40,799 nt of DNA from Halorussus litoreus (GTDB taxonomy: Archaea > Halobacteriota > Halobacteria > Halobacteriales > Haladaptataceae). The DNA is taken from contig NZ_KZ859508.1 of assembly GCF_003382685.1 (NCBI RefSeq), positions 80,901 to 121,699 on the forward strand. Reading direction: 5' to 3'. Under the pieces are notes generated by a model that saw only the letters and a list, made by a program, of their open reading frames with translations, was not told the origin of the DNA and searched no databases. Position numbers and translations under genes: made by a program. Below are positions 1 through 40,799 of the stretch, one piece after another. The stretch's first letter is position 1, and each line of letters opens with the position of its first letter.

Positions 1-55
1 CCCCCCCCCGCTCGCCCCCGCGCGCGGCCGCCCCCCCCCCCCCCCCCCCCCCCCC
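1..55. repeat. C homopolymer / low-complexity tract
   Basis: The first 55 bases are almost only C on this strand, with an unbroken run of more than 20 C at about 31-55 and short CG interruptions before it. The tract lies downstream of the thrS stop on the minus strand. No gene overlaps it. It may be a real G/C tract or an assembly or contig-edge artefact; the sequence alone cannot decide. Confidence 0.7.
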
Positions 56-178
56 GCGACCGCGAGCACCCGTCCGGGCTGTCAGTGGACCGCACGGGCC
101 TCAGCGGCGCGGGCGACACACCGCCGGGATACCGACGGTGAACTGATAATCGTGGTGGTCGAGACGCCCGACCGGTCG

Positions 179-2107
179 CTATTCGAGGAACGTCGGCTGG
201 GTCGCCTTCGACTCGATCTCGGATTCGAGGTGGTCGGCGAACGCCTCGACGCCAACGTCGTCGCGCTCGCGTTCCTGTCGGTCGCGCACCGAGACGGTGC
301 CGGCCTCCTCCTCGTTGTCGCCGACGATGAGCATGTACGGCACGTTGTCGTCGTGGGCCTGCTGGATCTTCTTGCCGACGGTCCACGAGCGGTCCTCGAT
401 CTCGACGCGGAAGTCGCCGAGGTAGCGGTTCTGGAGCTGCTTGGCGTAGCCGAGGTTGTCGTCGCTCACGGGCAGGATGCGGACCTGCTCGGGCGCGAGC
501 CACGTCGGGAACCGGCCCTTGAAGTGCTCGATCATCACGCCCATGAAGCGCTCGAACGAGCCCAGCAGCGCGCGGTGGACCATCACCGGGCGGTGCTCCT
601 CGTTGTCCTCGCCGACGTAGGTCAGGTCGAGCCGCTCGGGGATGTTGAAGTCGACCTGCACCGTGCCGATGGTCCACTCCCGGCCGATGGCGTCGACCGC
701 GTTGATGCCGATCTTCGGGCCGTAGAACGCCGCCTCGCCGACCTCTACGTCGTAGTCGAGTCCCTCGGATGCGAGAGCGTCCTTCAGCGCTCCCGTCGCC
801 TGCTCCCAGATCTCGTCGCTGCCGACCGCGTCGTCGCCCTTCGTCTCCAGCTTGTAGCGCACGTCGAGGTCGAAGTGGCCGTAGATGTCGTCGATGACGC
901 CCAGTGTCCCGACGATCTCCTCGTTGATCTGGTCGGGCCGGATGAACGCGTGGCCGTCGTCCTGGGTCAGTCCGCGGACCCGCAGAAGCCCGGAGAGTTC
1001 GCCCGACTGCTCGTTGCGGTACACCGTGCCGAACTCCGAGTACCGCACCGGCAGGTCCCGGTAGGAGAACTGGTGGTCGTCGTAGATGTGGGCGTGGTTC
1101 GCGCAGTTCATCGGCTTCAGGCCGTACTCGGTGTCGTCTTGCTCCCACGCGAACATCTCGCCCGCTTCCTTGAACGTGTCGTAGTGGCCGGTGGGCTTCC
1201 AGAGTTCGGCCTTGTTGAGTTCGGGCGTCCACACCTCGTCGTAGCCCAGTTCGTCGTTCTTCGTCCGGATGTAGTCCTCTAGCTCGCGCCGGATGGTCAT
1301 CCCGTTCGGGTGGTAGTGGGCCGATCCCGGCGAGTGGTCCGGGATGGAGAACAGGTCCATTTCGCGGCCGATCTTGCGGTGGTCGCGCTCCTCGGCCTCC
1401 TCGCGGCGCTCGAGGAACTCCTCCAGGTCCGCCTCGCTCTCGAAGGCGGTGCCGTAGACCCGCGTGAGCATCTCGTTGTCCTCGTCGCCGCGCCAGTACG
1501 CGCCGGAGATCGAGAGCAGCGCGAACCCGCCGATCTCGCCGGTCGACTCGACGTGGGGTCCCTTGCAGAGGTCCTCGAACTCGCCCTGCTGGTAGAACGA
1601 CACCGTCTCCTCGTCGGCGGCCTCCTCGTCTAAGATCTCGCGCTTGAACGGGTTGTCCTCGTACGCCTCGAACGCCTCCTCCCGAGAGCGCTCGAAGCGC
1701 TCGATGGCGAGGTCCTCCTCGATGACGTCGTAGGCCTCTTCCTCGATGGCCGCCAGATCCTCCTCGTCGAGGTCGACGCCGTACACGTCGTAGTAGAAGC
1801 CGTCGTCGGTCCACGGGCCGATGGTAAGTCGGGCCTCTGGGTGGAGTCGCTGGAGCGCCTGTGCGAACACGTGGGCCGCCGAGTGGCGGAGCACGTCGAG
1901 GTACTCGTCGCTAGAGGGCGTGACGATCTCCAGTCGTGCGCCGTCCGGCAGTTCGCTCGCCGCGTCGACGAGGTCGCCGTCCACGACACCCGCGACGGTG
2001 TCGCGTCCGAGACCGGGGCCGATCTCGTGGGCGGCGTCTTCGACCGTCGCCCCCTCGTCAAGCTCCAGTTCGGAGCCGTCGGGAAGCGTGACCGTAATCG
2101 AACTCAT
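179..2107 (-). CDS. thrS: Threonyl-tRNA synthetase
   Basis: Charges tRNA-Thr with threonine in the cytoplasm. The 642-residue product has the full class II ThrRS layout. An N-terminal TGS domain (about residues 1-65) is followed by the second additional domain used in editing, with HSAAH and CKGPH metal-site motifs, then a class II catalytic core with motif 2 ([18 protein letters not shown]), the zinc-site Cys in KPMNCANH and motif 3 ([12 protein letters not shown]), and finally the anticodon-binding domain. The frame is open to an ATG 24 nt further upstream, but I chose the start at 2107. It gives the typical [15 protein letters not shown] beginning, and a TATA box (2131-2140) lies 28 nt upstream, as for a leaderless mRNA. 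The gene stands alone, with about 830 bp of gene-free DNA upstream. Family assignment is certain. Confidence 0.98.
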
Positions 2108-2938
2108 GTTTCGTCTTGGGTGCCGGTGCATCCATAACCCTTTCTACCGGCGACTGGCGACCGGCCTGCTCCGTGGCTCTCGCTGCGAGACGAGACGGAC
2201 CGGCCGGTGGTCGTTGGCGGACGAGTCTCGCCACTCGTCCCGTGGGCTGGTCGCCGTCCGCGAGGCGAGGCCCCACCAGCTTCATCCCCGGAGAGATTCC
2301 TGTTTCCGGGAGGTAGAGGATTTCTCTACCGGGTCTGCGAAGCTCTAGTCTCCGCCGCGGTTGCCCGAATTTGATATATCGAAATGTGATTTATCCGTAC
2401 CGCCTGCGCCGGGGAATCATCCGTCGAGAACCGGCTACTCATCATCAACTCCGGGCGAAACGGGGGAAAGAGGGGCTAGAGCGAGGAACTGGTCGTGGTT
2501 GTCGGAACCGGTTGTAGTCCAGTCGGGATGCTGCTGGAGCCGGGTGCAGACAGGGTCAGGATGCGGTCGGCGGGGCCGCCGCGGTTCGCGGCGGCCCCGC
2601 CGACTGCTCGGCCACGATCCGTCGTCCGCGTCGAGCTGGCGATTGCGGGCCGACCGCGAGCAGGGGATTTCGTCTGGGTGATGCGCCGGGACGGCCTTCG
2701 GTCGGAGTAGCGCGGCGGGTTTCGTCTTCGGCTGCGGAACCGCTGGAAATCCGAGTCAGCTCCCGATGTGACGTTCCGCTATCGGTCAGCTTTCGGCCCC
2801 AACCGAGTACGACAGAGCGCCCGGCTCTTCGGGGAGTCGAACCCTGAAAACCGGGGCCCTCAATCGGTCGCGCAGGTAACGATAGGGAACGAGTAGAACG
2901 GGTGGCTGAATGGCCAGTCCCTGATGGCGTCGCCGGAG
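2108..2938. other. 831-bp gene-free region with a hairpin
   Basis: The only ORFs here are short and basic or arginine/serine-rich, with no recognisable domain or haloarchaeal acidic bias. Visible structure is a 7-bp hairpin (GGTAGAG 2312-2318, CTCTACC 2324-2330) and an A/T-rich patch at about 2370-2396 that resembles a promoter without a following gene. A T-loop-like string at 2831-2847 (minus strand) does not extend into a tRNA. It may be decayed accessory DNA. Confidence 0.5.
2131..2140 (-). promoter_or_regulatory. TATA box of thrS
   Basis: The minus-strand reading GGGTTATGGA is centred 28 nt before the chosen thrS ATG (2107). This spacing predicts transcription starting at or next to the start codon. 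Confidence 0.55.
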
Positions 2939-3106
2939 TCAGGCTTCCGCGGAGTCGATGGCGCCGTTTATCCGAACGAGCCGGTAGTCACACTCTGGAC
3001 AGCTCCACTTCGTCTTCTGGCCGAGGTGGAGGTTCGTGCTCGCGGTGCAGTAGAACGTCCGCTCGGTGCCACACGCCGGGCAGTCGTGGTCGAGTTCCTG
3101 GCTCAT
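2939..3106 (-). CDS. Zinc-ribbon microprotein (two CxxC knuckles)
   Basis: A 55-residue protein starting MSQELDHDCPACGTERTF. It has two paired cysteine knuckles, CPAC at residues 9-12 and CPEC near residue 38, spaced as in a zinc beta-ribbon. The frame is open further upstream, but the extra residues are arginine-rich and unlike the rest. A TATA box at about 3127-3137 lies 26 nt before the ATG at 3106, so the short form is preferred. Similar small zinc-ribbon proteins are common in haloarchaea. Function is unknown; nucleic-acid or protein binding is the usual guess for such ribbons. It sits alone between two gene-free stretches of roughly 800 bp. Confidence 0.82.
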   Translation of the reverse strand: MSQELDHDCPACGTERTFYCTASTNLHLGQKTKWSCPECDYRLVRINGAIDSAEA

Positions 3107-3873
3107 GTTCGAAAATCGTGGCGGACGACATTTGAGGATACTGGTTTTTGTCCGGTCCGTCGGTGGTCGTCGTCGAATCCACCCTCTCACGTTTCAACTG
3201 CTGGCCGAGTCCATCCCTCTCGGAAGTTCCGGAGCCTGGACTCGCTTGAACGGTCTATCTCGACTGTTCCGATAATCGAACCTCGTTCGTGCGCCCCTCA
3301 CGACTGGACCCCAAGGGTACTACCCGGGAGGACACGGTTGCGGTCACGCGACGACGCCGAAACCCGGCCGGGTCCCGTCGGCAGGGCCTAGCCAGCGGTG
3401 ATTCCCGCAGTTCGACCTCAGAACGACCGCGACCGGGGTACCGGGAACCCCGAGATCGTCCGGAAAGCAGTCCGCTGGCGAAACCTGGATGACCGCCGTC
3501 CTGCAAGCAGTTGGCTGGCCCCTCTTACTAGCCAGTCCGCGGTGCCGCCACTTCCGGAAACCCGGGACCATCGAACGAGATCTGCGGAGGAGTCGCTTGC
3601 CTTTCCGCCGAACCTCCGTTTTCGCCCGTCTTGGGTCTCGAAGCGAACGGTTCAGGACCGAATGCGCTCTTGGCGAATTTGGAGCGGATCTCGTGGGGTC
3701 CGAAGCAGTAAACCAAATATAGCTATATCAAGTTTCCTTACCGGGGGAATGCATCTCTCGTCGAAACCGACCGTTGCAGCGCTGCTCGTCCGGGTTTCGC
3801 GAATCGACCGCCGAAGTAGAACCGTTTCACCGCAGACATCACCTTCATTGTCCACCGGCACCACGTACCGCAT
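3107..3873. other. 767-bp gene-free region with an AT palindrome
   Basis: No credible ORF is seen. Long open frames here are low-acidity and overlap the real glutaredoxin gene in the wrong frame. An AT-rich block at 3709-3737 contains the 12-bp palindrome ATATAGCTATAT (3717-3728), striking against the GC-rich background. It lies about 146 nt upstream of the glutaredoxin start, too far for that gene's core promoter if the gene is leaderless. Confidence 0.5.
3127..3137 (-). promoter_or_regulatory. TATA box of the zinc-ribbon microprotein
   Basis: The minus-strand reading CCTCAAATGTC is centred about 26 nt upstream of the ATG at 3106. It supports the short start and a leaderless transcript. Confidence 0.4.
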
Positions 3874-4113
3874 ATGTCCATCGTGCTGTACTCGCTCGAC
3901 GGCTGTCCGTACTGCGAGAAGGTCGAAGAGGCGCTCGACGATCACGGCGTCGAGTACGAGACCGAGTGGGTCGAGGGGCTTCACTCCACGCGCGACGAGG
4001 TCAAGCGCGTCAGCGGCCAGCGCGCGGTGCCGGTCCTCGTCGACGAGGACCGGGGCGTGACGATGGCCGAGAGCGACAACATCGTGGAGTACGTCGAGCA
4101 CTCGCTGGCCTGA
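3874..4113 (+). CDS. Glutaredoxin-family protein
   Basis: A 79-residue thioredoxin-fold protein with a CPYC redox motif at residues 11-14 after a beta strand (MSIVLYSLDG) and a cis-Pro segment (RAVPVLVDED, about residues 50-59). The length matches a minimal glutaredoxin or a GST N-terminal domain. Its likely role is cytoplasmic thiol-disulphide exchange. Haloarchaea generally use gamma-glutamylcysteine rather than glutathione, so the natural thiol partner is an inference. It ends 102 nt before the cobalamin adenosyltransferase on the same strand, with a separate promoter-like sequence between them. Confidence 0.93.
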   Translation: MSIVLYSLDGCPYCEKVEEALDDHGVEYETEWVEGLHSTRDEVKRVSGQRAVPVLVDEDRGVTMAESDNIVEYVEHSLA

Positions 4114-4215
4114 GTTGGGGCGGTCGCGGCGGCTTTTTCGATTGAAACGTAGAACTTCCCCGAGGGAGCGGCATTCGGGGCCGGAACTAAGTGCGGTCGG
4201 TGGGTACTCGGAGGT

Positions 4216-4749
4216 ATGAAGATCTACACCGGACGAGGTGACGAGGGCCAGACCGACCTCCGGGACATGTCCCGCGTGTCGAAGGCCAGCCCGCGAATCG
4301 AGGCGTACGGCACCGTGGACGAGCTCAACGCGCTGCTCGGTCGGGCGCGTCCGACCGGCCACGACGACGTGGACGACCGCCTCGGCGAGGTCCAGAACCA
4401 CCTTCACGTCGTGCAGGCGGACTTCGCAAATCCGGAGCCTGACGAGGACGACCCCGTCATCCGCGAGGACCACGTCGAGCAGTTGGAGGCGTGGATGGAC
4501 GGCTTCGACGAGGAACTCGACCCGCTCCAGTCGTTCATCCTGCCCGGCGGGAGCGAGGCGGGCGCGAGCCTCCACCACGCCCGGACGGTCTGTCGCCGCG
4601 CCGAGCGCCGCGCGGTCGCGCTCGAAGCCGAGGAGGAGATCAACGACGAGGCGGTGACGTACCTCAACCGGCTCTCGGACGCGCTGTTCGTCTTCGGCCG
4701 CGTGGTCAACCAGCGCGACGGCGTGCCCGAGGAGTCGCCGACGTACTGA
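4216..4749 (+). CDS. PduO-type ATP:cob(I)alamin adenosyltransferase
   Basis: Transfers the 5'-deoxyadenosyl group of ATP to cob(I)alamin or corrinoid precursors, making adenosylcobalamin. The 177-residue length is normal for PduO-type enzymes. The N-terminal ATP-binding loop is visible (YTGRGDEGQTDL, residues 4-15). It is followed by the conserved EAYGTVDELNALLG segment (about 30-43) and the C-terminal helix RRAERRAVAL characteristic of the family. A TATA-like AACTAAG at about 4185-4191 lies about 28 nt upstream of the ATG. A GGAGGT abuts the start but is too close for a normal Shine-Dalgarno interaction. No other cobalamin genes are in the window. Confidence 0.95.
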   Translation: MKIYTGRGDEGQTDLRDMSRVSKASPRIEAYGTVDELNALLGRARPTGHDDVDDRLGEVQNHLHVVQADFANPEPDEDDPVIREDHVEQLEAWMDGFDEELDPLQSFILPGGSEAGASLHHARTVCRRAERRAVALEAEEEINDEAVTYLNRLSDALFVFGRVVNQRDGVPEESPTY

Positions 4750-4794
4750 GTGGAGCCCCGGCGGCCCAGACGACTGCTCCGGAGTCTGGTCCAG

Positions 4795-5448
4795 TCACCA
4801 GTCCCTGCTGAGGGAGTACCGGCCGTCCTTCAGAGAGCGAAGGATGTCGTCACCCGTCAAATCCGGCACCTCGATTACGACGTTGCCTACCCCGACCTCG
4901 TCGACCGCGTGCGCGTCGGACGTTATCGTCGGCGTCGGTTTTAGCTCTTCGACCGCCTCGGCGACGGTCGGGTACTCGTCGAGCTTGCGGCCGTGGTCGG
5001 TTACCTCGACGAGGTCGGCTCCGATCTCCAACGCGAGTTCGTTGATGTCCTCGGCGGTGTCGTCGTACCGCATCGGGTGGTTGATCTGTTTCACCGTCTC
5101 GTTCTCAGACTCGATGACGCAGACGTGGTGGTCGTTCGAGAGTTCGACGCCGTCGAGTATCGGCCCGGGAAAGGATAGGTCCGAGTCGTCCCCGACCGTT
5201 TCGTCGTCCACGTCGCCGTCGACCCCGATCTCGGAGTGGTGGTCCGTCCCGACCAGCGCGTCGAACCCCAGTTCGGCGTATCGATCTGCCATCGGTTGCC
5301 CCCCGCCGTGGCGAAGGTGAGAGTGGAGGTCGACCTTCGCGAGACGCCACTCGTCGTCGGGCGTCGACTCCTGGTTCTGCCGAGACCGAAGCAACGTGCT
5401 CCCGAGTAGTGCATCGCCGGACAGGCCGAGAAACGTTCTGCGCTCCAT
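4795..5448 (-). CDS. Tat-exported PHP-domain metal-dependent protein
   Basis: A 217-residue protein of the PHP (polymerase and histidinol phosphatase) superfamily. Visible motifs are KVDLHSHLRHGGG (first metal His pair), VGTDHHSEIGVD, NHPMRYDD, VEVTDHG and TITSDAHAVDEVG, the usual His/Asp metal ligands. The N-terminus (MERRTFLGLSGDALLG) carries an RRTFLG twin-arginine motif and a short hydrophobic stretch, implying export, although an Asp interrupts the hydrophobic core. The ORF is open 30 codons further upstream, but the Tat motif follows the ATG at 5448, which fixes the start. The likely activity is phosphoesterase or a similar hydrolase, outside the membrane. Substrate unknown. It converges with the cobalamin adenosyltransferase gene. 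Confidence 0.85.
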   Translation of the reverse strand: MERRTFLGLSGDALLGSTLLRSRQNQESTPDDEWRLAKVDLHSHLRHGGGQPMADRYAELGFDALVGTDHHSEIGVDGDVDDETVGDDSDLSFPGPILDGVELSNDHHVCVIESENETVKQINHPMRYDDTAEDINELALEIGADLVEVTDHGRKLDEYPTVAEAVEELKPTPTITSDAHAVDEVGVGNVVIEVPDLTGDDILRSLKDGRYSLSRDW

Positions 5449-5567
5449 GGCACGCGGTCGGTAGACGGACCGAAAAGCGTTCTTGCCGGTGTTCCGAGCG
5501 TGCGCTGGCGGGACTCCCGCCGAGACCGACACGTTCATTCCCTCCCGGTCGCTTGTTACGTGTAAGC

Positions 5568-6119
5568 ATGCGGATACGCGAGTGGGACGACATCGTCGAG
5601 GACGTGGTCGAGCAGGACGTCGACCCGGAGGGCTGGCGCGCGGTCGGCGGCAAGCGCTCGGGTGGCGTCGGCGAGGACCTCTACGTCGGCCACCCGCGCG
5701 GCGGGGTGTACATGCTCAAGACGTACGCCAAGAACCCCTACGAGGTACGGGGCGTCGGCACGCAGGTCGCGCGCAAGCTCGACGACGAGATCGGCTCGTT
5801 CCTCCCCGCACAGGACACCGACGGCCGGTTCGCGGTCCAGCAACCGCCCGAGGACGAGGACGCCGCCGAGGAGACGGCCCGCCACGTCGAGGAGGTCGTG
5901 AAGGCCCACGCCGACGCGCCGACCACGCCCGACGACTTCTTCGACGACCTGATGGGGGCGCTCGACAGCCCCGCGTTCGGCCCGATGGAGTTCGACCGGT
6001 ACGACCGGCCGGACGAGGCCGACGAGCTTTCGGACCGCTTCGAGGAGGCCGAAGAACTCCTGAACGCCGAACTCGACGAACTGGTCGACGAGGACGACGT
6101 GGGCCGGGCGTTCCAGTGA
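5568..6119 (+). CDS. Conserved haloarchaeal protein of unknown function
   Basis: A 183-residue acidic soluble protein starting MRIREWDDIVEDVVEQ. It has a glycine-containing N-terminal half (GGKRSGGVGEDLYVGHPRGG, then MLKTYAKNPYEVRGVG), a very acidic middle and a helical acidic C-terminus (FEEAEELLNAELDELVDEDD). No signal peptide, membrane segment or metal motif is seen. The frame is open 53 codons upstream, but those residues are basic and lie over the divergent PHP gene's 5' end. The ATG at 5568 begins the acidic, haloarchaea-like sequence. I do not recognise a named family. Confidence 0.85.
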   Translation: MRIREWDDIVEDVVEQDVDPEGWRAVGGKRSGGVGEDLYVGHPRGGVYMLKTYAKNPYEVRGVGTQVARKLDDEIGSFLPAQDTDGRFAVQQPPEDEDAAEETARHVEEVVKAHADAPTTPDDFFDDLMGALDSPAFGPMEFDRYDRPDEADELSDRFEEAEELLNAELDELVDEDDVGRAFQ

Positions 6120-6220
6120 TGGCTCGCGCGCCGGGGATGCGACCGCTCGCGGTCGCGTCCCCGGCGCGCGAGCAGAACTCGGTCTGCGAGCGGAACCCCG
6201 TCTTGCGAGCCGAACCGAGT

Positions 6221-6230
6221 AGGCTTAAGC
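6221..6230 (+). promoter_or_regulatory. TATA box ahead of the 6254 mini-ORF and the SnoaL-like gene
   Basis: AGGCTTAAGC is centred 28 nt upstream of the ATG at 6254. Transcription is predicted to begin at or next to that ATG, which would place the 11-codon ORF at the very 5' end of the mRNA for the downstream gene. Confidence 0.55.
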
Positions 6231-6253
6231 GGGTTCGGGGCAACCGATTCTGC

Positions 6254-6289
6254 ATGAACTCGATCGAAATCGTCGAGGGCGAATCGTGA
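6254..6289 (+). CDS. Putative 11-residue leader ORF
   Basis: ATG at 6254 opens a short frame, MNSIEIVEGES, that stops at TGA 6287-6289. The TGA overlaps the GTG start of the next gene as GTGA. A TATA box sits at the leaderless distance from this ATG. This is either a genuine translationally coupled mini-ORF or the 5' end of a gene whose frame has shifted. No homology can be judged at this length. Confidence 0.35.
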   Translation: MNSIEIVEGES

Positions 6290-6696
6290 GCCCGACCGAA
6301 ACCGTCGAGGACTACTACCGGGCGCTCCGGACGGGCGAGCCCCTCGACCCCTACTTCGTCGAGCGCGAGGACGTGGTGAAGTTCGGCGTGAGCGAGCGCC
6401 TCTCCGGCTACGGGGCGGTCGCCGACGGCCTGCGCGAGCAGACTCGGACCACCGACGACTGGCGGGTCGACAGCCGGCGCTTGCAGGTCGTCGTCCGCGA
6501 CCCGGTGGCGTGGTTCTCCGACGACGTGGCGCTCTCGTGGCTCGACGCCGAGGGCGTCCGCCGGTCGTTCGACACGCGGTGGAGCGGCGTCCTCGAACGC
6601 GGTACTGACGAGAGTGAATCAGGTTCAGAAGACGACGAAGACGACCCGAACTGGCGCTTCGTAGCGATGCACGTCAGCGCGCCACATCAGCTCTGA
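6286..6696 (+). CDS. SnoaL/NTF2-like fold protein
   Basis: A 136-residue protein starting at GTG 6286 (MSPTETVEDYYRALRTGEPL). The TVEDYYRALRTGE opening helix, the acidic hydrophobic middle (DPYFVEREDVVKFG, SGYGAVADGL) and the C-terminal WRFVAMHVS strand match the NTF2/SnoaL-like alpha+beta barrel. In this fold a cavity binds small ligands or carries out isomerase or hydrolase chemistry; here the activity is unknown. A very acidic loop (ESESGSEDDEDDP) precedes the last strand. Its start overlaps the 11-codon ORF, and its stop is 2 nt from the next gene's ATG, so the two genes are probably co-transcribed. Confidence 0.82.
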   Translation: MSPTETVEDYYRALRTGEPLDPYFVEREDVVKFGVSERLSGYGAVADGLREQTRTTDDWRVDSRRLQVVVRDPVAWFSDDVALSWLDAEGVRRSFDTRWSGVLERGTDESESGSEDDEDDPNWRFVAMHVSAPHQL

Positions 6697-6698
6697 CG

Positions 6699-6896
6699 AT
6701 GGTCGGGCGAACCAGCGACGAGGACCGGACGGAAGCGATGACGCGGCTGAAAGTCGGCATCGTCGCACTGGTGGGCGCGTCGGCCGGGCTCATCACGCTG
6801 TCGGGCGGCGGCTCTGCTCTCCAGATTCTGGCGGCCGTGCTCGGCGGGCTCGTCGTCGGGGCGGCGCTGCTCGCCTATCTGGTCCGAATCGCGTGA
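6699..6896 (+). CDS. Small two-helix membrane protein
   Basis: A 65-residue protein with a charged N-terminus (MVGRTSDEDRTEAMTRLK) followed by two hydrophobic segments (about residues 19-36 and 42-62) separated by a glycine-rich turn (SGGGSA). It is predicted to be an integral membrane protein with its N-terminus in the cytoplasm. Its ATG lies 2 nt after the stop of the SnoaL-like gene, indicating one transcript. Function unknown. Confidence 0.8.
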   Translation: MVGRTSDEDRTEAMTRLKVGIVALVGASAGLITLSGGGSALQILAAVLGGLVVGAALLAYLVRIA

Positions 6897-7240
6897 GCTA
6901 TCCGGTCCGAATCGCCTAGGACGTTGACGTTCCTCGGGTAGTGTTGTGATAAGCCAGTAGAACTGGAGAGATGTTCTCGTAAGCCCTCGGTCGCTCGACT
7001 CCCGCGACTCGCTGCGCGCTTCGCTCCTTTGCAGTCGCTGTAGTGCTTGCGTCGCCGGGGTTCGTCGAGCGACCTCGCCCTTTCAGTCCACCAGAGATGG
7101 TGGTTGATTCACCAAGCGAAGCTGAGACTGGGCGCTCTTATCTGAACACTGCCTTCCTCGCGGGCGGAACGCACCTCCGGAGTGCTACTGCCCGAGAAAC
7201 GCGCTTCTGGGGTGCTTCTGTGGGAGGAACGGAAACGAGG
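6897..7240. other. Gene-free region holding repeat element P2
   Basis: 344 bp between the membrane protein and the convergent metalloprotease. It contains the P2 element (listed separately). After it comes a stretch with imperfect direct repeats (GGAGTGCTACTGCCCGAG near 7178 and GGGGTGCTTCTGTGGGAG near 7210). No credible ORF apart from a long overprinted frame. Confidence 0.5.
6981..7093 (-). repeat. Intergenic repeat element P2
   Basis: The left end reads AAGCCCTCGGTCGCTCGA. The right end reads CTCGCCCTTTCAGTCCACCA (to 7093). Inverted arms GGTCGCTCGA (6989-6998) and TCGAGCGACC (7065-7074) bracket a GC-rich core. The ends match those of element P1 at 14265-14389 in inverted orientation, so the two form a dispersed family. 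No ORF inside. Confidence 0.65.
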
Positions 7241-8197
7241 TCAGGCCTCGACGCGCCGGAGCCACGTCGCGGGGTCGTCGATCTCGTCGTCGGTCGGCAG
7301 GTTCTCCGGGCGGTCCCACACCGCGCTCGCGCCCTCGATGCCGCGCTCGGCCGCGACCGCGTCGAAAAAGGCCTTGCCGCGCTCGTACTGGCGGCGCTTG
7401 AGCCCGAGGCCGAGCAGCCGGCGGACCAGCCGCGAGAGCGGGTCGCCGCCCTGTCGTCGCTCCTCCATCTTCCGGCGGAGGTCCGAATACTCGTCGTCGA
7501 ACGCGCCGTCCATCAGGAGTTCGGCGTACCCCTCGACCGCGGTCATCGCGGCGTCGAGTTCGCGGAACGCCTCGCGGTCGAGGTGACCCGAGGCGAGGGC
7601 CTCGATACCCTCCTCCATCCGGGATTCGAGGTGTTCCGAGAGCCACGGTGCCGCGCCGAACTCCGCGGCGTGGGTCACCTCGTGGAACGCGATCCAGCGC
7701 CGGAACCGGTCGTAGCTCACGTCGAGTTCGCGCGCGATGCGGTCGATGTTCGGCCGGACGAAATAGAGGGCGTGCTGCTCGTCGCCCTCCGCGAGCAGCA
7801 GCGGGTCGTACTGTCCGAGAACGTTCTTCGCGAGCACCGACAGCATCACCGACATCGTGCCGGTGTTGATGGTCCGGGCGACGCCGGGCATCACCGCGGG
7901 GCCGTGCTGCTCGACGGGCTTCATCACCCGCCGGAAGGTGGCGACGTTGGCGTCGATCCAGTGGTGGCGGTTCTGCACCTCGATGGTGTCGGGCACGTCG
8001 AACCCCCGCCCGGAGACCTCGCGGACGCGCTCGCGAGCGTCGCGCACGTCGGCGGCGTACCCCGCTTGCTCGGCGGCCGAGAGGTCGAGTTCGCCGGGGT
8101 CGGTCGACGCCTTCGCGGCCTCGGCGACCGCCTGCCAGTCGATGGGGCCGTCGCCGGACGAGTCGGCGATGGCCCGCACGCTGCGATAGAGACTCAC
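7241..8197 (-). CDS. Zinc-dependent metalloprotease-like protein (DUF2342 family)
   Basis: A 318-residue protein with the gluzincin-type motif HEVTH in WIAFHEVTHAAEFGAAPW, followed about 50 residues later by a conserved acidic helix (TAVEGYAELLMDGAFDDE). This combination is typical of the DUF2342 family, which is sometimes labelled 'coenzyme F420 biosynthesis associated' although that role is not established. Predicted cytoplasmic: no signal peptide or membrane helix. The frame extends far upstream as an overprint of the dna2-like gene. The GTG at 8197 is chosen because a TATA box (8219-8228) lies 26 nt upstream and the protein then starts at the conserved VSLYRSVRAIAD. It is divergent from the Dna2-like gene across 114 bp. 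Confidence 0.88.
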   Translation of the reverse strand: MSLYRSVRAIADSSGDGPIDWQAVAEAAKASTDPGELDLSAAEQAGYAADVRDARERVREVSGRGFDVPDTIEVQNRHHWIDANVATFRRVMKPVEQHGPAVMPGVARTINTGTMSVMLSVLAKNVLGQYDPLLLAEGDEQHALYFVRPNIDRIARELDVSYDRFRRWIAFHEVTHAAEFGAAPWLSEHLESRMEEGIEALASGHLDREAFRELDAAMTAVEGYAELLMDGAFDDEYSDLRRKMEERRQGGDPLSRLVRRLLGLGLKRRQYERGKAFFDAVAAERGIEGASAVWDRPENLPTDDEIDDPATWLRRVEA

Positions 8198-8218
8198 GGG
8201 TTCAGTTGGGGGCGAACG

Positions 8219-8228
8219 GTCAAAATCC
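8219..8228 (-). promoter_or_regulatory. TATA box of the metalloprotease gene
   Basis: The minus-strand reading GGATTTTGAC is centred about 26 nt before the GTG at 8197. It sits in the 114-bp divergent intergenic region. Confidence 0.5.
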
Positions 8229-8279
8229 TTCTGCTGGATGGCTTTGAATGGCGACGCCGAGGGCTCGCGGACCGACGGG

Positions 8280-8288
8280 CTTTTTCTA
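8280..8288 (+). promoter_or_regulatory. TATA box of the Dna2-like gene
   Basis: A T-rich box (CTTTTTCTA) centred about 28 nt upstream of the GTG at 8312. It supports that start over the much longer open frame. Confidence 0.5.
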
Positions 8289-8311
8289 CCGGCGCGCGCT
8301 ACGACTCGTTC

Positions 8312-10987
8312 GTGAACGTTCGGGGCACGGTCGTCGAGGTGGGCGAGGAGCGAACCGTCAGCACGCAGTACGGCGAGCGCGAACTCGCCGAGGTCACCGT
8401 CCGCGAGGGCGGCCCCGGCGAACCCGCCGGCAAGACGGCCCACCAGCAGGTCACGCTGTGGGGCAAGTGGACCGAGAGCGCCGACCTCCTCGAACCGGAG
8501 ATGGAACTGCTCGTGACCGACGTGGAGACCGACGAGTACCGCGGGGAGACCACCTACGCCACCGGCGGGGACTCCTACGTCGTGGTCGAGCCCTCCTTCC
8601 TCGTGGACGTAACCGACGTGCGCTCGTGGGTCCAGTGCCCGCGGATGTACTACCTCAACAAGCTCTCGGGGATCCCGCTGGCCTACCCCGTGGTCAAGGG
8701 GACCATCGTCCACGAGGTCTTCGGGGATCTGCTTCGGGGGCGGGATCTCGACGACAGCGTCGAGGAGCGCGTCGCGGAGGCCGGACTGGAGTTGGGCCTG
8801 CTCGGCAGAGAGGCCGAGGAGGTCGCCGAGGAGGTCCGCCAGAACGCGAGCGCCATCGAAGGGTGGCTTGCGCAGGGAGCCCTGACAGAAGAAGATAACT
8901 GGCGGAGCGAGCAGACGCTCATCAGCGAGACGTTCGGGATCAAGGGCCGGGCCGACGCACTCCGGCGCGGGATGCCGGTCGAACTCAAGACCGGGAAGAA
9001 TCTCAAGCGCGACCCGCGATTCCAGGACAAGATTCAGGCGGCCTGCTACGCCCTCCTCCTGCAGGAGAAGGGCGTCCCCGTCGACACGGGAACCCTGCTG
9101 TACACCAAAAACAGTGCGCTCGACCGGTCGGCGGAGGACGGCGACCTCTCGCCCGCCAAGGAGTTCTCGGTCGGCGACGGTCTGCTCGACTTTGTCGTGC
9201 GAACGCGAAACGAGATCGCCGCGATGGAGTTCGACTCGGACGTACCGACCGGCTACGAGGCCGACGCGACCTGCGAGTACTGCTTCGAGCAGGACACCTG
9301 CATGGTAGTGTCGGGCCGGCTCGATCAGGAGTCGAAGGCGGGCCAGATCGGCGAGGCCATCCCGGAACACGAGCGCGAGTACTTCGACCGCACTTACCGA
9401 CTCATCGAGGAGGAGCGCCGGGCGACCCATCGGGAGTACGCCAAGCTCTGGGAGCAGACCGCCGCCGAGCGCGCCGACGCCGACCGCGCGCTCGTCGACC
9501 TCGAACCGACCGACCGCCGCCAGCTCGACGGCGGCCGGTGGGAGCTTCGCGCCGAGCGCGCGGGCGAGGCGGTGTCGAAGATACGGGAGGGCGACGTGGT
9601 GCTCGCCAGCGACGGCGACCCGGTCGACGGCCACGCGGAGTTGGCCCGCGTGGAGCGTCTCGACGACGAGGTCGTCGTGACCGCGGACGAACCCGTCGAA
9701 CTGCGGCGACTCGACGTCTATCCATCCGAACTCTCGGCCGACCGGATGCTGACCGCGCTGCACGACTTCCTGCTCAAGGGCGACCAGCGACAGAAGGACG
9801 TGCTGTTCGGCGAGGCCGAGCCCGAATTTGCCGAGGACCACGAAACCTACATCGACAACAACGAGGCCCAGAACGAGGCGGTGAACCTCGCGGTGAACGC
9901 CGAGGACTTCGCGCTGGTCCACGGCCCGCCGGGCACGGGCAAGACGTACACCATCGCGCGGACCATCCGGGCGCTGGTGGAAAACGGCGAGCGCGTGCTG
10001 CTTTCGGCGTTCACCAACCGCGCGGTGGACAACGCATTGGAAGCGCTGCGCGAGCAAGGATTCGAAGACGTCGTTCGCGTGGGGACCGAGAGCGGCGTGC
10101 GCGAGGATATGCAGGACCTCCGGCTGGAACAAGCCGGCGACCCCGGCGAGCGCGCCGCGGAGTTGAACGAGGCCAGCGTGGTCGCCGCGACGACCGCGAC
10201 CTGCGGGTCGCGCGTGATGCGCGAGCAGTCGTTCGACGTGGCGCTGGTCGACGAGGCGTCCCAGCTTACCGAGCCCGAGGCGCTCGCGGCGGTGAACCTC
10301 GCCGAGCGGTTCGTCCTCGTTGGAGACCACCAGCAGTTGCCGCCGGTGGTCCGAACAGAAAACGACCTCTCGACCTCGCTGTTCGAGCGCCTCATCGAGC
10401 AGTCGCCGAAGGCAGGCGTGATGCTCGACCGCCAGTACCGGATGAGCCAGCGCATCCAGGCGTTCTCCTCGCGGGAGTTCTACGACGGTGAGCTTCGTCC
10501 CGCCAGCGGCAAGGTCGCGGGCCAGCGCCTCGCTGATCTGCCGGAGGTGACGACGGCCGACCTGCCAGACGAACTGCGCGGCGGTGGCGGCGTCGCGTTC
10601 GTCGACCCCGCCGGTCGCGCCGAGGGCAACACCAACCCCGCGGAGGCCGACCGCGTGGCCGAGGTAGTCGAGTCGTTCGTCGCGGCGGGGGTCGCCCCGA
10701 GCGAGGTCGGCGTCATCGCGCCGTTCCGCGCGCAAGTCGCCGAGATCGGCCGCCGGGTGCCCAGCGGCGTGACCGTGGACACGGTCGACCGCTTCCAGGG
10801 GTCGAGCAAGGAGGTCGTCGTGGTGTCGTTCGTCGCAAGCGAGGATCTCGAGAGTCCGATCTTCGAGGACTACCGCCGGGTGAACGTGGCGCTGAGCCGC
10901 GCGAAGAAGTCGCTCGTGCTCGTCGGCGACCGCGAGGCGCTGCGCACCGACGACCTCTACGCCCGGATGGTCGACTGGGCGACGTGA
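8312..10987 (+). CDS. Dna2-like nuclease-helicase (Cas4-type nuclease plus SF1 helicase)
   Basis: An 891-residue two-part enzyme. An N-terminal beta-rich region (1-95) leads into a RecB/Cas4-like PD-(D/E)XK nuclease. Its acidic catalytic signature is GRADALRRGMPVELKTGKN (about residues 210-228). Four Cys for an iron-sulphur cluster are visible: one in QCPRMYY (about 108) and three in CEYCFEQDTC (about 320-330). The C-terminal half is an SF1B-type helicase: Walker A GPPGTGKT (about 537), DEASQL, VGDHQQLPPVV, RQYRMS, DRFQGSSKEVVVVSF and ALSRAKKSLVLVGD. The likely role is DNA end or flap processing in replication and repair. The open frame begins at 7043, but residues before GTG 8312 are an overprint of the neighbouring gene. 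There is no cas context, so this is not a CRISPR component. Confidence 0.95.
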   Translation: MNVRGTVVEVGEERTVSTQYGERELAEVTVREGGPGEPAGKTAHQQVTLWGKWTESADLLEPEMELLVTDVETDEYRGETTYATGGDSYVVVEPSFLVDVTDVRSWVQCPRMYYLNKLSGIPLAYPVVKGTIVHEVFGDLLRGRDLDDSVEERVAEAGLELGLLGREAEEVAEEVRQNASAIEGWLAQGALTEEDNWRSEQTLISETFGIKGRADALRRGMPVELKTGKNLKRDPRFQDKIQAACYALLLQEKGVPVDTGTLLYTKNSALDRSAEDGDLSPAKEFSVGDGLLDFVVRTRNEIAAMEFDSDVPTGYEADATCEYCFEQDTCMVVSGRLDQESKAGQIGEAIPEHEREYFDRTYRLIEEERRATHREYAKLWEQTAAERADADRALVDLEPTDRRQLDGGRWELRAERAGEAVSKIREGDVVLASDGDPVDGHAELARVERLDDEVVVTADEPVELRRLDVYPSELSADRMLTALHDFLLKGDQRQKDVLFGEAEPEFAEDHETYIDNNEAQNEAVNLAVNAEDFALVHGPPGTGKTYTIARTIRALVENGERVLLSAFTNRAVDNALEALREQGFEDVVRVGTESGVREDMQDLRLEQAGDPGERAAELNEASVVAATTATCGSRVMREQSFDVALVDEASQLTEPEALAAVNLAERFVLVGDHQQLPPVVRTENDLSTSLFERLIEQSPKAGVMLDRQYRMSQRIQAFSSREFYDGELRPASGKVAGQRLADLPEVTTADLPDELRGGGGVAFVDPAGRAEGNTNPAEADRVAEVVESFVAAGVAPSEVGVIAPFRAQVAEIGRRVPSGVTVDTVDRFQGSSKEVVVVSFVASEDLESPIFEDYRRVNVALSRAKKSLVLVGDREALRTDDLYARMVDWAT

Positions 10988-11027
10988 GGTGCGGGACGTG
11001 GCGCGTGCGCTGTCTTGACCTCCCGCT

Positions 11028-11483
11028 CCGGCGCGTGCTGGCGTCTTGGCCAGCGAATCGAGCCACGGCTCGTCAGAGTTTGCTCTAACGGCGCGGCCTC
11101 CGTGCCGCGCCGAAACGCGCGAGGTCTGCGCGAGCGGAGCGAGCGCAGGCTCGGCAGTCGCAGCCCGCCCAGCCCGCAGGGCGAGCAGGACCGTCTGCCG
11201 GTGGACGAGCATGGCGAGGCCCAGTGTGCCTCGCGTGCTGTGCGGGCGACGCGTGGGTCGCCCGCAGCCATCGCAGGCCGGAGTCCTCGTGAGCGAAGCG
11301 AACGAGGTCCTCGAAAATCGAAGATTTTCGGGATGTGGCGAATCTTCGAGTCGCAACAGCTCGTCGGAGCGCTGCTCCGACGGTGGCCGAGAAGCGCAAG
11401 CGGTTGGGGAGGACGAGGTGCGGTCGCGGTGCTGTGCGGTCGCGGTTGCGGTCACGCCAAGGCGCAAGCAGTAGCGAGCTCGC
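11028..11483 (+). repeat. Repeat half-element E1 (type A)
   Basis: Opens with the outer motif CCGGCGCGTGCTGGCG (11028-11043). It contains two hairpins: CGAAAATC 11312-11319 / GATTTTCG 11323-11330, and CGTCGGAGC 11362-11370 / GCTCCGACG 11374-11382. It continues with GGTTGGGGAGG and two 16-bp-type units TGCGGTCGCGGTGCTG from 11419, and closes with GCGGTCACGCCAAGGCGC then AAGCAGTAGCGAGCTCGC. The order is the same as in E4 and inverted in E2 and E7. With E2 it brackets lsm-rpl37e. Confidence 0.7.
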
Positions 11484-11502
11484 TTTGTGGACCAAACTTC
11501 TC

Positions 11503-11566
11503 CGGTCGCGGTGCGGTCACGGTGTTGCGCGGTCGCGGTACTGCGTGGTCGCGGTGCGGCACGGTT
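11503..11566 (+). repeat. Second GCGGTCGCGGT-type tract
   Basis: Degenerate tandem copies of CGGTCGCGGTGCTG-like units (CGGTCGCGGTGCGGTCACGG, then GCGGTCGCGGTACTGCG). They lie just outside the core end of E1 and closer to lsm. Probably an extra or rearranged part of the E family. Confidence 0.5.
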
Positions 11567-11650
11567 CGACCGTCGTTCCCACGCGAGTCTTGCACGAACT
11601 TTCCATCAATCGTGCCAGTAACGAAACATTCCGGGAAGAGCCGTTTCCGG

Positions 11651-11660
11651 TACGTTTAAG
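11651..11660 (+). promoter_or_regulatory. TATA box of the lsm-rpl37e operon
   Basis: TACGTTTAAG is centred 29 nt upstream of the lsm ATG (11686) and predicts a leaderless dicistronic mRNA. Confidence 0.6.
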
Positions 11661-11685
11661 AGTTCGACGGGTGCCGCTTAATGAT

Positions 11686-11877
11686 ATGAGTGGACGACCG
11701 CTCGACGTGCTGGAGGCCTCGCTCGACGAGGAGGTCACAGTACAGTTGAAAGGCGGCGAGGAGTACGAGGGAACGCTCACCGGCTACGACCAGCACATGA
11801 ATCTCGTGCTGGAGGACGTCGACGGCGAAGACACAACCATTATACGCGGCGATAACCTCGTTTCGATCAATCCATGA
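11686..11877 (+). CDS. Sm-like archaeal protein (Lsm)
   Basis: A 63-residue Lsm protein. The two Sm motifs are evident. Sm1 is [29 protein letters not shown], including the diagnostic G and the D-x-H-M-N RNA-binding residues. Sm2 is [12 protein letters not shown] with the RGDN signature. Such proteins form rings (usually heptamers) that bind U-rich RNA and act in RNA metabolism. Haloarchaeal Lsm is among the smallest known. Its stop TGA overlaps the ATG of rpl37e (ATGA), a conserved pairing in haloarchaea that suggests translational coupling. The frame is open far upstream, but that part is repeat DNA; the TATA spacing fixes the ATG at 11686. Confidence 0.97.
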
Positions 11878-12047
11878 CTGGTGCAGGCACCCCGAGCCAG
11901 GGCAAGAAGAACAAGACGACTCACGTGAAGTGTCGTCGCTGCGGCGAGAAATCGTACCACAGTCGGAAAGGCGAGTGTTCGAGTTGCGGCTTCGGCAAAT
12001 CCAGCAAGCGCCGCGACTACGAGTGGCAGAGCAAGGCCGGCGAATAG
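11874..12047 (+). CDS. rpl37e: 50S ribosomal protein L37e
   Basis: A 57-residue zinc-finger ribosomal protein of the large subunit. Translating from the ATG at 11874 gives [19 protein letters not shown], then a CRRC knuckle (residues 20-23) and a CSSC knuckle (35-38). The four Cys bind zinc. The basic C-terminus ([17 protein letters not shown]) contacts rRNA. The ATG overlaps the lsm stop (ATGA), so translation is probably coupled. Length and motifs match the family completely. Confidence 0.97.
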
Positions 12048-12202
12048 CGACTGAAACTGGTCGCCGCTTTGGTCTCTCCGATCTCCTTCGCGTAGACGTG
12101 TGTTTGTCGTAGAGTGTGTTTTCTGGGAATATGACGGGATGGCGTGAACGAGAGTTCGAGGTGTTGTGTGGGGAGTGTACTTCGACAGTGAATGCAGAAA
12201 GT

Positions 12203-12472
12203 CGCTAGCTATCGCTTGAGCCTAGGCGTGACCGCACCCGCAACTGCACAGCACCGCGACTGCACCGCATCCTCGAACCTCCCCAGCCTCCTGCGTTGCT
12301 CGGTCTCCGCTTCGCTCCGACCTGCGCTACTCGTCCCTCGCACGCTATGGCGCGGCGCGCGAACGCGCCGCGCCCAAACGCGCGCCGGGCCAGAAGAATG
12401 GGTCAGCGCACGCCGTGGCAGCAGGCCGGTCAGCACACGCTGTGGTGGAAATAGATGCCAGCGCACGCCGTG
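12203..12472 (-). repeat. Repeat half-element E2 (type A, inverted)
   Basis: Begins with the core GCTAGCTATCGCTTGAGCC. It continues AGGCGTGACCGC, then a CACAGCACCGCGACTGCACCGC tract and CCTCCCCAGCCTCCTGCG, and ends with outer motifs CAGCGCACGCCGTG repeated (12409-12424 and 12457-12472). The order is the reverse complement of E1. The two face each other across lsm-rpl37e. Confidence 0.7.
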
Positions 12473-12548
12473 ATGGGACGACCGAACGTATGCGCATTCG
12501 TGGATATCCTGTCGGAAACCGGGGAGGGATATCAGCACGATAGCGAGG

Positions 12549-12558
12549 GTTTTTACTA
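12549..12558 (+). promoter_or_regulatory. TATA box of purF
   Basis: GTTTTTACTA is centred about 28 nt upstream of the ATG at 12581, consistent with a leaderless purF mRNA. Confidence 0.55.
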
Positions 12559-12580
12559 CCCCGGTCCCCTCCCTCCTTCC

Positions 12581-14179
12581 ATGCCAGACGGCCGGGACGC
12601 GGCCCGAAGCGGTTCGACCGAGAACGCCCGTTCGAGTTCGTCCGAGACGCCCAGCGAGGGTCGGCGCGAGCGGCCTGCCGGTGGCCCTTCCGACGGTTCG
12701 ACCGGTGGCCGCTCCGACGAGCCGACCGAGAAGTGCGGCGTGGTCGGCGTCTCGCTCGACGACCGGGACGCCGCCCACCCGCTGTACTACTCGCTGTACG
12801 CGCTCCAGCATCGCGGGCAGGAGTCGGCGGGCATCGTCACCCACGACGGGTTCCAGCAGCACAGCCACGTCGGGATGGGACTCGTCGGCGAGGCGTTCGA
12901 CGAGGACGACGTCGACGCCCTGCACGGGAGCGCGGGCATCGGCCACGTCCGCTATCCCACCGCGGGGAGTGTCGACAAGTCCTGCGCCCAGCCGTTCACC
13001 GTCTCGTTCCGGAGCGGCGCGCTGGGGCTGAGCCACAACGGGAACCTCGTGAACGCCGACGAGCTCCGGGATCGGCTCGCCCGACAGGGCCACGCGTTCA
13101 CCTCCGACGGCGACACCGAGGTCATCGCCCACGACCTCGCGCGCAACCTGCTCGACGCCGACCTCGTCGAGGCGGTCGAGACCACGATGGAGCGCGTCCA
13201 CGGCTCGTACTCGCTGACGATCATGCACGACGACGTGGTGATGGGCGTCCGGGACCCGCAGGGCAATCGCCCGCTCTGCATCGGCGAACTCGACGACGGC
13301 TACGTGCTCGCCAGCGAGTCCGCGGCCGTCGACACCCTCGACGGCGAACTCGTCCGGGACGTGCGGCCGGGCGAACTCGTCGTGCTCCGACCCAACGGCG
13401 CGGGGTTCGACTCCCACCAGCTGTTCGAGCCCGAGCACACCGCCCACTGCTTCTTCGAGCACGTCTACTTCGCCCGACCGGACAGCGTCATCGACGGTAA
13501 ACTCGTCTACGAGGTCCGCCGGGAGCTCGGCCGCAAGCTCTGGGAGGAGAGCGGCATCGACACCGACGTGGTGATGCCGGTGCCTGACTCCGGTCGGGCG
13601 TTCGCCTCGGGATATGCGGAGGCCGCACAGGAGGATAGCGAGGCGCAAAGCGCCTCGGGAACCGCGAGCGAAGCCGACGTCGAGTTCGCCGAGGGGCTGA
13701 TGAAGAACCGCTACGTCGGGCGGACGTTCATCATGCCGACCCAGGACGAGCGCGAGCGCGCGGTCCGGCTGAAGCTCAACCCCATCAAGTCGACGGTCGA
13801 GGGCAAGACCGTCACGCTCATCGACGACTCCATCGTCCGCGGAACCACCTCGACCCAGCTCGTCGACCTCCTGCTGGACTGCGGCGCGGAGGCGGTCCAC
13901 ATGCGCATCGGCGCGCCGCCCATCGCCGCGCCGTGCTACATGGGTATCGACATGGCGGCCCGCGACGAACTCGTTGCCGCCGACCGTTCGGTCGAGGAGA
14001 TCCGCGACGAGATCGCGGCCGACAGCCTCGCGTACCTCTCGTCCGAGGCAGTCGCGCACGCGCTCGGCGAGGACCGCGCGGACCTCTGCATGGGCTGTGT
14101 CACCGGCGAGTACCCCTACGACGTGGAGGGCGAGGCGATGGACCCGGCCCACGCCGGGAACGTGAAGCCAGAGTTGTAG
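12581..14179 (+). CDS. purF: Amidophosphoribosyltransferase (PurF)
   Basis: First committed step of purine synthesis: PRPP plus glutamine gives phosphoribosylamine. The 532-residue product has an N-terminal class II glutamine amidotransferase (KCGVVGVSLDD, YSLYALQHRGQESAG, SHNGNLVNADEL) and a type I phosphoribosyltransferase domain with the PRPP loop TLIDDSIVRGTTSTQ. Cys in APCYMG and CMGC near the C-terminus could serve a Bacillus-type Fe-S cluster. The catalytic Cys, normally residue 1 after processing, is Cys52 here, after a Ser/Gly/Asp-rich segment of 51 residues. No other ATG or GTG in frame lies close to it, and the TATA box fits 12581. A small acidic insertion (about residues 345-366) follows SGRAFASGY. 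Stand-alone gene. Confidence 0.96.
   Translation: MPDGRDAARSGSTENARSSSSETPSEGRRERPAGGPSDGSTGGRSDEPTEKCGVVGVSLDDRDAAHPLYYSLYALQHRGQESAGIVTHDGFQQHSHVGMGLVGEAFDEDDVDALHGSAGIGHVRYPTAGSVDKSCAQPFTVSFRSGALGLSHNGNLVNADELRDRLARQGHAFTSDGDTEVIAHDLARNLLDADLVEAVETTMERVHGSYSLTIMHDDVVMGVRDPQGNRPLCIGELDDGYVLASESAAVDTLDGELVRDVRPGELVVLRPNGAGFDSHQLFEPEHTAHCFFEHVYFARPDSVIDGKLVYEVRRELGRKLWEESGIDTDVVMPVPDSGRAFASGYAEAAQEDSEAQSASGTASEADVEFAEGLMKNRYVGRTFIMPTQDERERAVRLKLNPIKSTVEGKTVTLIDDSIVRGTTSTQLVDLLLDCGAEAVHMRIGAPPIAAPCYMGIDMAARDELVAADRSVEEIRDEIAADSLAYLSSEAVAHALGEDRADLCMGCVTGEYPYDVEGEAMDPAHAGNVKPEL
13639..13657 (+). repeat. Hairpin inside the purF insertion
   Basis: A perfect stem CGAGGCGC (13639-13646) / GCGCCTCG (13650-13657) with loop AAA. 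It lies in the coding sequence where purF carries a non-conserved acidic insertion (EDSEAQSASGTAS). It may be a small palindromic unit inserted in frame. Confidence 0.5.
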
Positions 14180-14524
14180 TGGTCGGTCGCTTTTCGCCGA
14201 CCACATTGTTCAATTCCACGCCAGACCGCCAGTGGATGCGCTGGACCGATCAACCACTATCCTTGGCGGACTGAAAGGGCGAGACCTGCTCGCGTTCATT
14301 GTAGTCGTTTCAGCGGGATAGCTGGCGCGCGCAGTTCTGCGCGCGCCAGCTATCCCGCTGAGCGACCGCGAGCAGGTCGAGGGCTTTCGAAATTGTAGTT
14401 GCGGTCCCTCAGCTATCAGAACCCTCAGCTAGCCAAAGAGCGTAGTCACGGTTCCCTTGGTTAGTCAGAACACCACATTCCCACCGGCCACAGCGGATAC
14501 CTGCCTCGAACGCGACTTCTCGGT
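14180..14524. other. Gene-free region with repeat element P1
   Basis: 345 bp between purF and the next gene. It is dominated by the palindromic P1 element (14265-14389). The rest shows no ORF or clear promoter. Confidence 0.6.
14265..14389 (+). repeat. Palindromic repeat element P1 with a 24-bp perfect hairpin
   Basis: The left end is GGCGGACTGAAAGGGCGAG and the right end CGAGGGCTTTCG. Outer inverted arms are GACCTGCTCGCG (14283-14294) and CGCGAGCAGGTC (14367-14378). Nested inside are perfect 24-nt arms at 14311-14334 and 14337-14360 (CAGCGGGATAGCTGGCGCGC and onward) separated by only 2 nt. The ends are shared with P2 (6981-7093), but the interior differs. It lies about 85 bp downstream of purF and could double as a terminator. 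Confidence 0.75.
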
Positions 14525-15004
14525 ATGGTCGAACAGGACTTCGGCGAGGCCACCATCGCGTACGAGGACCCGGACGGCGAGACGGTCGAGGAGACCGTCC
14601 AGAACGAGCATGTCGCGTACTTTCAGGACCACTGGATCCTCCGCATCGACGAGGACGAGCAGGGCCGCGACCGGGTGCGGCGCATCCCCACCCAACGGGT
14701 GTACTACGTCGAGCGCACGGTCGAGGAGTTCGAGGAGGTCAAGACGGTCCGCGATCAGGTCCAGTCGGTCGCCGACGACCTCCGGTCGAAGCTCCTCGGG
14801 GGAAGCGAAACGCGGGGTGGCGGCGGCTTGGGCGGCGGTCGGGGTACCGGGAGCGACGAGGGCGGCACCGGCGAACCGGAGGTCCACCACATCGACGTCG
14901 AGAGCGGCGAGTCGGTGACGGACAGGGAGCCCGGCTCCGGCTCGAATGGAGAGTCGAGTTCCGACGGTGAATCTGGAACTGACACCGACGACTCAGAGCG
15001 ATAA
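14525..15004 (+). CDS. Conserved haloarchaeal protein, unknown function
   Basis: A 159-residue protein. Residues 1-95 look structured and acidic (YEDPDGETVEETVQNEHVAY, HWILRIDEDEQGRDRVRRIP, VYYVERTVEEFEEV). Residues 96-159 are a disordered Gly/Ser/Asp/Glu-rich tail. It has no membrane segment, signal or catalytic motif that I recognise. The TIAYEDPDGE and VQNEHVAYFQDHWIL pattern suggests a small beta-rich domain. The next gene begins 75 nt downstream in the same direction, with its own promoter-like sequence. Confidence 0.8.
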   Translation: MVEQDFGEATIAYEDPDGETVEETVQNEHVAYFQDHWILRIDEDEQGRDRVRRIPTQRVYYVERTVEEFEEVKTVRDQVQSVADDLRSKLLGGSETRGGGGLGGGRGTGSDEGGTGEPEVHHIDVESGESVTDREPGSGSNGESSSDGESGTDTDDSER

Positions 15005-15079
15005 TATTTCGGAGCGGTCTGCCCACGACGCTCTCGCGGGCGAAACCGTTACTTCTCGGCAGGTCGTGGTGTTCCAGAG

Positions 15080-15343
15080 ATGGTTCCCAGCCCCGACCCG
15101 GGCGACCGGGGCGCGACCGGCGAGGAGCGACCGGACGAACAGCGAGCGGCGCGGAAAGCGGAACAAAAGGAGGACGAAGAGAAAACCCGCCCCGAACCCG
15201 AGGTCCGCTGGGTCCAGATTCGCGAGCCGAGACTCGCGGTCGAGATCGGGCGGAACGGTCGCATCCTCGCCAGTCGGTTCCACGAGGACTACGACGCGTG
15301 GGAGGTTCTGCTGGAGACCTACGAGGGCGAACCGTCCGAGTGA
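15080..15343 (+). CDS. Small conserved haloarchaeal protein
   Basis: An 87-residue protein. Its N-terminal half is charged and probably disordered (ERPDEQRAARKAEQKEDEEK). The C-terminal half is a compact domain (VRWVQIREPRLAVEIG, then RNGRILASRFHEDYDAW). A TATA-like GTTACTTC at about 15049-15056 is about 28 nt upstream of the ATG. It converges with the DUF420 gene, with 18 nt between the stops. Function unknown. Confidence 0.75.
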   Translation: MVPSPDPGDRGATGEERPDEQRAARKAEQKEDEEKTRPEPEVRWVQIREPRLAVEIGRNGRILASRFHEDYDAWEVLLETYEGEPSE

Positions 15344-15361
15344 ACGCATCGACAGTTGGAT

Positions 15362-15919
15362 TCAGAACAGATACAGCAGCAGGTACACCACCACGCCGAG
15401 CGCGAACGAGGTGAGCCACAGTACGGCGGCAACCCGGCCGACTCGCGGGTGGTTCGTCGCCGGAAGCTCGGACACCGACTTCGTCAGCGCGAGCAGGAGG
15501 ACGTAGTACAGCAGCGGGATGCAGACCACCGCGAGCAGGACGTGGATCGCCAGAATCGGTGCGTAGACGAACCGCTCGATCACGGCCGGTCCCTCGTAGC
15601 CGGTCGGCCCGAGGATCGCGACCCGGTAGAGGTACAGCGTCAGGAACGCCGCGAACAGGCCAACGCCCGCGAGCATCCCGTTGCGGTGGCGCTCGACCTC
15701 GCCGCGGCGGATGGCCCGCCACGAGGCCGCGATGACCACGAACGCGACCGTGCTGATGACCGCGTTGACGTGCGGAATGGCCGCCAGCACGGGGTCGGGC
15801 GCTCGCGGGAGCGCGCCGGCGGGCACCACGCGCAGCGCGGCCGAGAACACGAGCGCGAGCGAGACGACCGTCAGCAGGCCGGTCACGGCGGGGACGTGAC
15901 GCTCGACGAAGCGTTGCAT
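15362..15919 (-). CDS. DUF420 family membrane protein
   Basis: A 185-residue integral membrane protein with about five hydrophobic helices (roughly residues 12-33, 46-66, 82-101, 118-145 and 160-185). It contains HVNAVISTVAFVVIAASW and ERHRNGMLAG, characteristic of DUF420. Members of this family are found near cytochrome oxidase or haem genes in some organisms, but no such neighbours are visible here. The frame is open 85 codons further upstream through the tRNA gene; the ATG at 15919 has a TATA box (CGTATTTTCG, 15941-15950) 26 nt upstream and is the real start. Confidence 0.88.
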   Translation of the reverse strand: MQRFVERHVPAVTGLLTVVSLALVFSAALRVVPAGALPRAPDPVLAAIPHVNAVISTVAFVVIAASWRAIRRGEVERHRNGMLAGVGLFAAFLTLYLYRVAILGPTGYEGPAVIERFVYAPILAIHVLLAVVCIPLLYYVLLLALTKSVSELPATNHPRVGRVAAVLWLTSFALGVVVYLLLYLF

Positions 15920-16034
15920 GCTCGACGGTAGGGAAGCGACGAAAATACGCCTTGCTGTGTCGTCCCGAGAAGGGCGACCGGGTCGGCTCGAAGTGTCGTG
16001 CAAACCGGTGCCGTCCCGACGTTGAAACGAAAGG

Positions 16035-16043
16035 CCTTTTATC
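16035..16043 (+). promoter_or_regulatory. TATA box of the tRNA-Leu gene
   Basis: CCTTTTATC lies about 45 nt upstream of the mature tRNA 5' end, allowing a short 5' leader removed by RNase P. A second weaker A/T patch at about 16053 is an alternative. Confidence 0.4.
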
Positions 16044-16083
16044 CGGTTGGCCTCTATCTTGTATTGCGAGAAAGACCCAGCGA

Positions 16084-16168
<85 letters not shown>

Positions 16169-16290
16169 TCGCAAGCGCGTCTATTCGCGCACAGGATGCA
16201 GGTGGAGTCCCTTGGGACTGCACCCACGCACAATTCCTTTCGGACGCTACTGTTCGAGCGACAGCGATGCGCTCGCCGTCGGCGGCCACC

Positions 16291-16300
16291 CGTCTTTTCC
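16291..16300 (+). promoter_or_regulatory. TATA box of the HtrA-like protease gene
   Basis: CGTCTTTTCC is centred about 30 nt upstream of the ATG at 16326, supporting that start. Confidence 0.45.
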
Positions 16301-16325
16301 GACTCCCCGTCGTGACCACAAGCGC

Positions 16326-17468
16326 ATGGTGGGGAATTCAACGTTCGCAGTCGTCGCGCTCGCGGTCGTTCTCGTCGCCGTCGCACCGGTCGCGGCAGTG
16401 GGGACGGTCGCGGCCGAAGCGGGACAGCACCGAGGGGACGCATCGGTCGGCCAAGCGCTAGCTGTCGGTAGCTCGGGGGCGATCTCGAACGGCGCGCTCG
16501 CCCGGCAGACCGCCGAGGGGTGTAACTACACCCGGCTGTACGACCGGACCATCGGCTCGGTCGTCCTCGTCAGAACGGCCGACGGGCTCGGCTCCGGTTT
16601 CGTCTACGAGAACGACGAGAACGGAATCAGCTACGTCGTGACCAACGAGCACGTCGTCAACGAGTCGGCATCGGTCGGCGTGCAGTTCAGTCGGGGCGAG
16701 CGCCTCCGCGGGGAGGTCGTGGGTGCGACCGCGTTCGTCGACCTCGCTGTCGTGCGCCTGAACGAAACGCCCGACTACGTGGAAGCGCTCGAACTCAGCG
16801 CCGAAATGCCACGGCCCGGCCAGCGCGTCGCGGCCATCGGCAGCCCGTTCGGGCTCCAGAGCACCATCACGTCGGGCATCATCAGCGGCGTCGACCGGCT
16901 GACCCCGACCGAGACGGGCCTGATTCCGAACACCATCCAGACCGACGCGCCGATCAACCCCGGCAACAGCGGCGGCCCGCTGGTCGCCTGTGACTCCGGC
17001 ACGGTCGTCGGCGTGAACCGCGCGGGCGGTGGCGACAACATCGGGTTCGCGGTGTCGGCCTCGCTGGTCGAGCGCATCGTGCCCGGTCTCGTCCAGAACG
17101 GCGAGTACGACTACCCCTACCTCGGGGTCCAGCCCGCGCCGCTCGCCCAGTCGGTCGTCGACGCCAACGACCTGAACGTCACGCAGGGCGTCTACGTCGC
17201 GGAGGTGGCCGACGGTTCGCCGGCGAGCAACGCCCTGCAGGGCGCGACTGGCTCGCAGATCGTGGCCGACCAGCGCGTACCGGTCGGTGGTGACGTGATC
17301 GTCGCCGTCGGCGACCAGTCGGTCGAGAGGCCCGAGGACCTCCTGTCGTACCTGCTGACCGAAACCCGGCCGGGCGACGAGGTCGAGTTGACCGTCGTCC
17401 GGGACGGCGAGCGCCGGACCGTCAGCGTCACGCTCGGCGAGCGTCCGGACCCGGAGGAGAGCGCGTAG
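16326..17468 (+). CDS. Secreted HtrA/DegP-like serine protease with PDZ domain
   Basis: A 380-residue S1C-family protease. An N-terminal hydrophobic segment (VVALAVVLVAVAPVAAVG) acts as a signal peptide or anchor. The trypsin-like domain has His in VVTNEHVVNES (about 107), Asp in AFVDLAVVRL (about 138) and Ser in NPGNSGGPLV (about 214), so the catalytic triad is complete. A C-terminal PDZ domain (about 270-375) includes the GGDVIVAVGDQSV strand-turn-strand. Such proteases degrade or refold damaged envelope proteins. The frame opens at 16212, but the signal sequence and TATA spacing support the ATG at 16326. It converges with the thioesterase gene. Confidence 0.94.
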   Translation: MVGNSTFAVVALAVVLVAVAPVAAVGTVAAEAGQHRGDASVGQALAVGSSGAISNGALARQTAEGCNYTRLYDRTIGSVVLVRTADGLGSGFVYENDENGISYVVTNEHVVNESASVGVQFSRGERLRGEVVGATAFVDLAVVRLNETPDYVEALELSAEMPRPGQRVAAIGSPFGLQSTITSGIISGVDRLTPTETGLIPNTIQTDAPINPGNSGGPLVACDSGTVVGVNRAGGGDNIGFAVSASLVERIVPGLVQNGEYDYPYLGVQPAPLAQSVVDANDLNVTQGVYVAEVADGSPASNALQGATGSQIVADQRVPVGGDVIVAVGDQSVERPEDLLSYLLTETRPGDEVELTVVRDGERRTVSVTLGERPDPEESA

Positions 17469-17488
17469 CGGGCGGGTATCTGGCCGAT

Positions 17489-17914
17489 CTACAGGCCTTC
17501 GAACTCGCGAATCCCCTCGCGCCAGTCGTCGGGGATGGGACGCGAGTCGCCGTCGCGGTTCACGGCAACCTGTACGGTGTGGCCCTCCGCAGCGACTCCG
17601 CCGTCGTCTCCGTCGGCAGCTGCGCCAGCGTTCTCGCGGATCTCGTAGTCCATCCGGAGCGAGGAGGTGCCGAGTTCGGGGACTCGGACCGCCACGGTGA
17701 CCGGGCCGGTCGAGCTTACGGGCCGCCGGAAGTCGAGTTCGAGGCTGGCGAGCACGCTCCCGATCTCGTTGAGCTGGAGGTCGAGCACCTCGCGGAAGTA
17801 GGCCACGCGGGCCTCTTCGAGGATGGTGGCGTACACCGCGTTATTGACGTGGCCCATCGCGTCGAGGTCCTGAAAGCGAACGTCGACCTCGGTGGTGAAC
17901 GAGTAGTCGGTCAT
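17489..17914 (-). CDS. Acyl-CoA thioesterase (4HBT hot-dog fold)
   Basis: A 141-residue hot-dog-fold protein with the 4-hydroxybenzoyl-CoA thioesterase signature DVRFQDLDAMGHVNNAVYATILEEAR. The Asp of QDLDAMGHVNN is the expected catalytic residue. The following EEARVAYFREVL helix and the LDFRRPVSSTGPVTVAVRV strand fit the family. It hydrolyses acyl-CoA thioesters in the cytoplasm; chain specificity cannot be read from sequence. The frame is open 52 codons upstream with basic residues that overlap a gene-free region, so the ATG at 17914 is chosen. Confidence 0.92.
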   Translation of the reverse strand: MTDYSFTTEVDVRFQDLDAMGHVNNAVYATILEEARVAYFREVLDLQLNEIGSVLASLELDFRRPVSSTGPVTVAVRVPELGTSSLRMDYEIRENAGAAADGDDGGVAAEGHTVQVAVNRDGDSRPIPDDWREGIREFEGL

Positions 17915-18070
17915 CGCTTGCAGGTGCGCGACCGCCACAGTTCGATGTGTCGCTTTCGGACGGGGCGTGATTGGACGTGACGAGGGGGGCTTCGTGGTTC
18001 GTCGGTTTTCTGGAACTCCTGCTCGCACTGACTCGTCCTTCGGCCGTTCCGTGCGATTTCGTCTTTCCAT

Positions 18071-18258
18071 CCCGGCGCGTGCTGGCGCGGTCGTCGGGAG
18101 CGGGGCGCGGCCGACGGCCGCGGAAATGCGAGCGGTGAAACCGCGCGCGACGCGACCGACCGCTCGGCAGAGGCGGTTTCTCTGCCGGTGGCTCCGTGGC
18201 GCGCCAAGCCGCGCGAGGTCTTCGCACGGGGACCGAGCGCAGACCTCGCGCGCGCTCG
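18071..18258 (+). repeat. Repeat remnant E3 (outer part only)
   Basis: Starts with CCCGGCGCGTGCTGGCGCGG, the outer motif of E1 and E4. It continues with a GC-rich stretch ending GCGCGAGGTCTTCGCACGGGG and ACCGAGCGCAGACCTCGCG. The GGCTGGGGAGG tract and the AGCTAGC core are absent, so this looks like a truncated or diverged family member. Confidence 0.5.
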
Positions 18259-18266
18259 ATCAAAAA

Positions 18267-18280
18267 ACGAAATTTCGTTG
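18267..18280. terminator. 14-bp AT-rich palindrome downstream of the ABC operon
   Basis: AACGAAATTTCGTT is a perfect palindrome 39 nt past the last stop codon of the minus-strand operon. On the minus strand it is followed by a TTTTTTGA stretch, so it could help end transcription. Confidence 0.35.
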
Positions 18281-18318
18281 CTCATGTAGCGATACGAGGA
18301 CGGACTTGCGGACGCCGT

Positions 18319-19104
18319 TCAGAGAAACGTCAGCCCTCCGTCGGCATAGAGCGCGCGCCGCATGGACCCCCAAATAGATTCTATCGTGTACTCGCCGGTC
18401 ACTCCCTCGATAGCACTCTCGCGGACGATTTCGAGGTCGAACCCGTCGCCCGAGGCCGTGATGACGTGGTCGGCGCTGTCGGCACTCGGGTCAGCGACGA
18501 GTTTCGACCGGACGTCGTCCAACCCGAGTGACGCCAGCGCGACTGCCGCGTGGGAGTTGAAGTTCCGGGGAAACCGCTCGCAGAGGCCCCGGACTGGTCC
18601 CTCGTAGAGGACGGTTCGACCCGCCACGTCCCCGGGGTCGAGTTCGTCGGTGTAACTGAAATCGAGATGGTCGGGTGCTTTCGTCGCGCGGATCGATACC
18701 GAATCGAGCGCGTGCCGGGCGTCGACCAGACCGTCCATCCCGAGCAGCGCGGCGTGGGGCAGATAGACGTCCGTGTCGTTGGCGTTCGCGGTCGAGACGA
18801 GTCGCTGTTCGACCGACTCGTCCACGAACGCCGACCCGGAGAGGACCATCAGGTCGCTCGCTTCGAGGACCGTCTCGCCCAGGTCCGCGAGCACCTCGTG
18901 AGTTGCGGCCTCCACGACGAGGTCCACGGGCCGATCGGCGAGTCGGGCCGGGTCGGTCAGCTGCTTGTGCCCGGGGAGGTCGTCTTTCTCCGAGCGGACG
19001 AGGGCGTACCCGAGTTCGAAGTCCGGGTCCGACTCGACGTAGTCGGCGAGCGCGCGCCCGATTCGACCGAATCCGAGCAGGCCGATAGTGTGCGGTGCAG
19101 TCAC
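18319..19104 (-). CDS. L-aspartate dehydrogenase-like NAD(P)-dependent oxidoreductase
   Basis: A 261-residue protein starting MTAPHTIGLLGFGRIGRAL, with the Rossmann GFGRIG loop. Hallmarks of the aspartate dehydrogenase (NadX) family follow: DLVVEAATHEVL, LSGSAFVDESV, YLPHAALLGMDGL, RFPRNFNSHAAVALAS and a C-terminal DPSADSADHV whose His aligns with the catalytic His of bacterial and Thermotoga enzymes. It would oxidise L-aspartate to iminoaspartate, an NAD precursor, or act on a related amino acid. Two GTG codons lie 6 nt apart. A GGAGGA at 19111-19116 is 6 nt from the second (19104), which is therefore the start. It is the last gene of the ABC operon, 11 nt after the ATPase stop; no other NAD genes are nearby. 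Confidence 0.85.
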   Translation of the reverse strand: MTAPHTIGLLGFGRIGRALADYVESDPDFELGYALVRSEKDDLPGHKQLTDPARLADRPVDLVVEAATHEVLADLGETVLEASDLMVLSGSAFVDESVEQRLVSTANANDTDVYLPHAALLGMDGLVDARHALDSVSIRATKAPDHLDFSYTDELDPGDVAGRTVLYEGPVRGLCERFPRNFNSHAAVALASLGLDDVRSKLVADPSADSADHVITASGDGFDLEIVRESAIEGVTGEYTIESIWGSMRRALYADGGLTFL

Positions 19105-19110
19105 GAACAC

Positions 19111-19116
19111 TCCTCC
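19111..19116 (-). promoter_or_regulatory. Shine-Dalgarno site of the aspartate dehydrogenase-like gene
   Basis: GGAGGA on the minus strand starts at the last base of the ATPase stop codon (TAG, 19116-19118). It sits 6 nt from GTG 19104 but touches the other candidate GTG (19110), so it favours the second. It indicates leadered, operon-internal translation. Confidence 0.6.
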
Positions 19117-20324
19117 TACAGCGTGAGATTGGTCCCGGTCTCGTCGTCGAAGACGTGGGTCTTCGCCATGTCCACCGCGAGAGTTATCACGTCGCCCTCC
19201 CGCGCTTCGGTGTCGGCGTCCACCCGGACGGTGAACTCCCTCTCCTCGGGTGCGTCCGCGTCGGGCGCGAGCGTGAGGTCTTTGTCCGCTCCGATCGGCT
19301 CGACCACCGCCACGTAGGCGTCGAACGTCGTTTCGGGCGGGAACGTCTCGTCGGCGACTGTCGTGTCGGTCACGTCCTCGGGCCTGACACCGAAGACGAG
19401 GTTGTCGGTACTCCCGTCCCACGAGTCGAGTTTGCGCGCCATCGCCTCGGGAAGCAACAGGTCGAACACGTCCGAGACGATCCGGAGGCCGGCGTCGCTT
19501 TGGACGGGTGAAAGCTCGACGTCGAAGAAGTTCATCGGCGGTTCGCCGATAAAGCTGGCGACGAAGAGGTTCGCCGGCCGGTCGTAGACGGTCTGTGGCG
19601 GTGCGATCTGCTGGAGTTCGCCGTCGTTCATCACGGCGACGCGGTCGCTCAACGTCATGGCCTCCTCCTGGTCGTGCGTGACGTAGACCGAGGTCTTCCC
19701 GACCCTGTCGTGTAGCTTGTTCAACTCTGTCCGCATCTCGATTCGGAGTTTGGCGTCGAGGTTCGACAGCGGTTCGTCGAACAGGAACACCTCCGGGTCC
19801 CTGATGATGGCTCGCCCGAGCGCGACTCGCTGTTGCTGGCCGCCCGAGAGGTCGCCCGGGCGCCGGTCCAACAGGTCCGAGATGCCGAGCAACTCGCTGA
19901 CGCTCTCGACCTGCGACTTCCGCTCGTCGGACGGGTAGTGCCGGATCTGAAGCGGGAATTCGAGATTCTCCGCCACCGTCTTGTGCGGGTAGAGCGCGTA
20001 GTTCTGGAACACCATCGCCACGTCGCGCTCTCGGGGTTCGAGTCCCGCGACGTCGCGGCCACCGAGTACGATTCGGCCGTCGGTGGGGTCTTCTAGTCCG
20101 GCGATCATCCGGAGCGTCGTCGTCTTTCCGCATCCCGACGGCCCCACCAGCACCACGAACTCGCCGTCGTAGATGTCCATCGACACGTCGTCGACGGCCA
20201 CCACGTCGCCCTCGTCGTCCTGAAACACCTTGGTCAACCCGTCGAGTTCGAGACTGACCTCGCGCGTCTGGTCTCCTGTGCGCTCGTCGAGTCGTGAATC
20301 GTCTCCCTGCACGGAATCACTCAT
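19116..20324 (-). CDS. ABC transporter ATP-binding protein (MalK/UgpC type)
   Basis: Energises the sugar-type importer encoded upstream. The 402-residue protein has Walker A GPSGCGKTT, Q-loop VFQNYALYPH, signature LSGGQQQRVALGRA, Walker B VFLFDEPLSNLDA and H-loop VTHDQEEAM. After these come the regulatory OB/TOBE domains (about 265-402) typical of MalK-like ATPases of the CUT1 family. An acidic N-terminal extension of about 25 residues precedes the first strand. It is separated from the upstream permease gene by 144 bp without an ORF, probably still in the same transcript. Confidence 0.95.
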   Translation of the reverse strand: MSDSVQGDDSRLDERTGDQTREVSLELDGLTKVFQDDEGDVVAVDDVSMDIYDGEFVVLVGPSGCGKTTTLRMIAGLEDPTDGRIVLGGRDVAGLEPRERDVAMVFQNYALYPHKTVAENLEFPLQIRHYPSDERKSQVESVSELLGISDLLDRRPGDLSGGQQQRVALGRAIIRDPEVFLFDEPLSNLDAKLRIEMRTELNKLHDRVGKTSVYVTHDQEEAMTLSDRVAVMNDGELQQIAPPQTVYDRPANLFVASFIGEPPMNFFDVELSPVQSDAGLRIVSDVFDLLLPEAMARKLDSWDGSTDNLVFGVRPEDVTDTTVADETFPPETTFDAYVAVVEPIGADKDLTLAPDADAPEEREFTVRVDADTEAREGDVITLAVDMAKTHVFDDETGTNLTL

Positions 20325-20468
20325 GGTTGTCCCCCTGAACGCCGCGTCTGGTCGTTACCGAACGTCACGTCGGATCCTCCCCCGGAACTCGCGTGGATAC
20401 TTCTGCCCGCGCACCCAAATGCGTGTCGACTGTTGGCACATCTCATCTTTTCGATCCTGCCTCGAAAC

Positions 20469-21335
20469 TCATCCTTTCAACCCTCCCGTGAGACCGACGA
20501 CGATGTACCGCTGGAAGAAGAACACGACGAGCGCCGACGGAATCGTCGCGACGACCGCGGCAGCCGCCATCGACGCCCACTGGACCGACGTGTCACCGAC
20601 GAACAGGAACGTCGAGACCGGAATCGTCATCGAGTTCAGGTCGGTGCTGACCGTGAACGCGAACAGGAACTCCCGCCACGAGTAGAGGAAGGTCAGAATG
20701 GTTCCGGCCGCGATTCCCGGCATGACCACCGGCAGAATGACGTGGCGAAACGCCTGAATCTTCGTACAGCCATCGACGAGCGCCGCCTCGTCGAGGTCGT
20801 GGGGTATCGTGATGAAGAAGTTCCGCATGATGTAGACGACCAGCGGAAGCCAGAGGTAGACGTTCGCGATTACGATACCGAGTTTCGTGTTCAGGAGGCC
20901 GAACTCGGTCATGATGCGGTAGTACGGCACCACGAGTCCGATGGGCGGGAACAGCCGCGTGAACAGGATGAACACGAACACGAGGTTGTCGAAGGGGAAT
21001 CGGTATCGGCTAAACGCGTACCCCGCGGGCACGCCGAGCAACATCACGACGACCGTCGACGCGGACGAAATTATAATGCTGTTGACGACGGCTCGCCAGT
21101 ATCCACGCTCGAACAGCGCGATGTAGTAACTTTCGAGCGTCGGATTCCGCGGGAAGTAGTTGAAGTTGTAGACGGCGTCGTTGGTCTTCAGCGAGGTGAG
21201 CAGCTCCCAGACCAGCGGGGCGACGATGAACAGCACCGCGAGAAAGAGTACGAGGTGAACGACGTACGGACTTTCGAGCGCGTCCCCGAGGCGCTGTTCG
21301 CGTCTGTATCGGTCGAGGCCGGTTCGTCCGCTCAT
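20469..21335 (-). CDS. Sugar-type ABC transporter permease (MalG-like)
   Basis: A 288-residue inner-membrane subunit with six predicted helices. Its cytoplasmic EAA loop, DEAALVDGCTKIQAFRHVILP, docks with the ATPase. The C-terminal LVVFFFQRYIVVGLTGGLKG ending is typical of MalG-type (CUT1) permeases. The start lies in an 18-bp direct duplication (21322-21339 and 21345-21362) that also creates an upstream 8-codon ORF overlapping this ATG. It pairs with the larger MalF-like permease 45 bp upstream. Confidence 0.95.
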   Translation of the reverse strand: MSGRTGLDRYRREQRLGDALESPYVVHLVLFLAVLFIVAPLVWELLTSLKTNDAVYNFNYFPRNPTLESYYIALFERGYWRAVVNSIIISSASTVVVMLLGVPAGYAFSRYRFPFDNLVFVFILFTRLFPPIGLVVPYYRIMTEFGLLNTKLGIVIANVYLWLPLVVYIMRNFFITIPHDLDEAALVDGCTKIQAFRHVILPVVMPGIAAGTILTFLYSWREFLFAFTVSTDLNSMTIPVSTFLFVGDTSVQWASMAAAAVVATIPSALVVFFFQRYIVVGLTGGLKG

Positions 21336-21362
21336 GGCTTGGCAGTTCGTCCGCTCATGGCT
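21322..21362 (-). repeat. Duplicated start region of the MalG-like permease
   Basis: The plus-strand 18-mer GTTCGTCCGCTCATGGCT occurs at 21322-21339 and again at 21345-21362. On the minus strand each copy holds ATGAGCGGACGAAC. The first-read copy gives a mini-ORF (21358 to 21332, MSGRTAKP) whose TGA overlaps the true ATG (21333-21335). Confidence 0.8.
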
Positions 21363-21380
21363 GGATACGCTGTTTTCGGT

Positions 21381-22331
21381 TCACGCTTCTATCTCGCTGA
21401 GTTGTTCGAGGATGACGTTCACGTAGATGCCCGCGACGATGAGGGTCACGCCGACGAGGAACATCGACACCGCCGAGGCGAAGCCGTAGTCGAACAGTTC
21501 GATGCCGAACCGATGGATGTAGATCGCGAGTACCTCGGTCGCGCCCGCCGGGCCACCGCCGGTCGTCGAAAACGGGATGGCGAACGCGCGGAACGCGAAC
21601 ATCCACGTTATCAGGCCCGCCACGAAAAACGACGGCCTGAGGTACGGTAGCGTGACGTGTCGGAACGTCTGGAACGTGGTCGCGCCGTCTACCTTCGCGG
21701 CGTCGTACGTCTCCTGGGGTATCGACTGAAGCCCAGCCAGTATGATGATGGTCGCGAACGGGATGCGCGACCACGCGTCTGCCATGATGACCACCGCCAT
21801 CGCCGTCTCCGGATTGGCGAGCCACGAGAAGTTCCCCGAGAGCAGACCGAGGTCCCGGAGTAGCTTGTTGACCACGCCCAGCTGACCGTTGAACATCCAG
21901 CGCCACGTCACGCCCACGATGGACAGCGGGACCGCCCACGACAGCAGAATAAGGGTCGTGTACGTGTCTCGAAGTCGCTTCCTGACGACGTTGTTGAGCG
22001 CGAGCGCGATTATCAACCCCGAAAGCATCGTGACGACGAACGACCCGAAAGAGTAGGTCAGCGTCTTCTCGGCGGCGTTCCAGAACGTCGGGTCGGACAG
22101 CATCGCTTCGTAGTTTGCAGTCGGTGCGAACTCCGCCGTCGCCCCAAACGCCAGCGTGCGTTGCATCGAACTCCAGACGAGGAAGGCGACGGGGTAGATG
22201 AAGATGACGACGAGGCTCACCAGTGCTGGACCCAGCAGAACGAGGCGGATGTGGTCGTTCGCGAACTCCGAAATCAGTCGCTTGAGTCGTCCGTACCGAG
22301 TTTCGGGAACTCTCCGATAGGCTTCTGACAT
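21381..22331 (-). CDS. Sugar-type ABC transporter permease (MalF-like)
   Basis: A 316-residue inner-membrane subunit. A cytoplasmic N-terminus is followed by about six helices. The EAA loop is YDAAKVDGATTFQTFRHVTLP. The AVPLSIVGVTWRWMFNGQLGVVN segment is typical of MalF/UgpA-type permeases. With the MalG-like subunit it forms the translocation pore. It starts 53 nt after the binding-protein stop, in the same operon. Confidence 0.95.
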   Translation of the reverse strand: MSEAYRRVPETRYGRLKRLISEFANDHIRLVLLGPALVSLVVIFIYPVAFLVWSSMQRTLAFGATAEFAPTANYEAMLSDPTFWNAAEKTLTYSFGSFVVTMLSGLIIALALNNVVRKRLRDTYTTLILLSWAVPLSIVGVTWRWMFNGQLGVVNKLLRDLGLLSGNFSWLANPETAMAVVIMADAWSRIPFATIIILAGLQSIPQETYDAAKVDGATTFQTFRHVTLPYLRPSFFVAGLITWMFAFRAFAIPFSTTGGGPAGATEVLAIYIHRFGIELFDYGFASAVSMFLVGVTLIVAGIYVNVILEQLSEIEA

Positions 22332-22384
22332 TGTGTGATTACTGGAAACCAGTGTCCTTGCTGGAAGTCGAGCGGTCGAGGGAG

Positions 22385-23884
22385 TTACTGGCCGAGGACG
22401 CTATCGATGAACTGTTGGCCCCGTTGGGTCGCTTCCGCGGGCGAGATGTCGCCCACGATGGCGCTCTGGAACGGGTCGGCCAGTCGCTGGAAGATGGCCT
22501 GCTGCTGGGGGAAGAACTCGAGGACGCCCCGGTCGATGGCAGACCCCAACACGTCGCCGAACTGGACGAAATCGGCCGCCTCGGCGTCGTCGTACACTCT
22601 GTCCATGAACGACATGTTCCCCTCGAAGGTGAACTCCCACCACTGGCTCGGATAGCTCAGTCGCAGGTCGCCGTAGAGCAGCCCCGCGAGTTTCTGGGCG
22701 TCGTCGGCGAACGGGTTGATAGCGGTCGTGTTGGGTGCGACGAGTGCCGCCTGTTGGGGGTTCGGCCCCGTGTTCGCCATCGGTGGCACGACGGCGCGGT
22801 ACTCGCTGTCGGCCTCGTACTGATTGAGTGCCCGCGGCACGAAGTCGGCGAACGCGTCGACGTACGCCAGTCGCCCGGCCAGGAACAGGTCGACGAGGTC
22901 GCCCTCCCCGTAGGAGATGACCTCCTGTGGGACCCAGTTGTTCTCGCGCCACTCGACCATCTTCTGGAGCACGGTCCGGGCCGGTTGGGTGTCTATCTGG
23001 ACCGTTCCGTCGTCGGCTACGATCTGCCCGCCCTGCTGGTAAAGCAGTTGGCGGAACGAGTAGAACAGGTACACCGGGTTCCCGGCGTAGTAAGCGTAGC
23101 CGAACACGTCGGTTCCCTCGAACGCCTCCATCGTCTCTTCGAGCAGGTCCCACGACCACTCGCCGTCGAACCGGCTCGGATCGATGCCCTGCTCTTCGAC
23201 GAGGTTGGTCCTGAGGTTCCCGACCGTGGCCTCGGCGATGTTCGGGAACCCGTACTGGTGAGTCCCCTCTCGGGTGGAGTCGATGTCCCACTCGACCATG
23301 CTCCTGAGTGCCGGAATGTAGGCGTCCCACATCTCGTCGGTGTACAGCGGGTCGACCACTTCGAGGTAGCCCTGTTGGACGAACACCGGCGTCAGTGGAC
23401 CGTCGACGTTCATCACGTGGGGTTCGCCCTGCCTCGCGCTGAGGAACTGCTGTTCCTGAAGATTGGCCTGGTCCACGCCGATCTCTATCGGTTCGATGGT
23501 GATCCCGGTCTTCTCCTCGAACAGTTCGTGCGTGGCGAGGGTCGCCGGGTCGAACTCCATGTTGGCCGCGCCGTGGTTGAGAATCTGAAGCGTGTCAACG
23601 TCGCCTGCGGCGGTGTCCTGCCACCCCTCCGGCGGTTCCCACGGTGCGGTTTCGAAGGTCTCGGTCCCCTGGAACGTCTGGTCGTTCTCCCGGTCGGGGA
23701 CGTCCCGTCGGGCCTCTATCGGCCAGTCGTCGGCCACGTCGAGTCGTCGTGCTCGCCAGTTCTCGGCAAACCCGATCTCCTGTGCTTGCTCTAGGTACGT
23801 GCCCCCGTCTTGTCGATTCGCGTACCCACTTAGTCCCGCCAGTCCCGCGACCCCCGTCGCGGCGATGAATTGACGCCGTTTCAT
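22385..23884 (-). CDS. Extracellular solute-binding protein of a CUT1-type ABC importer
   Basis: A 499-residue binding protein, first gene of the operon. The N-terminus MKRRQFIAATGVAGLAGLSGY is a Tat signal (RRQFIA). Haloarchaeal binding proteins usually carry a lipobox Cys here (AGC or SGC), but residue 21 is Tyr (codon TAC). The mature part has the periplasmic-binding-protein fold pattern, for example ELFEEKTGITIEPIEIG, GVDQANLQEQQFLSARQ and NSRTWSW-like segments such as RFDGEWSWDLLEETMEAFEG. The ligand is not readable; family resemblance suggests a sugar or polyol. A TATA-like TTAAGAATTATT lies at about 23912-23924. Confidence 0.93.
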   Translation of the reverse strand: MKRRQFIAATGVAGLAGLSGYANRQDGGTYLEQAQEIGFAENWRARRLDVADDWPIEARRDVPDRENDQTFQGTETFETAPWEPPEGWQDTAAGDVDTLQILNHGAANMEFDPATLATHELFEEKTGITIEPIEIGVDQANLQEQQFLSARQGEPHVMNVDGPLTPVFVQQGYLEVVDPLYTDEMWDAYIPALRSMVEWDIDSTREGTHQYGFPNIAEATVGNLRTNLVEEQGIDPSRFDGEWSWDLLEETMEAFEGTDVFGYAYYAGNPVYLFYSFRQLLYQQGGQIVADDGTVQIDTQPARTVLQKMVEWRENNWVPQEVISYGEGDLVDLFLAGRLAYVDAFADFVPRALNQYEADSEYRAVVPPMANTGPNPQQAALVAPNTTAINPFADDAQKLAGLLYGDLRLSYPSQWWEFTFEGNMSFMDRVYDDAEAADFVQFGDVLGSAIDRGVLEFFPQQQAIFQRLADPFQSAIVGDISPAEATQRGQQFIDSVLGQ

Positions 23885-23911
23885 GGTCCCCCAACAGATT
23901 TATTCGTCATC

Positions 23912-23924
23912 AATAATTCTTAAC
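23912..23924 (-). promoter_or_regulatory. Promoter of the ABC-transporter operon
   Basis: A strongly AT-rich minus-strand block (TTAAGAATTATT) centred about 34 nt upstream of the ATG at 23884. It would give a short leader containing GGGGG just before the start. It is the only clear promoter seen for the five-gene operon. Confidence 0.5.
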
Positions 23925-24048
23925 GTCTTTGTGCCGATACTGACAGCTCCTCAACTATGGTATTTGGTAACAAAGGTGCAATTAACTGGGACGGCAAACT
24001 GCTGCTCGACTCGACCCCGCCGAGGGTTCAGAGGAACCTGCCAACGGC

Positions 24049-24669
24049 TCAGTCGCTCGTCTGACTGTACTTCTCGACCCACTCCTGAAGCGTGATGCCC
24101 ATCGCGGACTGGGTGATGGCGTTCGAACTCGCCGAGTTGGCGCTCTTGACCAGTTCGGCTTCGAGCGTGCGCTTGGGCACTTCCCCCAAGAAATGGGGAA
24201 TCGCGCGCTGGACCGAAAGCGGGCAGCCGACCTCGTGGGCCAGCGCGTAGCCCGACAGCGAGTGGGGAATCTCCTCGGTGGCGTACGTCGGGTCGGGATC
24301 GAGCAGTTTCTCGTCGTCGACGTGGTCGACGTACTCGTAGCACTTGCCCACGTCGTGGAGCAGGCAGGCCGCCCGGATCACGTCGAGGTCGGGGTCCGCG
24401 CCGTGGAAGTCGCGCTGTTCCTCGGCCGACCGGACCGCGATGCGGGTGACCCCGCGCACGTGCTCGACGTTGGTCTTCTCGTGGATGTTCCACGCGTAGG
24501 GCACGTCGAAAACGTCGGCCCAGCCGCCGCGTTCGAGGCCGAGCACCCACGCCTCGGTGACCTGCTCGCGGAGCGTCTCGTCCTCGATGTCGGCGATCTC
24601 GGGGAAGGCCTCGCGCACCTGCGCTTCGTAATCGGGTTTCCCATCGGTCTCGGGAGTCTCGTCGGTCAT
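24049..24669 (-). CDS. HD-domain phosphohydrolase-like protein
   Basis: A 206-residue soluble acidic protein with HD-superfamily metal-site motifs: NVEHVRGVTRIAV (first His), ACLLHDVGKCYEYV (the HD pair) and later EIPHSLSGYALAHEVG, with an IPHFLGE His. HD proteins hydrolyse phosphate esters of nucleotides; the specific substrate is unknown. The frame is open 41 codons upstream with threonine-rich residues; the ATG at 24669 (MTDETPETDGKP) begins the typical acidic haloarchaeal sequence. It is downstream of a long repeat-filled gap. Confidence 0.88.
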   Translation of the reverse strand: MTDETPETDGKPDYEAQVREAFPEIADIEDETLREQVTEAWVLGLERGGWADVFDVPYAWNIHEKTNVEHVRGVTRIAVRSAEEQRDFHGADPDLDVIRAACLLHDVGKCYEYVDHVDDEKLLDPDPTYATEEIPHSLSGYALAHEVGCPLSVQRAIPHFLGEVPKRTLEAELVKSANSASSNAITQSAMGITLQEWVEKYSQTSD

Positions 24670-24792
24670 GGTTCGCCAATCCGTCGGCGCGACCGTAATA
24701 GTTCGTGTCTCGGGGTGGTGTGTTTGATCTAGTGGAACCGTCTGCGTGCGCTCGGTTCGATTTTCACCGAGCGTGTGCTGTTTACCTTCCAC

Positions 24793-25004
24793 CTCGGCGC
24801 GTGCTGGCTTGTTTTTCCTCTGGCGCGCCTACTGATTCTTCCAACCCGGCGCGTGCTGGCGCGAGTTCATCTCGCGCCATCTCGTGCGAGGGACGAGGAC
24901 CGCAGGTCGGAGCGAAGCGGAGACCGAGGACCGCAGGAGGCTGGGGAGGTCTGAGGCTCGCTGTTGCGGTCGCGGTCACGCCGAGGCGCAAGCAATAGCT
25001 AGCT
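24793..25004 (+). repeat. Repeat half-element E4 (type A)
   Basis: Two outer motifs (CTCGGCGCGTGCTGGC at 24793 and CCCGGCGCGTGCTGGCGCG near 24845) precede GGGACGAGGACCGCAGG, GCAGGAGGCTGGGGAGG, TTGCGGTCGCGGTCACGCC and the core GAGGCGCAAGCAATAGCTAGCT. Next to the core it matches E7 (inverted) with one difference over about 33 nt. Confidence 0.75.
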
Positions 25005-25040
25005 TCTTGCTCTTTTCGTCGACTGTTCTGTGAGAGTCTA

Positions 25041-25240
25041 AGCTAGCTACTGCCGAGGCATATGAGAGACCGCCCAGCACAGCACCGCGACCGCACCGCA
25101 GCCTCGAACCTCCCCAGCCTCCTGCGCTTCTCGGCCACCGTCGGAGCAAGCTCCGACGAGCCCTCGGTCGCTGCGCTCCCGAGGACTACGGCCTGCGATG
25201 CTCGTCCCTCGCGCGCGTTGCTCGCGCGCGCCAGGTTCTG
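25041..25240 (-). repeat. Repeat half-element E5 (type B, inverted)
   Basis: Core AGCTAGCTACTGCC, then GAGGCATATGAGAGACCGC, CAGCACAGCACCGCGACCGC, CCTCCCCAGCCTCCTGCG, a hairpin (CGTCGGAGC 25139-25147 / GCTCCGACG 25150-25158, also found in E1) and a CGCGCG-rich outer end. The core-proximal sequence is the B type shared with E6 (inverted) and distinct from A-type halves. Confidence 0.75.
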
Positions 25241-25324
25241 AAATTATAATCGTCCAAGCAGGATTATCGCCATTCCACGCAAGGAGCGTTTCGAGAACGT
25301 TCGAGCGGTCGACCGTGGCCGACA

Positions 25325-25334
25325 CCTTTTAAAT
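25325..25334 (+). promoter_or_regulatory. TATA box of the LEA14-like gene
   Basis: CCTTTTAAAT is centred 27 nt upstream of the ATG at 25357. An earlier in-frame ATG (25333) overlaps this box and is therefore rejected. Confidence 0.65.
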
Positions 25335-25356
25335 GGTGGCGCGTCCGGCACCGAGC

Positions 25357-26514
25357 ATGGGACGGCTCACGTCGGCGTTGTTCGGTAGCACGCTCAAGAT
25401 ACTCGTCGCGGTCGTCGCGCTGCTGGTCGTCGCGGTCGCGGCCGGATTCGCGCTCGGGGTCCTCGGGACGCCGAGCGTCGCGGGCCTCCAGAACCAGTTC
25501 GGCGAGGTCACCGACGAGACGACCGAGATTCGGACCGAACTCGTGGTGAACAATCCCAACCCGTTCGGGGTGAGCCTCGGCGGGGTGTCGGTGAACTACG
25601 ACGTGTCGATGAACGACGTGGCGATGGCCAACGGCACGAAGGAGGGCGTCTCCATCGGCTCAGGAAACTCCACGCTGGCGTTCACCACCGTGATGCAGAA
25701 CGACCGCATCCCGGCGTGGTGGGCCAGCCACGTCAGGAACGACGAGCAGACCGCGGTGCAGGTCGACGCCGAGGTCCGGTCGGGGACGCTGGGCCGGAGC
25801 TTCGACGCCCCGCCGGTCGAGCGACAGGTGTCGACCGACGTCATCTCGCAGTTCAACTCGACCGAGACGCGGCCGATCAACGCGAGCCAGCCGCTGGTCT
25901 CGGACCCCGTGGCGTACGTCAACGAGACGGGCGCGCAGTGGGGCGAGGTCACCCGGGCCGAGACGCCAATCGACCTGCGCATGGTCGTCTACAACGACAA
26001 GCCCGTCCCGATGGCCATCACCGAGATCGGGTACGAGATCACGATGAACGACGTGGCGGTCGGCAACGGGTCGAGCGACGACGAGCACGTCATCGAGGGC
26101 CACACCGAGGAGACCATTCGGACGACGACCACCATCGACAACGACAAGCTCGACGAGTGGTGGGTCACCCACCTCGAAAACGGACAGGTGACCGAACTCC
26201 GCATCGACTTCTACGCCGAGGTCGAGGTCGCCGGCGAGACGTTCCGCGTCCCGCTGGAGGAGATGACCTACACCGAGACCATCGAGACCGACGTCTTCGG
26301 CGCGAAGGACGCCTCTGGCGGTGGGGACGACGGAACCGCAGGAGATTCGGAGGCGAACGAGGAAACCACGGCAGGCTCCGGCGACGAAGAGACGACCACC
26401 CCGAGCGACGAAGAGACGACCGACTCCGGCAACGAGGAGACGACCACCGCGAGCAACGAAAAGACGACCACCGACGACGGCATTCTCGCGCGCGGCGCAG
26501 AAGCAGTTCGGTAG
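25357..26514 (+). CDS. LEA14-like (WHy-domain) membrane-anchored protein
   Basis: A 385-residue protein. A single N-terminal hydrophobic helix (about residues 13-38) anchors it, with the rest outside. Two repeated LEA type 2 / WHy domains follow (about 40-165 and 180-320). Each has the ELVVNNPNPFGVSLGGVSVNYDV or DLRMVVYNDKPVPMAITEIGYEI pattern and an AWW or EWW motif (PAWWASHV, DEWWVTHL). The C-terminal tail (about 325-375) is low-complexity, with imperfect repeats of EETTT(P/A)S. WHy proteins are linked to desiccation or stress protection in other organisms; the role here is inferred. The tail may be a surface stalk and a target of O-glycosylation. Confidence 0.88.
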   Translation: MGRLTSALFGSTLKILVAVVALLVVAVAAGFALGVLGTPSVAGLQNQFGEVTDETTEIRTELVVNNPNPFGVSLGGVSVNYDVSMNDVAMANGTKEGVSIGSGNSTLAFTTVMQNDRIPAWWASHVRNDEQTAVQVDAEVRSGTLGRSFDAPPVERQVSTDVISQFNSTETRPINASQPLVSDPVAYVNETGAQWGEVTRAETPIDLRMVVYNDKPVPMAITEIGYEITMNDVAVGNGSSDDEHVIEGHTEETIRTTTTIDNDKLDEWWVTHLENGQVTELRIDFYAEVEVAGETFRVPLEEMTYTETIETDVFGAKDASGGGDDGTAGDSEANEETTAGSGDEETTTPSDEETTDSGNEETTTASNEKTTTDDGILARGAEAVR

Positions 26515-26557
26515 GCGACCGAAACGGCGTGAATCGCGCGACGCGAACCGACGCGGT

Positions 26558-27364
26558 TCAGAACGCGCTCAAACTCGACTGGAGCTTGCGGTCGCTCTCC
26601 TCCTCGCGAACTTCGTAGCCCACGAGGTCGCGCACGTCGACCGCGTAGGTCGTGCCGCCGCGTTCGAGCACCGCGACGCGGCCCTGCACACCGACTATCT
26701 CGCCGGTCGCGACGGTCTCGGGCACCGGCGCGGAGTCCAGTTCGAGGCCGTAGTCGAACGCGAACGTCTCCACCGGATCGAACTCCGCGAGCGCGGCCGA
26801 CCACGCCGCCTCGTCGACCTCGCGGTGGAGCCCCGCGACCTTCTCGGGCACGCGAACCCGGTCGGTGAACTCCTCGGCCAACTGCGATTCGATCTCACGG
26901 GCGATCCGGCCGTTCTCGACCGTCCGGAGGTGGGCGGCCCGGTCGGCACCCTGCTCGCGCAGGCGAGTTCGGAGTCGCCATTCCTTGGTCACGCCGACCT
27001 TGAACGTCGCGGGTGCGAACGCGGCGAGGTAGACGGCGTGGTTGTCGTAGCAGTCCATCTCGTCCTTGAGACAGGTGCCGGTACACCGGGCGCAGACCCA
27101 CGTGCTGGTGTGGCTGTCGCAGTACGGCGCGTCGGCGGTCGCACACTCGCGGTGGATCCGCCCGTCGAGCGCGCCCGCGCATCGGCGCTCGCCTAACGCG
27201 TACGCGAGACTCCGGCCCGACTCCAGCGGCTCGCGGCGCACCTCGCCCGCCTCCGCCACGAGCAGCGCCGGATCGCGGTGGTCCGACTCGGCGGTGTCGG
27301 CTCCGCGGTCGGCACCGCCATCTCGGGCGTCGGCGCGTTCGGTCTCGTACCCGACGACTTGCAC
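26558..27364 (-). CDS. DUF2797 family zinc-binding protein
   Basis: A 268-residue soluble protein with a Cys-rich centre: CAGALDGRIHREC, APYCDSH, WVCARCTGTCLKDEMDC. These suggest one or two structural zinc sites. Then come the conserved HAVYLAAFAPATFKVGVTKE segment and RLREQGADRAAHL, characteristic of DUF2797. The biochemical role of the family is unknown. It starts with GTG at 27364 (27362-27364 on plus reads CAC), with a TATA-like CCTATAGG about 25 nt upstream. It is divergent from the BsuPI-like gene and convergent with the LEA14-like gene. Confidence 0.9.
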   Translation of the reverse strand: MQVVGYETERADARDGGADRGADTAESDHRDPALLVAEAGEVRREPLESGRSLAYALGERRCAGALDGRIHRECATADAPYCDSHTSTWVCARCTGTCLKDEMDCYDNHAVYLAAFAPATFKVGVTKEWRLRTRLREQGADRAAHLRTVENGRIAREIESQLAEEFTDRVRVPEKVAGLHREVDEAAWSAALAEFDPVETFAFDYGLELDSAPVPETVATGEIVGVQGRVAVLERGGTTYAVDVRDLVGYEVREEESDRKLQSSLSAF

Positions 27365-27579
27365 GGACGGAGGTACGAGTCACGGTCCTATAGGCGTGCC
27401 GTTCGCCAATCGGACCCGGTCCGAAGTCGAGATCGCCGGCCCCGGCACCGACAACTACTCGGCGTGGCCGCCGCGCTGGGAGACGTCTCCAGCGACGACT
27501 GACGCAGAGCCCCGACATACGGACTGCTTTTTTGGCGTCGAACTATGCTGTGCCCAACTGCGTGGAGCCCGTCGCGTGG

Positions 27580-27590
27580 AAAAGTTTTCA
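27580..27590 (+). promoter_or_regulatory. TATA box of the BsuPI-like gene
   Basis: The A/T-rich AAAAGTTTTC is centred about 29 nt upstream of the ATG at 27615 and supports the short start. Confidence 0.5.
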
Positions 27591-27614
27591 ACGGCACGGC
27601 GGCGAATAGGAAGT

Positions 27615-27944
27615 ATGACGCTCGACAGTTCCGTCACCGCAACGCCGGAGGAGGACCGCGTCGTCTTCGAGTACACCGTCGAGAACGTCGGCGACGCGCC
27701 GGCGGAGATCACCTTCCGGAACGGCCTCTCGGCCGACTTCGCGGTACTGGACGACGGCGACGAGATCTGGCGGGCCAGCGACGGCCAGATGTTCACGCAG
27801 GCGCTCCGGACTGAGACAGTCGACGCCGGGGACAGCGAGACGTTCACCGAGGCGTGGGACGACCCCGACCCGGGCGACTACACCGTAGTTGCCACGCTGA
27901 ACGCCGGACCGGACGCGGAGGCCCGGACGGACTTCTCGGTGTAG
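27615..27944 (+). CDS. BsuPI-like (intracellular proteinase inhibitor type) protein
   Basis: A 109-residue all-beta protein with an immunoglobulin-like pattern: VTATPEEDRVVFEYTVENVGDAPAEITFRNG, then DEIWRASDGQMFTQALRTETVDAGDSETFTEAWD and PGDYTVVATLNA. This layout matches the BsuPI domain first described in a Bacillus intracellular proteinase inhibitor. No signal peptide is visible, so it should be cytoplasmic. Whether it inhibits proteases in haloarchaea is unknown. The open frame starts far upstream, but the ATG at 27615 has the right TATA spacing and starts the acidic region. Confidence 0.85.
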   Translation: MTLDSSVTATPEEDRVVFEYTVENVGDAPAEITFRNGLSADFAVLDDGDEIWRASDGQMFTQALRTETVDAGDSETFTEAWDDPDPGDYTVVATLNAGPDAEARTDFSV

Positions 27945-28043
27945 ACCCCCGACTACTCGGCCTTCGGAGAATCGACTCGGCGATGGTCCTTCCGCCCGTA
28001 ACGTTCCGAAACCCCCTAACCCGCCGACCACCGAGCTACTCCC

Positions 28044-28628
28044 ATGCAAGGCGAACCCGAGGTCGCGGTGCTCCGGCTCGGCCACCGGCCCGGCCGCGAC
28101 GAACGGATGACCACCCACGTCGGGCTGACCGCGCGGGCGCTGGGGGGCGACCGCGCGGTGCTGGCGGGCGACGCGAGCAAGTCCAAGGGGACCGTCGAAG
28201 ACATCACCGACCGCTTCGGCGGCCCGTTCGCGGTCGAGTTGACCGACAGCCCGCGGTCGGTCATCCGGGAGTGGGACGGCCGCGTGGTCCACCTCACGAT
28301 GTACGGCGAGCGAATCCAGGACGTGGAGAGCGAGATCCGGGCTGCCCACCGCGGGACCGAACCGGAGGGGCACAGTGGCAGTGAGGCAACCGACGGCGAG
28401 CCGATCCTCGTCGTGGTCGGCTCCCAGAAGGTGTCGTTCGACGTGTACGAGGCCGCCGACTGGAACGTCGGCGTGACCAACCAGCCCCACTCCGAGGTCG
28501 CGGGGCTGGCGGTGTTTCTGGACAGGCTGTTCGAGGGCCGGGAACTCGACCGGGAGTGGGCGGACGCCGACCAGACCGTAGTGCCGAAAGCGACCGGGAA
28601 GAAAGTCGTCCCCGCGGACGAGGAGTGA
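28044..28628 (+). CDS. tRNA (cytidine(56)-2'-O)-methyltransferase (aTrm56)
   Basis: Methylates the ribose of C56 in the T-loop of archaeal tRNAs, stabilising the elbow. The 194-residue SPOUT-fold protein has VAVLRLGHRPGRDERMTTHVGLTARALG at the N-terminus, then the knot-forming SAM-binding motifs ILVVVGSQKVSFDVYEAADWNVGVTNQPHSEVAGLAVFLDRLF near the C-terminus, all typical of aTrm56. A moderately acidic loop (about residues 105-123) lies before the SPOUT core. It stands alone; a weak TATA-like CCCTAACCC is about 28 nt upstream. Confidence 0.95.
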   Translation: MQGEPEVAVLRLGHRPGRDERMTTHVGLTARALGGDRAVLAGDASKSKGTVEDITDRFGGPFAVELTDSPRSVIREWDGRVVHLTMYGERIQDVESEIRAAHRGTEPEGHSGSEATDGEPILVVVGSQKVSFDVYEAADWNVGVTNQPHSEVAGLAVFLDRLFEGRELDREWADADQTVVPKATGKKVVPADEE

Positions 28629-28800
28629 CGGGGGCTCCGCAAGTGGCCGACGAAGAGCGACGCGGACTTGGGGAGGCGGTGGAATCCTATCGCCTCGGCT
28701 TCTCTTACCGCTCTTTCGGCTCTCGTGGGGAGTAACCCTCCGCTTCCATCACCGCAGTCGAACCGGACGCGTGTCGGCGGCCGGGGGTCCGCTCCGATGG

Positions 28801-28808
28801 ATTTAAAC
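28801..28808 (+). promoter_or_regulatory. TATA box of the tfe-DUF2110 operon
   Basis: ATTTAAAC is centred about 29 nt upstream of the ATG at 28834, giving a leaderless mRNA. An in-frame ATG at 28813 would overlap the promoter spacing and is rejected. Confidence 0.6.
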
Positions 28809-28833
28809 GGCTTTGCGCCCCCAGTTGAACACA

Positions 28834-29382
28834 ATGGCTTTTGAGGACCTGCTCGAAGACCCGGTAATCCAGAAATATCTTCACGAGCTGGTCGGTCCGA
28901 AAGGGATGCCCGTCGCGGCAGCGCCGCCCGACGGTGAGGTCACCGACGAGGAACTCGCCGAAGAGCTTGATCTGGAGCTCAACGACGTCCGGCGCGCGCT
29001 GTTCATCCTCTACGAGAACGACCTCGCGACCTACCGACGGCTCCGCGACGAGGATTCCGGCTGGCTCACGTACCTCTGGACGTTCCAGTACGAGAACATC
29101 CCGGACAACCTCGAAGAGGAGATGCACCGACTGCTCGAAGCGCTCGAGAATCGTCAGGAGTACGAGTACCAGCACGAGTTCTACCTCTGTGAGGTCTGCT
29201 CCATCCGATTCGAGTTCGGCGAGGCGATGGACTTCGGCTTCGAGTGCCCGGAGTGTGGCTCGCCGCTGGAGTCGATGGAGAACTCCCGGCTCATCGACTC
29301 GATGGAGCGGCGCATCGAGACCCTCCGCGAGGAGCTCAACGTCGAGCAACTCGAAGAGGCAGAGACCGAGGCCGAGGCGTAG
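28834..29382 (+). CDS. tfe: Transcription initiation factor E, alpha subunit (TFE)
   Basis: Helps RNA polymerase open promoters together with TBP and TFB. The 182-residue protein has an N-terminal extended winged helix (about residues 1-105, with VTDEELAEELDLELNDVRRALFILYENDLATYRR). Then comes a zinc ribbon with two CxxC knuckles (YLCEVCSIRFEFG and GFECPECGSPL, about 118-142). The C-terminus is an acidic helical tail. All family hallmarks are present. The next gene starts immediately after its stop codon, so the two are co-transcribed. Confidence 0.97.
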   Translation: MAFEDLLEDPVIQKYLHELVGPKGMPVAAAPPDGEVTDEELAEELDLELNDVRRALFILYENDLATYRRLRDEDSGWLTYLWTFQYENIPDNLEEEMHRLLEALENRQEYEYQHEFYLCEVCSIRFEFGEAMDFGFECPECGSPLESMENSRLIDSMERRIETLREELNVEQLEEAETEAEA

Positions 29383-30096
29383 ATGGTCGTACTCGCTACC
29401 AAGCTGTACGTCCAGGGCGACGCCCGCGAGCGCTCGCTCGACGCCCTCCGGTCGCTCGTCGACAACGCGGTCGGCGACCTCGACGTGGAGTACACCGTCG
29501 GCGTGCGCCACGACGACTTCGCGACGGTCACCCTCGACGGCGACGACGAGGTGGTCGCGCGTAACCTGCTCCGCGAGGAGTACGGCGAGATCACGCCGGA
29601 CTTCGAGCCGGGCGAGACGTACGTCGGCACCCTCGAAGGCTGGGACGAGGACGGCTTCGTCCTCGACGCCGGCGAGGAGATCCGCGTCCCCGCAAGCGAA
29701 CTCGGCCTCGGACAGGGGAGTCCGATCCAGATCGTCGAGCGGCTCGGCCTCGTCCAGCACGTCCCGCTCCGGTTCGTCTACGGTGGCGACGGCGACTCCG
29801 ATGCTGAAGCAGCGGATGGAGTCTCCGAATCCGGACCTCACCGGCTCGCCGACGCGGAGCGCGACCGCCTCTACGACTGGACCCGGGGTTCGGGCCGGGT
29901 GAACGTCAACAGCGCCACCCGCGGCGAGGTACGCGCGACGGTCAACCGCGCGGGCCACGCGCAGGACATCGTGACGGTCGAACGCCTCGGCCTGCTGGAG
30001 CAGAGCATCGTCTGCAAGGACGAGACCGACCCGCCGGGGCTGCTTTCGGCCATCGGTAACTACCTGCCAGCCGAGATCAGATGCGTCATCCCGTGA
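29383..30096 (+). CDS. DUF2110 family protein
   Basis: A 237-residue acidic soluble protein recognised as DUF2110 from its N-terminal part (ATKLYVQGDARERSLDALRSLVDN, then VRHDDFATVTLDGDDEVVARNLLREEYGEI). The central GETYVGTLEGWDEDGFVLDAGEEI segment looks like an S1-like beta barrel. The family is archaeal and commonly adjacent to tfe. Its ATG directly follows the tfe TAG with no gap, a strong sign of a shared function with transcription initiation, but no activity is established. Confidence 0.9.
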   Translation: MVVLATKLYVQGDARERSLDALRSLVDNAVGDLDVEYTVGVRHDDFATVTLDGDDEVVARNLLREEYGEITPDFEPGETYVGTLEGWDEDGFVLDAGEEIRVPASELGLGQGSPIQIVERLGLVQHVPLRFVYGGDGDSDAEAADGVSESGPHRLADAERDRLYDWTRGSGRVNVNSATRGEVRATVNRAGHAQDIVTVERLGLLEQSIVCKDETDPPGLLSAIGNYLPAEIRCVIP

Positions 30097-30145
30097 TTCG
30101 ACCCGACGACAACTCGATCCAAACGCGCCACACCACGACACGACC

Positions 30146-30916
30146 ATGAACCGGCGACTCCTCCTCGCGTTCGCGGCGGTCGCACTGCTGGCGGTCACGG
30201 CAGGCTGTGGCGGCGTGTTCGGCTCCGACCAGATCGGCGAAGAGCAGTTGGCGGGCGAGGAGTCGGCGAGCTACGACTGGAACACCACGGCCGACGTGAC
30301 GCTGAACGTCACCGACGGGGAGTACCGCGCGACGTACGACTTCTCGAACCGCTCGGAGCTCCGGGTGTACGAGCCCCAGACGCTCGGCGAGGAGGGCCCG
30401 GTGCAGGTCGGGACGGTCCGGTTCCGCTACCCCAACGGGACCGTGGTCTCGCTCGGTCAGGAGCGCGTCCGGACGACCGACTCCCGGACCATCTTCGAGC
30501 TGCCCGCCGACGAGGGGAAGCTGGCGTACACCGCATCTCACCGCGGCAAGTCGTTCAGCAAGCCAGTCCACGTCGAGGGATCATACGAGGTTATCCTGCC
30601 GGTGGGGATGCGGGTCGGCACGCCCATCCTGAGTAAGGTCCGGCCGAACGCCGACGACACCACCATTCGAGACGGCCGGACCCACATCGAGTGGGCCGAG
30701 GTGACCGCGAACACGCTCGTCGTCCGGTACTACCTCGCGCGCGACCTCACCATCTTCACCGGCATCATCGCCGCCGGCGTCCTGCTCGCGCTCATCGGGC
30801 TGGGCTACTTCCGGCGCCAGATCAAGGAGCTCGAACGTAAACGCGAGGAGATGGGGCTGAACGTCGACACGAGCGACGACGAGTTCGATCAGGGGCCGCC
30901 GCCGGGGATGGGCTGA
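30146..30916 (+). CDS. DUF5803 family lipoprotein with C-terminal membrane helix
   Basis: A 256-residue protein. The N-terminal signal (MNRRLLLAFAAVALLAVTAGCGG) ends in a lipobox with Cys21, so the mature N-terminus should be lipid-modified. An extracytoplasmic beta-rich domain (about 50-195) is followed by one transmembrane helix (TIFTGIIAAGVLLALIGLGY, about 206-226) and a charged cytoplasmic tail with a coiled-coil-like KELERKREEMG. The layout matches DUF5803, a haloarchaeal family of unknown function. A TATA-like ATCCAAAC at 30117-30124 is about 26 nt upstream. Confidence 0.88.
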   Translation: MNRRLLLAFAAVALLAVTAGCGGVFGSDQIGEEQLAGEESASYDWNTTADVTLNVTDGEYRATYDFSNRSELRVYEPQTLGEEGPVQVGTVRFRYPNGTVVSLGQERVRTTDSRTIFELPADEGKLAYTASHRGKSFSKPVHVEGSYEVILPVGMRVGTPILSKVRPNADDTTIRDGRTHIEWAEVTANTLVVRYYLARDLTIFTGIIAAGVLLALIGLGYFRRQIKELERKREEMGLNVDTSDDEFDQGPPPGMG

Positions 30917-30964
30917 CGTGCGAAAGAGCGCGTCCAACTGTTGGTTCGGCTGGTGACCAGCCAC

Positions 30965-31015
30965 CCCCTGGCCGACTGAAGGCCGAAGGCCATCCCCTGG
31001 CGGACTAAAAGGCCG
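30965..31015 (+). repeat. Short tandem repeat related to P-element ends
   Basis: CCCCTGGCCGACTGAAGGCCG (30965-30985) is followed by CCCCTGGCGGACTAAAAGGCCG (30994-31015). Both copies resemble the GGCGGACTGAAAGG end of element P1, suggesting a degraded or solo end of the P family between two genes. Confidence 0.5.
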
Positions 31016-31114
31016 TGGGATTTCGAAAATGTTCCGCCAACTTCAGCTGCTCATCCGAGCACAACCCTTCCGTCCCCGAGAAGATTGATAACGCGAAGCG
31101 TCCGATTGGAGAGC

Positions 31115-31552
31115 ATGTCACGTCGACCGACCGGTTCGCTCGGCGAGAACTCCTCCCAGCCGACCCGTCTGCTCGCGGCCATCCGGAGCCGAGCCGCCGG
31201 CGTCTGCGCCATCCTCGTCGTCCTCGCGGTCGTCGCGCTGCCGCATCCGCTGCCCGACCTCGCGCCGGGACTGTTCGTCCTCGTCGGAATTGCGGAGGGA
31301 GTGGGCCTCGCAGTGGCGGCCGAGAACCTCCTCCGGCGGCCCGCGACCGGCTTCGACCTCGGGCGCGCGAGCAAGCGCGTTGCCGGCGTCGCGGGCGCGA
31401 GCGCGGCGTTCGTCGTCGCCATGGCCGCGCTCGGCGTCGACCTCGGCCCGCGCGACCGGGCGTTGCTCGCCGGCGTTTGTCTCTCGGGGCCCGCCGCCAT
31501 CGTCGTCATCGACTACCTCAAGGCGCGGACGCGGGCGGACCTGTGGAGGTGA
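31115..31552 (+). CDS. Four-helix integral membrane protein, unknown family
   Basis: A 145-residue protein starting MSRRPTGSLGENSSQPTR with four hydrophobic segments (about residues 32-50, 51-69, 91-109 and 115-135). Short basic or acidic loops (ENLLRRPATGFDLGRASK, DLGPRDRA) lie between them. No catalytic or transporter motif is evident. The ATG at 31115 is preferred to an in-frame ATG at 31085, because a TATA-like GATTGATAACG sits at about 31084-31094. Function unknown. Confidence 0.78.
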   Translation: MSRRPTGSLGENSSQPTRLLAAIRSRAAGVCAILVVLAVVALPHPLPDLAPGLFVLVGIAEGVGLAVAAENLLRRPATGFDLGRASKRVAGVAGASAAFVVAMAALGVDLGPRDRALLAGVCLSGPAAIVVIDYLKARTRADLWR

Positions 31553-31623
31553 GTCGAGCGGCCTCCCGACACCGGGAGCAATCGACGGACGGAGTGTGAC
31601 GCCCCGACTGCGGGTAGCGTGAC

Positions 31624-31631
31624 GCTTTAGT
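31624..31631 (+). promoter_or_regulatory. TATA box of the alaX gene
   Basis: GCTTTAGT is centred about 28 nt upstream of the ATG at 31655. Confidence 0.55.
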
Positions 31632-31654
31632 CGGCCCGCCGACTCACCCCGCAC

Positions 31655-32896
31655 ATGAGTCAACTGGCGGCGCGCGAACCCGACGTGCGACAGTTCGAGG
31701 CCACCGTCGAGTCGGTCGACGGCGACGAGGTCGTGCTCGACGGGACGTACTTCTACGCCGAGAGCGGCGGCCAGCCAGCCGACCGGGGCACGCTAGCAAC
31801 CGGCGAAGCGAGCGCGCAGGTCGCGGACGTGCAGGAGCGCGACGGAGAGGTCGTTCACGAAGTAGCTGCGGAGGACGGAGCCGCGGCGTTCGAGGTCGGC
31901 GAGACGGTGCGGGCCGAGATCGACGACGACTTCCGGACGTACTGCGCGCGAGCCCACACTGCAAGCCACGTCCTCTACGGCGCGGGACGGCGCGTGCTCG
32001 ACGATCTGGGGTACGGCGGTTTCGACATCGGCGAGCGGAAGGTCCGGGTCGACTTCACCACGACGACCGACATCACCGACGACGTGCTCGCGGAACTGGA
32101 GCGGCTGACGAACCGCGCGGTCTGGGAGTCTCGCGAGGTCTCGTGGGACGAGATTCCCGAACGGGAGGCCCGTGAGCGCGAGGAGGTCGCGTTCAACACC
32201 AAGACCGAGGAGGGCGTGATGAGCGAGTCAGACACCGTGCGCGTGGTGAGCGTTGCGGACTGGGACTGGGCGGCCTGCGGCGGTACCCACGTCCGAAACA
32301 CCGCCGAAATCGGCCCCGTGACCCTGCTCGACCGCTCGAACCCCGGCGAGGGGCTGACCCGCGTGGAGTTCGCGGTGGGACCGACCGCGATTCGGCGGCG
32401 GGCCGAGGACGTGCGCGCGGCCCGCGAGGCGGCCACGGTCCACGACGTGGGCGTCGGGGACCTCCCGGATGCGGCCCGGCGCGCGAGCGAGGAGATCGAA
32501 CGCCTCGAAGCCGAACTGAGCGATGCCAAGGAGAGCGTGCTGGACGCCCGACTCGACGACCTCCGCGGGACTCCGACCCAGCGCGACGGCGACGAGTGGC
32601 TTGTCGGCACGGTCTCCGGATTCGGACCGAACGAACTCGCCGACCGCGCGCGGGAACTCGTCGGCGGTGCGGACGACGCAGTTCCTTCGGACGATCAGCC
32701 CGACGCGGTGGTGCTCGCCGGCGCGGACGGCGGGACGTTCGTGGTCGCCGCGACTGGCGGCGATCCAGATGCCGGCGAAATCGTCGACGAAGTGACCGCG
32801 GAGTTCGGCGGTGGCGGCGGCGGCAGCCCCGCGTTCGCGCAGGGCGGCGGGTTGGACGCGAGTCCGGACGACGTGGTCGCGTTCCTGCGGGAGTAG
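31655..32896 (+). CDS. Alanyl-tRNA editing protein (AlaX, DHHA1-containing long form)
   Basis: Removes serine or glycine wrongly attached to tRNA-Ala, working in trans to AlaRS. The 413-residue protein has the AlaX/ThrRS-type editing domain with its zinc ligands: HTASH (about residues 98-102) and CGGTH (about 207-211). The conserved FYAESGGQPADRG N-terminal loop is present. A helical linker (EEIERLEAELSDAKESVL) leads into a C-terminal DHHA1 domain with the glycine-rich GGGGGGSPAFAQGGG motif. This makes it a long-form AlaX. It stands alone with its own promoter. Confidence 0.95.
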   Translation: MSQLAAREPDVRQFEATVESVDGDEVVLDGTYFYAESGGQPADRGTLATGEASAQVADVQERDGEVVHEVAAEDGAAAFEVGETVRAEIDDDFRTYCARAHTASHVLYGAGRRVLDDLGYGGFDIGERKVRVDFTTTTDITDDVLAELERLTNRAVWESREVSWDEIPEREAREREEVAFNTKTEEGVMSESDTVRVVSVADWDWAACGGTHVRNTAEIGPVTLLDRSNPGEGLTRVEFAVGPTAIRRRAEDVRAAREAATVHDVGVGDLPDAARRASEEIERLEAELSDAKESVLDARLDDLRGTPTQRDGDEWLVGTVSGFGPNELADRARELVGGADDAVPSDDQPDAVVLAGADGGTFVVAATGGDPDAGEIVDEVTAEFGGGGGGSPAFAQGGGLDASPDDVVAFLRE

Positions 32897-32940
32897 GTGG
32901 TGCTGCGGGAGTGAGTGGTCTGCGGACCAACTCGGCGGCC

Positions 32941-33204
32941 CTACTCGAACACCGGGCTGTCGTCCTCCATCGCTTCGATGTCGGCCGCGATCTCGCGCAC
33001 CTGCTCGGGGAACAGCGCGACCTGCACCTCGTTGCCGTCGGCGTCCTCGCAGACGATCTTCACGCGCTTGTCGCCGAACTCCCGCGCTTCGGCCGACTCG
33101 ACGTCGAACAGCTTCGCGCTGGCGGACTTGTTCGACGGGCCGACGTTCTGGATGGCTCCGTCCTTGAGTTCGACCATGAAGTCGTCGAGGATCAGGTTGA
33201 GCAT
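32941..33204 (-). CDS. Small conserved haloarchaeal protein
   Basis: An 87-residue acidic soluble protein: MLNLILDDFMVELKDGAIQNV, then SAKLFDVESAEAREFGDKRVKIVCEDADGNEVQVALFPEQVREIAADIEAMEDD. Alternating strands and a C-terminal helix suggest a compact alpha/beta fold. No known motif. A TATA box (CTTATAACC on plus at 33229-33237) lies 28 nt upstream of the ATG. It converges with alaX, with 44 bp between the stops. I do not recognise a named family. Confidence 0.8.
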   Translation of the reverse strand: MLNLILDDFMVELKDGAIQNVGPSNKSASAKLFDVESAEAREFGDKRVKIVCEDADGNEVQVALFPEQVREIAADIEAMEDDSPVFE

Positions 33205-33323
33205 GGGACGTGGTTCGACGCGAACGGTCTTATAACCGGGAGAGTTGGTTTGCGAACCGTCTCGATTCGATTGGTTTTCTCGGGGTGCTTCCTCGTGTCT
33301 CGTTCTCTATTAATAAACGAATT

Positions 33324-33510
33324 CCGGCGCGCGCGAGCAACGCGCGCGAGGGACGAGCATCGCAACGAAGTGAGAAGCGCAGGAGGCTGGGGAGGACGAG
33401 GGACGGTGCGGTCGCGGTACTGTGCGGTCGCGGTACTGTGCGGTCGCGGTACTGTGCGGTCGCGGTACTGTGCGGTTGCGGTTTCTCATATGCTTCGGCA
33501 GTAGCTAGCT
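33324..33510 (+). repeat. Repeat half-element E6 (type B)
   Basis: Outer CCGGCGCGCGCGAGCAACGCGCGCGAGGGACGAG-type start (33324 onward), GCGCAGGAGGCTGGGGAGG, then the tandem 16-mer array (33407-33481), TTTCTCATATGCTTCG and the core GCAGTAGCTAGCT (33498-33510). Core-proximally it is the reverse complement of E5 with about two differences over 33 nt. Confidence 0.75.
33407..33481 (+). repeat. Tandem 16-bp repeat array
   Basis: Four exact copies of TGCGGTCGCGGTACTG (33407-33422, 33423-33438, 33439-33454, 33455-33470) and a partial fifth (33471-33481, with one change). It lies inside half-element E6. Other E halves carry shorter, degenerate forms of the same unit. Confidence 0.9.
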
Positions 33511-33543
33511 TCGCTACTGATCCCTCTACACGAAGTTATTCTG

Positions 33544-33797
33544 AGCTAGCTACTGCTTGCGCCTCGGCGTGACCGCACCGCACAGCACCGCAACCGCGAC
33601 GGCACCGCAACGGCGGGCCTCTCAGACCTCCCCAGCCTCGCCGGCCACCTCAACGCTGTTGGACAACCCGCGTCCGACGAGCCTGCGCTTGGTTCCCTCG
33701 CACAGACGCGGCCGCCTCCCTCGCGCGCTAGGGCGTGGCGCGCAAGCGCGCCGCGCCCAAACGCGCGCCGGGAGTCAAGACGGGCCAGCGCACGAAC
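33544..33797 (-). repeat. Repeat half-element E7 (type A, inverted)
   Basis: Core AGCTAGCTACTGC (33544-33556, the exact reverse complement of 33498-33510), then TTGCGCCTCGGCGTGACCGC, ACCGCACAGCACCGCAACCGC, ACCTCCCCAGCCTCG and a CGCGCG-rich outer part ending in CCAGCGCACGAACGG. It completes the E6/E7 pair. Confidence 0.75.
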
Positions 33798-33862
33798 GGT
33801 GGTGAGAGGAAGCCAGCGCGCCCCAAATCGAGAGATACCCAACTGCAAAACACGACCGAGAA

Positions 33863-34516
33863 TCAGCCCAGCGCGAGGCACAGTTCCGCACCGAGTTCCG
33901 GAATCCGAAGACAGACCTCGCCCGCTCGCCAGACGACAATCTCGTCGAGCGCCGCGAAGCCCCGAAACGCGTAGCCGAACACCAGCGCCGCCGGGACCGC
34001 ACCGGTGACGAGCGCTCGGAGGTAGGACGTGCCGTGGACCGTGTGGAGGCCGACGACGAACAGCCCCGCGCCGTAGAGAGCGCAGACCGCCCGGAGAGTG
34101 GGGCTCGGAACTCCCGCGAAGACGCAGGGCGCGGTCGCGTAGGCGAGGGTCTGGACCGTCTCGCTGGTGCCCGCGCGGTCCGGGACCAGTGCCATCAGGA
34201 GGAGCGTCTGGAGCGCGGCGGTCAGGTGGAGCACCGCGGGCGCGACGAACAGTACGGCGACCGCGAGCGCGAACGCGGCCGAGAGCGCGGGCCGACCGCC
34301 GAACACCGGGGCCGCGCCGGGCACCAGCGCGAAGCGGACCGCCTCCTCGACGAGCACGACGGTCATGGCGAACACCAGCCCCGGGGCCTGATCGCCCGGC
34401 GCGACGCCGCTCTCGAAGAACCGCCGGGGCCGGACCAGTACCTCTGCCCACGCGCGGGCCAGCGCTACGGGGCCGCGCTCGCGCCCGCCCGAGGGGTTCT
34501 CGACCCACTGGGTCAT
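33863..34516 (-). CDS. YIP1-family integral membrane protein
   Basis: A 217-residue protein with about five hydrophobic segments and the YIP1-type opening ARAWAEVLVRPRRFFESGVAPGDQAPGLVFA. This short amphipathic region contacts the membrane before the helices. The C-terminal half has TLAYATAPCVFAGVPSP. The function of prokaryotic YIP1 proteins is unknown. It starts 41 nt after the thymidine kinase stop on the same strand, so they may be co-transcribed; no separate promoter is evident. Confidence 0.85.
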   Translation of the reverse strand: MTQWVENPSGGRERGPVALARAWAEVLVRPRRFFESGVAPGDQAPGLVFAMTVVLVEEAVRFALVPGAAPVFGGRPALSAAFALAVAVLFVAPAVLHLTAALQTLLLMALVPDRAGTSETVQTLAYATAPCVFAGVPSPTLRAVCALYGAGLFVVGLHTVHGTSYLRALVTGAVPAALVFGYAFRGFAALDEIVVWRAGEVCLRIPELGAELCLALG

Positions 34517-34557
34517 GGGCGGTTCACCTCTTGGGTCACGGGAGAGTCACGGTCGAA

Positions 34558-35142
34558 CTAGTCGGTCCGGAAGGTATGACAGTTCCGACATCGCGCTTCG
34601 TAGGACTCCTCGGCGGCCACCACGATCGTCGGTTCGTCGACGTGGGCTGGCTCGCCGTCGATGAGCCGCTGGGTACGGGTCGCGGGCTCGCCACACGCCG
34701 CGCAGATGGCCTGATACTGGTCGACGTACTCTGCGAGCGCGATCAACCGCGGCACGGGCTCGAACGGCTCGCCCCGGAACGTCTGGTCGAGCCCCGACAC
34801 GACGACCCGCCGGTCGCGGTCCGCGAGGTGCTCGCAGACCTCGACGAGTTCCGCCGAGAAGAAGTTCGCCTCGTCGACGGCGACCACGTCCTCGCCGTTG
34901 AGTTCCTCGGGGATGTCCCACACGCCCTCGTCGGGGTCGACCACGGTGGCCTCCCACTGGCGGCCGTTGTGCGAGCCGACGGTCTCCTCCCCGTACCGGT
35001 CGTCGATGGAGGGCTTGAACGCGGCCACGTCTTGGCCCGCGATCTCGGCTCGGCGGAGCCGCCGGAGGAGCTCCTCGGTCTTCCCGGAGAACATACAGCC
35101 GGTGATGACCTCGACCCACCCGCTGTTGGTTATCTTGTGCAC
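34558..35142 (-). CDS. tdk: Thymidine kinase
   Basis: Phosphorylates thymidine with ATP in the salvage pathway. The 194-residue type II enzyme has the P-loop GCMFSGKTEELLRRLRRAE (about residues 15-33), the DEANFF metal/catalytic motif and GLDQTFRGEPFEP. It also has the zinc-binding lasso with CAAC (about 144-147) and CRNC near the C-terminus. Start is GTG at 35142 (MHKITNSGWVEVITG). Downstream YIP1 gene is 41 bp away. The 290-bp region upstream holds its promoter and nothing else I can identify. Confidence 0.96.
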   Translation of the reverse strand: MHKITNSGWVEVITGCMFSGKTEELLRRLRRAEIAGQDVAAFKPSIDDRYGEETVGSHNGRQWEATVVDPDEGVWDIPEELNGEDVVAVDEANFFSAELVEVCEHLADRDRRVVVSGLDQTFRGEPFEPVPRLIALAEYVDQYQAICAACGEPATRTQRLIDGEPAHVDEPTIVVAAEESYEARCRNCHTFRTD

Positions 35143-35432
35143 GTCCGATGTGCGCTCAAGCGAGGGAGAAAAGGGTTGCCGATTCGAGGGCGACTACTCG
35201 AACGAAGAGATCGCGTCAGCACTCGTCACACCGTTCTCGGCGTCGGCGACGCGTCCTCGCAGTCCAGAATTCGGTCGACGATCTCGTCGAAGTCGGGACT
35301 ATCTTTTCGGTCGGTTCGTCCGAGGGGTAGTGGGGACTGCCGGCACGGGTGATCACCTTGGTAACTGGGAGTAGTTACTCGTACCCCAAATCGTCCCCTG
35401 TCCCTTCCGCGTGCGGTCACAGCCACACAAAG

Positions 35433-36020
35433 TCAGTCCATCGCGCCCACGTTCTCCTCGCTCTCCATCGACGGCGGACTGGGCTCGATTGTCGCGTAGT
35501 GGACCACCTCCACGCCGAGTTCGACGACCCGCTCCTCGATGTCCTCGTCGGTGAACGCGCCGTCCCGGACCGCGCCGTGAGACCTTGGCACCGCGGCCTG
35601 ATACGGGAGTACCCACGCGTCGAGCGCCCGGCAGACCGACCGGAGGTGTTCGAGCGCCGTGATGGGGAAGCTCCCGCCCGACACCGCGAGCAGGCCGACC
35701 GTCTTGTGCTCGAACTCGTCGAACCCGCAGTAGTCGATGGCCGTCTTCAGCGTCGAGGAGTACGACCCGTGGTACATCGGCGTGCCGAGGATGACGGCGT
35801 CGGCGTCCCGCACCTCGCTGGTGAACTCGGCGGCGTCGCCCGCGTCCTCGGCGTCCACGTCCGGGTCGAACGCCGGCAGGTCGTACTCCCGGAGGTCGAG
35901 CAGTCGGCCGTCGCCGCCCTCGCGCTCGACGCCGTCGAGGGCGCGCTCCAGTGCAACTCTCGTGACGCTGTCGTCGCGCAGGCTGCCGGCAACGGCCGCG
36001 ATTCGTGGCGCGTCGCTCAT
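35433..36020 (-). CDS. NADPH-dependent FMN reductase
   Basis: A 195-residue flavodoxin-like reductase. The FMN phosphate-binding loop is AVAGSLRDDSVTRVALE, and LGTPMYHGSYSSTLKTAIDY is the flavin-binding segment characteristic of the NADPH-dependent FMN reductase family. Cytoplasmic; natural electron acceptor unknown. The frame is open 21 codons upstream, but the ATG at 36020 (MSDAPRIAAVAG) has a TATA box (36044-36053 on plus) at 28 nt. It is divergent from the Bat-type regulator, with 146 bp between starts. Confidence 0.93.
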   Translation of the reverse strand: MSDAPRIAAVAGSLRDDSVTRVALERALDGVEREGGDGRLLDLREYDLPAFDPDVDAEDAGDAAEFTSEVRDADAVILGTPMYHGSYSSTLKTAIDYCGFDEFEHKTVGLLAVSGGSFPITALEHLRSVCRALDAWVLPYQAAVPRSHGAVRDGAFTDEDIEERVVELGVEVVHYATIEPSPPSMESEENVGAMD

Positions 36021-36043
36021 ACGTGGTCGGTCGAACCTCAACT

Positions 36044-36053
36044 GGAAATAGCT
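36044..36053 (-). promoter_or_regulatory. TATA box of the FMN reductase gene
   Basis: The minus-strand reading AGCTATTTCC is centred 28 nt upstream of the ATG at 36020. Confidence 0.5.
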
Positions 36054-36135
36054 GGCGCACCGGTCAGCAATCCGTCCGGCCAAACAGCGCTCCGAAGGGA
36101 GAAGAGCGACCCGACTTCGCCGCCGACGACGACAC

Positions 36136-36142
36136 GCTTATC
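36136..36142 (+). promoter_or_regulatory. TATA box of the Bat-type regulator
   Basis: GCTTATC is centred about 28 nt upstream of the ATG at 36167 in the divergent region with the FMN reductase. Confidence 0.5.
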
Positions 36143-36166
36143 GGTCGCGGCCCGAACGTTTCGGTG

Positions 36167-39100
36167 ATGGAAAACACGCGGTCGTCCGACCCGCGCGAGG
36201 ACGAGGTTCGCGTCCTCCTCGCGGGGCCGGACTCGTGGCTCGCGGCCGTCGAACCGGCGTTCGCAGCGGCGGAGGCGTTCTCGACGCGGACCGTCGAGTC
36301 GGCCGAGCGAGCGACGGCGGTGGCGACCGAGGGCAGCCTCGACAGGATCGACTGCGTCGTCGCCGCGGCCAGTTTCGACAGCGGGACCGACCACGACGCG
36401 ACCGGTCTCGAACTGCTGGCGGACCTGCGCTCGCGGGACGTCGGCACGCCGTTCGTCCTCGCGCCGTCGTCCGGCGACGAGTCGCTGGCCAGTCGGGCCA
36501 TCGAGGCGGGGGTCGACGACTACGTTCTAGCGGACGCCGACCCCTCCGACCTCCGGCGGCGCTGCCGAGAGGTCGTCGAGCGGGACCGCGATCACCGCCA
36601 CAAAGACGAAGCAGTCGCAGGGTTCGAGTCGTTGTTCTCGACGCCGTACCAGTTCGTCGCGGTCCTCGACCCCGACGGAACCGTCGTGCGAGCCAACCGG
36701 GCGGCGGTTCGAGCGCTCGGCGTCGAGGAGCGCGCGGTCCTCGGCAAGCGGTTCTGGGGGCTCTCGTGGTCAGACGCCGCCGACCGCCGGGAACTCCAGG
36801 GAGTGGTTCAGCGCGCGCTTCGCGGCGAGTACGTCGACTTCGAGGCTCGACTTCCGGGCGGGATCGGGGACGAAAACATCGCGGAGGAGGGTGACGTTCT
36901 GTTCGAGTTCACCGTCCGTCCAGTCAGCCTCGGCGACAGTGAAGGCGAGGGAAGTAGCGCCGACGCCGACGTGGACCGGCTCCTCGTCGACGGCCGGGAG
37001 GTTGCCGAGCGCGCGCGGTTGGAGGCCGAACTCCGCGAGTCGGAGGAGCTCCACCGGGTCACGCTCAACAACATGACCGACACCGTGCTCGTCACCGACG
37101 ACGACGGCGAGTTCACGTACGTCTGCCCGAACGTCCACTTCATTTTCGGCTACAGCGCCGAGGAGATCCACGAGTTGGGCAGTATCGACGCGCTCCTCGG
37201 CGAGGAACTGTTCGACCGCGGGCGACTCGACACCGAGGGGGTTCTCACCAACGTCGAGTGTACCGCGACCGACAAGGACGGCCGCGAGCACGCCCTGCTC
37301 GTCAACGTCCGGCAGGTGTCGATCCAGGACGGGACGGTACTGTACAGCTGTCGGGACATCACCAAGCGCAAGCAGCGCGAGCGAGCGCTCACCCAGCTCC
37401 ACCGGACGAGCCGAGGGCTGCTCTACGCCGAGACCGGCCCGGAGATCGCCGACCGCGTCGTGACGGACGCGGCGTCGATCCTCCCCCCGGCCGCCGCGGC
37501 GGTGTACCAGTTCGACAGCGAGGAGAACGCGCTGTACCCCACCGCGGCGTCCGACGAGTTGATCGAGACGCTCGGGACGCTCCCCGAGTTGCGTCCGGAC
37601 CGCGGGACGGTCGTGAGTCGAGCTTTCGTCGAGGGCGAGACGCGGACGGCCGACGCCGATACTGAAGCGAACGGTGGAACACCGCCGGGACGCGAGCAGT
37701 CGATGTTCGCGCCGCTGGGCGACTACGTCGCGGTCCCGCTGGGCGACCACGGGGTGTTCCTCGCGGCCACGACGAACGGCGACTCGTTCGACGAGATCGG
37801 CGAGGACGTCGTGGAACTCGTGGCCGCGACGACCGAGGCGGCGTTCGACCGGGTCGAGCGCGAGCGCGAACTCCGGGACCGCGACCAGCGGCTCCAGCAG
37901 CAGAACGAACAGCTCTCGCAGCTCAACCGGGTGAACGAGTTCATCCGCGAGATCGATCAGGCGCTCGTCGGAGCACAGTCCCGCGAGAACATCGAGGCGG
38001 CCGTCTGCGACCGGCTGACCGCCGACGACCGGTTCGCGTTCGCGTGGATCGGCGAGACGACGTCGCTGAACCGGACGCTCCGACCGCGGGCGTGGGCCGG
38101 CGACGAGCGGGGCTACCTCGACAGCGTACCGCTGGAGTCAGACGCGGAGGCCGCGACGGGTGACGCCAGCCCTGTGACAGGCGACGCCCGCCTCGCGACG
38201 AGTGGCGCCAGCCCCACGTCGGGTGACGCCGGCCTTGCGTCGTCGATCGAACCAAGCCTCCGGGCCGCAGACGAGCGCGAGACCGTCCTCGTGCCGAACG
38301 TCGCCGACCAGCTCCGGACCGGCCAGTGGTGCAAGGAGGCGGTGTCCCGGGACTTCCAGTCGGTGCTGTCGATCCCGCTGGCGTACGACGACGTGCTGTT
38401 CGGCACGCTGAGCATCTACGCGGAGACCCCCGACGCCTTCGACGAGATGGCCCAGTCGGTGCTGCGCGAACTCGGGGACACCGTCGCCTCGGCCATCAAC
38501 GCGGTCCAGCGCAAGGAGGCGCTCCGGAGCGACACGGTGGTCGAACTGGAGTACGACGTTCCCGACCCGAACGCGACCCTCTCCCGACTCGCGAGCGAGG
38601 CCGACGCGTCGCTGTCGGTGGAGGGGACGGTGAGTCGCGACGACGGCACGACGCTCGTCTTCGTCGCGACCGAGGAGGCCGACCCCGAGCGCGTGCTCGA
38701 CGCGGCCGAGGAGTTCGTCGGCGTCACCGACGCGAAGATCGTCCGGGAGACCGACGACGGCGGACTGGTCGGGCTGGGCGTCGGGGGCGACTTCGTCACG
38801 ACGGTGCTCGCCGACCACGGAGCAGTCCTCCGGAATCTGCGCGCGACGCCCGGAGGCCTCTCGCTCTCGGTCGACGTGCCCGACTCGGTCACGACCCGGT
38901 CGATAGACGAGGTGATCTCGAACACCTACGACGCGGCCGAGGCCGTGGCCCAGCGCGAACGGACGCGAGCGCTCGACACGACCGGGTCGCCCGGTCGCTT
39001 GTTCGACGACCTCACCGAGCGCCAGCTCGAAGTGGCCCAGACGGCGTACCACGCCGGATTCTTCGACGCCGAGCGCGACGTGACCGGTCGGGACGTGGCA

Positions 39101-39211
39101 TCGATGCTCGACATCTCTCACACCGCGTTCTACGACCATGTTCGGCGCATCCAGCGGAAACTGTACGCCTCACTGTTCGAGAGCGCCCCGCGACCGAGTG
39201 AGGTTGAATAG
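36167..39211 (+). CDS. Bat-type sensor-regulator (receiver-like, PAS, GAF, bacterioopsin-activator HTH)
   Basis: A 1014-residue multi-domain transcription regulator. Domains in order: a receiver-like domain (about 10-130), two PAS domains (about 150-270 and 300-415), two GAF domains (about 420-580 and 590-770), a bacterioopsin-activator region (about 785-930) and an HTH_10 DNA-binding domain (LTERQLEVAQTAYHAGFFD, ASMLDISHTAFYDHVRR, about 948-1005). This architecture belongs to the haloarchaeal Bat family that responds to light or oxygen. The receiver-like domain lacks an obvious phospho-acceptor Asp and the conserved Lys. A degenerate tandem stretch (TGDASPV, GDARLA and similar) lies inside the second GAF domain (about 663-692). 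Targets are unknown. Confidence 0.93.
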   Translation: MENTRSSDPREDEVRVLLAGPDSWLAAVEPAFAAAEAFSTRTVESAERATAVATEGSLDRIDCVVAAASFDSGTDHDATGLELLADLRSRDVGTPFVLAPSSGDESLASRAIEAGVDDYVLADADPSDLRRRCREVVERDRDHRHKDEAVAGFESLFSTPYQFVAVLDPDGTVVRANRAAVRALGVEERAVLGKRFWGLSWSDAADRRELQGVVQRALRGEYVDFEARLPGGIGDENIAEEGDVLFEFTVRPVSLGDSEGEGSSADADVDRLLVDGREVAERARLEAELRESEELHRVTLNNMTDTVLVTDDDGEFTYVCPNVHFIFGYSAEEIHELGSIDALLGEELFDRGRLDTEGVLTNVECTATDKDGREHALLVNVRQVSIQDGTVLYSCRDITKRKQRERALTQLHRTSRGLLYAETGPEIADRVVTDAASILPPAAAAVYQFDSEENALYPTAASDELIETLGTLPELRPDRGTVVSRAFVEGETRTADADTEANGGTPPGREQSMFAPLGDYVAVPLGDHGVFLAATTNGDSFDEIGEDVVELVAATTEAAFDRVERERELRDRDQRLQQQNEQLSQLNRVNEFIREIDQALVGAQSRENIEAAVCDRLTADDRFAFAWIGETTSLNRTLRPRAWAGDERGYLDSVPLESDAEAATGDASPVTGDARLATSGASPTSGDAGLASSIEPSLRAADERETVLVPNVADQLRTGQWCKEAVSRDFQSVLSIPLAYDDVLFGTLSIYAETPDAFDEMAQSVLRELGDTVASAINAVQRKEALRSDTVVELEYDVPDPNATLSRLASEADASLSVEGTVSRDDGTTLVFVATEEADPERVLDAAEEFVGVTDAKIVRETDDGGLVGLGVGGDFVTTVLADHGAVLRNLRATPGGLSLSVDVPDSVTTRSIDEVISNTYDAAEAVAQRERTRALDTTGSPGRLFDDLTERQLEVAQTAYHAGFFDAERDVTGRDVASMLDISHTAFYDHVRRIQRKLYASLFESAPRPSEVE
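38157..38242 (+). repeat. In-frame degenerate tandem repeat in the regulator
   Basis: Degenerate copies of a GGTGACGCCAGCC-like unit encode (T/S)GDASPV-type repeats at about residues 663-692. They sit in a loop of the second GAF domain, so the number of copies could vary without breaking the frame. Confidence 0.55.
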
Positions 39212-39292
39212 TAAACAGCGGAACGGGCGGGTACGGTGGACTATTCAACAGCTTAATCCATGAGTCCGGGGCTCCCTAGCAATTCTTACCGG

Positions 39293-39442
39293 ATGAGACA
39301 AAGCGATCCCGACTACGACGCCGAGGCGGAGTACGAGTACGAGTGTACGGACTGCGCCACGATAGTGAGCGCTGACTCCCATCCCGGTGACTGTTCGGAC
39401 TGCGGTGCCGCGATGCGCAACCGACGGATGCCCTTCGAGTAA
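39293..39442 (+). CDS. Rubrerythrin-like zinc microprotein
   Basis: A 49-residue protein, MRQSDPDYDAEAEYEYECTD and onward, with two CxxC knuckles (CTDC and CSDC, about 16 residues apart). The VSADSHPGDCSDCG and MRNRRMPFE ends are typical of the small haloarchaeal rubrerythrin-like rubredoxin-type domain. An upstream in-frame ATG (39260) is rejected because the TATA-like CTTAAT at about 39252-39257 lies only a few bases before it; the ATG at 39293 fits a short-leader transcript. It ends 24 nt before the glutamate dehydrogenase ATG. The role is unknown; zinc or iron binding is inferred. Confidence 0.82.
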   Translation: MRQSDPDYDAEAEYEYECTDCATIVSADSHPGDCSDCGAAMRNRRMPFE

Positions 39443-39447
39443 TTTCC
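39438..39447 (+). promoter_or_regulatory. TATA box of the glutamate dehydrogenase gene
   Basis: GAGTAATTTC is centred about 24 nt upstream of the ATG at 39467 and overlaps the microprotein stop codon (39440-39442). It allows an independent leaderless transcript. Confidence 0.45.
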
Positions 39448-39466
39448 TATCGCAGAATTCCATACA

Positions 39467-40756
39467 ATGGCTACGAATACGCTCGACGACTCTGACGGCG
39501 ACGACTACGAAGAAACCGAATCGGCACTCGAAACAGCGCTCCGACAGCTCTCGGAGGCGGCGGCCCAGATCGACGTCGACGACGGCGTCATCGAACGGCT
39601 CAAGCACCCGACGCGGGTGGTCGAGGTCGGCGTGCCGCTCAAGCGCGACGACGGCAGCGTCGAGGTGTTCACGGGCTATCGCGCCCAGCACGACGACGTG
39701 CGCGGCCCCTACAAGGGCGGACTGCGATACCACCCCGAGGTCACCGCCGAGGAGTGTACGGGCCTCTCGATGTGGATGACGTGGAAGTGCGCGGTGATGG
39801 ACCTCCCGTTCGGCGGCGCGAAGGGCGGGATCGTCGTGAATCCGAAGGAGCTGAGCACCGGCGAGAAGGAGCGACTGACTCGCCGGTTCGCCGAGGAGAT
39901 CCGCGAGACCATCGGGCCGAAGAAGGACATCCCGGCCCCGGACATGGGCACCGACGCCCAGACGATGGCGTGGTTCATGGACGCCTACTCGATGCAGGAG
40001 GGCGAGACGACCCCCGGCGTGGTCACGGGCAAGCCGCCGGTCATCGGCGGAAGCGAGGGCCGCGAGGAGGCACCCGGTCGGAGCGTCGCCATCATCGCTC
40101 GGGAGGCGCTCCGGTACTACGACAAGACCGTCGACGAGTCGACGGTGGCGGTCCAGGGGTTCGGCAGCGTCGGGGCGAACGCGGCCCGCCTGCTCGACGA
40201 CTGGGGCGCGAACGTGGTCGCGGTCAGCGACGTGAACGGCGCGGCCTACGACACCAACGGGCTCGACACTCACGCGATCCCCTCCCACGAGGAACAGCCC
40301 GAGGCCGTGATGCAGTACGACGCGCCGAACACGCTCACGAACGAGGAACTGCTCGAACTCGACGTGGACGTGCTCGTCCCGGCCGCGCTCGGGAACGTCC
40401 TCACGGCCGACAACGCCGACGACGTGCAGGCCGACATCGTGGTCGAGGGCGCGAACGGCCCGACCACCTCCGCGGCCGACGCCATCCTCGACGAGCGGGA
40501 CGTGCCCGTCATCCCGGACATCCTCGCGAACGCGGGCGGGGTCACCGTCTCGTACTTCGAGTGGCTCCAGGACATCAACCGCCGGCAGTGGTCGCTCGAG
40601 CGCGTCAACGACGAACTCGAGTCGATGATGCTGTCGGCGTGGGGCGACGTACGCGCGGAGGTCGAGGCCGGCGACATGAGCTGGCGCGACGCCGCCTACG
40701 CCGTGGCGCTGGGCCGCGTCGGCGATGCGAAGACGAGCCGGGGCCTCTGGCCCTAG
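39467..40756 (+). CDS. gdhB: Glutamate dehydrogenase
   Basis: Reversibly converts glutamate to 2-oxoglutarate and ammonia with NAD(P). The 429-residue enzyme shows the Glu/Leu/Phe/Val dehydrogenase signature: [23 protein letters not shown] with the catalytic Lys region [12 protein letters not shown]. The Rossmann domain follows with [17 protein letters not shown], then [11 protein letters not shown] and [16 protein letters not shown]. The acidic N-terminus (residues 1-25) is a haloarchaeal extension. Coenzyme preference is not readable. The gene symbol follows a common haloarchaeal usage; paralogues exist in this group. A 13-bp hairpin follows its stop. Confidence 0.95.
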
Positions 40757-40769
40757 ATCGGTCGGCGGT

Positions 40770-40799
40770 CGTGCGACGCGGCCGAAGCCGCGTCGCACG
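40770..40799 (+). terminator. Perfect 13-bp hairpin after gdhB
   Basis: CGTGCGACGCGGC (40770-40782) and GCCGCGTCGCACG (40787-40799) pair perfectly around the loop CGAA. It starts 14 nt after the gdhB stop and reaches the end of the window, so any following T-tract cannot be seen. Confidence 0.55.

Follow-up and report, generated by a model that had tools for sequence, protein, structure and literature searches.

A REPIN-like family of non-coding composite inverted repeats in the haloarchaeal genus Halorussus

The window, a stretch of 40,799 nucleotides of Halorussus litoreus, contains an HD-domain gene on the reverse strand and, divergent from it, a LEA_2-domain gene on the forward strand, and most of the gap between them is made up of a composite inverted repeat (E2). 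Its parts, and those of two other copies in the window (E3 and E1), are as follows.

24795-25235, unstranded: composite element E2 (type I/A arm, core, spacer, core, B/type II arm)
24795-24859, forward: E2 left-arm outer tail, two copies of CGGCGCGTGCTGG with T-rich sequence between them
24858-24878, forward: E2 type I outer hairpin, GGCGCGAGTTCATCTCGCGCC
24933-24949, forward: E2 left-arm conserved G-rich motif, GCAGGAGGCTGGGGAGG
24972-24995, forward: E2 inner motif of type A, GCGGTCACGCCGAGGCGCAAGCAA
24996-25003, forward: E2 left core, TAGCTAGC
25004-25041, unstranded: E2 spacer, 38 nt from TAGCTAGC to GCTAGCTA, 36 between the AGCTAGCT 8-mers
25042-25049, reverse: E2 right core, GCTAGCTA (inverted)
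25050-25073, reverse: E2 inner motif of type B, reading CTGCCGAGGCATATGAGAGACCGC on the forward strand
25109-25125, reverse: E2 right-arm conserved G-rich motif
25136-25185, reverse: E2 double-hairpin module (hairpin with loop GAGCGCAGCGA, GGCTC, second hairpin, GGTG)
25210-25232, reverse: E2 type II outer hairpin, GGCGCGCGCGAGCAACGCGCGCG on the reverse strand
33327-33770, unstranded: composite element E3, made up of a type II/B arm, a first core (33502-33509), a spacer (33510-33544), a second core (33545-33552) and an A/type I arm
12204-12460, reverse: single half-element E1, with core (12204-12211), type A motif, type I outer hairpin and tail
12278-12294, reverse: E1 G-rich motif

The sequence-only reading had described two halves facing each other across 36 nt, and this layout is borne out: AGCTAGCT is found at 24997-25004 and, after a gap of exactly 36 nt, at 25041-25048, with a left half of type A (GCGGTCACGCCGAGGCGC, 24972-24989) and a right half of type B (GCATATGAG..ACCGC, 25058-25073). 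The copy at 33.3-33.8 kb, which had been read as the same halves in reverse order, does run B then A, with AGCTAGCT at 33503-33510 and 33544-33551 and 33 nt between the two 8-mers. In the whole window AGCTAGCT occurs 4 times for 0.15 expected, and none of 100 shuffles contained 4. E3 is located between two reverse-strand genes, and E1 between the gene for ribosomal protein L37e and purF.

Genome-wide, the pattern TAGCTAGC-N(22-52)-GCTAGCTA has been found at 43 loci in the 3.84-Mb genome of H. litoreus, for 0 with the reversed control. Across 17 congeners such strict pairs number 0-15 per genome; several congeners have no strict pair and the G-rich motif once or never. Among the 22 genomes outside Halorussus that were searched, no strict pair was found. 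All these counts come from pattern searches and fetched stretches, with one genome per species and a draft assembly, and those of the strict core undercount decayed copies. In the genome collection, 23 of the 26 matches to the core 17-mer belong to Halorussus or strain LT46 records, the others being 2 in haloarchaeal MAG contigs and one, likely by chance, in Mesorhizobium. The motif GCAGGAGGCTGGGGAGG, at up to 2 mismatches, is present in 171 copies in the H. litoreus genome versus 9 for the reversed control. Taken alone, the G-rich unit extends to several genera of the order, with high numbers in one genus besides Halorussus, so that the arm probably predates the composite. All 41 examined pairs are intergenic, and their gene context, as given by the gene calls of a simple codon-usage script, is not consistent (22 tandem, 12 convergent and 7 divergent). 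A terminator- or promoter-specific role has been rejected for this lack of bias. Recent near-identical copies are absent, the best paralogue being 79% identical over 250 nt. Together the copies make up a family, specific to the genus, of non-coding composite inverted repeats, each of them one imperfect-palindrome element and not two chance neighbours.

From the outside to the core, an arm consists of an outer hairpin, optional hairpin modules, GGAGGCTGGGGAGG, GCGGT/GCTGT repeats, an inner A or B motif of about 18 nt, and TAGCTAGC. The outer hairpin is either of type I (GGCGCGTGCTGGCGCGA..TCGCGCC..CGCGCGAGG), often with a repeated tail such as the tandem tail that precedes E2 and other type I arms, or of type II (GGCGCGCGCGAGCAACGCGCGCGAGG). 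Two layers of left/right asymmetry have been detected with these classes, whose rules were written after the sequences had been seen. In the inner layer, 34 of 41 pairs set A against B, versus 20.7 +/- 3.2 expected under random re-pairing of arms (0 of 5000 permutations), and outer type I faces type II in 26 of 31 versus 15.6 expected (p=2e-4); the permutations treat loci as unrelated, and some of the signal may reflect descent of the loci from a single A-B composite, which would itself support a single element. The inner and outer layers are not significantly linked (Fisher p=0.23). Position by position, the arms of one locus differ more than re-paired arms at -18, -16, -14, -11 and -8 to -5 (z to -3.9), and positions -21, -17, -15, -10 and -4 are near-invariant. 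The C/A contrast at -14 is present in 12 of 12 pairs read in eight other species, though the motif sequences differ; the exceptions are H. halobius (G001), where it is missing in 4 of 4 pairs seen, and G016. The modal spacer of the family is 36/38 nt, and 18 of 41 loci have the length of E2. The sequence-only reading had proposed that the idea of a paired unit would fall if the halves stood mostly alone or in random order. Their order is clearly non-random, but the halves are not confined to pairs: single halves are found in the window itself, at 12.2-12.45 kb, and in several congeners that have few or no pairs. As a separate observation, tandem expansions of GGCTGGGGAGGTTTGA or GCGGT-type units have been seen in arms of H. 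litoreus (L025, L028) and H. halobius (L185, L190), which suggests slippage.

E2 is predicted to fold as one long branched hairpin (-246.7 kcal/mol), with z = -14.6 versus shuffles on one strand and -13.2 on the other. Throughout the family, the stems of the hairpin modules change while complementarity is kept, and loops and linkers stay. For example, 46 distinct versions of the type I outer hairpin have been listed, complementary in most cases, and in the double-hairpin module the loop and linkers are constant across copies and the stem sequences compensated. In one module, double-sided changes affect 4 of 9 stem pairs with perfect compensation, and module covariation is 0.325, a value reached by 0 of 500 shuffles, versus 0.116. 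Such covariation is compatible with either RNA or single-stranded DNA, and compensated stems could also arise by template switching. Perfect hairpins number 160 versus 28 with one mismatch, and the wobble mismatches (12 G.T versus 5 A.C) are only suggestive of the strand of a putative RNA. No structured RNA of Rfam was matched within the window at gathering score. The claim that the unit is one structured element, and not GC-rich debris, is strongly upheld by the non-random A/B pairing, the restricted spacer length, the covarying hairpins and the genomic positions common across species.

The age of these positions has been judged mainly by comparison with 1.2 Mb of H. halobius (L172-L231). At all ten pair loci with both flanks cleanly syntenic, an element is present in the same gap with its arms remodelled, one of the ten (L054) being a weak relic whose core scores no better than shuffled sequence. 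Orthologous cores differ at 19 of 160 bases (88% identity), a figure favoured somewhat by their having been picked as intact in H. litoreus, versus about 4-5 mismatches per 16 for the best of shuffled intervals. On the other hand, spacer identity is at the no-homology level, 0.51 between orthologous and 0.53 between non-orthologous loci. The partial or single-motif loci L263, L271, L273, L275 and L277 of H. litoreus also have an element at the corresponding place in H. halobius; L265 has none. Within the window, E3 has left relics at the same site in four congeners (H. halobius, G006, G009 and G011) and is old, and E1 is lineage-specific, being absent from the syntenic L37e-purF gap of congeners wherever that gap is readable. 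The two neighbours of E2 are not adjacent in the congeners read. The shared syntenic positions and the absences at E1 and L265 mean that most composites are inherited and that some copies are recent gains or repeated losses. The target-site duplications that the sequence-only reading had proposed to look for were sought at the two syntenic empty sites (E1 and L265), where the flanks are too diverged to place the ends; neither a duplication nor a clean insertion boundary was resolved, since changes between these species have saturated the intergenic DNA. At the E3 site of G011 (L286:867-1060), the right-arm core motif is repeated in tandem in place of a single copy.

The centre of the element has also changed between species, with inner motifs that differ at many loci. 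Most B arms of H. litoreus read CATATG or CATGTG, and most arms of H. halobius CATNGG or CATTTG. In addition, the A/B order relative to the flanking genes, compared by eye, is opposite in three of four informative orthologous loci (L046, L053 and L062; not L063). From these few loci and the non-linkage of the inner and outer layers, the centre apparently inverts by recombination between arms. Spacer similarity is equal both ways (-0.94 vs -0.97) and gives no evidence of inheritance in a fixed A-to-B orientation. Two further ideas about the centre were discarded: that the spacer is a guide or captured DNA, since the only matches of 19 spacers were to themselves and to spacers of other elements, and that the core region came from a virus, since no phage sequence matched it.

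REP-type repeats have been defined mainly from bacteria and are tied to Y1 transposases. REPINs are REP doublets forming hairpins, that is, extragenic inverted repeats around a spacer, in which length and hairpin capacity matter, compensatory changes are seen and singlets also occur (Bertels and Rainey, 2011; PMC3116915). The Halorussus element shares the inverted extragenic doublet over a spacer of restricted length (43 pairs; 41 of 41 intergenic) and, in its arm modules, the hairpin with compensatory changes, while the diagnostic inner positions mismatch within a locus instead. It differs in its arms, which are systematically non-identical and, being modular hairpin arrays of about 200 bp, far exceed REP sequences in length, and in that most testable positions are common to species. 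Moreover, no Y1 (RAYT) transposase was found with the PF01797 profile in H. litoreus or H. halobius, the two element-richest genomes, although the same search finds matches in several congeners and control genomes. Since its layout matches and the Y1 enzyme was not found in the two richest genomes, the element is described here as REPIN-like, working like a REPIN without being one. Other short transposase-free repeats, some with near-terminal palindromes, are the MITEs, PATEs and SMRs of the haloarchaeon Haloquadratum walsbyi (PMC3119063). By contrast with these, the most conserved motif is central in the Halorussus element, not terminal, an unsystematic look identified no terminal repeat in common with a transposon, and strain-specific insertions could not be shown. 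IS605-derived PATEs are marked by palindromes near both termini that are related to IS605-type ends; the Halorussus element has hairpins at both outer ends, any relation of which to IS605 elements would be putative. No annotated feature lies under the plasmid matches. The REP elements tagged GTAG or CGTC are likewise dispersed extragenic palindromes in many copies, and, going by their description, are set apart by their length of 20-40 bp (PMC3733652). Among the papers searched for the motifs and for haloarchaeal repeats, none describes the Halorussus element, which is apparently undescribed so far.

The reading we consider somewhat better than an even bet is that the element is non-autonomous and REPIN-like, spread in an ancestor, is now mostly inherited and has had its arms recombining since fixation. 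It would have spread through an enzyme acting in trans, which these genomes may no longer have; single-stranded DNA or RNA would fold it into a hairpin, the A/B mismatches giving its sides different identities, and a protein would most likely recognise the core pair. After fixation, the arms would have recombined with each other, inverting the centre and swapping hairpin modules, and this would account for the uncoupled inner and outer orientations and the inner motifs that differ among species. Copy numbers from 0 to 43 within the genus, together with gain or loss at E1 and L265, fit a spreading element. The mobilisation inferred in the sequence-only reading has support as history only; recent mobilisation is not supported, since ten of ten testable pair loci are occupied in H. 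halobius and the search for a Y1 transposase in the two richest genomes found none. For the same reasons, and given that near-identical copies are absent, it is very improbable that a Y1 (RAYT/IS200-type) transposase drives a REP/REPIN system that is active today, despite the REPIN layout of inverted doublets, length-constrained loop and compensatory changes (PMC3116915), and Y1/RAYT mobilisation was rejected. Against the preferred reading stand the lack of an identified mobilising enzyme, of target-site duplications or clean insertion boundaries and of near-identical copies, the missing contrast at -14 in H. halobius, and the conservation of the core, which could equally mean a host function.

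That function, a cis element beneficial to the host whose core pair is a binding site or whose hairpins act in RNA, with selection holding the positions, is possible though it remains the less expected outcome; 3'-end protection, transcription insulation and chromosome organisation are candidate roles. It is favoured by the positions common to species, by cores conserved beside spacers at no-homology level, by the very stable fold on both strands, and by a core CTAG kept despite a 3.6-fold depletion, 68 of 302 CTAGs (22%) in the H. halobius stretch being in core-like contexts. However, gene context is inconsistent, the window has no Rfam family, and the near-absence of pairs and G-rich motifs from several congeners makes the element dispensable in the genus. 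Neutral hairpin-prone debris, in which template switching perfects palindromes and gene conversion homogenises them with neither mobility nor function, would account for the many perfect hairpins, the tandem slippage in arms, the species-specific inner motifs and the housekeeping neighbours, but does not predict the A/B and I/II pairings, the narrow range of spacer lengths or an 8-bp core conserved beside a randomised spacer, and is unlikely. Quite unlikely, too, is a genome-wide system of heterotypic hairpin sites, with A/B arms and a CTAG-containing core pair, in which a putative Halorussus protein inverts or copies the centre, site and protein co-evolving so that inner motifs shift jointly within each species while positions stay. 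On balance, the preferred REPIN-like reading describes a hairpin element that is ancient, non-autonomous and quiet at present, and whose conserved core pair is probably recognised by a putative protein. Its significance lies in an archaeal family with the doublet-hairpin layout of REPs in genomes where Y1 was not found, to which are added a left/right asymmetry in two layers, covarying hairpins that can be swapped and positions inherited over long times. Its orthologous loci form a countable set on which one can ask if repeats of this kind are remnants of selfish DNA or elements of the host, and how copies scattered over a genome come to change in concert.

Several minor observations accompany these results. 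In the 1.2 Mb of H. halobius, CTAG is depleted 3.6-fold (302 vs 1095 expected) and GATC 3.9-fold (1122 vs 4353), and a CTAG orphan methylase is conserved in haloarchaea (PMC6471742). In the other genus rich in the G-rich unit (G058, G047 and G027; L105-L107), about 100 units are present per genome, and the single copy read (L105) has a different inner end (GGGTGGGACTCAAAGGGGCAGCC). Finally, a second dispersed haloarchaeal repeat, GGTGGGACTGAAAGGGGCCGCCCG..CGGGCGGGGGCTTTC, of which a literature search by sequence found no description, is present in other intergenic gaps and also beside G-rich arms, at L265:2150-2430, at L138 and L139 (the L37e-purF gap) and at L297.
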